A stretch of DNA of 64,000 nucleotides. Origin: Pontibacillus sp. HMF3514 (GTDB lineage Bacteria; Bacillota; Bacilli; Bacillales; BH030062). Position 1 is the first letter of the stretch, and each line of letters opens with the position of its first letter. The translations under genes were made by a program, and so were the position numbers. The DNA lies in contig NZ_CP047393.1 of the NCBI RefSeq assembly GCF_009858175.1, positions 3,782,001 through 3,846,000 of the forward strand, written 5' to 3'. Below the pieces are notes generated by a model, which worked only from the letters and a program-made list of their open reading frames with translations, was not told the DNA's origin and ran no database searches. Shown piece by piece: positions 1 through 64,000 of this stretch.

Positions 1-822
1 CATAATCTTTTCTGCATTTTCTGTGTGGCGATCCATTCGGACTGGCAATGTTTTGAGACCTCTTAATAGTAGCCACGCATCAAAAGGAGAGATAATACCT
101 CCAATATCTTTTTGTGTACTCATCGCCATTTTTTGCATAAAATCAGCTTTCCCTACAACCAACCCTGCTACGACGTCTCCATGTCCTCCAATATATTTTG
201 TAGCGCTATGCACAACAAAGTCACAACCAATTTCAAGTGGCTTTTGAATATAAGGGGAACAGAACGTATTATCAACGACAACCGGAATATCAAACTCTTT
301 TGCAACACGAGTGACTAGCTCCAAATCAATTAGTTCCATCGTTGGATTTATCGGTGTCTCTACATAAATACAAGAGGTTTCGGGTTTCAGCAAAGACCTT
401 AATTGATCCTCTGTTTTCATTTCAGAGTAATCCGTGGTTATGTTGTACTTCTCTTCTAACATGGATAGTAATCCAAACGTACACCCATAAATACCTCGAG
501 AACATAAGATATGGTCATTAGCTTTCGTAAGTTCAATAAGGACAGCTGATACAGCAGCCATGCCTGATCCAAAAGCTAAACCTGCTTCTCCTCCTTCAAG
601 TAATGCAACCCTCTCTTCTAACGCCCGAACCGTAGGGTTTCCTAAACGCGAATATATATAACCTTCTTCTTCACCAGCAAATCGCTTTTCACCTTGTTCA
701 GCACTATCAAACGTAAACGTTGACGTTTGGAAAATTGGAGTACTCAAACTACCCAAAAATTCTTTAGAATCATAACCACCATGAATAACATTTGTTTCGA
801 ATCCATGCTGACCCTTTTTCAT
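1..822 (-). CDS. megL: Methionine gamma-lyase, PLP-dependent (3' part beyond window edge)
   Basis: Cleaves methionine to methanethiol, ammonia and 2-oxobutyrate; cytosolic Cys/Met-metabolism PLP family. The reading frame is open to base 1, so 274 N-terminal residues of a usual ~400 are present. Seen: YSRLGNPT near residue 58, GSGMAA near 85, the PLP lysine in HSATKY (Lys209) and YGCTF with Cys114, the cysteine that separates methionine gamma-lyases from cystathionine lyases. The start ATG (820-822) follows a GAGGGGGG Shine-Dalgarno. A cre-like site lies about 70 bp upstream. Cystathionine gamma-lyase is the alternative but fits the Cys114 context less well. Confidence 0.88.
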   Translation of the reverse strand, partial: MKKGQHGFETNVIHGGYDSKEFLGSLSTPIFQTSTFTFDSAEQGEKRFAGEEEGYIYSRLGNPTVRALEERVALLEGGEAGLAFGSGMAAVSAVLIELTKANDHILCSRGIYGCTFGLLSMLEEKYNITTDYSEMKTEDQLRSLLKPETSCIYVETPINPTMELIDLELVTRVAKEFDIPVVVDNTFCSPYIQKPLEIGCDFVVHSATKYIGGHGDVVAGLVVGKADFMQKMAMSTQKDIGGIISPFDAWLLLRGLKTLPVRMDRHTENAEKIM

Positions 823-890
823 GATCGTTCCCCCCTCAAATTTTAAAAATGGTCCTTATACGAATCATTTTATTAGAGGGACCCTAAAAA

Positions 891-904
891 TGTAAGCGTT
901 TTCT
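891..904 (-). promoter_or_regulatory. cre-like site (CcpA) upstream of megL
   Basis: TGTAAGCGTTTTCT fits the catabolite-responsive element consensus TGWAARCGYTWNCW at every position. It lies 69-82 bp before the megL start, over a weak candidate -35 (TTACAT) placed 17 bp from TAAAAT. CcpA repression of megL is inferred. Confidence 0.5.
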
Positions 905-913
905 TTTAATGAA

Positions 914-942
914 ATAAAAAAAGTGCTCATTGTTTTGAGCAC
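914..942 (-). terminator. Intrinsic terminator of the LysE gene
   Basis: Stem GTGCTCA/TGAGCAC abuts the stop codon and is followed on the minus strand by seven T. Confidence 0.85.
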
Positions 943-1578
943 CTATTTTCCTTCTCCTCCAAGGGCCAGTTTTAATCCGATCAACCCTAGCAAGACGCCT
1001 TTTATTACATTGATTCTTTTTCCTAAAGAAGGAAAGCGCATTAACCAACCTCTAACAATCTCTGCAAACATACTGACAACTGAAAAAATCAAAAAAGCTT
1101 GAACCATAAAGACTAACCCTAGCACTACCATTTGAAATGGAATGCTCCATGCATCTGGTGTAGTATCAAGGAACTGTGGAAATAATGCCAAGAAAAATAG
1201 GGATACTTTTGGATTCAATACGTTCATTAAAACCCCTCTGCGATAAAGCTTTCCATACCCAATATGAGCCTGTTCTTCAATATCGAAAGAAGCATCCTTT
1301 TCACGAAATGCACCCCATGCAAGATACAAAAGGTACACAGCTCCTGCATACTTTACAATTGTAAATGCCAAAGTAGATTGATAGACAATTGCTGAAATTC
1401 CTAGTGCTGCAGCTGTTGTATGTACAAGAATGCCAGTACAGAGTCCCAATGTGGTCATAATACCTGCCTTTTTATTCTGAGAAATGCTTTGTGCCAAAAC
1501 AAACAGATTATCCGGCCCTGGCATGAGAGTTAATAGAATAGCAGCTCCCAAAAATGATAAAAGCAAGGTCATACTCAT
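943..1578 (-). CDS. LysE/RhtB family amino acid exporter
   Basis: Integral membrane exporter, probably for an amino acid or homoserine-type substrate. 211 residues, the family's usual size, with about six hydrophobic segments and the N-terminal family motif MPGPDN near residue 20. The start was moved 42 codons inward from the longest frame because the ATG at 1576-1578 has AAAGGAGG eight bases upstream, whereas the longer frame has no ribosome site and a non-membrane leader. It lies upstream of megL in the same direction, but its terminator and the cre site separate them. The substrate cannot be told from sequence. Confidence 0.88.
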   Translation of the reverse strand: MSMTLLLSFLGAAILLTLMPGPDNLFVLAQSISQNKKAGIMTTLGLCTGILVHTTAAALGISAIVYQSTLAFTIVKYAGAVYLLYLAWGAFREKDASFDIEEQAHIGYGKLYRRGVLMNVLNPKVSLFFLALFPQFLDTTPDAWSIPFQMVVLGLVFMVQAFLIFSVVSMFAEIVRGWLMRFPSLGKRINVIKGVLLGLIGLKLALGGEGK

Positions 1579-1790
1579 GTATGTATCCTCCTTTATGATA
1601 AACCCATGTATGTATTGTACTATTGTATAAGTATATCGATTCAACCTCTTTGATGTGCTATCTTTAGAATACAATCTTTTATTTGAATCTACAAATTTTC
1701 GCAAAATTATTAATACTTCCTTTTATTCTTGAAGGAAAATTGCTATGATTATAGTACTAGTTATTTAAAACCATATGTTATACATAATAA

Positions 1791-1857
1791 GGGATGCAGA
1801 GAAACCAATACGTAGATGGGCGCTTATGATTGGTGGAGCAAGTAGCGCAACCGACCA
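1791..1857 (+). ncRNA. c-di-GMP-II riboswitch aptamer (GEMM-II class)
   Basis: The segment GGGCGCTT (1818-1825) ... AAGTAGCGCAACCGACC (1840-1856) reproduces the diagnostic 3' core of class II cyclic-di-GMP riboswitches. GGCGCTT pairs with AAGTAGCGC, while ACCAAT (near 1804) can pair with ATTGGT (near 1829), giving the expected pseudoknotted arrangement. A strong terminator overlaps the aptamer's 3' end, and the next gene encodes an EAL c-di-GMP phosphodiesterase. The 5' part is shorter than the best-known clostridial examples, so the 5' boundary is approximate. Confidence 0.8.
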
Positions 1858-1886
1858 CATTGATTCAATTCAATGTGGTTTTTTTA
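1855..1886 (+). terminator. Expression-platform terminator of the c-di-GMP riboswitch
   Basis: CCACATTG/CAATGTGG stem with a seven-T tract. Its 5' strand begins inside the aptamer core (ACCGACCACATTG), so aptamer folding and termination are physically coupled. Confidence 0.85.
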
Positions 1887-1971
1887 TCTACAAAAAGAGG
1901 CAGAACCTCTTTTAAAAATGAAAAAGCAGCATAATTTGACACATCCTTTCACAGGGGGATTAAGAATCGCT

Positions 1972-2679
1972 ATGAATATATTTGAGCTTCTCAAGAAAAA
2001 CAACCTATTTCATTTCTACCAGCCGATCTATCATCTCGAAGATAATCAACTCTTCGGTTACGAGGCTTTATTGCGCTCTGACTACTTAAAAAGTCCAGCT
2101 CATTTGTTTAAAGTCGCGATGAAATCAAACATTTTGTACCATTTAGATACGACATCTATAGAAAAAGCATTATCGATTTATCGTAAACAGCATCAACAAG
2201 AAAAGCTCTTCTTAAATGTTTTTATATCTACTTTATTAAATCCTAATTTTGTTGAGTTTATGGAGAAGCTGCTTCTTCATGCTCCCCAAAATGCACCGAA
2301 GATCGTATTTGAAATGAATGAAGCCATTGAGGAAGAGGAGATGTGGGCTTCTTCTATTCTGCTTGAACGTGTAGCCATTTTCCGTTCAATGGGCATTGAG
2401 TTTGCTATTGATGATTTTGGACAAGGAACTGCTTCCTTACGTAACACATTAGAAATTGAGCCTGAATATTTAAAGCTTGATCGATTTTTTGCTCATAATT
2501 TAGGTACAAGCGAGAAAAAACAACGCCTTATCTCTTTATTTACTGAGTATTTTAATAAGGACACTACTGTTGTCTTAGAGGGTATTGAAACCGCTAGTGA
2601 TTTACAAACCGCTTCAGACCTCGGAATCGACATTGCACAAGGTTATTATTTAGGTAAACCAGCTGAAATTGTTAGTTAA
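1972..2679 (+). CDS. EAL-domain cyclic-di-GMP phosphodiesterase (stand-alone)
   Basis: Hydrolyses c-di-GMP to pGpG. 235 residues, essentially one EAL domain without GGDEF, PAS or membrane parts. Catalytic residues are all visible: EALLR 31-35, Asn82, Glu114, Asp147-Asp148 in DDFGQGT, Lys168 and Glu203, so activity is expected. A longer frame begins inside the upstream terminator and is rejected; ATG 1972 follows AGGGGGAT. The gene sits behind a c-di-GMP riboswitch, implying feedback between the messenger and its degrading enzyme. Confidence 0.92.
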   Translation: MNIFELLKKNNLFHFYQPIYHLEDNQLFGYEALLRSDYLKSPAHLFKVAMKSNILYHLDTTSIEKALSIYRKQHQQEKLFLNVFISTLLNPNFVEFMEKLLLHAPQNAPKIVFEMNEAIEEEEMWASSILLERVAIFRSMGIEFAIDDFGQGTASLRNTLEIEPEYLKLDRFFAHNLGTSEKKQRLISLFTEYFNKDTTVVLEGIETASDLQTASDLGIDIAQGYYLGKPAEIVS

Positions 2680-2685
2680 TGAAGT

Positions 2686-2718
2686 CTGTATTCCTTTTTT
2701 GGGAATGCAGGTTTTTTT
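2686..2718 (+). terminator. Intrinsic terminator after the EAL gene
   Basis: CTGTATTCC/GGAATGCAG stem, six-T loop, then seven T. Confidence 0.85.
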
Positions 2719-2740
2719 AACTAACAATTTATTAAGTTAT

Positions 2741-3232
2741 ATGGCAGGATTGTTGAAGACTTGAAACTGAGAGGAGTCCGTTGCTATTGAGTAATTTGTT
2801 GCGGTCAGTGAAACGGCAAGCCTGTTGTGGAAGACAAGCCGAGCCTCCTCGTTCCTGCGGGGTCTCGTCTTGCCTTTGCTACCACGACAGTTTGCCGTTT
2901 CCTTCCCTTCACGCGATTATGGAGACTAACGGACCATTATTTGAACTTTCCATTCTCATATTGAAGTAAATCATTTTCAGCGAAGTTGTTCAGACCCTTG
3001 TCATGAGCGGTTCCGTTAGTCACCATTCGGTAAAGGTGGGCTGTGGAACGGGTTGACTCCAGCGGAAGAACGGAGTGACGAGACCCCGCAGAGAGCTTGC
3101 GAACGAGGAGGCTCGGCGCTTCGTCCGCAGGAAAGCAACCCGTTCCACAGCCCGCCGATCTGCACAAAAGCAACGGAACCATACGCACCTTATCTCGAAA
3201 CCAAGTCTTCCAGATAAGGGGGCTTTAATGGA
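2741..3232. repeat. Composite palindromic repeat, copy 1 (type 1)
   Basis: Two large imperfect hairpins in a row. Unit A (about 2775-2935) has GTCCGTTG...AACGGAC ends and an inner stem AAACGGCAA (2811-2819)/TTGCCGTTT (2892-2900). Unit B (about 3009-3170) has GGTTCCGTT...AACGGAACC ends and the stem GGGCTGTGGAACGGGTTG (3038-3055)/CAACCCGTTCCACAGCCC (3136-3153). It is almost identical to copy 3 at 38.4 kb and homologous in structure to copies 2 and 4. Open frames across it are by-products. No transposase is associated. Confidence 0.85.
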
Positions 3233-3330
3233 AGAAGCATACGCCAATCACTAAGTTTTCTTTATTTGTATAGGTCCCCTCCTTATTTGGAATAGTAAAG
3301 AATGGAAATGACAAATACAGGAGGTTCACC

Positions 3331-4863
3331 ATGGATTCGAATTTAAACAATACCAACCCCACTATCTCCGAAAGCTATTGGATGGCGAATACTACGCCCC
3401 CTTCCTTTCCAGAGCTTAATGAGAACGTAGATACGGATGTAGGGATTGTCGGTGGAGGAATTACCGGGATCACCACAGCTTACTTACTCGCTAAAAAAGG
3501 CTATAAAGTTGCCATTATTGAAGCTGATCAGATAATTACAGGGACAACTGGTCACACAACCGCTAAAATTACTACTCAACATGATTTAATCTACGACGAG
3601 TTTATCAACCACCTTGGAGAAGAAGAGGCTAAACAGTACTATCAAGCTAACCAAGAAGCTCTTGACTTTATAAAACAAAAAGTAAAGCAAAGTAAAATCG
3701 AATGTGAATTTAAAGAAGAAGATGCGTATCTCTATGCCACAACGAACAAAAAAGCTCAAGCTATTGAAAAAGAAGCGCAAGCCTATAACACATTGGGAAT
3801 CGACGGTCAGTATGTAGATAGACTCCCAATAGATTTTTCAATACAAGCTGGCATTGTTATGAAAAAACAAGCTCAATTCCATCCTATAAAATATCTGACC
3901 CATCTTGTGAAAGAACTTCAGAATATGGGCGCAAAAATTTTTGAAAATACCACTGCAGTGGACGTCATAGAAGGAAATGAACCTAAGATTGTAACGAAAT
4001 ATGGTTTCCAAGTAACGTGCAAGCACGTCGTATCGAGCTCGCATTTTCCTTTTTATGATGGAAAAGGACTCTATTTTAGTCGAATGTATGCTGAAAGATC
4101 GTATATTGTAGGTGGAGAACTGAAAGGGAAATTTGCTGGCGGAATGTATTTAAGTGCAGATAAGCCTAAACGTTCTATTCGAACTGCGAATATGAATGGG
4201 AAAGAGTTACTGTTAATTGGAGGAGAAAGTCACAAAACAGGACAAGGAGGTTCTTCCCTCCAACATTTTCAGAACTTAAAAGATTTCGGAAAAGAAAACT
4301 TCGGTATTGATTCTTACCTCTACAATTGGGGTGCTCAAGATTTAATCACATTAGATAAAGTTCCTTATATTGGACAACTTACGTCTAGACATTCCAATAT
4401 TTTCGTGGCTACTGGTTATAGAAAATGGGGGATGACAAACGGTACAACAGCAGCGCTTTTAATTAGTGATCTAATCCAAGAGAAGGAAAATCCATACCAA
4501 GACCTCTTTAGTCCAACCCGTTTCTATGCAGACCCTAGTATCAAAACCTTTCTATCTCAAAATGCCAATGTAGCCGCTGAGTTTGTAAAAGGGAAACTAA
4601 GTGGAGGGTCAAAACGTCCAGAGGATTTACGAAAAGATGAAGGAGATACGATCACCTATCAAAACAATAAAAAAGCAGGTGGTTATCGAGATACAAACGG
4701 TCAACTTCACATTGTAGATCGAACATGTACTCACCTCGGTTGTGAAGTCGAATGGAATGACGGTGAAAAAACTTGGGACTGCCCATGTCACGGTTCCCGT
4801 TTTTCTTATGACGGAGAGGTTTATGAAGGACCTGCCGATAAACCTTTGAAAAAGTTAAATTAA
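3331..4863 (+). CDS. yhfW: FAD-dependent oxidoreductase with C-terminal Rieske [2Fe-2S] domain (YhfW-like)
   Basis: 510 residues: an N-terminal DAO-type FAD domain (dinucleotide motif VGGGITG near residue 41) followed by a C-terminal Rieske domain. The Rieske ligands are visible as Cys466-x-His468 and Cys484-x2-His487 in CPCHGSRF. Domain order and length match B. subtilis YhfW, whose substrate is not established. The start has AGGAGG eight bases upstream. It stands alone with its own terminator. Electron transfer between FAD and cluster is inferred from architecture. Confidence 0.9.
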   Translation: MDSNLNNTNPTISESYWMANTTPPSFPELNENVDTDVGIVGGGITGITTAYLLAKKGYKVAIIEADQIITGTTGHTTAKITTQHDLIYDEFINHLGEEEAKQYYQANQEALDFIKQKVKQSKIECEFKEEDAYLYATTNKKAQAIEKEAQAYNTLGIDGQYVDRLPIDFSIQAGIVMKKQAQFHPIKYLTHLVKELQNMGAKIFENTTAVDVIEGNEPKIVTKYGFQVTCKHVVSSSHFPFYDGKGLYFSRMYAERSYIVGGELKGKFAGGMYLSADKPKRSIRTANMNGKELLLIGGESHKTGQGGSSLQHFQNLKDFGKENFGIDSYLYNWGAQDLITLDKVPYIGQLTSRHSNIFVATGYRKWGMTNGTTAALLISDLIQEKENPYQDLFSPTRFYADPSIKTFLSQNANVAAEFVKGKLSGGSKRPEDLRKDEGDTITYQNNKKAGGYRDTNGQLHIVDRTCTHLGCEVEWNDGEKTWDCPCHGSRFSYDGEVYEGPADKPLKKLN

Positions 4864-4873
4864 ATGATACCAG

Positions 4874-4910
4874 AAAGCCACCATCTTATATAGAGAAGGT
4901 GGCTTTTTGT
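4874..4910 (+). terminator. Intrinsic terminator after the Rieske oxidoreductase
   Basis: AAAGCCACC/GGTGGCTTT stem followed by T-rich sequence. Confidence 0.85.
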
Positions 4911-4940
4911 AATAGATCGAGTTATAAATCTCACTTCATG

Positions 4941-5840
4941 TTATTGATCTCCCAACAAACTCTTATGGATCCAAATTGCTGCCTGAGATCCTTCCCCCAT
5001 TGCTATGGTGACCAACTCTGAATGAGCAGCTACATCTCCAGCAGCCCACACATGCTTTTCACTTGTTTCTTTGGTCCGAGGGTCCGTTACGATATGATTG
5101 TTTTGGTGAGTTTCGACACCAACCGTTTTAGCTAGGTCAGCCTTTACTTTATTTCCTCCATAAGCAAAAAAACCTTTTTCACCAGTTACCTGACCGCCAC
5201 CTGTAAGCTGTACACCTTTAAATTGCGCCCCCTCTATCAGAAGCTCGGCAATCGGCTCATCTATGATGTGAATATGGTGTTTTTGTAACTTTTCATATAT
5301 ATCTTCATCTATTTCTTGTCCTTCATCATTAATATACACTAACTCATCTGTCCAATATGTGAGCGTTAGCGCCATGTTTGCTCCAACATTCCCAGAACCC
5401 ATAACAATCGTTTTTTTATCCGTTACTTCATACCCGTCACAATCAGGACAAATGTAAAGACTCATTCCCAAACAAGGATAAAGATTTTCGAATGACGGCA
5501 GGTTATCTTGTACACCAGTTGCGAAAAGAAGTCGCTTACCAGAGTAAACATTTTCTCTATCATCTTTCACAATGAATGAGGAATCCTGCTTTTCAACATC
5601 AGCAACTGTGGCTGAGACCATCTCGACACCTAAACGCTCAGCTTGCACCCTTCCTTTTTCACGTAATTCCCTTCCACTCACGCCATCTGCATAACCAAGT
5701 ATATTTTGATAGCGTCTACAGAGTGAAGAACGACCCGAACCCGCATCCAAAATGAGAACACGATGTGCATAGCGCCCTAGTTGGATAGATGCTTGTAACC
5801 CAGCTATCCCTCCACCTATAATGATACAATCATATTGCAT
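4941..5840 (-). CDS. Thioredoxin-reductase-like NAD(P)/FAD oxidoreductase
   Basis: Two-dinucleotide-fold flavoprotein of 299 residues, the size of TrxB. FAD motif GGGIAG near residue 9, redox pair Cys131-Pro-Asp-Cys134 followed by DGYE, and a second nucleotide fold GSGNVG near residue 153. Classical TrxB has CATC; CPDC keeps the disulfide but suggests a different partner. It is the last gene of a three-gene minus-strand operon, 23 bp after the kinase-like gene. The natural substrate is unknown. Confidence 0.82.
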   Translation of the reverse strand: MQYDCIIIGGGIAGLQASIQLGRYAHRVLILDAGSGRSSLCRRYQNILGYADGVSGRELREKGRVQAERLGVEMVSATVADVEKQDSSFIVKDDRENVYSGKRLLFATGVQDNLPSFENLYPCLGMSLYICPDCDGYEVTDKKTIVMGSGNVGANMALTLTYWTDELVYINDEGQEIDEDIYEKLQKHHIHIIDEPIAELLIEGAQFKGVQLTGGGQVTGEKGFFAYGGNKVKADLAKTVGVETHQNNHIVTDPRTKETSEKHVWAAGDVAAHSELVTIAMGEGSQAAIWIHKSLLGDQ

Positions 5841-5863
5841 AAAATAACTCCTTTAGATCGTAT

Positions 5864-6775
5864 TTAATCAACACCTAATAAAGCATTATCTATGGAACCT
5901 CTAGCTAATTGAACTAACGTCTTATCGTCAAATTCGTGACCATAAAGTAACAACACTACCGAAATATAAATGGAAATAAACTTAGCTAACGTTTTCGTTT
6001 CTTCATCAACTTGCCCATATATATCATAAAAATGCTCTCGACCTTGTTCAGAAAAGAAGCTATATATAAATGAGAGATCCACGGAAGGATGCCCTATCAC
6101 AGAATCTCCCCAATCAATCACTCCAGAAATTCTATTTTCAACGTCTACGAGAATATTACGGATGTGAAAATCACCATGAACCAAACATATTGATGGTTTA
6201 AAGGAAATCGGTTTTAAACTTTGGATAAAGGAACCCAACCTTTCATCACGAGAAAGAAGATCCTGCATATAAGCCTTTTCAAGATTCTCCACTAGCTGAG
6301 GTTTCCGTAATGATATATTAGGTCTTTGTAATTCATCCTCTGAAACACCAAGTCTCTTTGCTTCATCAACTGGAAAGCTATGTAGATCTTTTAAAAATTC
6401 AGCAATTGCTTCTGCAGATTGATCTCGTTGATCATCGCTCAATAACCCAGGAGGTGCTCCCGGTACATTGTCATATCCCAAGAAAAACCAAGGATACCCA
6501 TGGTCTGCTTCCCCAACCATAATAGGTTTCGGAATAGGAAGAGAGAGCTTGTTCTCTATAACAGGTAACAAATTCTTCTCTTTTTCTAAAAGCTCTACTG
6601 CAATCTCCTTCCTCGGAAAGCGAAATACATACTGCCCATTTACTTGAAAAACAGTATTATCAAATCCTTTCCCTAACTCCCTTATTTCTATTGGTTTAAG
6701 TACAGGAAATTGTTCTTCAATAAGTGTTGTAGCAAGCTTCTTAGACACCACATGCTGAGGTTTCCATGCATCCAT
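5864..6775 (-). CDS. Aminoglycoside-phosphotransferase-fold kinase (APH/choline-kinase superfamily)
   Basis: 303 residues with the kinase catalytic loop HGDFHIRN (200-207) and the metal-binding IDWGD (220-224). This superfamily phosphorylates small hydroxyl substrates such as antibiotics, choline, homoserine or fructosamines; the sequence does not say which. The start ATG has GGGAGGGG seven bases upstream. It sits 16 bp after the membrane-protein gene and 23 bp before the TrxR-like gene, so it is probably co-transcribed with both. A resistance role should not be assumed. Confidence 0.82.
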   Translation of the reverse strand: MDAWKPQHVVSKKLATTLIEEQFPVLKPIEIRELGKGFDNTVFQVNGQYVFRFPRKEIAVELLEKEKNLLPVIENKLSLPIPKPIMVGEADHGYPWFFLGYDNVPGAPPGLLSDDQRDQSAEAIAEFLKDLHSFPVDEAKRLGVSEDELQRPNISLRKPQLVENLEKAYMQDLLSRDERLGSFIQSLKPISFKPSICLVHGDFHIRNILVDVENRISGVIDWGDSVIGHPSVDLSFIYSFFSEQGREHFYDIYGQVDEETKTLAKFISIYISVVLLLYGHEFDDKTLVQLARGSIDNALLGVD

Positions 6776-6791
6776 TTCATCCCCTCCCGAA

Positions 6792-7583
6792 CTAGTCTAG
6801 CTTCAGTTCCGATTCTCCATAAATTTTATCAAAATGGTATGCTTGCTCCTCGACAAATAATTCATTGTAATAAACAGCATGTGCATATCCATCGTATATA
6901 CTAAATAAATAAATGGACGGGAAGAACAAGAGCCATTGTGGATTAATTAACGGTGATATGAGATCGAATTCCCCTAACACCGTGTACATAATCATTTTTG
7001 GTAACTTCGTATAATAGCTAATAGCTACCATCCACCCCATAAGCGTAATACCACTGATTAGTTTATTGTTACAAATATGAAATAATCCAGTAAAAATAAA
7101 GTTCCAAACGAATGCCATACGCGGGTTTCGGTGGTTGAGTGAGTTCATTCCCCAAGTATTAATGGTTCCATGTGTAATCTGCCGCTCCTCCTGAAACGAT
7201 TCGACCATCGATGACTTATTTTGATCAACCGTTATACGATAGGAATCCCAGATAGCAAAAACAAATATCGCACAATATAAAAAGAGCCAATTATAATTGA
7301 TAACCTGGTGCACCTCATCAAAATTCCCAATCATAGAGTAATAAATGGCTAAATTAAGTTTAGATAGCGTATTTAACAAGATCTCCCCACTCATTAAAAG
7401 TAGTCCTTTTAAATAATGACCTAAATGGATATGCCCCAATCCTGGAAGTGCTGCTGACCACCAAGCAGGAACCCAAGGAGTCTTACGATTAATGTAATTC
7501 ACATCCAAAGGACCAACCTTTATTTTTGCCCTTCTAGGTTTAAATATTTTGACTGATTGAATAGAGTTCGACAAGTTTGACAC
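6792..7583 (-). CDS. Uncharacterised multi-pass membrane protein with internal duplication
   Basis: 263 residues, no family recognised. Two similar halves are visible. Residues ~45-125 carry LPGLGHIHLGHYLKG... GNFDEV...INYNWLFLY; residues ~155-235 carry FTGLFHICNNKLISG... GEFDLI...INPQWLLFF. Each half has about three hydrophobic segments and ends near a conserved (W/Y)D(S/G)Y. The first half resembles small glycine-rich TM2-type hairpins. First gene of the operon with the APH-fold kinase and the TrxR-like enzyme. Confidence 0.7.
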   Translation of the reverse strand: MSNLSNSIQSVKIFKPRRAKIKVGPLDVNYINRKTPWVPAWWSAALPGLGHIHLGHYLKGLLLMSGEILLNTLSKLNLAIYYSMIGNFDEVHQVINYNWLFLYCAIFVFAIWDSYRITVDQNKSSMVESFQEERQITHGTINTWGMNSLNHRNPRMAFVWNFIFTGLFHICNNKLISGITLMGWMVAISYYTKLPKMIMYTVLGEFDLISPLINPQWLLFFPSIYLFSIYDGYAHAVYYNELFVEEQAYHFDKIYGESELKLD

Positions 7584-7655
7584 CTCTTATGTTTAAAATC
7601 ATAGAAATTCGATAAACTAGATCATATGGTATTATCTGTTAAATGGGGTGCTCTT

Positions 7656-8126
7656 ATGCATGTGTTTGCCGCTTTTGAAAGTTCAGAATATATAGAGTTA
7701 GCTATGGGAGAGATTATGGAAAATGACTTTCCGAAAGATAAAATTGTATTTGTGGAGATGAATAATGAGGAAAAAGACCACCAAATAATCGATACGATCA
7801 ATTATTCTGATGGCGTCAGTTTTTCTGATACGACTGCAACTTTAGCTACTATCGGAATGTTATTAGGTGTTATATATGGTTCAATTTTATATATTGGTCC
7901 AGTATTTATGGGGTTGATCGGATTATTGGTAGGTGGTGTTTTAGGCTTTTTCTTAGATAAAAAGAAGCTGAAACACAGGCTTCACAAAAGAAAGAAAGAG
8001 ATAAACATCCGAACACTCTTTATCATTCAATGCCAAACGTATGAACAAGTTAAGCTCGTTCAAGGTATATGTCGCAAGTATTTTGTGTCCTATTTAGGAT
8101 TACATGATCCGAGTAGTAAAAAATAG
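7656..8126 (+). CDS. Small membrane protein of unknown function
   Basis: 156 residues from the ATG at 7656, preferred because GGGGTG lies upstream; the frame could start ten codons earlier but without a ribosome site. A soluble N-terminal part of ~65 residues is followed by two adjacent hydrophobic segments (about 66-105) with glycine-rich turns, then a strongly basic stretch rich in Lys/Arg/His and a short C-terminal domain. The layout resembles general-stress membrane proteins, but no family is assigned. Confidence 0.65.
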   Translation: MHVFAAFESSEYIELAMGEIMENDFPKDKIVFVEMNNEEKDHQIIDTINYSDGVSFSDTTATLATIGMLLGVIYGSILYIGPVFMGLIGLLVGGVLGFFLDKKKLKHRLHKRKKEINIRTLFIIQCQTYEQVKLVQGICRKYFVSYLGLHDPSSKK

Positions 8127-8147
8127 ACCAGCACAAAATGTACAGGT

Positions 8148-9365
8148 CTACGTCTTACCTAATGCTTCCGCTTCCACCTTAATAGAACCATATAGTTCAG
8201 GAATGTTGTGAGAAACTTCCTTCAACATATTTGGTAGATGTGGAGCTAATTTAGATAAAGCTATCGGATTCGCACACAATGCATTAAATAACGCTAAATG
8301 CTCACTTGAGTAAGGCTGTAATCTCCGAATATACTCTAATGTTAAACGGTAGGCAGGTAGCATTTTTTCATCTCGCTTTGTATGAAAGGCTTCCATTTCC
8401 TGCTTCCAATCTTCCCCTTTATCCATATTATTCAACGCCTCAGCAAGTAAAAATGATTGCGCAAAAGCATCATTAACGCCCAGTCCAGTGGATGGATCTT
8501 TACAATAAGCCGCATCCCCAATAAGTGCCCAACCGTTTCCATAAGGTTGTTTTAGAAAGTTTGGTACACCTGGCGTCCCTACGACTTTTCCTATCAGTTT
8601 CGCATTTTGCATTCTTCGTTTCATCCCGTAATGCTTTTGATATACATGTTCAAAGGCTTCTTTCGGATTCTTGCTAAACTCATAAAATTCTTCTGGATGA
8701 ATTTCTAACCCTAAGCAGTCCATATTAGGCTCCATAGGAAATAAAAAGCCAATTCTTCCCTCATTCAAAAAGATTTCCGTTGTAGGTTCAGGTAGAGGCT
8801 CAATTCCTTCATAATAGCCATAAAAAACAGGGCGAATCGGATCTTGTTCTTTATATGATTCAGCTTCTACAAGCTTTGCTACTTTGGAGTGCACACCGTC
8901 CGCTCCTATTACAAGATCTGCTAAAACATTCTGAGAATCATCCTGCTCTGTTTGAATTTGAACTCCCTTTACTTTTCCCTTTTCTACTATTACACTTTTT
9001 AACTTTGTATTCTCATTAAGGGTTACATTTGTATATTCACAAGCCTTCTCCACTAGGATCGAATCGAGGTGATTACGCCTGGGAGCAAGAGAGTACTCTG
9101 ATTTCGGACCTTCTATAAAACTATCACCTATGTAGGTGCGCATTCGTTCTAGTCTTCTTAAACCATTTCCCTCTACACGTTCCAACACTCCCAGAGCTTT
9201 TAAGTATTGCGTATGAGAAAGGTGGTGAGTGGATAATGTATCGCTCGGAAATGTTGCTTTATCAATTAACAAAACATTTTTGTCTTGGCCACCAAGTAAA
9301 ATAGCTAGACTAGCTCCAGCGGCTCGTGCTCCTACAATAACGACATCATATTTATGCTGTACCAT
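8148..9365 (-). CDS. FAD-dependent monooxygenase (PHBH fold)
   Basis: 405 residues. N-terminal FAD motif VGARAAG (the usual GxGxxG with Ala in the second position), an NAD(P)H-contact GADGVHS near residue 155 and the second FAD motif GDAAYCKDPSTGLG near residue 285. The family hydroxylates aromatics or acts as halogenase/geranylgeranyl-type reductase; the substrate is unknown here. The start at 9365 was chosen over one seven codons earlier because GGAGG lies five bases before it. It converges on the preceding membrane-protein gene. Confidence 0.85.
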   Translation of the reverse strand: MVQHKYDVVIVGARAAGASLAILLGGQDKNVLLIDKATFPSDTLSTHHLSHTQYLKALGVLERVEGNGLRRLERMRTYIGDSFIEGPKSEYSLAPRRNHLDSILVEKACEYTNVTLNENTKLKSVIVEKGKVKGVQIQTEQDDSQNVLADLVIGADGVHSKVAKLVEAESYKEQDPIRPVFYGYYEGIEPLPEPTTEIFLNEGRIGFLFPMEPNMDCLGLEIHPEEFYEFSKNPKEAFEHVYQKHYGMKRRMQNAKLIGKVVGTPGVPNFLKQPYGNGWALIGDAAYCKDPSTGLGVNDAFAQSFLLAEALNNMDKGEDWKQEMEAFHTKRDEKMLPAYRLTLEYIRRLQPYSSEHLALFNALCANPIALSKLAPHLPNMLKEVSHNIPELYGSIKVEAEALGKT

Positions 9366-9579
9366 TGAATCCTCCGTTCTATCCATGCTCTATATCTACT
9401 ATAACAATAATCCTTTCTAATGATTAAAATGCACTTCATATTTTTTAAACAAGCATATCGTGAATAAAAGATAGGATTTGACTGAAAATTAGCGATATTT
9501 ATCGAATATCTTAATTTGTACATATCATACACCCTATTTTAAAAACTTTTAAGTACTCATCCTACTATATGAAAATTTT

Positions 9580-9594
9580 AATTTTCTGATAATT
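9580..9594 (+). promoter_or_regulatory. CodY-box-like operator at the amino acid ABC promoter
   Basis: AATTTTCTGATAATT matches the CodY consensus AATTTTCWGAAAATT at 14 of 15 positions. It lies just upstream of a GATAAT -10 (9599-9604), where binding would block RNA polymerase. Control by branched-chain amino acids/GTP through CodY is inferred from the site and from the importer downstream. Confidence 0.55.
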
Positions 9595-9644
9595 ATGGGA
9601 TAATAGATTAGGAAAACAGAAAATTTGGAGGGGGACATATCTAG

Positions 9645-10427
9645 ATGAAGATGAAGAAATTACTGACTTTACTTATTGCAGTTCTAACGGTTTCACTGCT
9701 TGCTGCATGTGGCAGTGGTTCCACAAATGGAGATGATGGAAGTAGTGACGGAGAGACATATACAGTTGCTACAGATGCTAACTTCAAACCATTTGAATAC
9801 AAAAACCCTGACACTGGGGAAATGGAAGGTTTCGACATTGAATTAATGAAAGCTATCGCTAAAGAAGCAGGCTTTAATGTTGAATTCAAAACCATGCAAT
9901 TTGATGGGTTAATTACTGGAATGCAATCTGGTCGTTATCCTTTAGCGATTGCTGGTATCTCTATTACAGAAGAACGTAAAAAGTCAATCGCATTCTCTGA
10001 TCCATATTACGACTCTGGTTTAATTTTAATGGTTAATAAGAACAACGACGAGATTAAATCCATTGATGATGTAGATGGAAAAAAAGTTGGAGTTAAAACA
10101 GGCTCTACAAGTGAATCTTACTTGAAAAACAACACAGATGCTGAAATTAAAGCTTTCCCTAATATCATCAACGCATATATGGACGTAAAGAACGAACGTC
10201 TTGAAGCTTCTCTTTATGACTTACCTAATGTTAAATATTACATTCAACAGAATGGTGACGATAAGCTGAAAACAGTCGGTGATGTACTAGAGGGGCAATC
10301 TTATGGTATCGCACTACCTAAAGATTCTGACTTAGTCGATGATGTAAATAAAGCGCTACAAGCTGTTAAAGACAGTGGAAAATATGATGAAATCTATGAA
10401 AAGTATTTCGGATCAAAACCTGAATAA
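9645..10427 (+). CDS. Amino acid ABC transporter substrate-binding lipoprotein
   Basis: Extracellular receptor (SBP family 3) for a polar amino acid importer. 260 residues: signal peptide with lipobox LLAAC (lipidated Cys22), a Gly/Ser/Asp-rich linker, then the ligand-binding fold with the family pattern FKPFEY...GFDIELMKAIAK. Most like glutamine/arginine/cystine receptors; ligand not decidable. GGAGGGGG precedes the start. It heads the operon with permease and ATPase and is separated from them by a strong hairpin, which would keep receptor transcripts in excess. Confidence 0.92.
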   Translation: MKMKKLLTLLIAVLTVSLLAACGSGSTNGDDGSSDGETYTVATDANFKPFEYKNPDTGEMEGFDIELMKAIAKEAGFNVEFKTMQFDGLITGMQSGRYPLAIAGISITEERKKSIAFSDPYYDSGLILMVNKNNDEIKSIDDVDGKKVGVKTGSTSESYLKNNTDAEIKAFPNIINAYMDVKNERLEASLYDLPNVKYYIQQNGDDKLKTVGDVLEGQSYGIALPKDSDLVDDVNKALQAVKDSGKYDEIYEKYFGSKPE

Positions 10428-10465
10428 GGCAACGTTCATAACACCGTAGAAAACCCCGAACAGAA

Positions 10466-10498
10466 GCGTAACAAGTTATGAACTTGTTACGCTTTTTT
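10466..10498 (+). terminator. Intercistronic terminator/attenuator between receptor and permease
   Basis: Perfect 12-bp stem GCGTAACAAGTT/AACTTGTTACGC, 3-nt loop, six T. No promoter is obvious before the permease, so partial read-through is the likely mode. Confidence 0.85.
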
Positions 10499-10536
10499 CA
10501 CTCTTAAATACATCATTCTAAGGAGCGAGCAATTCT

Positions 10537-11199
10537 ATGATTGACGATTTTTTAAACTCACACTATATAAAAGTATTGCCAGACCTTATTCCAGGCATGG
10601 GGTGGACACTAGGTTTAACTCTCGCCGGACTATTTTTAGGCTTCATTTTAGGAGCTATTGTAGGTCTAGGGCGTCTATCTCGATTTAAAATTATATCGGG
10701 TATCTGTTCATTCTATGTAGAAGTTGTTCGAGGAACACCAATGCTAGCACAAATTCTATTTATTTATGCAGGTCTTACTAGAGATGTAATTGGATTTAAT
10801 ATCGACCCTATTACAACATCTATTATTGCCATAGCGATTAATGCAGCTGCCTATATCGCTGAAATTGTACGAGGAGCTGTTTACTCCATTGAAAAAGGAC
10901 AACACGAAGCCGGGCGTGCATTAGGCCTTTCCGAAAAACAAACCATGCGCTATATTGTTTGGCCTCAAGCTTTTAAACGTATGATTCCACCATTAGGAAA
11001 CCAATTTGTTATTAGTCTTAAAGATACATCATTACTTTCGGTTATCGCAGTTAACGAACTTTTATATGCAGGTAAACAGTATTATAATGTTACTTATACA
11101 CCATTCCAAACTCTCATCATGGTGTGTTTACTTTACTTATGCATGACGATCCCTGCATCCCTATATTTACGCAGACTAGAAAGGAAGCTGGACGTATAA
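10537..11199 (+). CDS. Amino acid ABC transporter permease (HisM/GlnP family)
   Basis: 220 residues, about five membrane segments, with the cytoplasmic EAA loop [22 protein letters not shown] near residue 125 that docks on the ATPase. A single permease gene implies a homodimeric channel. Two bases separate it from the ATPase gene. Confidence 0.93.
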
Positions 11200-11200
11200 T

Positions 11201-11923
11201 ATGATTACTGTTAACGATCTACACAAACATTTTGGTAGTTTAGAAGTCTTAAAAGGAATAGATGCAAAAGTAGAAGAGAAAGAGGTTGTATGTGTTATCG
11301 GTCCTTCTGGTTCAGGTAAAAGTACTTTCCTCAGATGCTTAAACTTACTTGAAGATGTGACATCCGGAGAAATTACAATTGATGGAGATGTCGTCACAGA
11401 TCCTAAAGTAGATATTAATGCCGTACGTTCACAAGTAGGCATGGTGTTCCAACACTTTAACCTTTTCCCTCATAAAACGGTTCTAGAAAATATCACCCTA
11501 GGTCCTATTAAAGTAAAAGGTGAGTCTGAACAGGAAGCGAACGAAAATGGAAGATCTTTGTTAGAAAAAGTAGGGTTATCTGATAAAGCAGATATGTACC
11601 CAGAGAGTTTATCTGGAGGACAAAAGCAACGTGTCGCCATAGCACGCTCTCTAGCCATGAACCCTAAAGTCATGCTATTCGATGAGCCAACCTCTGCATT
11701 AGACCCTGAACTTGTTGGGGATGTTCTCGAAGTAATGAAAGACCTGGCACATGAAGGGATGACCATGGTTGTGGTTACACACGAAATGGGCTTCGCGCGT
11801 GAGGTAGGACACCGTGTTCTATTTATGGATGAAGGTGTCATTATGGAAGAAGGAGATCCTAAACAAATCTTCGAAAACCCTCAAGACCCGCGTACACAAT
11901 CATTCTTAAGTAAGATCCTATAG
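11201..11923 (+). CDS. Amino acid ABC transporter ATP-binding protein (GlnQ family)
   Basis: 240 residues with Walker [10 protein letters not shown] (34-42), signature [15 protein letters not shown], Walker [14 protein letters not shown] and the switch histidine in VVTHEMGF. Energises import by the preceding permease and receptor. Full family length; last gene of the operon. Confidence 0.95.
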
Positions 11924-11929
11924 GATAAA

Positions 11930-11970
11930 AAAGATTCCAGCCCCCGTGTAATAGGCCGGAATCTTTTTTA
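11930..11970 (+). terminator. Terminator of the amino acid ABC operon
   Basis: AAAGATTCC/GGAATCTTT stem with extra GC pairs and a T run. Confidence 0.85.
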
Positions 11971-12023
11971 TGTAAGAGATATCGGTATCGCCAATATAGC
12001 GATACCGATGTTATATCAGTAAC

Positions 12024-12221
12024 TTAATAGCTTTTCTCTTCTTGAACCTCATGGTATTTATCTAAAATGTATAATTTACTAGGCTTGTTCTCTTCAGCCA
12101 TTTCTTCGGCTTTAGCAATTGCCTTATCTTTTTTCTCATAATGATCAGTAGGGGCGATATCCTCTACTTTTACATACCAACCTGTAGCATCTTTATTGGG
12201 TGCAACTGTATATTCCTTCAT
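12024..12221 (-). CDS. DUF2188-like small protein
   Basis: 65 residues. The pattern GWYVKVEDIAPTDHYEKKDKAIAKAEEMAEENKP resembles DUF2188, a small alpha/beta domain of unknown role. The start is set at the ATG preceded by GAAGGAGAG; the longer frame adds an unrelated leader. Stands alone on the minus strand. Confidence 0.7.
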   Translation of the reverse strand: MKEYTVAPNKDATGWYVKVEDIAPTDHYEKKDKAIAKAEEMAEENKPSKLYILDKYHEVQEEKSY

Positions 12222-12727
12222 CTTGATCTCTCCTTCTTTCTTGAATATGTAGATATGTTCCCAAATAGAACATTTGCCAAACATGGTTCATAGAACTGGA
12301 GGTTGTGCTTTTGTGCGGAGCTCTTTCAATATGGTTCCATAGCCGGTTTTTTAGTAGCCTTTTTCTTACGTCTTGGAGGCGGAGTGCCAGGCGTTCATCT
12401 TGATTTAACCAAGTATCAATTTGCAAATCGTTATAGGCACTAGCACGCTGTTGCCATTTCATACCACCCATGCATTGAAATCCTTATATTGTGCTCGTTC
12501 ATGGATGTCGTTATCAATTAAATGTAGTTTTTCAGTTTGTTTTTGACCCATTTTCTAATCCCCCACTTGTAAAAGATGATTTTGTGTTTATCGCAACTGA
12601 TTAAAAATCGTAGCACCCCCCCTAATAATCCCCAAACGTATTCAGAGGTGATGAATCACACTCAGTGACTTCAGTAAAGCTCAGTAAGCTTTAGTGATAC
12701 AATTTCATTTTTTTATGATGAAACATT
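12222..12727. other. Intergenic stretch with possible decayed small gene
   Basis: About 500 bp with no convincing intact gene. On the minus strand a 30-codon frame starting MGQKQTEKLHL (near 12,553) stops just after a second ATG in another frame. A third frame near 12,340-12,400 encodes GTPPPRRKKKATKKPAMEPY, which looks like a natural basic C-terminus. Joining them would need at least one frameshift. A frameshifted small gene is possible but unproven. Confidence 0.3.
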
Positions 12728-12755
12728 AAAAAAAACGAACCCCTAAGGATTCGCT
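12728..12755 (-). terminator. Terminator after asparagine synthetase
   Basis: On the minus strand GCGAATCC/GGGTTCG stem followed by eight T. Confidence 0.8.
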
Positions 12756-12769
12756 TTTTCATAAAAATA

Positions 12770-14275
12770 TTAAGCTGTTGCCCATTTTCCGATTGTATCG
12801 AAAATAGATTGTTCAGGGTAATACTGTTTAAAATACTTGAAATACAGTGCTTCTTGTTTACTTCTAAGTTCAATAGAAGCTTCTTTTTGTAACTGCTTGA
12901 ATTCCTGATCATTAATATGTTCATTTGCATAGTTTTCAAGAATATCAAGTGCACCGCTGCCTTCAGAGAACTCTTCTTTCTTTCTCCATAACACGTGCTC
13001 AGGAAGCATATTATTAAAGGATTTGCGGAGAATCGTTTTCTCCATTTGCTCTTCAGTATGAAGCTTAAGATTCGCGGGGATCTCAAGAGCATCCTGAATA
13101 AGGTCTAAATCTAAGAAAGGAACACGTAATTCAAGGGAATGTGCCATGCTCATGCGATCGGCACGTTGCAAATTAATATTATGAAGTGTATTGATGACCC
13201 GAATGATTTCATCGTTTAGCGTTTCAGTAGTATCAAATTTCTTCATATAATCATAACCAGCAAACAGTTCGTCTGCACCTTCTCCAGATAAAATAACCTT
13301 CACATGCTGGGATGCAAGCTTGGAAACAAAGTAGTTTGGTAGCGCACTGCGTACTAGAGATGGCTCATAGGATTCTAGAGCATAAATCACCTTTGGAATA
13401 GCTTCAATCAATTCATCAGGTGTATAAACATACTCATAGTGCTCTGTTCCGATTGCTTCTGCTACATCACGAGCTCTTTTAAGATCAACACTTCCTTCTG
13501 AACCGACACAGAATGACTTAACTGGCTTGTCACTTTTGTTTAACTTCGCTGCAATTGCCGCAATTAAACTACTATCTAAACCACCGCTTAAGAGTACACC
13601 TACTTCAACATCAGCTAACAAACGTTTCTCAACAGCATTCGTTAATTGCTCATGGATGATAGAAGTATATGCTTCTTCAACTTTTTCTTCTGTGATTGAA
13701 GGACTTTCAATGCGACGATAGCAAACAAACCCAGTTTCTGGAGTATAGTAATGGCCTGCTGGGAATTCGTGCACATCTTTTGTAACAAGATATAACGTTT
13801 TAAGTTCAGAAGAGAAAATATAATTGCCATCGGTATCGATTCCATAATAAAGCGGTTTGATACCCAAAGTATCTCTTGCTGCCACAAACGTATTATTCTT
13901 TTCATCCGCAATAAAAAAGGCAAACATGCCGTCTAATTGTTTAATGCCTTCGACACCATATTGTTCATATATTTTAAGAGCTGACTCACTATCTGATTCA
14001 GTTAAAAAAGACACGTCTGATGCTTCAAGTTTTTGTTTAAGCTTCGGATAGTTATAAATTTCACCGTTACATACGATCCATTTTGATTCGTCCTGATTGT
14101 GAATTGGCTGAATACCATCTTCCAAACCGATAATGGATAGACGTTGGTGGCCTAGATGAAACTTTTCTAAAGGTACTTCTTTTCCTTCATCTGGACCACG
14201 GTGTTTCATACTGTCCAATACTTCGTTCATTACACTTTTGTCGATATGGCTTGTCATAGCAAATATGCCACACAT
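12770..14275 (-). CDS. asnB: Asparagine synthetase, glutamine-hydrolysing
   Basis: ATP-dependent amidation of aspartate using glutamine. 501 residues: N-terminal class II glutamine amidotransferase with Cys2 (MCGIF), RGPDEG near 26 and NGEIYN near 71, then the synthetase domain with the pyrophosphate loop LSGGLDSS and GEGADELFAGY. Somewhat shorter than E. coli AsnB and clearly shorter than the ~615-residue Bacillus paralogues, but both domains are complete. GAGGTGA precedes the start, and a near-ideal vegetative promoter lies upstream. Confidence 0.92.
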   Translation of the reverse strand: MCGIFAMTSHIDKSVMNEVLDSMKHRGPDEGKEVPLEKFHLGHQRLSIIGLEDGIQPIHNQDESKWIVCNGEIYNYPKLKQKLEASDVSFLTESDSESALKIYEQYGVEGIKQLDGMFAFFIADEKNNTFVAARDTLGIKPLYYGIDTDGNYIFSSELKTLYLVTKDVHEFPAGHYYTPETGFVCYRRIESPSITEEKVEEAYTSIIHEQLTNAVEKRLLADVEVGVLLSGGLDSSLIAAIAAKLNKSDKPVKSFCVGSEGSVDLKRARDVAEAIGTEHYEYVYTPDELIEAIPKVIYALESYEPSLVRSALPNYFVSKLASQHVKVILSGEGADELFAGYDYMKKFDTTETLNDEIIRVINTLHNINLQRADRMSMAHSLELRVPFLDLDLIQDALEIPANLKLHTEEQMEKTILRKSFNNMLPEHVLWRKKEEFSEGSGALDILENYANEHINDQEFKQLQKEASIELRSKQEALYFKYFKQYYPEQSIFDTIGKWATA

Positions 14276-14320
14276 AGAGTCAGGGTCACCTCAACTGTAT
14301 TTTTTGTTTGTACAGAACAC

Positions 14321-14349
14321 ATTATATAATCTTGATAAACATAATCCAA
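14321..14349 (-). promoter_or_regulatory. SigA-type promoter of asnB
   Basis: Minus-strand TTGGAT (-35, 14344-14349), 17-bp spacer, TATAAT (-10, 14321-14326). The transcript would begin about 40 bp before the start codon. Confidence 0.7.
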
Positions 14350-14700
14350 ATGGTGGAAGGGATAAGAAAATAGACGACTATAGAATATATAAGAGGAAAT
14401 ACCTTTCTTTATAAATGCAAGCACATAAAATCAAGTAAAATGAGACCCATTGGAGGCACATTACAATTGTTAATTTTTTTCACTTAAAATCCTGATATTA
14501 TATCTAGACCTTATGTGCAAAGAGCTTTATGCTTAAGGAGTACAGACAACTTTTTTACAATTCATTCGAATAACTATTAAAGTAGAAGAAAACATATTAG
14601 ATTCTTCATAAAGCATATAATTGTAATAGCTCTTATTGTTTTTTCGTTCTTCGTAAAGGGTAAATAAGATTACACTCAGCAATTTTACGGAACAGGTGTG
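14350..14700. other. Intergenic region asnB/ypmR
   Basis: About 350 bp, AT-rich. It must hold the ypmR promoter, but no single -35/-10 pair stands out, and no conserved RNA fold or coding frame was recognised. Confidence 0.4.
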
Positions 14701-15621
14701 ATGAATGTGAAACATAAATCTTTCCTTATCTTAGGACTCATCCTAGGATTAGCAAGTTTTTTTATTTGGATAAGCTTATCTCCAGAAAACCACTTTCCGA
14801 CAACTCCTGTAGAGCAAAATGAAGTTGAAACACAGCAGAAAAAAAACAATGCCGATAAAGACAAAGATGAAAACCCAGATTCCCCAGATGATAAAACTAT
14901 CTCTGATGGTATTAAAGAAGCTATGACACGGGTTGTCGAAGGCGCTATGGGAGTCTTTGTTAAGGAAGACTTAGACATTGTTGCAATCGGGGATTCATTA
15001 ACACAAGGAGTCGGTGATGAAAGTGACAATGGTGGGTATGTAGGGATTTTAGAAAAATCCTTAAAAAAAAGTGAATCAGATCAAAATATCGAGATTAAGA
15101 ACTACGGAAAAAGAGGTAACCGAACGGATCAACTCTTAAAACGTTTAAATAAAGAAGAAATTTCAGAATCCGTAAAAGAAGCTGATATTATTCTGATGAC
15201 AATCGGCGCCAATGATATCATGAAGATCGTAAAGGAAAACTTCACAGACTTAAAGTACGAGGATTTCGTTAAGGAACAAACCCGTTATGAAACTCGTTTA
15301 CAATCGATATTTGATACTATTCAAGTGAAAAATCCAGATGTTAAAATCTTTTTAATCGGAATTTATAATCCTTTTAATCAATATTTCAGTGAAATACCAG
15401 AGCTTGGCCGAATCATGAATGATTGGAATAACATTAGTCGAGATGTTACTTCTCAATATGATAATATATCCTTCATCCCGATCGCTGATCTTTTTGAAGG
15501 GCGTAAGGACTTGTATTATAAAGATAACTTCCATCCGAATCTGGAAGGTTATCAGTTAATGGCAGAGCGTGTTTTTGAATATATTAAAGAATCAATTCAA
15601 CAAGAAGATGAGAAAGCATAA
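14701..15621 (+). CDS. ypmR: YpmR-like SGNH/GDSL hydrolase, membrane-anchored
   Basis: 306 residues. N-terminal membrane anchor (~7-26), a charged linker rich in Asp/Lys, then an SGNH hydrolase: GDSL (97-100, nucleophile Ser99), the block III signature GAND and a C-terminal D-x2-H in DNFHP. The esterase substrate at the cell surface is unknown. ypmS follows 45 bp downstream, the order known from B. subtilis. A GTG directly before the ATG could also start the protein; the ribosome site (ACAGG) is weak for either. Confidence 0.88.
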   Translation: MNVKHKSFLILGLILGLASFFIWISLSPENHFPTTPVEQNEVETQQKKNNADKDKDENPDSPDDKTISDGIKEAMTRVVEGAMGVFVKEDLDIVAIGDSLTQGVGDESDNGGYVGILEKSLKKSESDQNIEIKNYGKRGNRTDQLLKRLNKEEISESVKEADIILMTIGANDIMKIVKENFTDLKYEDFVKEQTRYETRLQSIFDTIQVKNPDVKIFLIGIYNPFNQYFSEIPELGRIMNDWNNISRDVTSQYDNISFIPIADLFEGRKDLYYKDNFHPNLEGYQLMAERVFEYIKESIQQEDEKA

Positions 15622-15665
15622 TAAAGATCTCATCTGAAGCTAGAATTTAGAACAGGAGCATTTAT

Positions 15666-16307
15666 ATGTTCAAGGCAATAACAATTAAAAATAAGTGGAA
15701 ATGGTTATTTTGGACATTATCCGTCGTGAATGTTGTAATGATTGTTTGGCTTGTTGCATTAGTCTACTTGCCAACATCCCATACGAACATTCCTAACAGC
15801 TTACCGTTTCAAGATAAACGTGCTGAATTTACAGTGATGTCCTCAAAGGAAAATTTAAACCAAATCATTAATAGTTATTTAACAGACCTTTCAAAAGATA
15901 GTCCATTCAACTATTCTGTGTCTTTACGAGAGGATATTGAATTGCGCGGGACAATTGTGGCTTTTGATAAGCAGATTCCTGTAACCATGAAACTAACGCC
16001 TGATGTCCAAAAAAATGGTGATATGATCTTACAAGTAAAGTCCATCACCCTCGGAAGGCTGTTTCTGCCAAATAATAAGGTGCTTGACTATATTAAAGAT
16101 CATTACCCTATGCCGGATTGGATTGTGGTAAACCCGGATAAAGAAAATATCTATGTGGCGATTACACAAATGAATCCGATGTATGACATCCGTGTTCGTG
16201 CCAAGGCATTTAACGTCAAAGAAAATCAGCTTGCCTTCACAATCACTGTTCCCCATGAAGTCTTTAGTGAAGAGAAGAGCACGTGGCTGAAAAAACTGGT
16301 TAAATAA
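15666..16307 (+). CDS. ypmS: YpmS family (DUF2140) protein
   Basis: 213 residues: short cytoplasmic N-terminus, one membrane segment (~17-37), then an extracytoplasmic domain typical of DUF2140. Function unknown; the conserved pairing with ypmR suggests a shared envelope role. Preceded by ACAGGAGC. Confidence 0.88.
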   Translation: MFKAITIKNKWKWLFWTLSVVNVVMIVWLVALVYLPTSHTNIPNSLPFQDKRAEFTVMSSKENLNQIINSYLTDLSKDSPFNYSVSLREDIELRGTIVAFDKQIPVTMKLTPDVQKNGDMILQVKSITLGRLFLPNNKVLDYIKDHYPMPDWIVVNPDKENIYVAITQMNPMYDIRVRAKAFNVKENQLAFTITVPHEVFSEEKSTWLKKLVK

Positions 16308-16321
16308 CAAAGACCCTACAC

Positions 16322-16350
16322 AAAAGCCCAGAGCAAACTCTGGGCTTTTT
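16322..16350 (+). terminator. Terminator of ypmR-ypmS
   Basis: AAAGCCCAGAG/CTCTGGGCTTT stem, CAAA loop, T run. Confidence 0.9.
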
Positions 16351-16360
16351 AATAGTCTTG

Positions 16361-17093
16361 TTCCGTTAAAGCCCCCTTATCTGGAAGACTTGGAATCGAG
16401 ATAAATATGAGAGGAGTCCGTTGCTTTTGTGAGAGTTAGGGGGTCAGTGAAACGTCGATACTCCTGTTGCCTCACACGACGTGGGGTAGGTCGACGTTGC
16501 CACACGATGTGGCGGTCTTAGTCGATCTTCCTTGTTTACTTTGAGCCTCCTCGTTCACTCCGTTCTCTGTGGGGTCTCATCTGCCCTTTCTACCACTGGA
16601 GTACGACGTTTCCTTCCCCCCTTGCTTGTATGGAGGTTAACGGACCCTAGTTGTGTGAGCTCTAACCCTTACGGACATCTGTTCCGTTATTTTGAACTTT
16701 AAAGGCATTTCGAGAGTCGTTACGGACATATGGTACCTTATTTGTGACAGATTGCTCTTTATTAAGGTGATTTGCAGCAATTAGCGGAATAAATGTCCGT
16801 AAGCTCTTTAGAAAAACCATTTTAAGGTGAAATAGCGGAACAAATGTCCGTAAGCATTACCTCCTCATATCGCTACGGTTCTGTTCATCACCATTCGGCT
16901 AAGGTGGGCTTGGGAACGGGTTGACTCCTCCGGAAATACGGGCGAGCGAGATCCCGCAAGAAGCGTAGCGTATGAGGAGGCTCGATCGTTCGTCCGGGGA
17001 AAGCAACCCGTTCCCAAGCCCACCCTCTCCACAATAGCAACGGAACCGCCTCTCTCACTAAAACAGTTATTCCAGATAACTGCCAGATTGTTG
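16361..17093. repeat. Composite palindromic repeat, copy 2 (type 2) with nested hairpin
   Basis: Same two-hairpin plan as copies 1, 3 and 4. The unit A stem here is AAACGTCG (16450-16457)/CGACGTTT (16604-16611) instead of AACGGCAA/TTGCCGTT; the unit B stem is GGGCTTGGGAACGGGTTG (16906-16923)/CAACCCGTTCCCAAGCCC (17004-17021). Between them are four copies, two per orientation, of TTACGGACAT(N)TGTTCCG-like words. An extra hairpin of ~70 bp (about 16,470-16,545) interrupts unit A relative to copy 4. Confidence 0.85.
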
Positions 17094-17162
17094 AGTAACT
17101 TATAAAATTACACAAAATGAGGAGAAATCTATTACGATTCCTCCTTACAGCGTTATAATAAA

Positions 17163-17552
17163 TTATTCATCATCTACAATCGGATAAACACCGTTCTCAT
17201 CATGAATCTCTTTTCCTGTTAGAGGAGGATTGAAGACACAAACCATGCGCATATCTGTGGTGCCTCGTAGTAAATGTTCATCATGCTCATCTAGAGCATA
17301 CACTGTACCAGCTTTAATTGGATGAACCTTTCCATCTGATACCGTTTCAACTTCTCCTTCTCCCTCTATACAATACACAGCTTCTAAGTGGTTTTGATAC
17401 CAAATATGCGTTTCCGTTCCTGCTTTAATGATCGTGTCATGCATGGAGAAACCCATATTGTCCTGCTTAAGTAAAAGACGACGACTCGTCCAATTCTCCC
17501 CCTTTATTTCATGTTCTGTTCCAATAACATCTTCTAATCTAACCGTCTTCAT
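17163..17552 (-). CDS. ectC: L-ectoine synthase EctC (no ectA/ectB nearby)
   Basis: Cyclises N-gamma-acetyl-diaminobutyrate to ectoine; cupin enzyme. 129 residues, exactly family length, starting [19 protein letters not shown] and carrying the cupin stretch [22 protein letters not shown] longer frame adds 39 unrelated residues; the chosen ATG follows GAAAGGGG. In most halotolerant bacilli ectC is third in ectABC, but the neighbours here are a repeat element and a DinB-like gene, so ectA and ectB are absent from this locus. They may lie elsewhere in the genome. Confidence 0.93.
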
Positions 17553-17712
17553 TATTCGCAAATCCCCTTTCAAACTTTTCATAACGCTTACATTTATATA
17601 TACAGTAACGATATAGGAAGATGAATTCAAGTAATCTAGGTTTTTTATAACCACAAAAGGATATTCCACATCTCTATAGAATGTAATACATAGAGTTTAA
17701 GGGGGGATAATC

Positions 17713-18216
17713 ATGAATGATGAGATGATTTTTCAACAAATGCACTTTATTCGAAACCGTACAGTAGCAGCTTTAGATGCTACAACGGAAGAAATGGCAG
17801 ACATAATGCCCGAAGGCTTTAATAACTCAATACGATGGAATCTGGGACATATTTTTGTAGCCCAAGAACGACTCATCCATGGTTTTGTTCAAGAAGAACC
17901 ACAGCTTCCACCTCATTACGTAGAATGGTTTAACGCAAATACGAGTCCAGAAACATGGGACAAAGATGCGCCAACTCTAAGTGAACTCAGAGAGCATTTA
18001 GTTCAACAGCCTAAACGGTTAGAAGACAAATTTAAGGGGCGACTATCGGAAAAGGGACCACAACCTTTTAAATTAGGAGAGGATACAGTTTTCACTACGT
18101 TAGCAGAAGTTGTATCTTTTGCAAATTGGCATGAGGGACTTCATCAAGGAACGATTACATCACTTAAACGAGCTCAAGGTGCTGAAAAGCTATTTGAAGT
18201 TTCTTCAGGAAAATAA
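17713..18216 (+). CDS. DinB-like / YfiT-type metal-dependent four-helix protein
   Basis: 167 residues. Three histidines characteristic of the DinB/YfiT fold are visible: His46 in NLGHIF, and the pair in NWHEGLHQG near residues 138-142. Family members bind a divalent metal; many act as thiol or hydrolytic enzymes, others have no known role. The start is preceded by AAGGGGGG. Confidence 0.82.
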   Translation: MNDEMIFQQMHFIRNRTVAALDATTEEMADIMPEGFNNSIRWNLGHIFVAQERLIHGFVQEEPQLPPHYVEWFNANTSPETWDKDAPTLSELREHLVQQPKRLEDKFKGRLSEKGPQPFKLGEDTVFTTLAEVVSFANWHEGLHQGTITSLKRAQGAEKLFEVSSGK

Positions 18217-18240
18217 ATTTCTTGGCTTTAGAACATAAAT

Positions 18241-18278
18241 AGATCCCCGGAGCTCTAACCCGGGGATCTTAATTATTT
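18241..18278 (+). terminator. Terminator between DinB-like gene and opuD-like gene
   Basis: AGATCCCCGG/CCGGGGATCT stem followed by TTAATTATTTT; may also serve the converging transporter gene. Confidence 0.8.
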
Positions 18279-19825
18279 TACATTGATGTTGAGGATTCTT
18301 CACTTTGCTGCTCTTGTTTACGAGCCTGCTTCTCCTTCTTGAGCTTCAAACGATCCTCATTTAATGCTTTATAAAGTGAGTACATCATGAGGAGCATAAT
18401 GATGGAGAAAGGAAACGCTGCTGATATAAGCGCATTTTGTAACCCTTGCAGTCCACCTGTATATAAGAGAATGGCCGCCATACCTGCTTGTGCAAGTCCC
18501 CAACTAAACTTAACCGTCTTAGGAGGGTTTAATGATCCATTTGTAGTTTGCATACCCAGTACAAACGTCGCAGAGTCGGCTGAAGTGATGAAGAATGTGC
18601 CAATTAGACATAGTGCTACAATAGACAAAATGGTTCCTAATGGATATTCCATTAATGTACCAAATAGCTGCTGCTCTGTAGCAAGATTTGCAATTTCTTT
18701 AGCATTATCAAGCTCAGTCGCTGACATTCCAAAAACAGCAAACCATAGAAAACTTACAAGAGAAGGAACTGCTAATACTCCTATTAAAAACTCCCTGATG
18801 GTACGACCACGAGATACACGTGCAATAAAGATCCCTACAAATGGAGACCAAGCAATCCACCATGCCCAATAGAAGACCGTCCAGCCTTGAACCCATGAAT
18901 TCCTGTCCTCATTAAAAGGTTCTAAACGGAAACTCATATTTGGAACATCACGAAGATATTGACCAATTGTATCCGTAAATACATTCATAATAATTAATGT
19001 AGGACCCACAATGAGCATGCCCGCAAATAGAATTAAAGCTAAGAACATGTTCGCATTACTTAAATATTTAATTCCTTTACTTAATCCAGTATAAGCTGAG
19101 AACATAAATAAAACCGTTACAACCCCAATTATAATCAGCTGTACCCAGAATGTATTTGGAATATCAAGTAGATAAGACAGTCCACCATTAATTTGGGTGG
19201 CTCCAAATCCTAAGGTAGTTGCAACACCGACGACAGTAGCAAAAATAGCAATAATATCAATGATCTTCCCAATAGGGCCTCGCACCTTTTCTCCTAAGAT
19301 AGGATATAAAGTTGCACTTACTAATCCAGGTGCTCCTCTTCTAAATTTAAAATAAGCTAATGACAATGCGACCATCGCATATATAGCCCATGCATGGATG
19401 CCCCAGTGGAAATACGTAAATTTCATAGATTCTTTCATAGCAGCAGTAGTTCCAGCTTCAGCTGTAGGAGCATTCTTAATATAATGGTGAAGAGGCTCTG
19501 CTACTCCCCAGAATACTAGCCCAATCCCCATACCTGCACTAAATAACATAGCAAACCAAGTAGGAAGGCTATAATCTGGAGATTCATCTGGCTTTCCTAA
19601 TTTTATTTTTCCAAATGGACTAATAACGATAAATATACAAAATATCACAAACAATGTTACGACTAATAAGTAATACCATCCGAAATGAATAGTGATATAG
19701 TCACGGACAGTTTTCGTTACTAATTTAAGGTTATCAGGAGCTGCAGTCCCCCAAATTACTGATAATGTTGAAATGGCGATAGATATCCAGAATACTAATG
19801 TAACTTTATTTGATAGTTTACTCAC
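18278..19825 (-). CDS. opuD: BCCT family compatible-solute transporter (OpuD-like)
   Basis: 515 residues with twelve predicted membrane segments and the family signatures [14 protein letters not shown] near residue 98 and [14 protein letters not shown] near 320, which holds the aromatic cage for quaternary ammonium ligands. Imports glycine betaine or related solutes (ectoine is possible) with sodium; the choice cannot be made from sequence. The C-terminal tail is highly charged, as in osmosensing BCCT members. It is close to ectC, consistent with an osmotic-stress neighbourhood. Confidence 0.9.
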
Positions 19826-20132
19826 ATCAGATCTCCTCTCCTATTATGATTCATGGTTTATTAGTTACGGTGACTACCTCCTTTAAGCATTAAAATTTCA
19901 ATTGCTATACTATACCCACGATCGATCAATGTAAACAACCTGATCTACCATTAAACCTAGACGTACCTTGCGTTTGTTCCGTTATCAATAGGGTTTAATA
20001 AAATTTAAAAATACAAGACTCATAACCTAGCAGAAATTCTTTCTAACAGAAGTTAGGAGAATTTTTCATAAATTGAATTTTTGTTATAGTATATATTTAG
20101 ATTATCGAAATAATTGTAATTCACTATTTGAA
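19826..20132. other. Divergent promoter region opuD-like / MFS gene
   Basis: About 300 bp, AT-rich, holding the promoters of two divergent genes. No clear -35/-10 pair, terminator or operator was singled out. Confidence 0.35.
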
Positions 20133-20146
20133 AGAAGGAATCTATT

Positions 20147-21373
20147 ATTATAGATCAAGAGAAAAGTGCAAAACGAAATTTAATGATTATGTGGTTTGCC
20201 AACTTTTTTATCGCAGGTAGTATGACGATGGTCATGCCTTTCTTATCGTTATATATAGAAACCTTTGGAGAGTTCTCTGATACCTATGTGCAACGGTGGT
20301 CTGGGTTAGTTTTTGGAATTACCTTTTTCACAGCATTTCTCTTTTCACCAATATGGGGGCGTTTCGGAGATCATTATGGTAGGAAAAAGATTTTAATCAT
20401 TTCTGGTATAGGTCTTTCTATAAGCGTATTGCTGATGGGATTTGTAACCTCTGTATTTCAGTTATTCATACTGCGATTGTTCATGGGGATATTTACAGGT
20501 TTTATTTCTACATCCCAAGCTATGATTTCTACCCAAACCCCAAGGGAGTCTTCTGGCAGTGCATTGGGTACACTTCAAACGGGTAATGTATCTGGTGCTT
20601 TAATGGGCCCTATGTTTGGTGGCATTTTAGCGGACAGTATCGGTTTCGCTTTAACATTCCAATTAACAGCTAGCACTCTGTTTCTTGCAGCCATGTTCGT
20701 TATGTTTGGTGTTCAAGAGTTTAAAGTTGCAGAGGATACAGGTGAAGAGGAAGACCATTCTTATTCTCGAAAAGAAGTGCTTCAACACATCTGGAAGAGC
20801 CCTGTTTTACTTATGGTTATGATTGTATCCATGTTTGTTCAAATTGCTCATTTCAGTATTCAACCTATTTTAGCTCTGTTTGTTAATGAGATTCACGGTA
20901 GCGCGAATATTGCCTTTTTCTCAGGAATCGCCTTCTCTGCCGCTGGGGTAGGGAATTTATTAATGGCTAAACGTTGGGGGAGTATCGCAGATAAAATTGG
21001 GTATGAAAAAGTACTGCTTTTCTTACTCATTGCTTCTGGTGTTGTATATTTACCTGGGGCCTTCGTGGATAATATTTGGCAGCTCCTTGTCTTAAGGTTC
21101 CTACTTGGAATTACGATTGGAGGCATCATCCCTGTAAGGACAGCCTATATACGTCAGGCTGCTCCCGTTTCAATTCAAGGTGAGGTTTTAGGTTACACAA
21201 CCAGCCTTCGTTTCCTTGGAAACATCATTGGCCCAGCTTTAGGAGGGTTTTTAGCTGGATCATTTGGATTCACTTCTGTTTTCATTACAACAACTCTACT
21301 GCTGTTAGCAAGTGGATTTAGTTTAGGTCTACTATTACAAAAACAACCAAGTACAGTTAAGCGATATGGATAA
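20147..21373 (+). CDS. MFS efflux transporter with probable non-canonical start codon
   Basis: Twelve-helix major facilitator of the drug:proton antiporter type (motif A: GRFGDHYGRKK near residue 80). The first ATG (20183) has no ribosome site and would begin within the first helix. The same frame runs upstream through IDQEKSAKRNL, and AGAAGGAA (20133-20140) ends six bases before ATT 20147 and nine before ATA 20150. An AUU or AUA initiator is therefore proposed; 20183 remains the conservative alternative. Substrate unknown. Confidence 0.8.
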   Translation: MIDQEKSAKRNLMIMWFANFFIAGSMTMVMPFLSLYIETFGEFSDTYVQRWSGLVFGITFFTAFLFSPIWGRFGDHYGRKKILIISGIGLSISVLLMGFVTSVFQLFILRLFMGIFTGFISTSQAMISTQTPRESSGSALGTLQTGNVSGALMGPMFGGILADSIGFALTFQLTASTLFLAAMFVMFGVQEFKVAEDTGEEEDHSYSRKEVLQHIWKSPVLLMVMIVSMFVQIAHFSIQPILALFVNEIHGSANIAFFSGIAFSAAGVGNLLMAKRWGSIADKIGYEKVLLFLLIASGVVYLPGAFVDNIWQLLVLRFLLGITIGGIIPVRTAYIRQAAPVSIQGEVLGYTTSLRFLGNIIGPALGGFLAGSFGFTSVFITTTLLLLASGFSLGLLLQKQPSTVKRYG

Positions 21374-21398
21374 GGGTGCTCTAGCAGCACCCTTTTTT
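21374..21398 (+). terminator. Terminator after MFS gene
   Basis: GGGTGCT/AGCACCC stem and six T. Confidence 0.9.
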
Positions 21399-21467
21399 AA
21401 TTCTTTAGGAAATTAAAAAGTTTGTGGCTTGTGTATAGCTCATTTACGAGAGCGTGGCCACATCCAG

Positions 21468-21796
21468 CTCCAGCGCCCAGCAACGAATGGACTTGGGCCC
21501 ACACGACGTGGGTCAGATCGGTGTTTTCACAGGATGTGACGACACCGATCTTCCTTATTCCTTTCTCCGTTCGATAAGTCAACATCAAATTGCTTCACAA
21601 TTTGTGTTTCCTTTACACATTTGATGACATAAAATTTTATCGAAGGAGTAATTCGACATAGTTAAAATTTCTAGGTTAAAGTACCACAGCAACTAAGCTT
21701 CTGTCTGCGCCTACCGGCTTGCCAATCAGCAAGTTTAGTTAATCTTACTACGGGCTCAGTCCAGTCCCTTCGTTGCTAAACGGGCTCTGGAGCTTT
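21468..21796. repeat. MITE-like element with long inverted ends
   Basis: Begins AGCTCCAGCGCCCAGCAACG and ends CGTTGCTAAACGGGCTCTGG plus AGCT. The outer ~40 bp on each side pair as an imperfect inverted repeat (AGCAACGAATGGACT / AGTCCCTTCGTTGCT inside it). It contains a nested hairpin (AGATCGGTGT/ACACCGATCT near 21,517-21,552) also found in composite repeat copy 2, and a ~110-bp segment (21,630-21,740) with an inverted copy at 55.8 kb. No coding capacity. Confidence 0.7.
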
Positions 21797-21801
21797 TGTT
21801 T

Positions 21802-22563
21802 TTAACCCTTCATCTTGTCATAAAGCCTCTTCAACACTATAGCTTGTGCCCATAATGGCAAGGGCTCATCCACCTTTTGCTTCCATTCCTCTCCTTCTAA
21901 AAGGCCTTCTTCATACATCCACTCAACTGCTTCTCGTTTCCAAGAAGCGATACTGCCCTTCTTGTCTTCAGGATTTCTGTACGTGTGACCAAAGTATTCT
22001 GCTATAGCCTGAGCATGGTTTCGAGCAACTTTTCTTCTGTATTCGCTGGTTTTCATGAGAGTAAGATCTTCTTCATTTGTCATGAATCCATTCTCAGTTA
22101 GTATAGCGACCATATTCGTTTCTCGAATAACATGAAAATTTGTCCATTCTCCAATTTTGGACGCATGTGTACCATTTCCATGTAAATGAATGCCTGAGTG
22201 TTGCATATGTTTTGCAAAAAGGTAAGCTAGTCGTTTTCCTTCATTTGAAGAGTGCCAGTAAAAGCAACACGCCCCTCGGATATAAGGGTCATTTGAGGCA
22301 TTTGCATGAACACTCCAAAACAAATCAACATTTTCTCTATTTGCAAGGTCCGTTCTTTCCTTTAGAGAAACTTCTTTTTCATATAGGGGCTGAGTCAGAA
22401 GAACAGAAAAACCGTTGTACTCAAGGAGCTCTTTTAAATAACTCACAACACTAGCATTAAATTGATGTTCTTCAAAAACTCCTCCCTTTGTCTCTACCCC
22501 TTTTGCATTCCTCTGCTCATATGTATCTTGTCCATGTCCTGCATCTAACGCAATTCTGACCAT
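21802..22563 (-). CDS. N-acetylmuramoyl-L-alanine amidase (Amidase_3)
   Basis: Zinc amidase cleaving the MurNAc-L-Ala bond of peptidoglycan. Residues 1-175 form the catalytic domain with ligands His10 (DAGHG), Glu31/32 and His86 (SVHAN) and the catalytic Glu157 (TENGF). There is no signal peptide, and the C-terminal ~65 residues (SWKREAVEWMYEEGLLEG...) look like a small helical module found in phage-type or spore-type amidases. Either endolysin-like release or mother-cell use during sporulation is possible. Confidence 0.88.
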   Translation of the reverse strand: MVRIALDAGHGQDTYEQRNAKGVETKGGVFEEHQFNASVVSYLKELLEYNGFSVLLTQPLYEKEVSLKERTDLANRENVDLFWSVHANASNDPYIRGACCFYWHSSNEGKRLAYLFAKHMQHSGIHLHGNGTHASKIGEWTNFHVIRETNMVAILTENGFMTNEEDLTLMKTSEYRRKVARNHAQAIAEYFGHTYRNPEDKKGSIASWKREAVEWMYEEGLLEGEEWKQKVDEPLPLWAQAIVLKRLYDKMKG

Positions 22564-22729
22564 ATGCCCTCACCTCAGCTATAAGTTTGTTATTATTGTG
22601 CCACATACTGGTATAAACAGGGGGGTTACTCCATAATTTACATCTTTTTTACCGGTCAATATTAGGACTTTTGATTCGAATCGTATGAATGTAAGAACAA
22701 AATTAGCTTACGATTAGGAGGTTAGCCTA

Positions 22730-23083
22730 ATGACTTCTTACAATAAAACGGAAGATCATATAAATGAAGAGAATTTTCAATCAGATGATCCAGTAACTCG
22801 GGAGCAACGTTCTAAAAAGAGTTATAAAAAACCTTGGTATAATCAAGGGTGGATGTGGCTCATCGTTGTAATCATAACCTTAGGTGTATTTATCTTTTTA
22901 TTTCAAGGACTCATAGATCAATTAAGTCAACTGACACAAGCAACACAAGAACAAACAGACGCTGTCCAAGAACAAAACCAAATCCTTTCTGGTATTAAAG
23001 AGAAGATGAACGAATTAATGGTTGAACTAAATCGTGTCGCATCAGATGTTGTACAGGCTATTCAAAGTAAAACAAAAGCTTAA
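22730..23083 (+). CDS. Small single-pass membrane protein with coiled coil
   Basis: 117 residues, no family recognised: charged N-terminus (~1-40), one membrane helix (~43-63), then a Gln-rich heptad-like region (TQATQEQTDAVQEQNQ) likely to form a coiled coil outside the membrane. Good ribosome site AGGAGG. Confidence 0.7.
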   Translation: MTSYNKTEDHINEENFQSDDPVTREQRSKKSYKKPWYNQGWMWLIVVIITLGVFIFLFQGLIDQLSQLTQATQEQTDAVQEQNQILSGIKEKMNELMVELNRVASDVVQAIQSKTKA

Positions 23084-23091
23084 TATATGAA

Positions 23092-23127
23092 AAGAGGCAA
23101 GTCACTTTGTGATTTGTCTCTTTTTTT
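23092..23127 (+). terminator. Terminator after coiled-coil membrane protein gene
   Basis: Imperfect stem AGAGGCAAGTCAC/GATTTGTCTCT with a seven-T tail. Confidence 0.75.
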
Positions 23128-23192
23128 GATTACCTAAATGGTTGTTTAATCAATACATTAAAGCTCTCTTACTTATAAATGAGTTAGGTTGC

Positions 23193-23570
23193 GCTATTAA
23201 AAGAATATGGGATGGAATTTCGTAATCATTATGCAGGAAGTACTGCTTGTTCCCCAAGCAGGACGACATTATATACAGGTCAGTATCCTTCACTTCACGG
23301 AGTAACACAAACAAGTGGCAACACCGTTCACTTGAGGTGTGAACGTATCGGTGAAAATGGCTATTTTCAACAGATTCCCCCTTATTCCTGAAATCATTGA
23401 CGATGGTGCCTTTTACCTTTTGTTACTTTCATTATATGGGTGGAATATTGGGGTATTATCAAGTCTATGTAAAGAAAGGGTTGAGATTTTATGAAGGGGA
23501 TGTACTCGTTTTTGGCTAACAATGATGCACTTTGGTTAGAGTCCTCCCAATGAAAAGAAGCCCCATTTAA
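23193..23570 (+). pseudogene. Sulfatase fragment (decayed)
   Basis: A frame from about 23,195 to 23,391 encodes LLKEYGMEFRNHYAGSTACSP followed by SRTTLYTGQYPSLHGV. This is the arylsulfatase formylglycine signature (Cys-x-Pro-Ser-Arg) with its usual flanks. It lacks the N-terminal metal-binding aspartates and is followed by a stop; further scraps, such as GYYQVYVKKG in another frame, may be the next block. No start codon, no ribosome site. A relic of a sulfatase gene. Confidence 0.7.
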
Positions 23571-23583
23571 GTGGGACCTCAAT
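23554..23583 (-). terminator. Weak terminator after the 148-residue gene
   Basis: Minus-strand GTCCCAC/TGGGGC hairpin followed by TTCTTTTC. Confidence 0.5.
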
Positions 23584-23584
23584 G

Positions 23585-24031
23585 TTATATATCTTCAATT
23601 TCATCCAAGACTGGATATATAGCCTCTACACCTTTTTCCGCGACCAGACAACTTACCCCAAGAGGCGTTTCCCAAAAAGAATCGGGAATAACAGGGTTCT
23701 TCAATCCTGCTGCAGAAAAAAGAGCTCGGTAAATTCGATGCAAGTGCTGTTGAGTAACAGCTCTATCCTGTTCCTTCTCTCCTCTAGCTAGTAGAAATAC
23801 ATAACGCATGGATTGAAACAAATTATCCCCTGGCATAAAGGTGAAATTTTTATAAAGTTGCATTCGTTCTTCCACATCTTGCTTTATCGCATCTTTTACT
23901 GCGAGATCCTCTAAATGTTCATATAAGTGTCGATACACTTGTTGAAATACGCGTCTTTTTTCATTTTGCATAACTTCGTCCGTGTATATCTCTTGTAGTT
24001 TATCGTGTGCTTTTTCCGGTGTCCAGTTCAA
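23585..24031 (-). CDS. Hypothetical protein, 148 residues
   Basis: No family recognised. Mostly helical and acidic, no membrane segment or signal peptide. A TTG start is supported by GGGAGGG seven bases upstream. A cre-like palindrome (24,044-24,057) lies immediately before the ribosome site, suggesting carbon-source control. Confidence 0.65.
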   Translation of the reverse strand: MNWTPEKAHDKLQEIYTDEVMQNEKRRVFQQVYRHLYEHLEDLAVKDAIKQDVEERMQLYKNFTFMPGDNLFQSMRYVFLLARGEKEQDRAVTQQHLHRIYRALFSAAGLKNPVIPDSFWETPLGVSCLVAEKGVEAIYPVLDEIEDI

Positions 24032-24043
24032 AACAAGCCCTCC

Positions 24044-24057
24044 CTTGAAAGCGTTTC
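24044..24057 (-). promoter_or_regulatory. cre-like palindrome
   Basis: TGAAAGCGTTTCAT differs from the cre consensus at one position and is near-symmetrical around CG. Located between promoter and ribosome site of the 148-residue gene, where CcpA would act as a roadblock. Confidence 0.4.
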
Positions 24058-24192
24058 ATCCATTGTATCAAAACTTTTCCGTATGGTGTTGTATGTAGCA
24101 AGACAACCTAAGAAGAAAGCGTGAGACATGAGTACCATGTGCCACATATGTTATTATAGATTCAAAATGTTGAAGTAAAAGGAAGTGACAGC

Positions 24193-25125
24193 ATGCGTGT
24201 CGTAAACAACATCGCTGATTTAATTGGGAACACACCACTCGTAAAATTAAACCGCATCGTTCCTGAGGGTGGAGCAGATGTGTATATGAAATTAGAAATG
24301 TTTAACCCAAGCGGAAGCGTTAAAGACCGTGCCGCTTATAATATGCTAGTGGAAGCTGAAAAGGCTGGAGAACTTAAGGAAGGTTCCACAATCATTGAAC
24401 CAACTAGCGGGAATACTGGGATTGGACTTGCAATGAATGCTTCGGCTCGTGGCTATCGAGCGATCCTTGTTATGCCTGACACGATGACACAAGAGCGTAT
24501 CAACTTATTGAAGGCCTATGGTGCTGAAGTTGAACTGACCCCTGGAGCAGAGAAAATGCCAGGAGCTATTAAACGTGCTGAGGAACTAGCAAAAGAAATT
24601 CCGAATAGTTTCGTTCCAATGCAGTTTAAGAACATGGCAAACCCTGATGCTCACCGGAACACAACTGCAACGGAAATTATTGAGGCAATGGATGAACTAG
24701 GCAAGCCTCTAGCTGCTTTTGTTTCTACTGCAGGTACTGGCGGAACTGTTACAGGTACAGGTGAAACGTTAAAGGATCATTACAAAGATCTTTCTGTACA
24801 CGTGGTAGAACCACATGGATCTCCTGTTTTATCTGGTGGAAAGCCCGGTAAGCACAAACTAGTCGGAACGAGTCCTGGTTTCATCCCAGATATTTTAAAC
24901 CAAGATGTTTATGATGAAATTTTTAAAATCACGGATGAAGATGCCTATGATATAACACGTCGCCTTGCACGTGAAGAAGGTATTCTAGTTGGACCTTCAG
25001 CTGGAGCCGCTGCTTATGCCGCTATGGAAGTAGCAAAACGCAAGCAACCTGGCGAAGTTGTGGTGTGTATTGCACCGGATACAGGGGAACGATACCTATC
25101 CGGCGATTTGTTTAAATTTGATTAA
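24193..25125 (+). CDS. cysK: Cysteine synthase (O-acetylserine sulfhydrylase)
   Basis: PLP enzyme making cysteine from O-acetylserine and sulfide. 310 residues; PLP Lys44 in GSVKDRAA, substrate loop TSGNTG near 69 and the phosphate-binding GTGGTVTG near 178. Full family length. Stands alone; B. subtilis-like genomes often carry a second CysK paralogue, so it may not be the only one. Start supported by AGGAAGTGA. Confidence 0.93.
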   Translation: MRVVNNIADLIGNTPLVKLNRIVPEGGADVYMKLEMFNPSGSVKDRAAYNMLVEAEKAGELKEGSTIIEPTSGNTGIGLAMNASARGYRAILVMPDTMTQERINLLKAYGAEVELTPGAEKMPGAIKRAEELAKEIPNSFVPMQFKNMANPDAHRNTTATEIIEAMDELGKPLAAFVSTAGTGGTVTGTGETLKDHYKDLSVHVVEPHGSPVLSGGKPGKHKLVGTSPGFIPDILNQDVYDEIFKITDEDAYDITRRLAREEGILVGPSAGAAAYAAMEVAKRKQPGEVVVCIAPDTGERYLSGDLFKFD

Positions 25126-25127
25126 GT

Positions 25128-25166
25128 AAAAGGTCATCAGCAACGAATATGCTGATGACCTTTTTA
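25128..25166. terminator. Bidirectional terminator between cysK and a small membrane protein gene
   Basis: AAAGGTCATCAGCA/TGCTGATGACCTTT stem with T runs usable on both strands. Confidence 0.85.
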
Positions 25167-25337
25167 TGCTCCATGATGGTCGTTATCAAAATCAGGTTTT
25201 CTTTCCTCTTCTTCATCATTTTTCTTTTTCAAGTATTCTCCAATAACTGAACTGTTAATGCCGTTTCTTACGGCGGTTTCAATGATAAGATATAGGAATA
25301 ATAACGATATAACATATACCACAATAAAAAGTATCAT
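25164..25337 (-). CDS. 57-residue membrane protein
   Basis: Begins MILFIVVYVISLLFLYLI, one membrane helix of about 20 residues, followed by a charged tail (KKKNDEEEERKPDFDNDHHGA). The ATG at 25337 has GGGGGGAGGAG six bases upstream, strong support that it is translated. Family not recognised; likely overlooked by length cut-offs. Confidence 0.7.
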   Translation of the reverse strand: MILFIVVYVISLLFLYLIIETAVRNGINSSVIGEYLKKKNDEEEERKPDFDNDHHGA

Positions 25338-25611
25338 ACTAATTCTCCTCCCCCCTACGAAGAAGCCTTTGGTAACTTAAAGAGATAAAATACTCTCCAT
25401 TTTGATGTCCATAGTCCTTTTTTTCATATTTATAAACGAACCAAAGGAATCCCTTTTACATGTTCTTCATTCGCTTTTTGAACTGTGATCATGCCTATCC
25501 TCTATAATAATTTGGAAATGATTACATTTACTTTATAAGATGACCTGACTTTTGTAAATCTTAAAAAAGCTTCGATTATCTCTATTACAAAATATTATTC
25601 TTTCTAACTCC
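25338..25611. other. Intergenic region, nothing recognised
   Basis: About 270 AT-rich bases between the small membrane protein gene and the symporter terminator. No frame with a ribosome site and no obvious RNA fold. Confidence 0.4.
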
Positions 25612-25643
25612 AAAAAAAGCCAGGTGACTCATTCACCTGGCTT
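25612..25643 (-). terminator. Terminator of the DAACS symporter gene
   Basis: AGCCAGGTGA/TCACCTGGCT stem and seven T on the minus strand. Confidence 0.9.
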
Positions 25644-25651
25644 AAGCTTAC

Positions 25652-26872
25652 TTATGCTTCTTGATGTTTCTGTTCCGTCTTATTAATTAAGGATGTTCCG
25701 ACAAGATCACCCGTTACGTTCAAGGCTGTTGCGCCCATTCCAACTAGAGCATCAATAGAAGTTAATATAGCAACGGCTTCCATTGGTAGTCCTACTTGAG
25801 CAAACACTGTCGCAATCATAACGATTCCAGCTCCTGGAACACCTGCTGTACCAATGGATGCCAGTGTTCCTACAATTACGATCATTAACATGCTTGTGAA
25901 GCCTAGTGTCGTATCTGTGTAATTAGCAGCAAATACTGCTGATACTGCAATACGAATAGCTGCTCCGTCCATATTAATCGTTGCACCAAGAGGTAAACTG
26001 AAGCCATACAAGCTCTTGGATAACCCTAAGCGATTAGCCGCATTTAGAGTTACTGGCAATGTCCCTGAACTACTTTGGGTAACAAAAGCTGTTATCATTG
26101 GTGTACGAGCTTGAGAGAAAAACTGGCTTGGCTTCATCTTAAATGTCACCATCATCAACACATAGATTCCAATTTGTGCAATCAAAGCAATATAAAGAAC
26201 AAAGACCATATTACCTAGAGATAAAATGGTATCCATTCCTTGCTTACCGACAGTTTGAGCAATAATCGCAAAAATTCCAATTGGAACATATTGCAGAATG
26301 ACATTCATGATTTTGAATGTAGCTTCATTTAATCCGTTAAACACTTTATAGATGTGCTCACCTAAATCCCCATGCTCTTTAGAGCTTCGTAATGCGGCAA
26401 TCGCAATACCGAAAACTAGTGCCGTAAAGATAATTCCAAGCAGGTTCATCTCACTAAATGCTGTCACGATGTTTTTGGGTACGATGTTTAGTAACACACT
26501 CGCTATACCAGGGTGTTCATTTGCTTCAATAGTTGAATCCGTCTCTGCGGTTACCCCTGAACCTGGATCAAATAAACTTGCTACTGTCAGTCCTACAGTC
26601 ATGGCTAAGGCAGACGTTACAACGTAATACATAAACACCTTTCCACCCATGCGACCTAAATCACCTAACTTTGTCTGGTTAACACCAACAACCAAGGTGA
26701 ACAGAATAAGCGGAATGATGATAAACTGAAGCAATCTCATTAGTAAATCGCCGAATGGAGCTAATACAGATGCCTGTTCTCCAAAAATAAGACCAACAAT
26801 AATACCTAAAATAAGTGCAATCGTTATTTTCACAATTAATGAAGTATCTGTATATGCTTTTAGTAGTTTCAT
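25652..26872 (-). CDS. Dicarboxylate/amino acid:cation symporter (DAACS, GltP/GltT-like)
   Basis: 406 residues. Takes up glutamate/aspartate or C4-dicarboxylates with Na+ or H+. The serine-rich hairpin tip TQSSSGTLP and the transport motif NMDGAA in the seventh helix are both present. The start is moved to the ATG with AAGGAGGGG upstream. Stands alone with its own terminator. Confidence 0.9.
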   Translation of the reverse strand: MKLLKAYTDTSLIVKITIALILGIIVGLIFGEQASVLAPFGDLLMRLLQFIIIPLILFTLVVGVNQTKLGDLGRMGGKVFMYYVVTSALAMTVGLTVASLFDPGSGVTAETDSTIEANEHPGIASVLLNIVPKNIVTAFSEMNLLGIIFTALVFGIAIAALRSSKEHGDLGEHIYKVFNGLNEATFKIMNVILQYVPIGIFAIIAQTVGKQGMDTILSLGNMVFVLYIALIAQIGIYVLMMVTFKMKPSQFFSQARTPMITAFVTQSSSGTLPVTLNAANRLGLSKSLYGFSLPLGATINMDGAAIRIAVSAVFAANYTDTTLGFTSMLMIVIVGTLASIGTAGVPGAGIVMIATVFAQVGLPMEAVAILTSIDALVGMGATALNVTGDLVGTSLINKTEQKHQEA

Positions 26873-27040
26873 ATCTTTACCCCTCCTTACTAGAATATCT
26901 ATTAAACCTATTAATTTTATCGGGATTAACAATATTAAAATACATCATGACAGGTGATCTGTCAAAATGTAAAATTATCCTTCTTATCCTCTATTCATTA
27001 CAATTCTTTCAAATGCCCCCTTATACTTAACCGTTGGGAA

Positions 27041-27073
27041 AGAAAAAGAGGAAGATTGACCTCCCTCTTTTAT
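27041..27073 (-). terminator. Terminator of the aldo/keto reductase gene
   Basis: Minus-strand AAGAGG...CCTCTT hairpin followed by TTTCTTTC. Confidence 0.6.
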
Positions 27074-27094
27074 CATCAATACTTTTAAATGCGT

Positions 27095-27919
27095 TTATCG
27101 TACATTCATTTCACTAGGTTTCGGACCCTTACGTTCATCCCGATCTAATGCTTTGATTCTATCCATATCCTCTTCATCCAACTCAAAATCGAATACGTCG
27201 AAATTCTCCCCAATTCGAGAAGGTGTCACGGATTTCGGAATGACGATTGTTCCATTCTGTAAATGCCAGCGAATGATGATCTGAGCAACTGTTTTGTTAT
27301 GCTTCTGAGCAATAGCTTGCATGTCTTCCCGATTTAATACATCTCCACCTTGCATTAACGGACTCCAAGCTTCTACATGAATACCATGTTCTTCACAAAA
27401 TGCTTTCACTTCTTTTTGTTGCAAGTACGGATGACACTCAATTTGGTTAACAGCTGGAGTTACGTCACACTCATCAAGCAAACGCTGTAAATGATCTCGA
27501 TCAAAATTACATACGCCAATCGCTTTCACACGACCTTCATGATATAGCTTTTCCATCGCTTTATATGTCTCTACATAATCATCAAACTCTGGGGTTGGCC
27601 AGTGAATCAAGTAGAGATCTACATAATCTAATCCAAGCTTTTCTAAACTTTCATCAAAAGCTTTTAATGTATTCTCATAGCCTTGATCTGTATTCCAAAC
27701 TTTCGTTGTAATAAACAGATCCTCACGTGGGACATTACTTTCTTTAATAGCTTGTCCAACGCCTCGTTCATTTTTATAAATAGCTGCAGTGTCGATTGCA
27801 CGATATCCAGTTTCAATCGCTTTTTTTACTGCAGGCACAGCATCTTCTTCCTCCACTTGCCAAACGCCAAATCCTAGCTGAGGCATTTTTACTTGTTGGT
27901 GCAGGGTTACATATCGCAT
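27095..27919 (-). CDS. Aldo/keto reductase (AKR5-like)
   Basis: NADPH-dependent reductase of aldehydes/glyoxal-type substrates, 274 residues. Catalytic tetrad seen as Asp43, Tyr48, Lys73 and His106 (LIHWP); NADPH-binding IPKSVTPSRIGEN near residue 232. Resembles B. subtilis YvgN/YtbE. Start set at the third codon of the longest frame because GGGAG is seven bases from it. Confidence 0.9.
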   Translation of the reverse strand: MRYVTLHQQVKMPQLGFGVWQVEEEDAVPAVKKAIETGYRAIDTAAIYKNERGVGQAIKESNVPREDLFITTKVWNTDQGYENTLKAFDESLEKLGLDYVDLYLIHWPTPEFDDYVETYKAMEKLYHEGRVKAIGVCNFDRDHLQRLLDECDVTPAVNQIECHPYLQQKEVKAFCEEHGIHVEAWSPLMQGGDVLNREDMQAIAQKHNKTVAQIIIRWHLQNGTIVIPKSVTPSRIGENFDVFDFELDEEDMDRIKALDRDERKGPKPSEMNVR

Positions 27920-28097
27920 GATCATTCTCCCTTTCTTCAGTAGAGTAGGTTGATTATAGCAAAATGGATAGGAATTTATGAATTGATTTGTTTAGGAAGT
28001 ATTCAACAATAGGAAGATTTATTATATTAAAATATATTTTTCACTGTGTTCACCCATTGGGTTATAAATTTCTACTCCATTTGATTTTGCAGTAAAG

Positions 28098-28126
28098 AAA
28101 AAAGCACTACTTATAAAGATAGTGTC
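28098..28126 (-). terminator. Terminator of the Na/Ca exchanger gene
   Basis: CACTA/TAGTG hairpin and T6 on the minus strand, abutting the stop codon. Confidence 0.7.
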
Positions 28127-29122
28127 TTACATTCCTTTCATCTGATATACAATTAGTGTTGCTGTTGCATAAACCACAACAATCAGACTCGGTGGCATAA
28201 TGTATAGAAAAGTCGTGCGTTCTTTTTTCCTTGTAATACTATACAAAATAATTAATACAACAACGATTGAAGCAACGCTTGTGACAATGTTAGACGGACT
28301 AGCGTGCGAGAATAAATTATTCTTTACATAAATAGCATCAGTAAAGGAAAGAAGCATAATATTAAAAGCGTTACTTCCCAATAATGAGCTGACTCCCATA
28401 CTATAGTTTCGCAGTTTTAATGCCGTTATAACACTAACTGCATCAGGAAGTGATGTACTGGCTCCAACTAAGAATGAGCCCACAAAGGAAGAGCCAAGTC
28501 CTGTAATACTCGCAATTTTATCCGCTGTAACAGTAAGTACAGATCCTACCAGCATAATAGCAAAAGCAAATAACGTAAAACGAACGATCACTTTTTTATA
28601 TGAATACTCATTGTACTTCTCATTCTTTCGATTACGTCGTTTTACTCTCTTTTCGGTTTTATTATTGATCCACTTGACTCCACCAAAATACATAAGGACT
28701 AGCACAACAGAATTATAACCAATATGAAATATATGAGTTGGTAGAGTTAAAACCAGACCCACTAAAACAACGAGGGTCATTATGATCACTAAGTAAATGT
28801 AAAGTTTACTTCCTATATCGGTTTGCCCCATCACTTGATGGCGTCTAAACACGATATCAAGTACAGCTAAGGCAAGTAAATTAAATAAATTGCTTCCTAA
28901 TAAATTCCCGATAGCGATATTCGGACTGTCAATTGCAATTGCGGTGACACTAGCTGTCAGCTCAGGTAGGGAGATTGCCGCTCCAATTATGATCCCCATA
29001 AAAGCAGATGTTGTTTTGGTTTTTTCACTAACAGCATCACCATACATCGCTAGTCGACTAGATACAAAATAGGCTGCTACGGCTGCTACTAAAAATAATG
29101 CAATAATAAGTATATTGGTCAT
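28127..29122 (-). CDS. Sodium/calcium exchanger family (CaCA) membrane protein
   Basis: 331 residues, about ten membrane segments arranged as two inverted halves. Each half carries an alpha-repeat: GAAISLPELTASV...GNLLGSNLFNLL and GASTSLPDAVSVI...LLGSNAFNIMLL, which form the ion site. Conserved acidic residues (SLPE, SLPD) are retained, so cation exchange is expected; ion specificity unknown. Start moved 68 codons inward to the ATG with TTAGGAG. Confidence 0.88.
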   Translation of the reverse strand: MTNILIIALFLVAAVAAYFVSSRLAMYGDAVSEKTKTTSAFMGIIIGAAISLPELTASVTAIAIDSPNIAIGNLLGSNLFNLLALAVLDIVFRRHQVMGQTDIGSKLYIYLVIIMTLVVLVGLVLTLPTHIFHIGYNSVVLVLMYFGGVKWINNKTEKRVKRRNRKNEKYNEYSYKKVIVRFTLFAFAIMLVGSVLTVTADKIASITGLGSSFVGSFLVGASTSLPDAVSVITALKLRNYSMGVSSLLGSNAFNIMLLSFTDAIYVKNNLFSHASPSNIVTSVASIVVVLIILYSITRKKERTTFLYIMPPSLIVVVYATATLIVYQMKGM

Positions 29123-29300
29123 ATGGTTTACTCCTAACGAAAGGTTCGATTTAATATCAATTCCCCTTGTAAACCAATATAAACTAGAAGAATTGAACTC
29201 CTCCCTTTGATTCACACCATAGAGAGGCCATTTCCCTTCCATATCCATACCTATAATAATAGATGGAAGATGTAGTACAAAATTAAGTGGAAACGCATAA

Positions 29301-29331
29301 AGAAAAGGGATGCTTATTATAGGCATCCCCG
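29301..29331 (-). terminator. Terminator of the EamA transporter gene
   Basis: GGGATGC/GCATCCC stem then TTTTCTTT on the minus strand. Confidence 0.85.
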
Positions 29332-29338
29332 TTTTACG

Positions 29339-30205
29339 TTATGCTGTTTCTTTTTTACTTTCACGATTATTTCTCAAGAACATATAGAACGAAGCTCCGA
29401 AGATGGTTATATAACCAATGACACTTAATATATCAGGAACTTGTCCAAATAAAAATATACTAATTAGGGCTGAATAGACCACAGTTGAGTAGAAAAAGAT
29501 TGAGATCTCTTTTGCTGGTGCAAATTTATAAGCTATCGTAATACCAAACTGCCCTACTGTTGCAAACACTCCGGCTGACAATAGGTACACCCACTGCTGC
29601 CATGACATTTGTTCGTAAAACGCAATAACAAACGGCAGTAACGACACAGTTGTGAAAAAGGAAAAGAAGAATACGACTGTATAGAACTGCTCCTTATTCC
29701 CTAGCACCCTTAAAACCGTATAAGCTCCTGCTGCAAAAACAGCTGAAAAAACACCAGCTATATACGGGATCGTTTCCAACGAAAACTCTGGTTTGATAAT
29801 AAATAGTGTCCCGATAAAAGCAATGATGATCGCGACAATCTGGAATAAGCGAGCTCTCTCCTTCAAAAAGATTGCAGAGAATATAATCGTTAAGAATGGA
29901 CTTAACTTATTCAACATATCCGCATCGGAAAGCACGAGGTTATCAATCGCATAGAAAAATAATACCATTCCAATGGTTCCTAGAGCAGAACGGAGTAAAA
30001 GGAATTTTCGGTTTTCCTTCTTCCCAAATAGGCTTTCGTTATAGTACTTTACAAAACCAAATGCAATAAATGCCGAAACAATATTTCTAAAGAAAGTCTT
30101 TTGCACAGTTGGCACGTCTCCAGATAGCTTTACGAAAGCAGCCATCATAGAAAAGCCAAAAGCTGATAATAACAATAATATAATACCTTTATTTCGATCA
30201 CTCAT
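29339..30205 (-). CDS. DMT superfamily transporter (EamA domains)
   Basis: 288 residues with ten predicted membrane helices in two EamA repeats; second-half pattern SAVFAAGAYTVLRVL. Typical inner-membrane exporter of small metabolites; substrate unknown. Confidence 0.88.
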   Translation of the reverse strand: MSDRNKGIILLLLSAFGFSMMAAFVKLSGDVPTVQKTFFRNIVSAFIAFGFVKYYNESLFGKKENRKFLLLRSALGTIGMVLFFYAIDNLVLSDADMLNKLSPFLTIIFSAIFLKERARLFQIVAIIIAFIGTLFIIKPEFSLETIPYIAGVFSAVFAAGAYTVLRVLGNKEQFYTVVFFFSFFTTVSLLPFVIAFYEQMSWQQWVYLLSAGVFATVGQFGITIAYKFAPAKEISIFFYSTVVYSALISIFLFGQVPDILSVIGYITIFGASFYMFLRNNRESKKETA

Positions 30206-30438
30206 AGTTGTCCTCCGATATATAGCCTTACCTTATTGTGCACTCACCCTTCCTATCCTAATACAAAAATCTCCTTTTTGGTACCTTATTGTCCCTGGCT
30301 TTTGTCGAATAACCTTCCATAAAGACACCCTTAATTAAAGGAATTTTATGTTAAAATGCAATTGAATTGGAGGTTATTGTAATGAAGCGTTAGAGGGCTA
30401 TCTCTCAGGAGAAATTATAATAAAGAGGGGATGTTTGC

Positions 30439-30576
30439 ATGAACTTTTTTGTAAACGCTTTGGATTACTTGATTTCGAGCAAAAAGACTCTTATCTATAC
30501 GACATATAGCCTGAAGGACTATTATAAGGTCGTAGCTAAGTTACAATCTGAATCCATAAAATATCGCGTAGCCTAA
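30439..30576 (+). pseudogene. 5' half of a small gene split by the toxin-immunity cassette array
   Basis: ATG 30439 follows AGAGGGG and encodes 45 residues ending ...SIKYRVA before a TAA (30574-30576) contributed by the inserted DNA. Joining base 30573 to base 33628 restores one frame of 84 codons: ...YRVA|SIVHMSND...LDR. The restored protein resembles short DUF2007-like signal-transducing proteins (pattern TTYSLKDYYKV ... NEYKFYVK). The left junction is GTAGCC|TAAGTT. Confidence 0.8.
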
Positions 30577-30588
30577 GTTGTAATCTTA
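30568..30588 (+). repeat. Left junction (attL-like) of the cassette array
   Basis: GTAGCC (gene half) joined to TAAGTTGTAATCTTA (cassette end). The 15-mer is repeated exactly at 31676-31690 and nearly so at 32557-32571. Confidence 0.75.
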
Positions 30589-30606
30589 TTTTGATAGATT
30601 ATAATC

Positions 30607-30655
30607 TAAAAACAAAATGAGGCCACTTACTATTAGAAAGAAGCCTCATTTTAAT
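30607..30655 (-). terminator. Terminator closing cassette 1
   Basis: AAAATGAGGC/GCCTCATTTT stem followed by GTTTTT on the minus strand. Confidence 0.75.
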
Positions 30656-30666
30656 ACTTTTTAATT

Positions 30667-30828
30667 TTATTTGTGTTTTATGATATGAAAATGTTTCTCT
30701 AATAAAGTTGCGTTTAAATCTATTATTTGTTGTAAAATTTCAAATCTTTTTTCTTCAGAATGTGTCTTTTGTATTTCTCTGTCTGTATTTCTAACTTCTC
30801 TTAAATAACCGTTTGCAAAATGGGCTCC
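30667..30828 (-). pseudogene. Truncated paralogue of the cassette 1 immunity gene
   Basis: About 53 codons ending at TAA 30667 encode ANGYLREVRNTDREIQKTH and SEEKRFEILQQIIDLNATLL. They align with the C-terminus of the intact neighbour (PNGYFGDSRNKYKQFKLANS, SEDKKYKVVQEILDFKAELL). No start codon or ribosome site. A tail left by an earlier duplication or cassette exchange. Confidence 0.7.
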
Positions 30829-30850
30829 TCACAGAAGGAGAAGCCCTAAA
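30822..30850 (-). terminator. Terminator after the cassette 1 immunity gene
   Basis: GGGCTTCTCC/GAGGAGCCC hairpin followed by ATTTT. Confidence 0.6.
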
Positions 30851-30857
30851 AACACCA

Positions 30858-31313
30858 TTATTCAACTTGATTTTTGTTAATATACTTTATATTGTTTTTT
30901 AATAATTCTGCTTTAAAATCCAATATTTCTTGCACAACTTTATATTTTTTGTCTTCAGAATTAGCTAATTTAAATTGCTTATATTTGTTTCTACTATCAC
31001 CAAAATACCCATTTGGAAGTTTTTTTATCCTTTCAAGATATTCATAAAGGTGCTCTCTCACAGTTTCCCCCTTAATATTTACATAATAACCATCGGGGTC
31101 CTTGCCATTTTTTAAACTTACTAATAATATATATACTCCAAAATCTATCGATTCTACTTGAATATCAATACCTAAACTCTCTTCTCTTCTTCTATATTGG
31201 AGTGTATATAAACCATTGCCTCTATGTTGAACGTTAACTAATTTAAATTCAAAGTCCTTATCTAAAAATTCAAACGAGGTTTTTGTCATTTTCAACAACT
31301 TCTGGTCATCCAT
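30858..31313 (-). CDS. Putative immunity protein of cassette 1
   Basis: About 151 residues, hydrophilic, no signal peptide, family not recognised. Inferred to be an immunity protein because it directly follows a toxin tail (20-bp gap) in a cassette whose sister units have the same toxin-then-immunity order. A truncated paralogue lies just downstream. Start at ATG 31313 or at a TTG three codons earlier; GGGGTGG serves either. Confidence 0.65.
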   Translation of the reverse strand: MDDQKLLKMTKTSFEFLDKDFEFKLVNVQHRGNGLYTLQYRRREESLGIDIQVESIDFGVYILLVSLKNGKDPDGYYVNIKGETVREHLYEYLERIKKLPNGYFGDSRNKYKQFKLANSEDKKYKVVQEILDFKAELLKNNIKYINKNQVE

Positions 31314-31332
31314 TACTCCCAATCCACCCCTT

Positions 31333-31674
31333 TTACTCCACCTTCATATTTATTAAATCTTTCAAAACTTTTTTGTGTTTTTGATATTCTTTTGTTACTG
31401 TCCTTTCCATTTCATAAGCTGGTTGAGCATAACCTCTTTCACGTCTTCTCTTAAATGCAGGACCAATATCTAATACTTCTGCACCTTCATCCATTTGCTT
31501 TTGAATCCATTTTTTATTATGTTCTATCGCTAACTTATCAACCTCTTCATCTGGCATTACTTTTTTTAAATCATTATAATTTGGCATTCCATCATAAGTT
31601 TCTGCACCTGTAAGTTTATTATATTTTTTAACTCTTTCCATATCCTCACCGATTATTACTTGTTTACCCGTACC
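31333..31674 (-). CDS. Orphan toxin C-terminal domain, cassette 1 (headless)
   Basis: Open frame of 113 residues beginning GTGKQVIIGEDMERVKKYNK; the GTGK entry is typical where polymorphic-toxin tips join their carriers. The frame is closed upstream by a TAG formed at the cassette junction, so no LXG, WXG or other delivery domain precedes it. The only internal start is ATG 31641 with a close GAGG. C-terminal pattern GPAFKRRRERG...YEMER looks enzymatic, probably nucleic-acid directed, but the family is not identified. Confidence 0.65.
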   Translation of the reverse strand, partial: GTGKQVIIGEDMERVKKYNKLTGAETYDGMPNYNDLKKVMPDEEVDKLAIEHNKKWIQKQMDEGAEVLDIGPAFKRRRERGYAQPAYEMERTVTKEYQKHKKVLKDLINMKVE

Positions 31675-31690
31675 CTAAGTTGTAATCTTA
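31670..31690 (+). repeat. Cassette 1/2 junction (att-like)
   Basis: GTACCC joined to TAAGTTGTAATCTTA; this is the form predicted for the joined ends of a circular cassette. Confidence 0.75.
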
Positions 31691-31852
31691 ACCGTCATTA
31701 TGTGAAAGGTGATTAAGCTTTAACCGTTAGTAAATTTTCTATACTTCTCCAACCTCCAGTATTCACCACCTCTTAACCAGGTGTAGATTTACCTCCTATG
31801 AAACACCACACTCTTCTACGATAGTGTTACTCCTACATTAAGTTGTACCTAA

Positions 31853-31902
31853 AAAAACCTTGAAGGAGTGGTTTAAACGTTTTAACTCCCTCAAGGTACC
31901 TC
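31853..31902 (-). terminator. Terminator closing cassette 2
   Basis: ACCTTGAGGGAGT/ACTCCTTCAAGGT stem with seven T on the minus strand. Confidence 0.85.
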
Positions 31903-31946
31903 ATATCCCTAATTATTTTTAAAGAAATTCTATAATATTCTTTGTG

Positions 31947-32150
31947 TTAACAATAATAGAACGCTATTTCTTCAATTATTTCTCTATCTTTAGAAGAGTA
32001 CTCCTTGTGCTTATTTAATTCAATCTCAGCTAAAACGTATTTTGCTTTGGGGTTATCCAAAGAGTCAATTAGATTAGTTGCTAACTCTTTATCATCAACA
32101 TATTCTTCGATGAGTCTTTTTAATCGTTTCCTTAATTCCACTTCATCCAT
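31947..32150 (-). CDS. Putative immunity protein of cassette 2
   Basis: 67 residues, acidic and helical (MDEVELRKRLKRLIEEYVDD), no signal peptide. GGAGG lies inside the end of the toxin-tail gene and only three bases separate the two, implying coupled translation. Immunity role inferred from position. Confidence 0.65.
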   Translation of the reverse strand: MDEVELRKRLKRLIEEYVDDKELATNLIDSLDNPKAKYVLAEIELNKHKEYSSKDREIIEEIAFYYC

Positions 32151-32153
32151 ATT

Positions 32154-32555
32154 TTAATCCTCCAAAATAGTTACTCCATTTTCTTTAAAATGAATTTTTG
32201 ATTTAGTTATCACTTGGCGGTACCCACCTTCACCAAATTCAGGATAAGAATTAGTTATTGGTTCTAGGATATCACCCTTATCCCCTTTGTTATAAGGAAT
32301 CCTCATATCATCTATCACTTGTAACGTATCAAATTCACCTCTTAACTTTGCATCGCTCCACTCAGGTGATATTTGTAAGGCTTCCCTAGCCTCTTTTGCA
32401 CTATCAAATTTATCAAAACCAAAGTATGAACCTGGTGCAGAATTAGTTTCTAAGGTTTGTTCTGCATATTTTGAGTTCATGTACCTATATCCAGTTGAAG
32501 GTACGGCATCTCCCGAAGGAGTTACATAAAAATCAGTTTTAACATTACCCGTACC
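32154..32555 (-). CDS. Orphan toxin C-terminal domain, cassette 2 (headless)
   Basis: Open frame of 133 residues starting GTGNVKTDFYVTPSGDAVPS, a tail seen on LXG-type and related Bacillus toxins; continues GYRYMNSKYAEQ...WSDAKLRGEFDTLQV. Upstream it is closed by the junction TAG (32556-32558). The first ATG (32480) has no ribosome site. Likely a silent tip reservoir or non-expressed fragment; activity unknown. Confidence 0.7.
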   Translation of the reverse strand, partial: GTGNVKTDFYVTPSGDAVPSTGYRYMNSKYAEQTLETNSAPGSYFGFDKFDSAKEAREALQISPEWSDAKLRGEFDTLQVIDDMRIPYNKGDKGDILEPITNSYPEFGEGGYRQVITKSKIHFKENGVTILED

Positions 32556-32571
32556 CTAAGTTCTAATCTTG
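32551..32571 (+). repeat. Cassette 2/3 junction (att-like)
   Basis: GTACCC joined to TAAGTTCTAATCTTG: one internal mismatch and a different last base relative to the other junctions. Confidence 0.7.
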
Positions 32572-32587
32572 GAGAACACTAAGATAA

Positions 32588-32625
32588 AAAGAAACCTTGA
32601 AAGGCTCAAGGCTTTCAAGGTTTTA
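32588..32625 (-). terminator. Terminator closing cassette 3
   Basis: ACCTTGAAAG/CTTTCAAGGT stem followed by TTCTTTTT on the minus strand. Confidence 0.8.
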
Positions 32626-32630
32626 TAATA

Positions 32631-33167
32631 TTAATTAAATTCAACTCCATGTACACCATTTTTTTTAAAAGCATCTTTGATGTTATCTGATACAATTACA
32701 TGAGATTTATAGTCAGCATTTCTTACAATATGGTGTTTATTAGGCAAGTTATTAAATCTGTAGATAATCTTGTCGAATTTTAAAATTGCATTGGTTCCTT
32801 TAATGGAAGTAAATTCAGATTCCTCTTTATTTACTACCCCTAAAGAATTAACCACATTTATAAGGCAATAATTCGGAATCTTTTTATCTCCAATATATAT
32901 ATTTGCGTTAAAAGCTTGAATATCTTGTGGACATTCTTTTTCCAAGATTTCTAACACTTTTCTTGAAACTAAAATTAGGTGTCCACTATTCGGTAACACA
33001 TCAGTTAATTCATCCTCAGAACATTCAAAAACAACTTTAGGAGGATTTATATTTTCTGTTAGTAACCTGCCCTCTCTAAAAATGAACCGATCGGTGCCAC
33101 TTTCTTTAACATACTCACCTATTTTATTATTAGGAAAATTATCAGGAACAGACCAAATCCACAACAT
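32631..33167 (-). CDS. Imm11-like immunity protein of cassette 3
   Basis: 178 residues resembling the Imm11 (DUF1629) family: LILVSRKVLEILEKECP...ANIYIGDKKIPNYCLINVVN...KEESEF. Imm11 proteins accompany nuclease-type polymorphic toxins, in line with the AHH toxin tail 15 bp upstream. Good ribosome site (GAGGTGAT). Confidence 0.75.
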   Translation of the reverse strand: MLWIWSVPDNFPNNKIGEYVKESGTDRFIFREGRLLTENINPPKVVFECSEDELTDVLPNSGHLILVSRKVLEILEKECPQDIQAFNANIYIGDKKIPNYCLINVVNSLGVVNKEESEFTSIKGTNAILKFDKIIYRFNNLPNKHHIVRNADYKSHVIVSDNIKDAFKKNGVHGVEFN

Positions 33168-33182
33168 ATTTAATCACCTCAT

Positions 33183-33641
33183 TTATTCAGCCCAAGGACG
33201 TTTATTTTTATTAAGTGCTCTACTTCCTTCTCTTAAGAGTTGTCTTTCGTTACTAACTATATCACGAATAGCATCATTGTACTGTTCTTGTTTCCAACCG
33301 TTTGCTCTTCCATGTTCAACAACCTCATCCATTTGTCGAGCTAAATTTTCACTTACACTGTTCGTGTGCTTTCCTTTATGAATACTTCTAGTAGGATGTA
33401 AGCTTTCATCAGTCGGTAAGAACATTTTATTGTTACGAGATTGAAGATTATACCCTGATTCATCAAGTAATTCATGATTTTTTGTTAATTTATTTTTATC
33501 ACTAATAATATGATGGTCTTGGAATCCTTGTTTTTTCAAGTAGGCTTCACGACTATTTTGAGTACGTAAATTAACTCCTACATTATCACCAGCTACAGGT
33601 TTATCTAACTTTAATTTACCCGTACCCTCAATCGTACACAT
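33183..33641 (-). CDS. Orphan AHH-type nuclease toxin domain, cassette 3
   Basis: Toxin tail starting GTGKLKLDKPVAGDN at 33626 and carrying the HNH/Endo VII-like AHH nuclease pattern: FQDHHIIS, then NKMFLPTDES and HKGKH...YNDAIRDIV. The frame happens to run five codons into the interrupted gene (antisense), supplying an ATG at 33641 with no ribosome site. It lacks any secretion or pre-toxin domain. Divalent-metal DNase activity is expected if made. Confidence 0.75.
   Translation of the reverse strand: MCTIEGTGKLKLDKPVAGDNVGVNLRTQNSREAYLKKQGFQDHHIISDKNKLTKNHELLDESGYNLQSRNNKMFLPTDESLHPTRSIHKGKHTNSVSENLARQMDEVVEHGRANGWKQEQYNDAIRDIVSNERQLLREGSRALNKNKRPWAE
33622..33636 (+). repeat. Right junction (attR-like) of the cassette array
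   Basis: GTACCC (cassette end) joined to TCAATCGTA (gene half). Confidence 0.75.
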
Positions 33642-33747
33642 GTCTAATGATGTATCCAGCAGCTATGGGAATGAGTATAAGTTTTATGTCAAAGAAGCAG
33701 ATAAAGATCTTGCTGTAAGAGCAATGAATAAAAGGCTAGATCGATAA
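33628..33747 (+). pseudogene. 3' half of the split small gene
   Basis: 39 codons (SIVHMSNDVSSSYGNEYKFY... to ...NKRLDR, stop TAA 33745-33747) in frame with the 5' half at 30439-30573. Without the insert the gene would end 12 bp before the acetyltransferase start, probably as one operon. Confidence 0.8.
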
Positions 33748-33759
33748 GGTGGTTATCGC

Positions 33760-34235
33760 ATGAAGATTCGAAATATGAAGAGTTCAGATTCCGTATTATT
33801 AAACCTGTTATCAATGAATGGTGGGACGGTAGAGACATGTCTTATATGGTTCCCAAGCTTTTCTTCGTTCATTTTCAGAATACAAGCTTTGTAGCTGAAG
33901 AAGATAGTAAAATCCTGGGGGTTTTAATAGGGTTCACATCCCCATCCAACAAGAACGAAGCCTACATTCATTTTGTTGGAGTTCACCCTGAATATAGAGG
34001 TCAACAAATTGGTAAAAGTCTTTATTATCAGTTCTTTAATATCGCTCAGCAAAATGACCGAGATGTTATTCGTTGTATCACTTCTCCTGTAAACAAATCC
34101 TCTATTGCTTATCATAAGAGAATGGGATTTGATATTGTAGAAGGAGACAAGTATGAAGAAGAGATCCATGTCCATTCCGACTATGACGGTCCAGGACAAG
34201 ACCGAGTATTGTTTAGTAAAAAGCTTTCTAAATAA
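33760..34235 (+). pseudogene. GNAT N-acetyltransferase with N-terminal frameshift
   Basis: ATG 33760 (ribosome site AAGGTGG) opens MKIRNMKSSD and then runs out of frame. From about 33791 the second frame gives RIIKPVINEWWDGRDMSYMVPKLFF, a typical start of this acetyltransferase group. A single missing base near 33,790 explains it. The acetyl-CoA loop is present (VHPEYRGQQIGKSL). An internal ATG (33837) would give 132 residues without a ribosome site. Mutation or sequencing error. Confidence 0.75.
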
Positions 34236-34275
34236 GAAGAGCCCAGCTTCTCAGATGCTGGGCTCTTCTTATTTA
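34234..34275 (+). terminator. Terminator after the GNAT gene
   Basis: Perfect AAGAAGAGCCCAGC/GCTGGGCTCTTCTT stem. Confidence 0.8.
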
Positions 34276-34416
34276 CATTGACATACCATTAACATATTGC
34301 CATCTGGATCTTTAAAAATGAAGAAATGATCATGCTGGACTTCAGTTACAAGTTCTACACCATTAGCTTTCGAAAATTGATAGTATACATAGGACTTTTT
34401 GTCATCAGAATTCCTC
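34269..34416 (-). pseudogene. C-terminal fragment of a VOC/glyoxalase-family gene
   Basis: Frame ending at TAA 34269 encodes DKKSYVYYQFSKANGVELVT and then HFFIFKDPDGNMLMVCQCK, the last beta-alpha unit of vicinal-oxygen-chelate proteins, including the (D)PDGN turn. The rest of the gene is missing; the sigma-factor gene starts directly upstream. Confidence 0.7.
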
Positions 34417-35364
34417 CTATTTATTTTTCCAATCTACAACTGGTTTATCAAGTTGAACCGGAACCCCGAGTTCATCAGCAGCTGCAAACATAAACTCTTT
34501 TCGGAAATAGAAGCTACGGTGGTGAACGATTTGGCCATTTTCAACTTCTTGATATTGAATATCATGAATCTCTGGACCGTTTTCGCCATCATAAAACACC
34601 ACAATAACGTTTCTTCCCCAAAGTTCACGCTCTTCAGCTCGGAATCCTGGAAGTCCAAATTTCATAGAACCAGATCTCATTTCATCCTTGGAATACTCGT
34701 TAAAGGCTAATGATGCTTCATTATGAGCTTCATCACTTAGCAAGGCCAGAACGCCATCTACATCCCCTTTGTTCAATGCTTTTAAGTATTTCTGAATTAC
34801 AGGATGTGTTGATGCATCTTCCTTCAAATCAAGTTTCACCCCTGTTTGCGGAGGTTGCTTTTTTAATTTTTCACGCATACGTCTTACATTTGAGTAAACA
34901 GCTCCAGGAGTTGTTCGTACAATACCTGCCACTTCCTTCGCCGTAAAAGAAAATACTTCCATGAGTAAAAAGACTGCGGATTGTCGAGGTGTAAAGAGTG
35001 TAACTAAATGTTGTAATGCTTCTTCAACATCTAGATTAGTGGAGTCTTCCACAGCAGGAATATCATCTTCCTTTAAATCACCTACTACGCGTTTCTCACG
35101 GCGACAATGATCAATCCAAGTTGTTGTAGCAATTCGATAAAGGTACGATTTAGGGTTAGTCGGATGCCAACGTTGATAAAAGCTACCAAATGCCTTCACC
35201 ATCGTTTCCTGATATAGATCTTCACCTTCCCAAGGGGAGCCTGTTAGATACCGACAATAGCTCCAAAGACTTTCACGACAATCTTCAATAATCATATTAA
35301 ACTCAGCTTTTAGCTCTCGAGACTTCTCATATAAGGAAAGCTCATCTTTATTTGAAACGACCAT
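34417..35364 (-). CDS. ECF-type sigma factor with C-terminal SnoaL/NTF2-like domain
   Basis: 315 residues. Region 2 (SLWSYCRYLTGSPWEGEDLYQETMVK family pattern) and region 4 (LTPRQ-like FTPRQSAVFLLMEVFSFTAKEVA) followed from ~residue 185 by an NTF2/SnoaL domain (VIQKYLKALNKGDVDGVLALL). Fused-domain ECF factors of this type usually lack a membrane anti-sigma factor and use the tail for control; no anti-sigma gene is adjacent here. The start follows AGGAGG. Target genes unknown. Confidence 0.87.
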   Translation of the reverse strand: MVVSNKDELSLYEKSRELKAEFNMIIEDCRESLWSYCRYLTGSPWEGEDLYQETMVKAFGSFYQRWHPTNPKSYLYRIATTTWIDHCRREKRVVGDLKEDDIPAVEDSTNLDVEEALQHLVTLFTPRQSAVFLLMEVFSFTAKEVAGIVRTTPGAVYSNVRRMREKLKKQPPQTGVKLDLKEDASTHPVIQKYLKALNKGDVDGVLALLSDEAHNEASLAFNEYSKDEMRSGSMKFGLPGFRAEERELWGRNVIVVFYDGENGPEIHDIQYQEVENGQIVHHRSFYFRKEFMFAAADELGVPVQLDKPVVDWKNK

Positions 35365-35454
35365 ACAATCCTCCTTATTTTCAACTTCATTATGTATAAC
35401 GATTAACGAATATAAAATTATACGCATTCAATAAATATTTTTTACAAACTCATT

Positions 35455-36048
35455 CTATCCTCTTATCACTAGGTCCGCTTTTTCAATAGGCTCTTCCGTT
35501 TGTACATAATAGCTCTCTGCTTTCCAGTATCGATTTTGAAACTTCTCTTTGTTCTTTTGTGACTCAATATCCTCACGAGAAAAACGGATATCCCTAGGAC
35601 AATCTAGATAAATAATCTTATCAAAGAACTTGCGCCACTCTTTACGTTGCAGAAATACACCCTCAATCAGCACCAATGTTGTATCAGATAATTTAATTTT
35701 ATGTATATGTTGTGTATCCAACCCTGAATCATAGTATGGAAGAGTTAGCTGTTGAGCAGACCGCAATGGTTTAAAAAAGTGTTCTCTTAACCAACCCACA
35801 TCCCATTGCAAATGGTAATACTCATACCATTCTTCATGTCCAGTTTGATACCGTTTAGACCGTTCAACGATATGGTTATCAATATGAAACAGATGAAAAG
35901 GAAGGTTCCTTTTAGAAAGTTGCTGACTAAGCTGTTTTACTAGAGTTGTCTTTCCAGATCTGCTTAGTCCATCAATCCCTATAATAAAACGCCCTTCAAT
36001 ATGATTTGGAAGTTGGTTCAATATTTGATGAATAGAATGCTTCAACAC
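35455..36048 (-). CDS. P-loop kinase, uridine-kinase-like
   Basis: About 197 residues with P-loop GLSRSGKTT, a lid-like Arg-rich segment and the hydrophobic strand LVLIEGVFL. Belongs to the nucleoside/small-molecule kinase group; substrate unknown. AAAGGGG lies before GTG/TTG codons at 36048/36045, favoured over ATG 36084, which has no ribosome site. It follows the sigma factor gene region in the same direction. Confidence 0.75.
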   Translation of the reverse strand: MLKHSIHQILNQLPNHIEGRFIIGIDGLSRSGKTTLVKQLSQQLSKRNLPFHLFHIDNHIVERSKRYQTGHEEWYEYYHLQWDVGWLREHFFKPLRSAQQLTLPYYDSGLDTQHIHKIKLSDTTLVLIEGVFLQRKEWRKFFDKIIYLDCPRDIRFSREDIESQKNKEKFQNRYWKAESYYVQTEEPIEKADLVIRG

Positions 36049-36191
36049 ACTGCCCCTTTTTTTATTAGTCAATGCATATAACAAATGAATCTTTCACTAT
36101 TTAGATTTAGCGTACGACTCTACAAATTCACGCTCACAGTAGAATTCTAGGTTTACGACGCTTTTTCCTTTGTCTGTTACTCCTAGAGGAT

Positions 36192-36221
36192 AAGAAAAAC
36201 CGAGCATTTTCGCTCGGTTTT
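36192..36221 (-). terminator. Terminator of the threonine aldolase gene
   Basis: ACCGAGC/GCTCGGT stem then TTTTCTT on the minus strand. Confidence 0.85.
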
Positions 36222-37245
36222 AGGCTTGTGTACATTTTTCTAATTGTTTTTTCACTTTATGGAGATCATCAGCTGAAACCTCTTTATTTGTCACCATACG
36301 AATTGTATATGGACCAAATGGAACAGCCAACACGCCTTGTTCTTTTAATTTTGCAAGAAACGTCTCAGCATTCATACCTGTTTCTTTTACATTAATAAGC
36401 ACGATGTTGGTTTCTACCTTTCCTTCTACTTCAAGTCCAGAAATAGAATTCACGCTTTCTGCTAGATTTTTCGCATGTTCATGATCTTCTACCAATCGGT
36501 CAACCATTTCATTTATTGCTATAAGCCCCGGAGCAGCAATCACCCCAGCTTGTCTCATACCTCCACCAAGTCTCTTCCTCCATTTTCGAGCTCGTTCAAT
36601 GAAAGATTTTGGTCCTACTAGTATGGATCCAACAGGTGCCCCTAACCCCTTCGACAAGCAAAATTGAACAGTGTCTGTTAGAGATGCGTATTCTTTCACA
36701 GGAATCCCCGTAGCGACTGATGCATTAAATATACGAGCTCCATCAAGGTGAATGGGAATATTATATCGCTGGCCTATTTCATAAATAGCCTTCATATTGT
36801 CCCAAGGTAGAATGGCGCCTCCAGCTTTGTTATGTGTATTCTCTAAACAAATTAAGCTCGTTTTTGGAAAATGGATATCATCTTTACGTATCGCTGCCTC
36901 CACATCTTCTGGACGCATCGCACCACGTTCTCCTTGAATCGTACGAGGCTGTACTCCAGCCAAGGCAGACATCGTGGCACCTTCATATAAGAATAGGTGA
37001 GCGTTCGCTTCCATAATAATTTCTTCCCCAGGGTTACAATGAGTTAAAACGGCAGCTTGGTTACCCTGCGTTCCACTGGTGACATAAAGAGCAGCCTCTT
37101 TCCCGAACATCTCTGCCGCACGTTCTTCTAATTGTTGTACGGTAGGATCCTCTTCAAAAACATCATCCCCTACTTCAGCATCAAAACCAGCTTGCCTCAT
37201 AGCTTGTGTAGGTTTGGTAACCGTATCACTTCGTAAATCAATCAT
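36220..37245 (-). CDS. ltaE: Low-specificity L-threonine aldolase
   Basis: PLP enzyme splitting threonine/allo-threonine to glycine and acetaldehyde. 341 residues, family length; N-terminal MIDLRSDTVTKPT, PLP Lys199 in LSKGLGAPVGS, and HLDGAR near 166. Own promoter region and terminator. Confidence 0.93.
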   Translation of the reverse strand: MIDLRSDTVTKPTQAMRQAGFDAEVGDDVFEEDPTVQQLEERAAEMFGKEAALYVTSGTQGNQAAVLTHCNPGEEIIMEANAHLFLYEGATMSALAGVQPRTIQGERGAMRPEDVEAAIRKDDIHFPKTSLICLENTHNKAGGAILPWDNMKAIYEIGQRYNIPIHLDGARIFNASVATGIPVKEYASLTDTVQFCLSKGLGAPVGSILVGPKSFIERARKWRKRLGGGMRQAGVIAAPGLIAINEMVDRLVEDHEHAKNLAESVNSISGLEVEGKVETNIVLINVKETGMNAETFLAKLKEQGVLAVPFGPYTIRMVTNKEVSADDLHKVKKQLEKCTQA

Positions 37246-37390
37246 CCTTATCCCCTCCTATGTATTGCCTTTATTCTACTAGAAGGAAGGGGTTTCAGAA
37301 AGCTTCAGCTTAATCTCGCCCCCCATATACCTTCTTAGATTAATATTAATAATTTCAGGGAATAAGTAAGGAGGTGAAGGGGGAGTAAAT

Positions 37391-38296
37391 ATGGCAGAAG
37401 AAAACACACATAACAATAATCAAAAAGAACACAATCATAACTTCGGTACCTCGATCGAATCCCGTTCTAACCCTGATCGTCCTAACAGACAATTTTACAT
37501 ACCCTCACAAATTGTGAGTGAGTTTGCTCAAAAAGGAAGAGATCACTTAGACCAGCCCTTTCGATCTCAGTTTTTATTAGCCTTAACGGCTGGATCGTTT
37601 ATGACCTTTGGTGCCGTTTTTTCGATATTACTTTCCATTGGAATTGATGCTAAAGGGCTTTATTATTTATTATCAGGCCTAGGATTCGCAACTGGTTATG
37701 CGATGGTTTTCATCTCAGGATCTGTATTATTAACCGAAATAAATGTGCTGTTACCGACGTACGTCTTTAATACACAGGTTATAACCCAACGGACCATTTT
37801 AAAGTTCTGGCTATCTGCTTATATTGGTAATATTATTGGTGCTCTATTTGTAGCGCTAATTATTCAATTATCTGGCTCCCTTTCAGATCCATTTTATATT
37901 GAGCTATCAAAGCTTTTAGATAAAAAAATGAAATTTTTGGATCACGGTAGTGTTTTGGGATGGTTTCAGATTTTAGTTTCAGGTATCATGGCTAACTGGC
38001 TAATCGGTATGGCAGCCTTTTTAACGACGGCTGCTCGAGACATTACAGGCAAAATTATTGGTACAACCCTTCCTGTTATCCTTTTCGTTGCTGGTAACTT
38101 CCAACACAGTGCAGCAAATATGGGGTATTTCAGTATGGGTACGATCGCAACGAATAAATATAGTTGGTATGAGTTTTTATTCATGAACATCATCCCCGCC
38201 AGTATCGGAAACATCATAGGAGGCGCTTTACTAGTTTCCCTCTTATTCTCTTACGCATATAAAGACGATATCAAATCTGCAATAGACCAATCGTAA
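37391..38296 (+). CDS. Formate/nitrite transporter family channel (FNT)
   Basis: 301 residues: ~70-residue hydrophilic, Asn/His-rich N-terminus then six membrane helices. The channel histidine is present in NFQHSAANM. Family members pass formate, nitrite, lactate or hydrosulfide. A formate role is attractive because a formate dehydrogenase lies 15 kb away, but this is only association. Confidence 0.88.
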   Translation: MAEENTHNNNQKEHNHNFGTSIESRSNPDRPNRQFYIPSQIVSEFAQKGRDHLDQPFRSQFLLALTAGSFMTFGAVFSILLSIGIDAKGLYYLLSGLGFATGYAMVFISGSVLLTEINVLLPTYVFNTQVITQRTILKFWLSAYIGNIIGALFVALIIQLSGSLSDPFYIELSKLLDKKMKFLDHGSVLGWFQILVSGIMANWLIGMAAFLTTAARDITGKIIGTTLPVILFVAGNFQHSAANMGYFSMGTIATNKYSWYEFLFMNIIPASIGNIIGGALLVSLLFSYAYKDDIKSAIDQS

Positions 38297-38325
38297 AAGC
38301 TCCTTTTTAAGGGGCTTTTTTTATT
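38296..38325 (+). terminator. Terminator after FNT gene
   Basis: AGCTCC/GGGGCT stem with seven T. Confidence 0.75.
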
Positions 38326-38358
38326 GTGATTGTCGAGATTAGAGAATTGTTCAGTAAT

Positions 38359-38893
38359 ATGGCAGGATTGTTGAAGACTTGAAACTGAGAGGAGTCCGTT
38401 GCTGTTGGGTAATTTGTTACGGTCAGTGAAACGGCAAGCCTGTTGTGGAAGACAAGCCGAGCCTCCTCGTTCCTGCGGGGTCTCGTCTTGCCTTTGCTAC
38501 CACGACAGTTTGCCGTTTCCTTCCCTCCACGCGATTATGGAAACTAACGGACCATAATTTGGATATCCCACGTCATGTTGGTTGGAAATCATATTCAGAG
38601 AAGTTGTTCAGAGCCTTGTCATGATAGGGTAATACTACCTGGAATCAGAACAACTCATCCCTGAACTAAGGCGGTTCCGTTAATCTCCATTCTGCTAAGG
38701 CGGGCTGTGGAACGGGTTGACTCCTCCGGTAGAAAGGGCGAGCGAGATCCCGCAGGAACGAAGTGACGAGGAAGCTCGATCGGTCTTCCGGGGAAAGCAA
38801 CCCGTTCCACAGCCCGCCGATCTGCACAAAAGCAACGGAACCATACGCACATTATCTCGATTCCAAGTCTTCAAGATAAGGGGGCTATAATGG
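38359..38893. repeat. Composite palindromic repeat, copy 3 (type 1)
   Basis: Near-identical to copy 1 from ATGGCAGGATTG through unit A, the spacer and unit B, ending AGATAAGGGGGCT. Same AAACGGCAA/TTGCCGTTT and GGGCTGTGGAACGGG/CCCGTTCCACAGCCC stems. The high similarity across ~500 bp implies recent spread or gene conversion. Confidence 0.85.
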
Positions 38894-39040
38894 AGCAAGA
38901 AAGAATTCACAGTCATTTCCCCCTTACCTCAGCGTTATGACTAAAATATTTCATTAGATTATCACCCAAAAGCTTAACTAAATGAGTGGCAAGCGCATAA
39001 GATAATACAAAATATTCAGATAATTAGAGGTGATTCTATT

Positions 39041-39484
39041 ATGCTGTCCGTTCAAATGTTAAAGCCGTTTTATGTAAAGCAAGAAGTTGATCGAATTCGC
39101 ATTATGCTAGCTTACCAGTACTTCTCTATTCATATCGATGATAAACTCTACCATTTTGTCCCCGTTGAAGGACGTGAAATCTCCATCAATCGAGACACGA
39201 AACAAATCGAAAACACAAAAGATGTGCTGGTCTTTCAAAACGGAAAACATATGATTCAAATTTCGATTCTTGAGCTAATGGATCTTCCTGACTTTTTAAC
39301 CCATGTGAATTCGATTGCGCATCGTTACTTAAAGAAGAAAAAGCCTGTGAATCTAACGAAAGTGGATCGAGTTATTCATGAGCTGGAAATGCAAAACGCC
39401 AAAAGGTTAATTGATGAAGCTTTAGATAAGAGAGAGACAAAAAAGTTTCATGACCTTGTTTGGTATATAAAAGAGAACTTTTAA
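39041..39484 (+). CDS. IDEAL-domain protein
   Basis: 147 residues; the C-terminal ~35 residues (AKRLIDEALDKRETKKFHDL) are the IDEAL domain, named for that motif and found in small Bacillaceae regulators. The N-terminal 110 residues are of unknown fold. Ribosome site GAGGTGA. Function unknown. Confidence 0.8.
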   Translation: MLSVQMLKPFYVKQEVDRIRIMLAYQYFSIHIDDKLYHFVPVEGREISINRDTKQIENTKDVLVFQNGKHMIQISILELMDLPDFLTHVNSIAHRYLKKKKPVNLTKVDRVIHELEMQNAKRLIDEALDKRETKKFHDLVWYIKENF

Positions 39485-39493
39485 GCGAAAATA

Positions 39494-39530
39494 AAAAGCC
39501 TCGCTATGTTAGCAAGGCTTCTCGTTATTA
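39494..39530 (+). terminator. Terminator after IDEAL-domain gene
   Basis: AAGCCTCGCTA/TAGCAAGGCTT hairpin with short T-rich tail; may act in both directions. Confidence 0.65.
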
Positions 39531-39544
39531 ATGTTCTAACTTCA

Positions 39545-39838
39545 TTATAGGTTTTCCAACTCAACAACATTTCGTTGTTCATTAAATCGATTCACTGTTT
39601 TAACCTTAAATGTCATCTCATGGGATTCATTTTCCTGTGTAGTGAAAGTCATTTCTACAGGCTTGTCTTCCTCTTTTCGTTCGTCAAACATTTCTTGTTG
39701 TTCAACATTGTGTAGCGTTAGTTCACAATGTCTCTTACCATCTACTTGTGTCACCACGTAAGTGCCGTGTGCAAATCGAATAGGTTCCCCACTTTGTTTC
39801 ATATATACGTCTTTAAGTTCTTTATCTATAGCTGCCAT
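39545..39838 (-). CDS. Hypothetical protein, 97 residues
   Basis: Soluble, highly charged, beta-rich pattern; no family recognised. Strong ribosome site (AAAGGAGAGG). Confidence 0.6.
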   Translation of the reverse strand: MAAIDKELKDVYMKQSGEPIRFAHGTYVVTQVDGKRHCELTLHNVEQQEMFDERKEEDKPVEMTFTTQENESHEMTFKVKTVNRFNEQRNVVELENL

Positions 39839-39995
39839 ATGAACCTCTCCTTTAATAGGGTTTACTTAGTCCATAAACGTTTTTCAAGATCTTTAAACCC
39901 CTTTTCACCAATTTCATGAATATAGCAACACATTCGCACTTCTCCATAAACCCTTCCATACAATGTAGAAACCACTTATGTTTGGAGGGGAAATC

Positions 39996-40724
39996 GTGAA
40001 TGCTTCGCGTTATTTTCATAAAGAATTAGCTCTTTTTCTTATTGATTTATGCAGACTAACCTATGTTCAATATAAGACAAATGGACAATTTCAAATTCCA
40101 AAAGGCTTCCAACTAATTAAACAATTCAAGGCACGTTCTTTACACTCTCGGGAATGGTTTGGTTTCATCTTAGAATCACCTGATTCAGTTTTGATTGCCT
40201 TTCGAGGTACTCAATCTGACCCGGACTGGGTGTCAGATGCCCAGGTTTTCCAACGACCCTACCCATATGTCCCAAATAGTGGTTTAGTCCATGACGGGTT
40301 CCTATCGATATATGATTCCTGTCGCGATGAAATCATGAAAGCTTATGAGACAATACCTTCTTATAAAAAACTATACATTACAGGACACAGCTTGGGTGGA
40401 GCACTAGCTACACTCCATGCACTCGATGCTACAGTAAATACCGAATTCACCCAAGTTGTGATGTACAATTATGGCAGTCCACGTGTAGGAGATACATCAT
40501 TCAAACGCGTCTTCCGCTCTAATGTTCCCATTAGTATTCGTTTTGTTAACTTCTATGATCTCGTACCGAAACTCCCTACCCCTATTATTAAATCCTTTCT
40601 GTTGAAAAAGACAATTTATTATAATCATGTTCCTACTCCTATGAAGTTCGCGATTCAAAATGAGAGTGTACGGGAGAACCATTCACTGGATACCTATGAA
40701 GAAGGTGTGAGGACCTTTCCTTAA
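39996..40724 (+). CDS. Class 3 lipase family protein
   Basis: 242 residues, alpha/beta hydrolase with GHSLGGALATL (nucleophile Ser132) and the oxyanion segment AFRGTQSDPDW. No signal peptide, so probably cytosolic or membrane-associated. A GTG start is chosen because GGAGGGG is five bases upstream; the earlier ATG overlaps that ribosome site. Confidence 0.85.
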   Translation: MNASRYFHKELALFLIDLCRLTYVQYKTNGQFQIPKGFQLIKQFKARSLHSREWFGFILESPDSVLIAFRGTQSDPDWVSDAQVFQRPYPYVPNSGLVHDGFLSIYDSCRDEIMKAYETIPSYKKLYITGHSLGGALATLHALDATVNTEFTQVVMYNYGSPRVGDTSFKRVFRSNVPISIRFVNFYDLVPKLPTPIIKSFLLKKTIYYNHVPTPMKFAIQNESVRENHSLDTYEEGVRTFP

Positions 40725-40756
40725 TGGTTAAATGGCTACAAGTGGGTGAGCATAAA

Positions 40757-40790
40757 AATGCCTGCCCCAACACCTTGGGACAGGCACTTC
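40757..40790. terminator. Bidirectional terminator lipase/helD
   Basis: TGCCTGCCCCAA/TTGGGACAGGCA stem between convergent genes. Confidence 0.75.
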
Positions 40791-40797
40791 TCTAATA

Positions 40798-43086
40798 TTA
40801 CTCAATAAATCTTGTCACTTTACCCAGTGAGAATAAATGCAGTTCATGCATTGGTCTCGTACAGGCAGTGTAAAAGAGGTTTCGTTCAATTTCCTGATGA
40901 TATTCTTCATCTGATGCGTTATAAATCATAACCGCATCGAACTCGATCCCTTTTGCGAGGTATGCCGGAATCAGGATTAACCCTTTTTCAAACGTATAGG
41001 TATCCTTATCCATCAAACGGATATCGACATCATGCTTCAACCGTTCATACGCTTCCCGTGCTTCCTTTGCAGTCTTACAAATAACAGCTACTGTATCATA
41101 AGACTCTTCTTCCAAATCACGAATTTTTTCAATTACAGCATCCGTATGCTCTGCCCAATCTTCTGACACTGTAACAGTAGGGACATCTCCTTCCCTATTA
41201 AATGGCTCAATATCTTCGCCACCCGGCACAATGTTTTTTGTAAATTCAATGATCGGTCTAGTCGAGCGATAACTTCTTAAAAGTGTCATCTTCTCCATCT
41301 TTTCATCTTGATACAATTCTTCTGAAAGTGGAGTTGGGGCATTCAAATTGTGTGCGTAAATAGCCTGGTTGTAGTCTCCTAAAATGGTCATTCGCGCATT
41401 TGGGAAAAGCTGCTTGAAAAACTCAAGTTGGAATGGTGAATAATCCTGAGCTTCATCTAAAAACAGGTAGCGCGTTTTATTGTAGGAGTGAATCCCTTTT
41501 AACTGATCTTCTAAATATAAGAATGGTGTTACATCTTCGTGATATAGAAGGTTGGTTTGAAGTTGCTCATTCGATTGGTCTGCTATGGCCTTCCAGCTTC
41601 CATGATCAACATCTTGATTTCGAGTAAAGAGCTGACGATAGATTGCGGTCATGTTAATAAATTGGAAGTCCTTAATCTTACGTTTGATAGGTTTCATGTA
41701 CTTGTTCACAATCGCTTTTGCCAGGATTGCCTGTTCACGAATGTAGTCATCAAAGCGGTCCTCATTTTCACGACCTTCTTGTACTTTATGGTAAATCTTC
41801 AAATAATCCTCTTTGCTCAGCATTTCAATTTCTTCTTCAACCCAGTCCTCATCACGTTCTTTTCGCGAGAAAGCCTCTAAGCGTTTAAGGATCCACGCTG
41901 CTACCATTTCAATACGATTGGGAATCGTAATGTAATCCTCTAGGCCATAAAAATACTCATGGATCTCATGGGCAGAAACAATGGTTTTGCCCCGGAATTT
42001 TACATTACGAAAGATCATGCCTTCTTGCTCAAGGTCTTGTGCATAGGTATCAATGACATCTTTATAAGCCAGACTCGCTTTGAAACGGATTCCTTGCAGT
42101 CTGATATGATAATGGTCATCTTGCTTAGCTGTTAGTAAGTACTCAAGTTGCGTAAAGGCATCTTCAAAATCAATGCGACCTTCAAGACGTTTATCCATAT
42201 ACTCCTGGAAAGTCGTTTGATCCATGTTTTCCTCACCCAACTCAGGTAATACGTTTGCTACATAACTATTAAACATCGGGTTTGGCGAAAATAACATCAT
42301 TTGATCTGCGTCAATTTTCCCTCGATATTGGTATAAAAGGTACGCTACACGCTGAAGTGCTGCAGAGGTTTTTCCACTTCCTGCTACACCTTGCACAACC
42401 ACATACTTACTCTTGTCATAACGAATAATTTGGTTTTGTTCTTTTTGAATTGTTGCTACAATGCTTTTCATTTGAGTGTTGGCGTTATTGCCAAGCACTT
42501 CCTGAAGAAGTTCATCCATGATTGTAACCCCAGTATCAAAAAGACCTTTCAGATCACCATCTCTAATAATAAACTGACGCTTTAACTCCATCTCACCTTC
42601 AATTGTTCCTTCAGGTGTTTTGTACTCTGCTGGTCCTGGTGAGTAATCGTAATATAGACTTGATATAGGGGCGCGCCAATCATAGATCAAAAAATCTTCA
42701 TCATTTTGATCCATTAAGGAACCTACTCCTATATAAATTTCTTCCGCTGTCTTATCCCCACCTTCACGAAAGTCAACACGACCGAAATAAGGGTTTTTCT
42801 GCATACGCTGTAAGGTTTTTAATTGATCATAAAAGTGCTTATGACTTCGTTCACGCTCTCCTAAAAGCTCAGCTTGCTGCTTCAGGCTGTTCACGGTTTC
42901 AACGACATCATCGTGCTCATCTAGGTTGACAGTTACATCTTCCCAGAAGTTTTCCCGAAGTCCGATGACCTCGCCTTTTACGTCACCAACTTTTTCTCTT
43001 AATTTTTCTTTTTTATATTCAATTTCATCTAATACGTTGTTGATCCGTTGCTGTTCCAACTGCCAATCTTCATGCTTCTCCGTCAC
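40798..43086 (-). CDS. helD: RNA polymerase recycling ATPase HelD (UvrD-like)
   Basis: Motor that binds RNA polymerase and removes stalled complexes. 762 residues: N-terminal coiled-coil arm (~1-80), Walker A GVAGSGKT (233-240), further superfamily 1 helicase motifs including the Walker B-type FLDEAQDYS and the QAIYAHN stretch. Length matches B. subtilis HelD. GTG start preceded by AGGGGTGATG. Confidence 0.92.
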   Translation of the reverse strand: MTEKHEDWQLEQQRINNVLDEIEYKKEKLREKVGDVKGEVIGLRENFWEDVTVNLDEHDDVVETVNSLKQQAELLGERERSHKHFYDQLKTLQRMQKNPYFGRVDFREGGDKTAEEIYIGVGSLMDQNDEDFLIYDWRAPISSLYYDYSPGPAEYKTPEGTIEGEMELKRQFIIRDGDLKGLFDTGVTIMDELLQEVLGNNANTQMKSIVATIQKEQNQIIRYDKSKYVVVQGVAGSGKTSAALQRVAYLLYQYRGKIDADQMMLFSPNPMFNSYVANVLPELGEENMDQTTFQEYMDKRLEGRIDFEDAFTQLEYLLTAKQDDHYHIRLQGIRFKASLAYKDVIDTYAQDLEQEGMIFRNVKFRGKTIVSAHEIHEYFYGLEDYITIPNRIEMVAAWILKRLEAFSRKERDEDWVEEEIEMLSKEDYLKIYHKVQEGRENEDRFDDYIREQAILAKAIVNKYMKPIKRKIKDFQFINMTAIYRQLFTRNQDVDHGSWKAIADQSNEQLQTNLLYHEDVTPFLYLEDQLKGIHSYNKTRYLFLDEAQDYSPFQLEFFKQLFPNARMTILGDYNQAIYAHNLNAPTPLSEELYQDEKMEKMTLLRSYRSTRPIIEFTKNIVPGGEDIEPFNREGDVPTVTVSEDWAEHTDAVIEKIRDLEEESYDTVAVICKTAKEAREAYERLKHDVDIRLMDKDTYTFEKGLILIPAYLAKGIEFDAVMIYNASDEEYHQEIERNLFYTACTRPMHELHLFSLGKVTRFIE

Positions 43087-43239
43087 CGCATCATCACCCC
43101 TGTAGGATTTGATCTATATTATTTGACATTTGGATTTCACTCATGTAAAATTAATATTGGATAGATATAATTTAAATAAGCAAAACCGCTATACATAGGT
43201 TTAAAGTGTACCATGATTATTCATGTTTATCAAGCATTT

Positions 43240-43273
43240 TAGCACGGTTCTCGTTTGAGAATCGTGCTTTTTA
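43240..43273 (+). terminator. Stand-alone terminator upstream of sspH
   Basis: AGCACGGTTCTC/GAGAATCGTGCT stem and T run on the plus strand. No plus-strand gene precedes it (helD points away), so it would end a short non-coding transcript. Confidence 0.65.
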
Positions 43274-43285
43274 ATGCGCTTTAGA

Positions 43286-43316
43286 CGCATAACCCATAAC
43301 CTCTCTCCTCATAATA
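43286..43316 (+). promoter_or_regulatory. Candidate SigG/SigF promoter of sspH
   Basis: CGCATA (-35 region), 18-bp spacer, CATAATA (-10, consensus CATACTA). Fits forespore expression of an SASP gene. Confidence 0.45.
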
Positions 43317-43346
43317 AGATCAACTCATCTTAAGGAGGTTATTCAC

Positions 43347-43535
43347 ATGGAAAAACGACGAGCAAAAGAAGTTTCAGAATCCCCTATTATGGCAAACGTT
43401 TCTCATAATGGAACACCAGTTTATATACAACATGTGGATGAAACAAGAGAAAATGCACGTGTCTTCCCATTAGATCATCCCGAACAAGAGCAGGATGTTC
43501 CGCTTCGTGAATTGAAAGAAGATTATAAGGGTTAA
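43347..43535 (+). CDS. sspH: H-type small acid-soluble spore protein
   Basis: 62 residues: MEKRRAKEVSESPIMANVSH...GTPVYIQHVDE, the conserved SspH core. Minor forespore protein of unclear function. Ribosome site AAGGAGG. A paralogue is at 58,107. Confidence 0.9.
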   Translation: MEKRRAKEVSESPIMANVSHNGTPVYIQHVDETRENARVFPLDHPEQEQDVPLRELKEDYKG

Positions 43536-43542
43536 CATCTGA

Positions 43543-43570
43543 AAGCCAGTGAATGCAGGTCACTGGCTTA
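43543..43570 (+). terminator. Terminator-like hairpin after sspH
   Basis: AGCCAGTGA/TCACTGGCT stem; T run poor. Confidence 0.55.
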
Positions 43571-43641
43571 TCCTTGTGTGAATGATTTCTTTCTTATTAG
43601 GAAAACCTCTCTAAAGACAACCTTTTAAGCGAGGGACTATA

Positions 43642-44163
43642 ATGACGGCAGTTCTTTCAATATCCTTATTCATCGTAGCCATGTTGACGAAAAGTTGGCA
43701 ATCATTTCATAAGTACCATTCCACTATTTTGTATGTTGCATTAATGAATTTATTATATAACTTTATTTGTGCCAATTATTATTTATGGAGATGGAAGTCA
43801 GAAATATTTAGCAATCATCAAACGGTGGGGTTCTTTCTCACTTTCCTTTTCTTACCTTCCATTGTTATTCTTTTTTTGCACTTCTATCCTTTCAAACAAG
43901 GCTCACCATATGTTTATATATTTTTATGGGCTTCAGGCCTTTGGGTATGGGAAATCATTTATGTCCATATTTTTCATAGGTTATCTTATAATTATGGATG
44001 GTCGATTTGGTGGTCCGCGCTATTTTACATCGTCATGTTCCCTATGATTGTCTTGCATTCAAAACGTCCAATTATCGCATATGGTTTATCCATTATCATC
44101 ATAATCATATTAATTAAAATCTTTAACATTCCAATACAAACTCCGGTAGATTTACGCTCATAA
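43642..44163 (+). CDS. CBO0543-like membrane protein
   Basis: 173 residues, five or six membrane helices, resembling the CBO0543 family of Firmicutes membrane proteins (YYLWRW and WEIIYVHIFHRLSY segments). No function known. Confidence 0.7.
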   Translation: MTAVLSISLFIVAMLTKSWQSFHKYHSTILYVALMNLLYNFICANYYLWRWKSEIFSNHQTVGFFLTFLFLPSIVILFLHFYPFKQGSPYVYIFLWASGLWVWEIIYVHIFHRLSYNYGWSIWWSALFYIVMFPMIVLHSKRPIIAYGLSIIIIIILIKIFNIPIQTPVDLRS

Positions 44164-44181
44164 AATAGAAGTTCATATATG

Positions 44182-44212
44182 AAAAAATCCCTTAATAAGG
44201 GATCTTTCTTAT
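44182..44212. terminator. Terminator between membrane protein and ABC exporter genes
   Basis: ATCCCTTA/TAAGGGAT hairpin between convergent genes. Confidence 0.7.
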
Positions 44213-44219
44213 CTCGAGA

Positions 44220-46052
44220 TTAATGGTTTCCATAAGAAGAAGCTTTTTGACTCTGAGTAGATACCAGTCCAGCATAAAATCCATCCTGCTTCACTAATTC
44301 CTCATGGGAACCACGTTCAATGATTTCTCCTTCATTCAGCACAAGAATCTGATCTGCATTTTGAATCGTATTTAATCGATGGGCAATGACAAAGCTTGTT
44401 CTTCCTTCCATTAGCTTTCCAAGAGCATTATTTATTTTGATTTCCGTAATCGTATCGATACTACTTGTTGCTTCATCCAGAATAAGGAGTGATGGATTGG
44501 ATAGCATCGCTCGTGCTATAGACAGTAGCTGTCTTTGCCCCTGGCTAATGCCACTTCCGTCTGACTGGAGAACTGTATCATATCCATCCTGGAGATTGGT
44601 TATAAAATGGTGTGCATTGGCAGATTTCGCTGCTTCCTCTATCTCCTCATCAGTTGCGTCTAATCGCCCGTAACGAATGTTTTCTCGAACGGTTGTTTCA
44701 AATAAAAAAGAATCCTGAAGTACAGTACCAACGTGGTTGCGAAGGCTTTTCCGTGTAATCTCATTCATATTTTTTCCATCAATTAAAATCTCACCTGATT
44801 CCGGTTCATAAAAACGTGCAAGCAAAGATATAATCGTTGTTTTCCCTGCTCCAGTTGGACCAACAAGTGCAACTGTTTCTCCCGGAGAAGCGTGAAAGTT
44901 AATGTTGTTTAACGTATCCTCATCCCCTTCATATGAAAAGGATACATCTCTAAACTCCACTTCGCCGTTTAGGTCACTTAATTCTTTAGCGTTTTCAGCA
45001 TCTTTCTCTTCTGGTTCATCTAAAATGTTAAATACTCGCTCTGCCCCGGCAACAGCGGATAAGATCATATTAAACTGGTTAGCCAGATCACTCAGCGGTC
45101 GGGTGAACTGACGAGAATACGTGGTGAATGTAACAATCACACCAATCGAGACACCCCATCCCCCACCGATGGCTAGAGCACCACCAAGACCTACAATAAT
45201 AGCAAAGCTTACATTGTTCAGCATGTTCATAAGTTTTGGGATGAAGCCTGTATATGTCATAGCCCAATATCCACTATTACGGAGCGCTTCATTTTTCTTT
45301 TTAAAGGAATCAATCATGTTTTCTTCCTGCGAGAACATTTTAATGATGTTATGCCCGGTAATGGACTCTTCGATGAATCCATTCAATTCTCCTAGGTTCT
45401 TTTGTTGCTCCTTAAAAAAGACACTCGTTCGCTTCGTAATCCACTTCATACCATAAAACATGACTGGCACAATCGTTAGTGTTAAAAGCGTAAGCATTGG
45501 ACTGAGCCAGAGCATCATCCCTACGGTTCCTATTAATGTAATAGTACTTGTCGTGAACTGAATGACAGATGAATTTAGTGTTTTACTTACATTTTCAATA
45601 TCATTCGTTACGCGGCTCATGATTTCCCCGTGCTGCTTCTTTTGGTAAAAAGACATATTAAGCTTTTGTAAGTGAGAAAAAAGATCATTTCTCATAGTGA
45701 ATACACTATTTTGAGCAATTCCGATCATCCAAAAGTTTTGCAAGAACACTGCTGTAAACTGAAACAGGTAGATCAGTAACAGTAATCCTAACATCCAAAG
45801 AAGAGTATCAGGATCAGGGTTAGCTATCACTTTATCCACTGCCACCCCAAGGTAATAGGGGCCCAGCAAAGAGAGTATAGAACTAATAAGCACCATAGAT
45901 AATACAAGAAGGAACTTACCTTTTTCTCGACTTAAGTACTTCCATATCCGGAAGACCGTTCCCTTTATATCATCAATTTTAGGAGGCTGGATCTTCATCC
46001 CACGATTTTGGTGTGGATGTGAACGACCTCGATTTTCCGTTTGCTTCGCCAT
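44220..46052 (-). CDS. ABC exporter half-transporter, catalytic subunit (YfiC/BmrD-like)
   Basis: 610 residues: six-helix exporter domain then an ATPase domain with Walker A GPTGAGKTT, Walker B LLILDEATSS (catalytic Glu present) and switch His in IAHRL, but a degenerate signature ISQGQ. It complements its partner, whose Glu and His are replaced while its LSGGQ is intact, so the pair forms one active and one degenerate ATP site. Start one base after the partner's stop (translational coupling). Multidrug or lipid export likely. Confidence 0.9.
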   Translation of the reverse strand: MAKQTENRGRSHPHQNRGMKIQPPKIDDIKGTVFRIWKYLSREKGKFLLVLSMVLISSILSLLGPYYLGVAVDKVIANPDPDTLLWMLGLLLLIYLFQFTAVFLQNFWMIGIAQNSVFTMRNDLFSHLQKLNMSFYQKKQHGEIMSRVTNDIENVSKTLNSSVIQFTTSTITLIGTVGMMLWLSPMLTLLTLTIVPVMFYGMKWITKRTSVFFKEQQKNLGELNGFIEESITGHNIIKMFSQEENMIDSFKKKNEALRNSGYWAMTYTGFIPKLMNMLNNVSFAIIVGLGGALAIGGGWGVSIGVIVTFTTYSRQFTRPLSDLANQFNMILSAVAGAERVFNILDEPEEKDAENAKELSDLNGEVEFRDVSFSYEGDEDTLNNINFHASPGETVALVGPTGAGKTTIISLLARFYEPESGEILIDGKNMNEITRKSLRNHVGTVLQDSFLFETTVRENIRYGRLDATDEEIEEAAKSANAHHFITNLQDGYDTVLQSDGSGISQGQRQLLSIARAMLSNPSLLILDEATSSIDTITEIKINNALGKLMEGRTSFVIAHRLNTIQNADQILVLNEGEIIERGSHEELVKQDGFYAGLVSTQSQKASSYGNH

Positions 46053-46053
46053 C

Positions 46054-47772
46054 CTACACCACCCCTTTTTGTACCTGCGATTCATAAATACGTTGATACA
46101 TCTTACTGTTTTGTAGCAGGGCATTGTGGTTACCCTGGTCTACAATGGACCCTTGGCGAAGGACAATAATGTGATCGGCTTCTTTAACAGAGCTGATTTT
46201 CTGCGCAATAATAAACACCGTACATTTTAATTCTTGCAAGGTTCGTAAAATATCCGCTTCTGTATTTGCATCAAGCGCACTCGTACTGTCATCTAGAACG
46301 AGCACACTTGGCTTTTTAACCAGAGCTCTAGCTATGGATAGTCGTTGCTTTTGGCCGCCCGATAGATTTACACCTTTTTGACCGATCTGAGTATCATATC
46401 CCTCTGCTAAGCTTTCTATAAAGCGATGGATATTGGCTTCTTCCGCTGCTCTCTGAATTTCTTCATTCGTTGCATCATCTTTGCCCCATGCAATGTTTTC
46501 ACGAATCGTACCCGTGAAAAGGTGAGCTTCCTGAGGGACAAACCCGACCTGCTTTCTTAATGCTTTGATATTTATTTCGCTTGAGTCTTGACCATCGATA
46601 TAAATGGTTCCACTGGTGGGCTCATATAATCTTGGTATAAGTTGTGTCAGTGATGACTTACCAGACCCAGTTTCCCCTAGAATCCCTACCATCTCCCCCG
46701 CTCCAATGTTAAAAGAGACATCATGTAATGCTGGTACTTGAGAAGAAGGATAGGAGAAGGATACGGATTCAAAAGTGATACTTCCAGATATGTCTTTCTG
46801 AGGAGATGTGTCCTTCCATACTTCTGAGGTAGATTCTTGATGCAAAACTTCCGTTATCCGTGTTGCAGATGCTCTTCCTCGTGAAAACATCATAATCAAA
46901 AAAGTAAACACAGAAAATGAGAACATCATTCGAGTCCCGTAATTCAATACAGAGACAAGCTCCCCTTCTTGTGCTCCATTTGTACGTAACTCCAAAGCAC
47001 CAAACCAGAGTAGCGCAACTAGAGCAACGTTCATCCCGAACATCACGATAGGCATCGTTGTTTCCATAAGGCGCAGCGCAGTTTTATTGGATTTCATAAG
47101 AGGAATGTTTACGTTCAAAAAACCTTGTCTTTCATACTCTCCTCTATCATAGGCTTTGACTAAACGCATATTAACGAGGTTTTCACGAATAACGCGGTTC
47201 ACGCCATCAAGTCGCTTTTGTACCTTTTGAAAAAGTCGAACGCCTTTTGTCATAATCCAGAACATGAGGATAAAAAGAAACGGTACAGCCATTAGAAGAA
47301 TGCCTGCCAATTGTGCATGGACAACAAATGCCATGATCATTCCACCAATGATGAAAAGGGGGGCACGAAGCATGATACGCATCCCCATAAACAAGAACCC
47401 TTGAACCTGTGTCACATCATTAGTGAGTCTAGTTATTAACGAAGATGTCGGAAAAGACTGAAAATGAATGGGGGAAAACGCCTGTATTTTTTCATACATG
47501 TCTCTCCTTAGGTCATGCCCTACTCCCTGACTAACATTAGCCGCAAAGAATGAACTAGCTATCCCCGCTGCAAAAGCTACGAGCGATAAGCCAAGTAGTA
47601 ACCCTCCCCATGTAGCCACAGCTGACATGTCTTTCTGCAAAATCCCTTGATCAATAATAACCCCCATTAAAAATGGTTGTGATAGTTCAACAGCCAATTC
47701 AACGAGCATAAGCACAATGGCCATCACAAAAGAAAACTTATACGAGCGTAAATATGTAAGTACTGCCTTCAT
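46054..47772 (-). CDS. ABC exporter half-transporter, degenerate-site subunit (YfiB/BmrC-like)
   Basis: 572 residues: exporter membrane domain, then Walker A GETGSGKSS, canonical LSGGQKQR, but Walker B reads LVLDDSTSALD (Asp for the catalytic Glu) and the switch loop IIAQKIS has Gln for His. This matches the inactive-site subunit of heterodimeric exporters such as BmrC or TM287. Start chosen at the ATG after GGGGGATCAAGGT. Confidence 0.9.
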   Translation of the reverse strand: MKAVLTYLRSYKFSFVMAIVLMLVELAVELSQPFLMGVIIDQGILQKDMSAVATWGGLLLGLSLVAFAAGIASSFFAANVSQGVGHDLRRDMYEKIQAFSPIHFQSFPTSSLITRLTNDVTQVQGFLFMGMRIMLRAPLFIIGGMIMAFVVHAQLAGILLMAVPFLFILMFWIMTKGVRLFQKVQKRLDGVNRVIRENLVNMRLVKAYDRGEYERQGFLNVNIPLMKSNKTALRLMETTMPIVMFGMNVALVALLWFGALELRTNGAQEGELVSVLNYGTRMMFSFSVFTFLIMMFSRGRASATRITEVLHQESTSEVWKDTSPQKDISGSITFESVSFSYPSSQVPALHDVSFNIGAGEMVGILGETGSGKSSLTQLIPRLYEPTSGTIYIDGQDSSEINIKALRKQVGFVPQEAHLFTGTIRENIAWGKDDATNEEIQRAAEEANIHRFIESLAEGYDTQIGQKGVNLSGGQKQRLSIARALVKKPSVLVLDDSTSALDANTEADILRTLQELKCTVFIIAQKISSVKEADHIIVLRQGSIVDQGNHNALLQNSKMYQRIYESQVQKGVV

Positions 47773-47833
47773 ACCTTGATCCCCCAATTGCTTTGTACAA
47801 CTATCTTTTTATATATATGATTGCTACGATTGA

Positions 47834-48454
47834 TCATGATTGTGCTGAATTATGCTTACGATCTTCAATAATAGTTTCTATCTTTGTAAACACCCATTGC
47901 AAAGCTAACCCGTGGAGGAGAACGCCTACAATGGAAGTGATCACAAACATCCATAGAGAAATTCCCTCTTGGATATCTACCATGCGATGACCGAAGAAAA
48001 TCAGGTGTCCAAAAACAGCATAGGTCGCATCCCAAAACGAAAGAACATTTTCCTCTAAACGCCAGACAAGAAATGATTGAACGAGTAAGAATAATAGAAG
48101 AAAGGTAAAGATCCACACCTTTGATTGGTACGTCAATTTTTGGACAAAGGGTTGGATATAATACTTAGTAATGGTTTTAATACGGAACAAATAAATTAAA
48201 CGAACTATACGTGCCATCTGGAAAAACTGATCGAGCGGAATAACCGCGATGACGAGAAAGGGATTCTTCTTAATAAACTCCCATTTTTTACTGGAGACCG
48301 TAAGGCGAATAACAAAATCCACAAAAAAGATGAACCACACCACCCAATTTATAGCAGAATTATAAGCACTTTCTGTCCAAAGGGTCATTATGGTCATCAT
48401 CACTAATAGAATCATGATGCCTTCATACAATCGTTTAAAAACTTGCTTCTTCAT
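47834..48454 (-). CDS. Voltage-gated-channel-like membrane protein lacking a K+ selectivity filter
   Basis: 206 residues. Four N-terminal helices with an S4-like arginine ladder (ARIVRLIYLFRIKTITKYY near residues 80-98), then two helices flanking a pore-like loop. The loop reads FGHLIFFGHRMVD where channels have TxGYGD, so the K+ filter is absent. Probably a channel relative with altered or lost conduction. Located 60 bp upstream of the ABC exporter genes in the same direction. Confidence 0.75.
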   Translation of the reverse strand: MKKQVFKRLYEGIMILLVMMTIMTLWTESAYNSAINWVVWFIFFVDFVIRLTVSSKKWEFIKKNPFLVIAVIPLDQFFQMARIVRLIYLFRIKTITKYYIQPFVQKLTYQSKVWIFTFLLLFLLVQSFLVWRLEENVLSFWDATYAVFGHLIFFGHRMVDIQEGISLWMFVITSIVGVLLHGLALQWVFTKIETIIEDRKHNSAQS

Positions 48455-48802
48455 TCGATCTCTCTCCCAGATTGAGTTCGTTCTATTATATCATGATTGT
48501 TTTAGTAACCGGAAAGACTGGCAGTGACGCTTTTACCAAAACATAATAGTTTCATAACCTCATGCTCTATGTTAAAGTATTTCGAGTGTAGAAAGAAATC
48601 ATTTAGTATCGAGCGATATTGTGGCATTTGCAGGCAGTAATTTAGATAGTGCGGGCGGTTTTATACTTTTGCGAGCGAAACTTGCTTGGATTCGAGCGCT
48701 TTCTCTGACTTTTCGGGCGAACTGCTAATAGAGGTGAACGCCCCTCCACTTTTACGTTCGAGTTCGATATAAACTATAACATTCACACCAAGGAGGTAAC
48801 TC
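48455..48802. other. Intergenic region with GAGCG/GGGCG word series
   Basis: About 350 bp. Short words TCGAGCG, GCGGGCGG, GCGAGCGAAACT, TCGAGCGCT, CGGGCGAAC recur at roughly 25-35-bp steps between 48,608 and 48,730. No gene, terminator or palindromic hairpin of note. Holds the promoters of two divergent genes. Confidence 0.4.
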
Positions 48803-50137
48803 ATGCAACAGGAGGCATCTATGACCAACAGATATTTTCAAACGGTTATTACGTTAAGTGTTTGCGTTTGGCTTGTTGTAATGAATACAACCATGTTTAA
48901 TGTCGCATTGCCGAACGTGTTAAAGGACTTTTCACTATCTCCTTCTTTAGGTGCTTGGGTTGTGTCTGGGTATTCGATTGTGCTGGCGATATTTACGATC
49001 ACTTACACCAGACTGTCCGATTATTTACCCATACGAAGACTCTTATTTATAGGAATTTCTATATTTGGAACAGCATCTCTGTTTGGATTTTTTACGACTA
49101 ATTTTATATGGCTGATGATTGCCCGTTTAACACAAGCTGCCGGGGCAGCTGCGATCCCAGGTCTTTCATTTGTTTTTGCCGGCCGTTATGTTCCGATTGA
49201 AAAGAGGGGACGCGCGATGGCGTTGATCGCTTCGGCATCATCTCTTGGATTCGGGCTTGGACCAGTTGTAGGCGGAGCCATCACAGATTATCTTGATTGG
49301 AATTATTTATTCATATTTACGCTGATGGTGATGCTGCTCATCCCGGTCTTAAGTCGATTACTGCCAAAAGAAGAAGTGAGCCATGGTACATTTGATATAA
49401 TAGGTGCTCTGTTAACAGGACTTACAGTGACGTCATTCCTAGTCTTTATATCAACATTACAATGGTATTATGCATTTGCGGGGATTCTTCTCACAGGACT
49501 ATTGTGGCTACGAATAAATCGCATGGAGTTGCCGTTTATCCAACCGAAGCTTCTGAAAAACAAAGGGTACCGTACCATTCTTTATATGAGCTACCTTGGG
49601 TTTACAACACACTTTGCGATTTTGGTTCTCATGCCATTAATGCTTCAGCATGTATTCAGCAGAAACCCTTCTACTGTGGGATTAATCATTTTTCCAGGTG
49701 CTCTATTATCTGCCGTAGCTGCGATTTATGTTGGGCGATTGATTGATCGATACGGAAACATCAAAATTATGCTAATGGCGCATGTGCTGCTTACCATTTC
49801 AACGGTGATCTTTTACTTCCTTTCACCAATGAGCGCGTATATGATTATGTTTGGTTACATGTTTACAAGCTTTGGTTTCTCGAGTCTATCATCTAGCTCA
49901 ACAAATGAAGTATCACGAATGTTACCAGATGAATTGATTGGTTCTGGTATTGGTTTCAAACAACTAATCCAATTTGTTGGATCAGCGACAGGACCAGTCA
50001 TTGCTGGAATTTTCCTTGAACTAGCTGGACGATCCTATTCCGCAGAATCATTTCAGTACACGTTTTTATTCATTACCGGATTAATGACGTTATCGTGCGT
50101 GATCTTTTTCATCTATTCTAGAAAATTAGCGAAGTAA
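48803..50137 (+). CDS. MFS transporter, DHA2-like drug efflux family
   Basis: 444 residues, 12-14 predicted helices; N-terminal pattern NTTMFNVALPNVLKDF and motif C-like GLGPVVGGAITDYLDWNYLF place it with EmrB/QacA/TetL-type proton antiporters. Two ATGs (48803 and 48821), each with its own GGAGG, could both start translation. Substrate unknown; resistance is not implied. Confidence 0.87.
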   Translation: MQQEASMTNRYFQTVITLSVCVWLVVMNTTMFNVALPNVLKDFSLSPSLGAWVVSGYSIVLAIFTITYTRLSDYLPIRRLLFIGISIFGTASLFGFFTTNFIWLMIARLTQAAGAAAIPGLSFVFAGRYVPIEKRGRAMALIASASSLGFGLGPVVGGAITDYLDWNYLFIFTLMVMLLIPVLSRLLPKEEVSHGTFDIIGALLTGLTVTSFLVFISTLQWYYAFAGILLTGLLWLRINRMELPFIQPKLLKNKGYRTILYMSYLGFTTHFAILVLMPLMLQHVFSRNPSTVGLIIFPGALLSAVAAIYVGRLIDRYGNIKIMLMAHVLLTISTVIFYFLSPMSAYMIMFGYMFTSFGFSSLSSSSTNEVSRMLPDELIGSGIGFKQLIQFVGSATGPVIAGIFLELAGRSYSAESFQYTFLFITGLMTLSCVIFFIYSRKLAK

Positions 50138-50140
50138 GTA

Positions 50141-50175
50141 GAACCACTTCTTTTAGCCAGAGGTGGTTCTTTTTA
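50141..50175 (+). terminator. Terminator after DHA2 efflux gene
   Basis: GAACCACTTC/GAGGTGGTTC stem and five T. Confidence 0.85.
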
Positions 50176-50185
50176 TTCCAAAATA

Positions 50186-50222
50186 AAAACAAGGACATTC
50201 CATCCCAGAATGTCCTTGTTTT
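50186..50222 (-). terminator. Terminator of the cysteine dioxygenase gene
   Basis: AACAAGGACATTC/GAATGTCCTTGTT stem with T5 on the minus strand. Confidence 0.85.
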
Positions 50223-50223
50223 A

Positions 50224-50779
50224 TTATTGCCTTAACTGAATCTCCTTCACCTTCTCCCTTAATTTCTCAGGCCACCAGGCACCACAATCATCGGATACAA
50301 CACATGCAGCACAGGTTTCTAAATCATAAACCATCATACCTGTTATAGGAGGAGCGTAAAGATGTAAAGTCACTAGACCTGCCCCAACTTCATCTTTCAT
50401 TTTATGAACACCTTTTTTCGGAGCGAAAAAAAAGCTTCCCTTTTTGCTGTATTTCCGAAAAAAGTTCTTGTGGTAACTGATTTCCCTTCACTTCGTAAAC
50501 CGTATTATTTGTTGTGCCACTTAAGACTTGAATCCAGCCATAAGAACTCCCATGATCATGAGGAGCACATTCTAACTGTGACCAGTTCATTACTAATAAC
50601 TCAACTTCATCATTACTAAAAAGGAGCTTTCGATAATAGGGTTTTCCATCTGGTGATTGCAACTCTTGTTCAACCTTGTCTAATGATACGTTCATATCTT
50701 GAATCGCTTTCTTTAACTCCTCTTTCGACGGAGATTTTAATGGTCCTAATACATCCTCTATCCTTCTTTGTAATCCCAT
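50224..50779 (-). pseudogene. Cysteine dioxygenase with frameshift in an A8/T8 run
   Basis: Mononuclear iron enzyme oxidising cysteine to sulfinate. The first frame encodes the cupin core with His74 and His76 (APHDHGSSYGW) and ends early at ...FFRSEKRCS. The rest is in the next frame: APKKGVHKMKDEVGAGLVTL, the third iron ligand TLHLYAPP and WWPEKLREK, ending at TAA 50224. Reducing the eight-base run at 50,426-50,433 to seven restores one frame of ~185 residues. Slippage, pseudogene or sequencing error. Confidence 0.8.
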
Positions 50780-50965
50780 CTATTCCCCTCCATATTTTCC
50801 TATTGGTAGAAACGAAAATCATCCCGAAACATTGACCCTCATAGATTTAACTCCCCTTTCCAATGGATTCAGTCTATCTATCCTATGCTAGTCTTATATA
50901 GACATGAGAAAGTTATGGAGATAGGAGGGAACAATATACCATGAAAAGAAGTGATTAGAATGAAA

Positions 50966-51352
50966 TTATGTACTCTGTTTTCTCTTTTTATAGAAGAATA
51001 ATTCAAATGCAACAATAATAATAGCGAACCAAAACGTACCATTATCAAGAGAAAACACAGCATCAGGATTGGTTTTGGGCAGTAAATTTAAAAGTAAGAG
51101 TAAACTAAATAAGTAAATGGAGATATATGGGGCTTTTCTTTCATTTTTTGTGGAAGACTTTGGTTTAGTGAGCATGCCAAATATAAAACTAAGTACAAGA
51201 ACAACGAGGAGCACTGTCGTAGTTAATACTTGAAAAACCCCAACAGTAGGGTAATAACTTTCTATAAGCAACAAAGAAAGACATACAAGAGCGATAATCT
51301 CAAAACCATTCCTGATAAAAAACAACAGTAGCCCCCCTTTTTTAAAATGCAA
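50966..51352 (-). CDS. Hypothetical membrane protein, 128 residues
   Basis: Four hydrophobic helices with a basic loop (MLTKPKSSTKNERKAP) and basic ends; no family recognised. Ribosome site weak (AAAAAAGGGGGG near the start). Confidence 0.55.
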   Translation of the reverse strand: MHFKKGGLLLFFIRNGFEIIALVCLSLLLIESYYPTVGVFQVLTTTVLLVVLVLSFIFGMLTKPKSSTKNERKAPYISIYLFSLLLLLNLLPKTNPDAVFSLDNGTFWFAIIIVAFELFFYKKRKQST

Positions 51353-51413
51353 CTCATTATATTTCCATTATAAACCATTAACCAATTAAGCGATATGAAT
51401 TAGGAGGATGAAC

Positions 51414-51821
51414 ATGCTGAAATTAAAAGATTTAAACTTAGCCATGGACCACAAAAAAGCTCTTACTACCCATATGGTTGAGCTAAAAAAGAAATTAGAT
51501 AATGGCGATTTAACAGAACAAGAGTTTGTAAACAAAAGAGGGAAACTCGTGATTTTCACCCAATCAACTATGATCGAGGGACAGGTGAATTTATTTGATC
51601 AAGAATCGAATAAACCCACCTTTTTTGAATATGGTTTGGAAGATCTTGAGGGTGGCTTAGATGATCTTCCACCAGAGATGACAGCTTTCAACGTATCAGG
51701 ACCTATTCACATCAAACACGCTATTATTAAACCCCTGACTAATGGGGAGACAACAATGCTGGATGAAATGATTTTATTCTCGGATCAAATTATGGGGTTA
51801 GGCTTTAAAGGGATAACATAG
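51414..51821 (+). CDS. Hypothetical protein, 135 residues
   Basis: Soluble and acidic; no family recognised. Contains LDNGDLTEQEFVNKRGKLVI and a Gly/Asp-rich EDLEGGLDDLPPE segment. The second ATG is chosen because AGGAGG is six bases upstream. Confidence 0.65.
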   Translation: MLKLKDLNLAMDHKKALTTHMVELKKKLDNGDLTEQEFVNKRGKLVIFTQSTMIEGQVNLFDQESNKPTFFEYGLEDLEGGLDDLPPEMTAFNVSGPIHIKHAIIKPLTNGETTMLDEMILFSDQIMGLGFKGIT

Positions 51822-51836
51822 GAATGTTATTTAAGG

Positions 51837-51874
51837 GAAAGGCGCCCTTCTTTTAGAAGGATGCGCCTTTTTAT
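51837..51874. terminator. Terminator between the 135-residue gene and the GNAT gene
   Basis: AAGGCGCCCTTCT/AGAAGGATGCGCCTT stem with T5; convergent genes. Confidence 0.85.
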
Positions 51875-52389
51875 TATTCCATGAATGGTGTTGAGTATCT
51901 AACGGTGCCTTCTACATGTTGAAGAGCGTTTTCTTTTAACTCTTGAACCATAAAGGCTTCATCAGGTACATCAAAAGGAGCTTCGATATTATAGTGGCTT
52001 GCTTTTAAGAAGCCAAATTTAGGGTAGTACTGATCATGCCCCAGAACCACGACTGATTCAAAGCCCAAAGATTTTGCTCGCTTTATCCCCTCGTTTATAA
52101 GAGATCCTCCAATGCCCTTCTTTTGAAAGTGAGGATGAACAGCCATTGGTGCCAACGCTAAAGAAGGAACCGATCTTCCTTCATTCTCGATAGAGATCCG
52201 TGTGAAAAGAATGTGGCCAATTACATTGTTTTCATTGTTTACTGCCACTAACGAAAGCTCTGGAATAAAAGCATTCGAATCTCTTAGGCGCTCGATCAGT
52301 TCAAATTCATCTTCCTGATTAAATGCCAGATCATTCACTTCTTTGACTTCATTTATATCTTCTTCATTTTCTTGACGTATGTGATGCAT
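51874..52389 (-). CDS. GNAT family N-acetyltransferase (YhbS-like)
   Basis: 171 residues with the acetyl-CoA loop VHPHFQKKGIGGSL and LGHDQYYPKFGF, typical of the YhbS subgroup. Substrate unknown. Start preceded by GGAGGGGGGAA. Confidence 0.88.
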   Translation of the reverse strand: MHHIRQENEEDINEVKEVNDLAFNQEDEFELIERLRDSNAFIPELSLVAVNNENNVIGHILFTRISIENEGRSVPSLALAPMAVHPHFQKKGIGGSLINEGIKRAKSLGFESVVVLGHDQYYPKFGFLKASHYNIEAPFDVPDEAFMVQELKENALQHVEGTVRYSTPFME

Positions 52390-52612
52390 CCATTCCCCCC
52401 TCCATTCTTGTATAAGTTTAACTCATGAATTGAAATCTGAGCGACAAATTGAGCAGGGTCACCTAGCTAAAGAGCGTAAAAGTGATTGATCTAAGGATGA
52501 GCGTAGGTTTTGATACGTAGGTGTCATACACTTCATTTAGGCGTGACTTTTCTTTCTTAAGCGTCACTCTCCACCTTTGTGCTTAACATAAAAAGGAGGC
52601 ACATGGCCCCCC
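52390..52612. other. Intergenic region with spaced GAGCG-type words
   Basis: Between 52,437 and 52,575 the words GAGCGAC, GAGCAGG, GAGCGTAAAAGTG, GAGCGTAGG, GGCGTGAC and AGCGTCAC recur about every 25-30 bp, similar in style to the series at 48.6 kb. Nothing else recognised. Confidence 0.4.
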
Positions 52613-53404
52613 TTATGATTCTTGTATTCGGTTATGGTGCGTGTACACATTTAGTCGATGTTCTCGAATAAAACCGACTGTCGTGATCCCAAGGTCATCC
52701 GCTAAATCCAGCGCAAGTGTAGTGGGTGCAGATTTAGATAGAATAATCCCAACGCCAATCTTTGAAACTTTTAAAAGCACTTCAGAAGAAATACGTCCAG
52801 AGAATGCGATAACTTTATCACGTAAGGAAATTCGGTTCTTTAGGCAGTAGCCATAGATCTTATCCAGTGCATTATGGCGGCCGATGTCTGAATAGGAAAC
52901 CACGATTTCATCCGTAGTACAGAGCGCTGCATTATGCAATCCTCCTGTCATATGGAAGTTCGAGGAGGTCTCCTGCATTTTGCTCATCAAATTCATACAA
53001 GCTTGCACCGATAACGTTGTGTCTGTCCGGATCGTCTTGGCTGTTCTCACGTCATTCTGAAAATAGAACTGCCGGCTTTTCCCACAGCAGGATCCAATAA
53101 AACGCTTGGAGTGCCCTTCCTGATTAAGCTGCACCTGTTTGGTTAGTTCTACATAAGCAAAACCTTGGTCCTCATCTACCTGAAGAGACTTTACCTCATT
53201 TAAAAAAAGGATTAATCCCTCTGATGCCATAAAACCAATAACCAATTCCTCCAAATGTTCAGGAGTACAGACCATTGTGGCGAATTCCTCACCGTTCACC
53301 ATAATTGTGAGCGGATATTCTGAGGCTACTGTATCCTCGACCTCATCAAATGAATCTACTTCATATTTGTGTACATGTCGTTGTTCCATAATCTCTTTTT
53401 TCAT
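52613..53404 (-). CDS. fdhD: Formate dehydrogenase accessory sulfurtransferase FdhD
   Basis: Transfers sulfur to the molybdenum cofactor of formate dehydrogenase. 263 residues; the reactive cysteine pair is Cys106-Cys107 in GSCCGKS, and the conserved SDIGRHNALDK occurs near residue 171. Directly follows the formate dehydrogenase gene (15 bp), as expected for its client. Start at the ATG nine bases from AGAGG. Confidence 0.93.
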   Translation of the reverse strand: MKKEIMEQRHVHKYEVDSFDEVEDTVASEYPLTIMVNGEEFATMVCTPEHLEELVIGFMASEGLILFLNEVKSLQVDEDQGFAYVELTKQVQLNQEGHSKRFIGSCCGKSRQFYFQNDVRTAKTIRTDTTLSVQACMNLMSKMQETSSNFHMTGGLHNAALCTTDEIVVSYSDIGRHNALDKIYGYCLKNRISLRDKVIAFSGRISSEVLLKVSKIGVGIILSKSAPTTLALDLADDLGITTVGFIREHRLNVYTHHNRIQES

Positions 53405-53419
53405 AATCAAACGCCTCTT

Positions 53420-55771
53420 TTAAGTTGTTTCCATCTCCAGTTCTTCCACGCGCTTTTCTACGTACTTCGTATCCTTCTGGGCATGGAAGGTTTCAGCCTT
53501 CTCCACAATGACTGCGGTATTGTATTCAGGAATCCCAGCATATTTTTCATAAACGCCTTTTGGAATCAACACATTCCCTTCAGGCCAGTACACTAAAACA
53601 TTCTCGCTTCTGGTATTCGCGAATTTCGCATAACCGTTCAACTTCCCATATTGATTATAAACAACAATGGCTTCACCTTCGCGGATCTCCAATTCCTTTG
53701 CATCATCTTCATTTATCAGTACATCATAGCGACTTGCATTATTGAATGGATCTTTCTCATCATAGATCATCGAGTTAAATTGTTTTCCACGTCTTGTGGT
53801 GACATAGAAGCGTCCTTCGGTTTTACGGCGTTCCGGAATTTCAATCGGAAGCAAGTTCCCACGTCCATCTGGTGTCGGGCATTCCCCACCTTCACATAAC
53901 CAGGCGCCTCCCCATTGAAATACGTCACCTTGCTCTTTTAAATGCTGAATGCCATCATAATTTGGATTAGCTACTGCAATCTCATCTCTTATTTGTTGAG
54001 CATCCTCATATTCAATTAGGTGCTTCTCATCTGGCTTTACTCTCTTGGCAAGTTCCATATAAATCTCCCATTCAGGACGCGCTTCTTCGATTCGTGGCCC
54101 CTTTATTTCCGGAGAAAAATAAACCATACGCTCTGTTGATGTAGAGGTTCCCCCGCCCGGTTGTTCATAACGTGTCATAGCCGGCAAAACTAGTACCTCT
54201 TCTTTCGCATCAACTAAAGTGGAGGTATTCAAAATAATATCCTGATGCACACGTAACTCGACCTCTTCTAAACATTGCTTAATAAAGGCTGGGTCAGGCA
54301 TCGTTTCTAAAAAGTTTCCACCAGAAGTATAGAACATTTTCATTTTACGTTCGTGATCATCTGGTAAAATCGCATGCTCAATTGACTCACCAACGATATC
54401 TCCTTGCCATTTCGGGATATCAAAGCCCCAGACGTTTTCGACACGATCGATATTTTCTGGTGTGAAGCCTCCTCCTGGTAACACGAAAGGATCTGCCCCC
54501 ATTTCACCCGAGCCTTGTACACCAGAGTGTCCGCGAATTGGCATCACGCCACATTTTTCTCTTCCAATGAACCCTTTTAGCATAGCGAGGTTAGCTACTT
54601 GTGAAATGTTATCCGTTCCAAAACGGTGCTGCGTTAAGCCCATGGACCACACGAATACTCCACTTTTTGATTTAGCTAGAAGCATCGCCAATTCTTCTAT
54701 TCGTTCTCGTGATAGACCAGAAGATTGTTCAAGATCATCCCAGTTTTGATTCTCAACATGTTCCTTTAATTCAGCAAAACCATTCGTATGTTCATTGATA
54801 AAATCATGGTCAATAGCAGAACCCGGCTGTACTTCCTCCATCTCAAACCAATGCTTCATGATGCCATTCATAAAGGCAATATCTCCTCCGATATTGACCT
54901 GGTACACATCATCGGCAATTTTCGTACCAAAGAGAGCGCTATCCGGTATAGAAGGAATCCAATACTCGTCCATGGACGGCTCGTAATATGGATTGATCAC
55001 GATGATCTTTGTACCTTTACGCTTAGCTGCATACATATATTTTGTAGAAACAGGCTGGTTGTTTGCCGCAACAGACCCCCAGAATACAAGCACATCTGAC
55101 CCAATCCAATCCTGGTAATTACAGCTTGAAGCTCCAATTCCAAGTGAGCGACTCAATGCCGTTTTACTAGGTGAATGACAAATACGGGAAGCGTTATCAA
55201 TATTGTTCGTACCTAAGAAGCGTGCAACCTTCCCTGCAACATAATATGATTCGTTTGTAATACCACGAGCTGTTAAGAACATCGCAAGCTGCTTTGGATC
55301 AATGTTCTTCACTTTGGTAGCCATTTTATCCAACGCCTCGTCCCATGAGATGCGCTTAAACGTGCTCTCTCCTGGCTTACGTGATAATGGATAAGGGATT
55401 CTACCAAGTTTTCGGAGTTCAGAGCTGTCCATTTTTCTCAGCTCATCGATATCCTGATGTAATACCCCTTCTTTAATCGCTGGCATTGTGTTTAAGCGAA
55501 GTACGTTCAAACGTGTCGTACATAAGTGCGGACCTTTTAATGTCTGATCTTGAAGTCCACTTACCCCTAGCGCACATCCATCACAAACGCCTTTTGTTAG
55601 AATTCTTGTAGCATACGGAAGATTATCTTTGTTTTCCCACATAACCTTCATTGTGTCACGAATATGTTTTGGTTTGATCTTACCTAATCCGAACGGTACA
55701 GGACTAACCCAGTGCTTCGGATCTGGAGTTTTCTCTAATTTCATTGGACCTTCATGTTTCGTATTCCCCAT
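53420..55771 (-). CDS. Formate dehydrogenase-type molybdopterin oxidoreductase (FdhF2/YdeP-like)
   Basis: 783 residues. Catalytic metal ligand is Cys198 in SRICHSPSKTAL, the position of selenocysteine in E. coli FdhF. N-terminal cysteines Cys63-x2-Cys66 and Cys84 are visible, fewer than a full [4Fe-4S] motif, as in the YdeP subgroup. Molybdopterin-binding segments VFWGSVAANNQP and IRGHSGVQGSGEMGADP follow. Start set at the ATG with AGGAGGG. Coupled to fdhD; electron acceptor not evident. True substrate of YdeP-type enzymes is debated. Confidence 0.88.
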   Translation of the reverse strand: MGNTKHEGPMKLEKTPDPKHWVSPVPFGLGKIKPKHIRDTMKVMWENKDNLPYATRILTKGVCDGCALGVSGLQDQTLKGPHLCTTRLNVLRLNTMPAIKEGVLHQDIDELRKMDSSELRKLGRIPYPLSRKPGESTFKRISWDEALDKMATKVKNIDPKQLAMFLTARGITNESYYVAGKVARFLGTNNIDNASRICHSPSKTALSRSLGIGASSCNYQDWIGSDVLVFWGSVAANNQPVSTKYMYAAKRKGTKIIVINPYYEPSMDEYWIPSIPDSALFGTKIADDVYQVNIGGDIAFMNGIMKHWFEMEEVQPGSAIDHDFINEHTNGFAELKEHVENQNWDDLEQSSGLSRERIEELAMLLAKSKSGVFVWSMGLTQHRFGTDNISQVANLAMLKGFIGREKCGVMPIRGHSGVQGSGEMGADPFVLPGGGFTPENIDRVENVWGFDIPKWQGDIVGESIEHAILPDDHERKMKMFYTSGGNFLETMPDPAFIKQCLEEVELRVHQDIILNTSTLVDAKEEVLVLPAMTRYEQPGGGTSTSTERMVYFSPEIKGPRIEEARPEWEIYMELAKRVKPDEKHLIEYEDAQQIRDEIAVANPNYDGIQHLKEQGDVFQWGGAWLCEGGECPTPDGRGNLLPIEIPERRKTEGRFYVTTRRGKQFNSMIYDEKDPFNNASRYDVLINEDDAKELEIREGEAIVVYNQYGKLNGYAKFANTRSENVLVYWPEGNVLIPKGVYEKYAGIPEYNTAVIVEKAETFHAQKDTKYVEKRVEELEMETT

Positions 55772-55799
55772 GTGAAATTCCCTCCTGTTCTTTTCTAAA

Positions 55800-55925
55800 G
55801 AAAACTTGCCGATTGGCAAGCCAATTAAGGCGCAGACAGAGGCTTAGCTGCGCTTATACTTCATACTTTCAAAATTTTCACTACGTCGAATTTCTCCATT
55901 GCTAAAATTTTATACTTTCTTAACG
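55800..55925 (-). repeat. Inverted partial copy of the 21.6-kb element
   Basis: Minus strand carries CTCTGTCTGCGCC...GGCTTGCCAATCGGCAAG and, before it, ATAAAATTTTA...AATTCGAC(G)TAGT(G)AAAATTT, matching 21,630-21,740. The long inverted ends of the full element are missing. Confidence 0.7.
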
Positions 55926-55965
55926 TGTAAAAAAAGAAAGCTTCCCTCTTGGCAAGCTTTTAATA

Positions 55966-56020
55966 AATAAAAAACCACCGAAACCCCGCTACACATATGT
56001 ATAACGAGGTTTACGGTGGT
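55966..56020 (-). terminator. Terminator / attenuator in the formate dehydrogenase leader
   Basis: ACCACCGTAAACCTCG/CGGGGTTTCGGTGGT stem and six T. It lies nine bases after an AGCGATCCTGT word. Confidence 0.8.
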
Positions 56021-56028
56021 AGTCTTTA

Positions 56029-56039
56029 ACAGGATCGCT
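56029..56039 (-). promoter_or_regulatory. AGCGATCCTGT word, site A (formate dehydrogenase leader)
   Basis: The 11-mer is shared exactly with two sites in the leader of the neighbouring transporter gene. Forms a small CAG-CGATC-CTG hairpin next to the terminator. Confidence 0.5.
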
Positions 56040-56063
56040 GCCAAGTGCCAACACACTTCTCTA

Positions 56064-56429
56064 TTATTTTTTCAGTTGAATGCTTTCTGATAGATCTCGA
56101 TCAAATACGAAGATCGACATTCCTAAATCGGCTTCAATATCAATATCGACGAAAAGATCTAAAAATTTAGCTCCTAACAAATCTTCCATCTCTTGTGGAT
56201 AATGGTTTTTATAAATATTTTTCACCATTTCCGTACGGGCGGCTCGTACCATTTGTTCTCCATCTTTATTGGAAGCTATAAACTTCTCTACTGGAGACAT
56301 ATTGCCTTCCATCTCACATATCGCCCAATTTTTGCAAAAAGTCGTTGTAATCTTTTGAGGGCCTTTTCCCATATGCTTTTTTCGAAAGGCACGTACCAAG
56401 TTACTAAATTCTGCCTCAAACTTATTCAT
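56064..56429 (-). CDS. DUF2294 protein
   Basis: 121 residues; FEAEFSNLVRAFRKKHMGKGPQK is the DUF2294 N-terminus. Function unknown; the gene lies between the transporter and the formate dehydrogenase in the same direction, so a role in this module is likely. Start at the ATG nine bases after AAGGGA. Confidence 0.8.
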   Translation of the reverse strand: MNKFEAEFSNLVRAFRKKHMGKGPQKITTTFCKNWAICEMEGNMSPVEKFIASNKDGEQMVRAARTEMVKNIYKNHYPQEMEDLLGAKFLDLFVDIDIEADLGMSIFVFDRDLSESIQLKK

Positions 56430-56477
56430 GATCATTCTTCCCTTTTTATGCTTAGTTTCAGGCGAGTATAACATGAT

Positions 56478-57749
56478 TTATTGGTTTAGCGTAGGTTGTG
56501 CATCTTGGGCTGGAGTACTATTCTTAAGCTTATTCATATCAACTCTTATTAAGAACGAGATCACAAGTGCTACTACAAACAAGCCAGCGAAAAAGATTAG
56601 ACTGTTCTCATAACTTCCAGTCGTATCCTTAATCCATGCAGCAAACAAAGGTCCAACTAAACCAGCTGCTGCCCATGCTGTTAGGATATACCCGTGAATA
56701 GCTCCTAGCTGTTTTGTCCCAAAGATATCCCCAATAAATGCGGGTATCGAAGCAAATCCGCCTCCATAACAAGTGTACACAATTGCTAATAAAATTTGAA
56801 ATATTATGACTGATGATACATTAGGCAATATAGCAAAAGCAACAATTTGCAGTACAAAGAACGATGTGTACGTATTGGGACGCCCAATATAATCAGATAG
56901 TGTTGCCCAGCCTATACGACCAAACCCATTAAATAGCCCCAGAACACCTACCAGAGCAGCAGCTTCAGCGGTACTCAACCCTACACTTTCCTCTGCTAGT
57001 GGTTTTGCAGCTGATAAGATGGCAATACCACATGTAACATTAATAAAGAGCATCAGCCACAGGTAGTAAAATCTTTTTGTTTTGACTGCTTCGTTTGCAG
57101 TAAGTTGAGCTAAATCAGCTTTAACTTTCTTTTCACCCTTCTCCACTTTTTCCTGAAAACCACTTGGCATCCAACCTTCAGGTGGCTTTTCTAAATATAA
57201 AGAAGAAATAAGCATGATAACAAAATAAGCAATACCTAAAATGTAAAACGTAGCAGCAATGCCCACGGACTTAATCAAAGAATCCATAATAGGACTACTA
57301 ATAGCGGCAGCAAATCCAAATCCCATAATCGCAAGCCCTGTTGCAAGTCCTCGACGGTCAGGGAACCATTTAACAAGCGTAGAAACCGGTGCAATATAAC
57401 CAACACCTAGACCGATTCCACCTAGCGCTCCGTAAAATATGTACAAGAGAGGTAAGGAACCAAAATTAACGGCTAGTCCCGATCCCGCCACTCCTAAACC
57501 AAATAGTGTAGCAGCAAGCAATCCAGACTTACGCGGACCATGTTTCTCTACAAAACTACCTAAAAATGCTGCAGCTAAGCCTAAAAACAAGATAGCCAGA
57601 CTAAAGGTTAGTTGTACTTGACTATTACTCCAACCAAACTCATTGACCAAAGGATTCGTAAAATTACTCCAAGCATATACAGACCCAATCGAAAGGTGAA
57701 TCCCTACCCCTGAAAGTGCGATGAGCCAACGATTTTTTGTTTTACTCAA
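56478..57749 (-). CDS. MFS transporter, oxalate/formate antiporter family
   Basis: 423 residues, twelve helices; N-terminal SIGSVYAWSNFTNPLV and GLGVGYIAPVSTLVKWFPDRRG are hallmarks of the OFA group. Import or exchange of formate/oxalate-like anions fits the adjacent formate dehydrogenase. TTG start with GGAG nine bases upstream. Its leader has two cre-like sites, two AGCGATCCTGT words and a terminator before the start codon. Confidence 0.87.
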   Translation of the reverse strand: MSKTKNRWLIALSGVGIHLSIGSVYAWSNFTNPLVNEFGWSNSQVQLTFSLAILFLGLAAAFLGSFVEKHGPRKSGLLAATLFGLGVAGSGLAVNFGSLPLLYIFYGALGGIGLGVGYIAPVSTLVKWFPDRRGLATGLAIMGFGFAAAISSPIMDSLIKSVGIAATFYILGIAYFVIMLISSLYLEKPPEGWMPSGFQEKVEKGEKKVKADLAQLTANEAVKTKRFYYLWLMLFINVTCGIAILSAAKPLAEESVGLSTAEAAALVGVLGLFNGFGRIGWATLSDYIGRPNTYTSFFVLQIVAFAILPNVSSVIIFQILLAIVYTCYGGGFASIPAFIGDIFGTKQLGAIHGYILTAWAAAGLVGPLFAAWIKDTTGSYENSLIFFAGLFVVALVISFLIRVDMNKLKNSTPAQDAQPTLNQ

Positions 57750-57773
57750 TGTTCTTCACTCCTTATTTTAAAT

Positions 57774-57822
57774 ATAAAAACCGTCATTTTCCCATAGGTA
57801 TGCCCAATAGGAAAATGACGGT
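57774..57822 (-). terminator. Leader terminator upstream of the OFA transporter
   Basis: ACCGTCATTTTCC/GGGAAAATGACGGT stem and T5, 25 bp before the start codon. No minus-strand gene lies upstream, so it must attenuate the transporter's own transcript. Confidence 0.8.
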
Positions 57823-57830
57823 AATTTAAC

Positions 57831-57841
57831 ACAGGATCGCT
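57831..57841 (-). promoter_or_regulatory. AGCGATCCTGT word, site B2
   Basis: Ends nine bases before the leader terminator, the same placement as site A. Confidence 0.5.
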
Positions 57842-57862
57842 AAGCTAAACCACATTTCATTT

Positions 57863-57876
57863 TTGTAGCGCTTTCA
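57863..57876 (-). promoter_or_regulatory. cre-like site 2 in the OFA transporter leader
   Basis: TGAAAGCGCTACAA, one mismatch to the cre consensus. Confidence 0.45.
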
Positions 57877-57899
57877 TTTATTTCTGAAATTAATAGGTA

Positions 57900-57910
57900 A
57901 CAGGATCGCT
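57900..57910 (-). promoter_or_regulatory. AGCGATCCTGT word, site B1
   Basis: Here flanked as AACAG-CGATC-CTGTT, a 5-bp stem with a CGATC loop. It lies 16 bp after cre-like site 1. Confidence 0.5.
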
Positions 57911-57926
57911 GTTCCTTATCAAATCC

Positions 57927-57940
57927 AGTAAGCGCTTTAA
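57927..57940 (-). promoter_or_regulatory. cre-like site 1 upstream of the OFA transporter
   Basis: TTAAAGCGCTTACT, one mismatch to the cre consensus. CcpA repression of formate uptake in good carbon supply is inferred. Confidence 0.45.
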
Positions 57941-58047
57941 TTTTTGGAATTTTCTTATTACATAATAGACCAATAGATGATTCGAAGTCAAGTTATTTAT
58001 CCATTTAATAACACCAATGGTTTTAGTTAGAAAAATATACATCATCA

Positions 58048-58078
58048 TACATAGACTTTCATCCTTCATCACATACTA
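58048..58078 (+). promoter_or_regulatory. Candidate SigG promoter of the second sspH
   Basis: TACATA, 18-bp spacer, CATACTA (exact SigG -10 consensus). Confidence 0.55.
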
Positions 58079-58106
58079 TATCTAAATCATAAAGGAGGTA
58101 TGCATA

Positions 58107-58286
58107 ATGGATAAACAACGTGCAAAAGAAATACGCGAATCCGAAAATCTAATTAATGTAACCTATAACGGGGATCCAATCTATATCCAAAATGTAAATG
58201 AAAATAATGAAACAGCTAGTGTATATGAGCTTGAAAATCCTCAAAAACAGCATCAAGTTTCACTAGATGAGCTAACGGAAAGATAA
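58107..58286 (+). CDS. sspH: H-type small acid-soluble spore protein, second copy
   Basis: 59 residues: MDKQRAKEIRESENLINVTY...GDPIYIQNVNENNETASVYEL, clearly homologous to the protein at 43,347. AAAGGAGG precedes the ATG. Just below common length cut-offs, easily missed. Confidence 0.9.
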   Translation: MDKQRAKEIRESENLINVTYNGDPIYIQNVNENNETASVYELENPQKQHQVSLDELTER

Positions 58287-58308
58287 AAAAGACTCTTAAG
58301 GTGAATCA

Positions 58309-58355
58309 AAAAAGCCTGTCTCATCGTTTACATGTTACGAAGAGACAGGCTTTTG
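58309..58355. terminator. Bidirectional terminator sspH/acyltransferase
   Basis: AAAGCCTGTCTC/GAGACAGGCTTT stem between convergent genes. Confidence 0.8.
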
Positions 58356-58357
58356 CT

Positions 58358-59473
58358 TTACATAGTTACTTTTTGCTCAGACTGCTTTGGCACAACAAAA
58401 GATGCTTTCTTCGGAAGTTTACCGAAAATGGCACTAGCTCCTGGAACAAATTTATGAACTGTCCAAATGATTAGGTAGCAAAAGATTACGGTGCTTACAT
58501 AACGTAATCCCATTTGGAGGTGGAACATATAGCTTGGATCGGCAGGAATGAACTTTGCAACCTCTCTTAACACAACAGGGTGAAGGAGATAAAAACCAAA
58601 TGAGTAAACGGCGACATTTTTCACGGCCCCAAATAAACGATTTGGCATCTTTTCACTCGCCAGTTCTGCAAGGCGGAAGATCAGATAACTTCCTGTCACC
58701 ATATAAATCAGATTAACAAATTTGTACGTGATACCTGGTAGCGTTGATTCATTTAGCATATACATATCATAATGCAGATAAACAGTTGCTAGACCAGCAA
58801 CTGTTGCTGCTATGAAAAGAAGAACGCTTGAGTAGCTACGGATCTTTTGACGCATTTCATTGTAGTACGTCCCAATCCAAGCCCCTAGCAAGAACGTCCC
58901 AATACTATTTAAAAATACGTGGAACGTTGTTATTTCATAGGTTGTATTGAGATAAAAGTATAATAGCTCAAACCCAAATCCAAACGCCCACATATACTTT
59001 CTGAAAAAGTTGAGCTTTTGTGCCATATACACAAAGAGTGGTAATACTAAATAAAATTGTACAATTAGAAAGATAAAGTGCAATTGATAATAGGATTCTC
59101 CGTGTAAAATACGATCAACTGATTCCATGATATTCACTTCACGAAACCCGATTTGGTACATATAAACCTCATAAAAAACGGCCCAAATTAAATATGGGAC
59201 AAGAATAAATGTTACACGCTTTTTATAGTAATCTTTTAATACATCCCAGGTTAAGTTCTTCTTCATATAGTTAAAAAAGAACACCATGCCTGTGATCATA
59301 ATAAATATTCCTGCTTCTATTCGCACTATACGGTTGATAAAGTGGTATTTTTGAAAAGCTCCACTATCAAATGGAAGCGTTGACTGGAATTGTCCTGTTA
59401 CATGTACCAACACAACCATTAACATGGCAAATAGTCGAAGCAGAAAGATCGAATCAATTCTGTTCTTGGTCAT
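58358..59473 (-). CDS. Membrane acyltransferase (acyltransferase 3 family)
   Basis: 371 residues, about ten membrane helices. Starts FLLRLFAMLMVVLVHVTGQF with the conserved Arg and His of the family near residues 13 and 24. O-acylates cell-surface sugars or polymers; acceptor unknown. No partner gene adjacent. Confidence 0.87.
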   Translation of the reverse strand: MTKNRIDSIFLLRLFAMLMVVLVHVTGQFQSTLPFDSGAFQKYHFINRIVRIEAGIFIMITGMVFFFNYMKKNLTWDVLKDYYKKRVTFILVPYLIWAVFYEVYMYQIGFREVNIMESVDRILHGESYYQLHFIFLIVQFYLVLPLFVYMAQKLNFFRKYMWAFGFGFELLYFYLNTTYEITTFHVFLNSIGTFLLGAWIGTYYNEMRQKIRSYSSVLLFIAATVAGLATVYLHYDMYMLNESTLPGITYKFVNLIYMVTGSYLIFRLAELASEKMPNRLFGAVKNVAVYSFGFYLLHPVVLREVAKFIPADPSYMFHLQMGLRYVSTVIFCYLIIWTVHKFVPGASAIFGKLPKKASFVVPKQSEQKVTM

Positions 59474-59679
59474 TTTGCATTCCTCATTTATTTCATAAGT
59501 TAACCTTGGTAACTATACCACGGTTTCACTTCATTCTGTTCGGAAAAGTTTCATGCTTCATACATAATAAATCTTTCGAACTAGTATAACGTTTTTTGTC
59601 CTATTTTGGAGTGGTATCTACTGGAAATGAATTTACAGATGCATTTTTTATGCATTTCTGTTGAATTAAGTTCTTCTAT

Positions 59680-60340
59680 TAAAGCCCCCTTATGCGGAAG
59701 ACTTGGAATCGAGATAAGTTGAGAGCAGTCCGTTGCTTTTATGAGAGGTAGGGGTTCAGAGTAACGGCAATACTCCTGCGGAAGAGCAGCTGATCCCCCT
59801 CGTTCACTCCGTTCTCTGTGGGGTCTCATCCGCCCTTTCTACCACTGGAGTTTGCCGTTTCCTTCCGCCCTTTGCGTTTATGAAGAATAACGGACCCTAG
59901 TGTGTGAGTTCTAAACCTTACGGACATCTGTTCCGTTATTTTGAACTTTTAAGGCATTTCGAGAGTCGTTACGGACATATGGTACCTTATTTGTGACAGA
60001 TTGCTCTTTATTAAGGTGATTTGCAGCAATTAGCGGAATGAATGTCCGTAAGCTCTTTAGAAAAACCATTTTAAGGTGAAATAGCGGAACAAATGTCCGT
60101 AAGCATTACCTCCTCATATCACTACGGTTCCGTTCATCACCATTCGGCTAAGGTGGGCTTGGGAACGGGTTGACTCCTCCGGAAAAACGGGCGAGCGAGA
60201 CCCCGCAAGAAGCGTAGCGGATGAGGAGGCTCGATCGTTCGTCCGGGGAAAGCAACCCGTTCCCAAGCCCGCCGCACTCCACAATAGCAACGGAACCGCC
60301 TCTCTCACTAAAACAGTTATTCCATATAACTGCCATATAA
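59680..60340. repeat. Composite palindromic repeat, copy 4 (type 2)
   Basis: Unit A stem AACGGCAA (59763-59770)/TTGCCGTT (59852-59859), then four TTACGGACAT/ATGTCCGTAA words, then unit B with GGGCTTGGGAACGGG/CCCGTTCCCAAGCCC. Close to copy 2 but without its nested hairpin. Starts AAAGCCCCCTTATGCGGAAG, the reverse complement of the type 1 right end. Confidence 0.85.
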
Positions 60341-60415
60341 CTGAATAACCCCTAAGCATAATTTATAGTTCATTTATGTTTCCCTATGAACAGCTACAAC
60401 TAACATAGCCAACAT

Positions 60416-60451
60416 CAAAAATGCCTCCCTCAATTAAAGAGGAAGGCACTT
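60416..60451 (-). terminator. Terminator of the M20 amidohydrolase gene
   Basis: GTGCCTTCCTC/GAGGGAGGCAT stem and T5 on the minus strand. Confidence 0.85.
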
Positions 60452-60454
60452 TAT

Positions 60455-61621
60455 TTATAGTTGATTCAAAGCCCACTGAGCTAACAAGGTTGCTCCATAT
60501 GGTAGGGCTTGTTCATCTAAATCAAATTTTGGATGGTGAAGAGGATACGTGGCTTCTTTTTCTTCATTTCTTACCCCTAATCGGAAAAATACTCCTGGGA
60601 TTTGTTCAGCATAGAAGGAAAAGTCCTCTCCTCCCATGGATGGTTTCACAATGGAAAATTGATCTAAACCTAAAACTTCCTCTGTCACTTGTCTTACACT
60701 TGGTACAAGTGACTCATCATTTACTACTGGTGGATAAAAGTAGTTATATTGAAAATCATAAGATACACCGAAGCCTTCAGTAATCCCACGAATGATGCTC
60801 TCCATTCGATGTTCAATGGTTGAGCGTACATCAGGGTCAAGTGTTCGAACTGTTCCTCTCATTTTCACGCTTGGTGCTATGGCATTTGGGGCTGATCCTC
60901 CTTGAATTTGTCCAACTGTAAGCACAGTTGGTGAAACAGGATTGATTTGACGACTTACTACTTGTTGTAGTGAACTTACAACCTCTGATGCTACTGTAAT
61001 AGAATCCGTTGATAAGTGAGGATGAGCTGCATGTCCTCCTTGGCCTTTAATTTCTAAATCAAAAAAGTCGGCAGCTGCACAGGCTTCTCTTTGGGTACAA
61101 GTAACCTGACCTGTAGGTACCATTGGATTTACATGCAATCCTGCTATGGCATCTACTTTTGGATTTTCTAATACGCCGTGTTCAATTAACGTTTGAGCAC
61201 CAAATAAACCTTCTTCAGCTGGCTGGAAGATTAACTTAATGTTTCCCCGTTTTGGAGGGTTGTCCTTGAGAAGTTTCGCTGCTCCCAAAAGCATGGTTGT
61301 GTGCCCATCATGGCCACATAGATGTGCTTTTCCATCTGTTTGTGATTTATATGGGACATCTTTTTCGTCTTGTATCGGTAAAGCATCTATATCAGCCCGT
61401 AGCGCTACAGTGGGTCCAGGCTCTTCTCCTTCAATTAGAGCTGTCACACCTGTCTTAGCAACAACTTGGACATGGGGTACACCTAATTCTTTTAATTGCT
61501 GTTGAACAAATTGGGACGTACGACTTTCTTCAAATCCCAATTCTGGATTTTGGTGAAGGTCTCTTCTCCACTCGGTTAAGGTATGATCAAGGTTTTTAGC
61601 TTGTTTTAGTAATTCATGCAT
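60455..61621 (-). CDS. M20 family amidohydrolase (N-acyl-amino-acid deacylase type)
   Basis: 388 residues; metal-binding CGHDGH (102-107), EEGLFGAQ with the catalytic glutamates, GLHVNP and MGGEDFSFY near the C-terminus. Hydrolyses N-acyl or indole-amino-acid amides; substrate unknown. The start is the ATG ten bases after AAGGAG. Confidence 0.9.
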
Positions 61622-61727
61622 GTATAGAACACTCCTTAGGAAGGAAAACATTCGTATTTATCTGAATCTAGTATTAAAATGTAAGATAAATTATGGTACA
61701 TTGTTTCGTAGCAAAAAAGACCTTTTG

Positions 61728-61748
61728 ACTTTTTTTCATTTTTTTCTG
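61728..61748 (+). promoter_or_regulatory. T-rich 21-mer upstream of the histidine kinase
   Basis: Two T7C runs in tandem (TTTTTTTCATTTTTTTC with AC before and TG after). The identical 21 bases recur at 63819-63839 before the NhaC-type gene. Candidate response-regulator direct repeat. Confidence 0.5.
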
Positions 61749-61764
61749 AGGAATGGAGCTTATT

Positions 61765-63099
61765 ATGTATCATTCACTTATACAATCCAAAGGTATATGG
61801 ATTAAAATCTCCCTTATCCTTTTAGGGGTCTCCATGCCGTTATGGCTAGGAGCTGATGAAACCGGTCTGACGAGCATGATGGATGAGCTTAGAAGTGATC
61901 CAACCGGCAATACGTTGATGTTAACGGCCTTTGTTTTGGTCATGCTTAATACGGTCCGTGCTCTTCCTCACTATCTTGGATCACTTTTATTAGGAGATGA
62001 ATTAGCCAAAAAGCTTAACAAGCCATGGCTGACGTTCATTGTTCCTTTCATCATCATTCCGCTGGTCTATATGACAATCAACCTCTACAATCCGCTTAAT
62101 TATGATTTTGGTGGCCCAGCATTACTGTTATTGATATCAATCGTATTGTTGCATTTATTAGGAAAAGGTCGCATGAGGCCAATACTGAAATCCTTTGTAT
62201 TAGCTCAGCTACTGTTTGGATTTCAGTGGCTGGATACCGTTATCTTTTTAACACCTCTAGGATTTGGAGGAGGACCGATCTCCAGTGAAGTGAAAGAGAT
62301 CGCAGTCAATATCGGTTTTGGCAACACATTATCGTTATACAGCCTGTTATTATGTGGTATATTCATGATCAATGCGGTTGTTTTAGCTGTCTATCTAACT
62401 GTTTCAGAGCAAAAGTGGCGTATGAGGCAGGACTTAAATATTGCTAGAGGTGAAATGGTGGAATCTCGCGCAGGTCGTGAAGCATTGCACCTAGTTCATG
62501 ACTTAAAAACTCCTCTTTCTCTTATTGAAGGCTTAAACTCCTTGATTCAAATGAAATCCAAAGATCAGGATGTTCTAGAATACACAGAGCAAATATCCGA
62601 ATCGATCGAATCTACAAGTAACATGGTCTCTGAGATTTTGTATGAAGAAAAGAAAAACTGGTGTACGCTTTCAAGGTTGATTGAATATGTACGAGCCAAT
62701 AAACTTACCGACCAATCAATTGATTTTCAATTTGAACTTCACGCAGATCCAAGTATAAAAGTGTATGTAAATAAAATTCGTATGACGAGAGCCATTGTGA
62801 ACTTGATTGATAACGCCTGTGATGCTGTTGATGGGAAAGCAAGCGCTAAGGTGACTATTCGATCGGAATTCGATGAATCAGGTATCTGGCTAGGCGTAGA
62901 GGATAATGGAAAGGGACTCTCTAAAAAGGAACAGCAAAAAATTTGGAATGCTGGATACAGTACGAAAGCTCATCCTGGTGTTGGCTTGACGTTTGTGAAA
63001 AACGTCGTTGATGAGCATGATGCTACCTTGAAAATCGAGAGTGAATTAAAAAAGGGAACAACCTTCTGGATTGTTCTACCAAAGGAGTGTGTACAGCTA
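61765..63099 (+). CDS. Membrane sensor histidine kinase
   Basis: About 445 residues. Six or so N-terminal membrane helices (~10-212) with no PAS or Cache domain visible, then HisKA-type phospho-acceptor His245 (LHLVHDLKTPLS) and an ATPase domain with Asn350 (NLIDNACDAV), DNGKGLS and GVGLTFVKN. Start at the ATG six bases after GGAG. The gene ends 63102 with ATGA overlap to the regulator. Signal unknown; the membrane part may sense an ion or solute. Confidence 0.88.
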
Positions 63100-63719
63100 T
63101 GAACATTTTAATCATTGATGACGATCCATCCCTACGTTATATGCTGACTGAAATTTGCAAGCATGCAGGATGGGACTCAGAGATTGCAGAAAATGGACAA
63201 AAGGGCGTAGATTTATTCCAACAAGGGAATTATGACCTCATTCTTGTTGATTATCATATGCCAGAGATGGATGGGATTCAAACTGTGAAAGCAATTCGAA
63301 GCCATCACTCTCAAATACCTATACTCGTTCTAACAGTAGATGAAAGACAAGAGATTGCTGATCGCTTTCTTCAGGAGGGAGCCAATGACTTTGCTTTGAA
63401 ACCAGTAAAAGCTCCGGATATCATCTCAAGAATCCAGCTCCATGTTCAGCTAGCTAATTTGAAAGGTTCTCAAGTCCAGGATGACAATGTGTTCAGCTCT
63501 AAGGGAATTAGTAAAAACACACTCTCTCATATCGAGGATTTTATGAAAAAGCAACCTGAACCAAGCTCTGTAGATGAAATTTCAAAAGAGGTCAACCTTG
63601 CCTATCCAACAGTTTATCGGTACGTAACTCATTTGCTGAATGAAGGCAAAGTAAAGCAGATTGATTCCCACCAAAAGATGGGGCGACCGAAAAAATTATA
63701 TCAATGGTACTCCGTTTAA
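63099..63719 (+). CDS. Response regulator, CitB/DcuR-like
   Basis: 206 residues: receiver domain with acidic pocket Asp7-9, phospho-acceptor Asp51 (LVDYHMPEMDG) and Lys in ALKPVKAPD, then a C-terminal winged helix (VDEISKEVNLAYPTVYRYVTHL). Family members control transport genes for di- or tricarboxylates. Starts inside the kinase stop codon (ATGA), with AAAGGAG upstream. Likely targets: its own operon and the NhaC-type gene, both bearing the T-rich 21-mer. Confidence 0.9.
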   Translation: MNILIIDDDPSLRYMLTEICKHAGWDSEIAENGQKGVDLFQQGNYDLILVDYHMPEMDGIQTVKAIRSHHSQIPILVLTVDERQEIADRFLQEGANDFALKPVKAPDIISRIQLHVQLANLKGSQVQDDNVFSSKGISKNTLSHIEDFMKKQPEPSSVDEISKEVNLAYPTVYRYVTHLLNEGKVKQIDSHQKMGRPKKLYQWYSV

Positions 63720-63746
63720 GCATTCGCCTTTGGGCGGGTGTTTTTT
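63719..63746 (+). terminator. Terminator of the two-component operon
   Basis: CATTCGCC/GGGCGGGTG hairpin followed by six T. Confidence 0.75.
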
Positions 63747-63759
63747 ATTGGATTACTTT

Positions 63760-63777
63760 TATCAGCGATCGCTGATA
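63760..63777. promoter_or_regulatory. Perfect 18-bp palindrome
   Basis: TATCAGCGATCGCTGATA, perfectly symmetrical, between the operon terminator and the next promoter. Operator or remnant palindromic element. Confidence 0.45.
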
Positions 63778-63818
63778 CCACTTTTTACACTCCCTCCCTT
63801 CCCAAGCAATTCTTCTCA

Positions 63819-63868
63819 ACTTTTTTTCATTTTTTTCTGTATGAAAATTAAAAATGAGTTCTTATAAT
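63819..63868 (+). promoter_or_regulatory. Promoter region of the NhaC-type gene
   Basis: T-rich 21-mer (63819-63839) followed by a TATAAT -10 at 63863-63868 without a good -35, as expected for an activated promoter. Confidence 0.5.
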
Positions 63869-63914
63869 GATTTTTAACATTTCAAACAATTTAGACATCG
63901 AAAGGAGATGCTAT

Positions 63915-64000
63915 ATGGAACATTTCGGCCTATTATCTTTATTACCATCCGTAGTCGCTTTGGTCTTAGCCATTTGGTCTAAGCGAGTTGTCCCATCATT
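63915..64000 (+). CDS. NhaC-type Na+/H+ antiporter, N-terminus only (runs off window)
   Basis: ATG 63915 after AAAGGAG; 28 codons (MEHFGLLSLLPSVVALVLAI...) typical of the first helix of NhaC family antiporters, which include Na+/H+ and malate/lactate exchangers. The gene continues past the window, so assignment is provisional. Confidence 0.6.
   Translation, partial: MEHFGLLSLLPSVVALVLAIWSKRVVPS

Follow-up and report, generated by a model that had tools for sequence, protein, structure and literature searches.

Why should one 11-base word stand three times beside a set of formate genes, twice just ahead of an intrinsic terminator? The question arises in a 64,000-nucleotide stretch of Pontibacillus sp. 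HMF3514 (contig NZ_CP047393.1), which we call the window. Within the window the word, AGCGATCCTGT, has three occurrences, all on the minus strand (56029-56039, 57831-57841 and 57900-57910), where 0.02 would be expected and none of 100 shuffles gave three or more; the whole 3.98-Mb genome holds four. When two mismatches were allowed, the window held 14 copies against 10.4 expected, and hence no excess. Word counts and shuffles thus bear out the three positions, and the uniqueness within the window, that had been claimed in a first-pass annotation. Its nine-base step from word to terminator also holds, in that eight bases follow the words at 57831 and 56029 and the terminator stem begins at the ninth. 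The transporter terminator, as was likewise pointed out, ends no gene, because the gene upstream of the transporter, of sspH type, runs divergently on the opposite strand. The proposal built on these observations was of a small riboswitch or an antiterminator-protein site; what follows supports a shared cis element of conserved hairpins beside terminators, and of the two options favours a protein over a ligand. The features concerned are these:

57962-57991, minus strand: likely promoter (TTGACT, 18 nt, TATTAT), judged by eye against the sigma-A consensus
57929-57940, minus strand: second cre-like box, TTAAAGCGCTTA, upstream of module 1, found by eye
57886-57926, minus strand: module 1, the upstream hairpin of the transporter leader, loop CGATC, word 57900-57910; RNAfold, and a covarying stem in 41 leaders
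57863-57876, minus strand: cre-like (CcpA) box, TGAAAGCGCTACAA, between the two leader hairpins, assigned by sequence
57820-57853, minus strand: module 2, the terminator-proximal leader hairpin, loop CGATC, word 57831-57841; RNAfold and covariation
57776-57822, minus strand: intrinsic terminator before the transporter gene; sequence and RNAfold
56478-57749, minus strand: MFS transporter of SfMCT/OFA type; domain models
56064-56435, minus strand: mpsC (PF10057, the former DUF2294), with an uncertain start codon; candidate for the trans-acting factor
56015-56054, minus strand: class B hairpin between mpsC and fdhF, loop CGATC, word 56029-56039; alignment A1
55969-56020, minus strand: intrinsic terminator between mpsC and fdhF; sequence and RNAfold
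53420-55774, minus strand: fdhF, FdhF/YdeP-family oxidoreductase (TIGR01701); domain models
52613-53410, minus strand: fdhD; domain models

Each of the three words forms the loop of an RNA hairpin, and the hairpins share the core AGCGN(2-3)CCTGY. The word therefore does mark a real cis element, but the conserved unit is this core and not the exact 11-mer, which is ruled out in that role by the variation of its two middle letters among relatives. The word at 57900 belongs to the first member of a tandem pair, and RNAfold predicts both hairpins of the window leader, with the tiny CGATC loop that had been suggested, at -9.7 and -9.1 kcal/mol when folded alone (-26.8 kcal/mol for the terminator). 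Our tandem model, R2, matches the leader at 2.9e-13 over 57812-57928, and the class B model, R1, matches at 4e-16 over 56012-56055, the window itself being in the seed of R1. The gene behind the leader had been called an OFA transporter; it is indeed an MFS protein of SfMCT/OFA type, but it passes only the cut-off of the NCBIfam SfMCT (L-lactate MFS transporter) model, falls below those of the oxalate/formate models and so scores as the lactate type. Its nearest named transporter locus is that of Pontibacillus marinus (97%). A second terminator-like hairpin (AAAGCTT...AAGCTTT with a T-run) lies just downstream of the class B terminator, at about 55926-55960 on the minus strand. A sigma-54 promoter at the class B word was considered and dropped, the spacing being off by one when checked by eye.

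Lack of conservation at orthologous loci had been named as a refutation; instead, the element is kept across the loci of named relatives, and in orthologous transporter leaders of other families it recurs with its letters changed. In a sample of 80 named loci scored for the strict core AGCGN(2-3)CCTG, 51 have a downstream FdhF of at least 60% identity, and 49 of these carry at least one core; in 38 of the 51 a pair of cores precedes the transporter and a third core precedes fdhF (mpsC lies in between in 34, but not in the other four). Among the 29 loci that lack such an FdhF, cores were found in a single one (L088), and that locus has mpsC. Elsewhere in the 80 loci the core occurs 22 times, a background of 0.016 per kb of strand. 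Across the order, the two-core pattern is present in 68 of 397 genomes against two for the reversed pattern, where 68 is an upper count that includes a 48-base tandem repeat (G150:C7) and single matches counted unread (such as G109, G054 and G215:C9). A sample of the phylum gave eight of 398 genomes against 12 for the reversed control, with two of the eight accepted (the window and G091) and the other six counted unread; since there is no phylum-wide excess, the element seems confined to this order. The search of bacilli with RNA models that had been proposed found the hairpins conserved beside the mpsC/fdhF and transporter terminators: R1 matches in 44 of 249 genomes at E below 1e-4, its best 30 matches all lying between mpsC and fdhF in sense orientation, and R2 matches at E<=0.1 in 49 of the 249, where chance probably accounts for the two weakest. 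Five weak model matches without the two-core hairpin pair (L191, L192, L202, L203 and L204) were set aside. At gathering score, no known Rfam family falls on the element in the window and none matches in 12 loci searched; one sub-threshold miRNA line in the L058 leader, mir-9424, the HtrA thermometer and the other Rfam lines all lie below their own gathering scores. Elsewhere in the window Rfam finds only two Bacillaceae-1 sRNAs (RF01690), at 16471-16537 and 21498-21560 on the minus strand and above gathering score. An open-access literature search listed no earlier report of this element, and the words 'formate' and 'fdh' are absent from the main text of Naville and Gautheret 2010 (PMC2965389). 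The RNA element beside the formate-gene terminators is thus real, conserved and undescribed in the literature that we searched.

Structurally, the alignment of 41 leaders gives module 1 a stem of roughly 14 pairs, interrupted by single-base bulges and capped by a CGNNC pentaloop; module 2 has an outer stem of six and an inner stem of five pairs, and the class B hairpin is similar to module 2. The loop is CGNNC in all 41 first hairpins and all 43 class B hairpins, and either CGNNC (19 of 41) or CGNNNC (22 of 41) in the second hairpins, with the letters CG..C invariant. Within the tandem leaders the two cores lie 60-75 nt apart (n=41). In these leaders 91.2% of cells are paired, against at most 55.5% when the partner strand is slid, and 14 pairs are changed on both sides (8.9 in shuffled alignments; two of 500 shuffles as high) with 65 doubly changed cells (17.0 shuffled; none of 500 as high). 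The class B alignment is 95.7% paired, and its three doubly changed pairs, equalled by 64 of 500 shuffles, tell us little because these hairpins are too conserved to covary strongly. Taken with its spread among relatives, this leaves us practically certain that the element is a conserved RNA.

Module 2 and the class B hairpin stand in a near-constant register with a terminator. Counted from the core A, a stem ending in a T-run begins at 18-21 nt in 38 of 41 leaders and, among the intergenic copies, at 19-20 nt in 35 of 43; the 18-21 nt register is kept in 73 of the 84 copies overall; of the 11 misses, eight score one point below the cut in the same register, and L087 and both copies of L105 fail outright. 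A looser, fold-based terminator test is passed by 41 of 41 leaders and 42 of 43 intergenic copies, but as it sometimes took another hairpin we rely on the stricter counts. Folded alone, the proximal leader hairpin takes 2-7 nt of the terminator stem into its own pairing in 37 of 40 leaders, 24 of them with 3 nt, and the intergenic hairpin pairs 1-5 nt of it in 40 of 41 copies. This is the geometry of an antiterminator, though the overlap is small. In the window leader it is 2 nt, and when that leader is folded as a whole both module 2 and the terminator form in the predicted minimum-energy structure, so that in this model the two are not strictly exclusive. For these reasons we regard antitermination as probable and no firmer than that, and we consider that the hairpin alone is unlikely to block termination. 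A factor would be needed, which might hold the hairpin or act on RNA polymerase from it. In the BglG/LicT systems the RAT is one larger hairpin with internal loops that overlaps the base of a terminator and is stabilised by a protein. The overlap with the terminator base is shared by the hairpins described here, but size, internal loops and sequence set the RAT apart on that description. A leader peptide was considered and rejected: the second hairpin of L058 lies inside a short frame, but L057 reads ATG TAA at that place (by eye).

On balance, we read the hairpins as the antitermination on-switch of a formate regulon, operated by a trans-acting factor that is probably a protein. In the default state, transcription would end at the terminators that follow module 2 and the class B hairpin, short of the transporter gene and of fdhF respectively. 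The factor would recognise the YAG-[CGNNC]-CUG hairpin tips and keep the terminator from closing when formate, the signal suggested by the targets, is present. An unlinked mpsC and other formate dehydrogenase operons would be served by the same hairpin code, as would chemoreceptors in four genomes, and the leading candidate for the factor is the MpsC subfamily that the operon itself encodes.

Hairpins are indeed found on several further transcription units. In L185 they precede a second transporter-fdhF pair that lacks mpsC, in L197 an mpsC operon whose formate dehydrogenase is longer and has a ferredoxin domain, and in L270 (in the genome of L105), as a tandem pair of its own, an unlinked mpsC 70% identical to that of the window. 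On the reverse strand of L186 and L193 they stand with a terminator ahead of two small genes, some 70 and 82 codons long, the second core of L193 having one changed letter. Four chemoreceptor units in four genomes of four families also carry them (R2 E-values 1.5e-6 for L188, 3.5e-5 for L189, 1.9e-4 for L190 and 0.06 for L194), and in the L190 unit an EAL gene and cheW come first. Each of the four receptors has sCache_3_3, HAMP and signalling domains. A gut-microbiome study assigned formate to one sCache_3_3 receptor domain (PMC12415202), and in PacF residues R142, T145 and T158 affect formate binding (PMC12501870); on sequence comparison, R106, T109 and T121 are invariant in the four receptors, at a spacing of +3/+15 against +3/+16 in PacF. 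Among the best 30 homologues of one of these receptors from 150 genomes, only three carry hairpins, and one that is 83% identical lacks them. We have good confidence that the targets form a formate regulon, with formate itself as the signal suggested by what they have in common. The first-pass annotation had offered formate, molybdenum cofactor or carbon status as the signal; the chemoreceptor leaders strengthen the formate link, but nothing that we found points to molybdenum cofactor. Two further sequences were seen in passing. Before a second transporter-fdhF pair (L121/L013) there is a single CGAAC hairpin with a long, different outer stem and no T-run, near the start codon. In L040 (G026), AGCGATCCTGTACAAAAGCGCTTAAGCC occurs twice, at 1416 and 1501, 85 nt apart in a repeated stretch, and is probably unrelated to the element.

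Several other explanations can be set against antitermination by a protein. If the dyad GATAG-N5-CTGTC were a DNA operator bound by a transcription factor, the near-palindromic form of module 1 and its closeness to the likely promoter would follow naturally; we consider this very improbable, as U-G alternates with C-G at fixed pairs (U-G in 27 of 41 leaders at one module 1 pair), which breaks DNA symmetry and indicates RNA, the outer stems covary, and the class B copy, in the same orientation, is found next to a terminator 1.7 kb further downstream. Little more probable is a site for translation, processing or mRNA stability that stands near terminators by chance. It would accommodate L195 and L201, where a lone module 1 lies directly before mpsC with no terminator in sight (by eye) and a class B hairpin with terminator follows mpsC, an arrangement which also hints at possible action of module 1 from a distance; the core-terminator register described above speaks against it. 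More serious, though still unlikely, is a tandem-hairpin riboswitch whose loops, alone or docked, would bind formate or a related small molecule without a protein. Two similar hairpins in one leader, the invariant loop letters and the single metabolite shared by the targets would all suit it. Conservation is nevertheless confined to a very small terminal hairpin, with variable internal loops and linkers, a single hairpin suffices between mpsC and fdhF, the paired loops show no pattern of complementarity by eye, and no known Rfam riboswitch is matched. The guanidine-II (mini-ykkC) riboswitch has two small hairpins with CG in their loops, as here, but these are ACGR tetraloops that dock together, and it is among the families without an Rfam match at our loci. 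The smallness of the conserved hairpin and its presence on several transcription units favour a protein partner over direct ligand binding, without proving it, and we hold such a partner to be likely. Among proteins of known type, ANTAR antiterminators (EutV/eut, NasR/nasF, AmiR/amiE) offer a close precedent in layout, with two small conserved-loop hairpins, the second against an intrinsic terminator as in the eut leaders, on several operons. Their hexanucleotide loops have A at position 1 and G at position 4, however, and their linkers measure about 5-12 nt (PMC3369931), against CGNNC or CGNNNC loops and cores 60-75 nt apart here. In addition, an ANTAR protein search at E<=0.001 found no match in 45 of 47 hairpin genomes (the two weakest of the 49 R2 genomes being left out), the window's included, with one genome over the cut-off. 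Loop, linker and absent protein together refute ANTAR as a general explanation, and we give it next to no weight. LoaP, which acts on the dfn and mln leaders of Bacillus velezensis, is an antitermination protein that a small hairpin in the leader recruits upstream of an intrinsic terminator, but its hairpin has a UNCG-type tetraloop (PMC12691694), unlike the CGNNC and CGNNNC loops here, and its operons are different.

If antitermination by a protein is accepted, the choice of partner lies between MpsC and another RNA-binding protein; we hold each to be a tentative possibility, with MpsC as the leading candidate. Among the 80 named loci, 44 carry this type of mpsC in cis, and every one of these has one hairpin or more; the other 36 divide into 30 without hairpins and six with them. 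These six would suit another protein, but all six genomes encode PF10057 genes elsewhere, in five of them a copy 70-76% identical to the window MpsC; in the genomes of L090, L091, L100 and L119 a 74-76% identical mpsC sits beside an fdhD-like frame (recognised by eye), and the genome of L121 also has a standard hairpin operon with mpsC (L271). It also counts against another protein that the fdhF operons with neither hairpins nor mpsC are just two, both of B. pumilus type (L122 and L123). A PF10057 gene is present in all 49 R2-positive genomes, against 176 of 249 overall. In a tree built from few columns and with long branches, 46 hairpin-associated MpsC rows, with one aberrant row, fall on one side of a 99/92 branch and 36 others on the other side. 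L246 has a branch length of 10, which probably reflects a wrong frame, and L256 was left out as truncated. The association is partly plain operon inheritance. The predicted MpsC structure shows no recognisable RNA-binding fold, which lends some weight to another protein: the model is confident (pLDDT 92.7), but it has no clear structural relative, its best structural Z of 7.5 is graded as background by the tool, Foldseek returned no match at E<=0.001, and a sequence search found no PDB relative at E<=10. Deletion of mpsC in Staphylococcus aureus gave no growth phenotype (PMC6689103), which points the same way, and in the text consulted the family has no tested function. Most speculative of all is the full proposal, which the genomic associations raise but which we consider rather unlikely as a whole, that this subfamily of MpsC, a small and widespread protein, is a new kind of RNA-binding antiterminator that reads pairs of YAG-[CGNNC]-CUG hairpins and, on formate or a linked signal, switches on formate uptake and oxidation, in some species chemotaxis, and its own gene.

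If protein-mediated antitermination is confirmed, a large bacterial order would turn out to regulate one-carbon metabolism by a new RNA code, in which one RNA hairpin links the uptake of formate, its oxidation and, in some species, the search for it. MpsC/DUF2294 would also gain a testable function, and a two-hairpin antiterminator would be shown to be possible outside the ANTAR family.

The transporter leader may be under further control. Of the 41 leaders, 26 have a cre-like box (assigned by the cre consensus for CcpA, like the second box in the window) between their two hairpins, against 0.045 expected in shuffled spacers, and CcpA could act there as a roadblock. Carbon status, one of the signals suggested, may thus act separately from the hairpins. 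In 17 of the 41 named leaders, a sequence resembling GTTCAYAAATnTGTmACA lies just upstream of module 1, near the likely transcription start, and might be an operator, for a redox regulator or some other. The leader may be subject both to catabolite control and to a further regulator.
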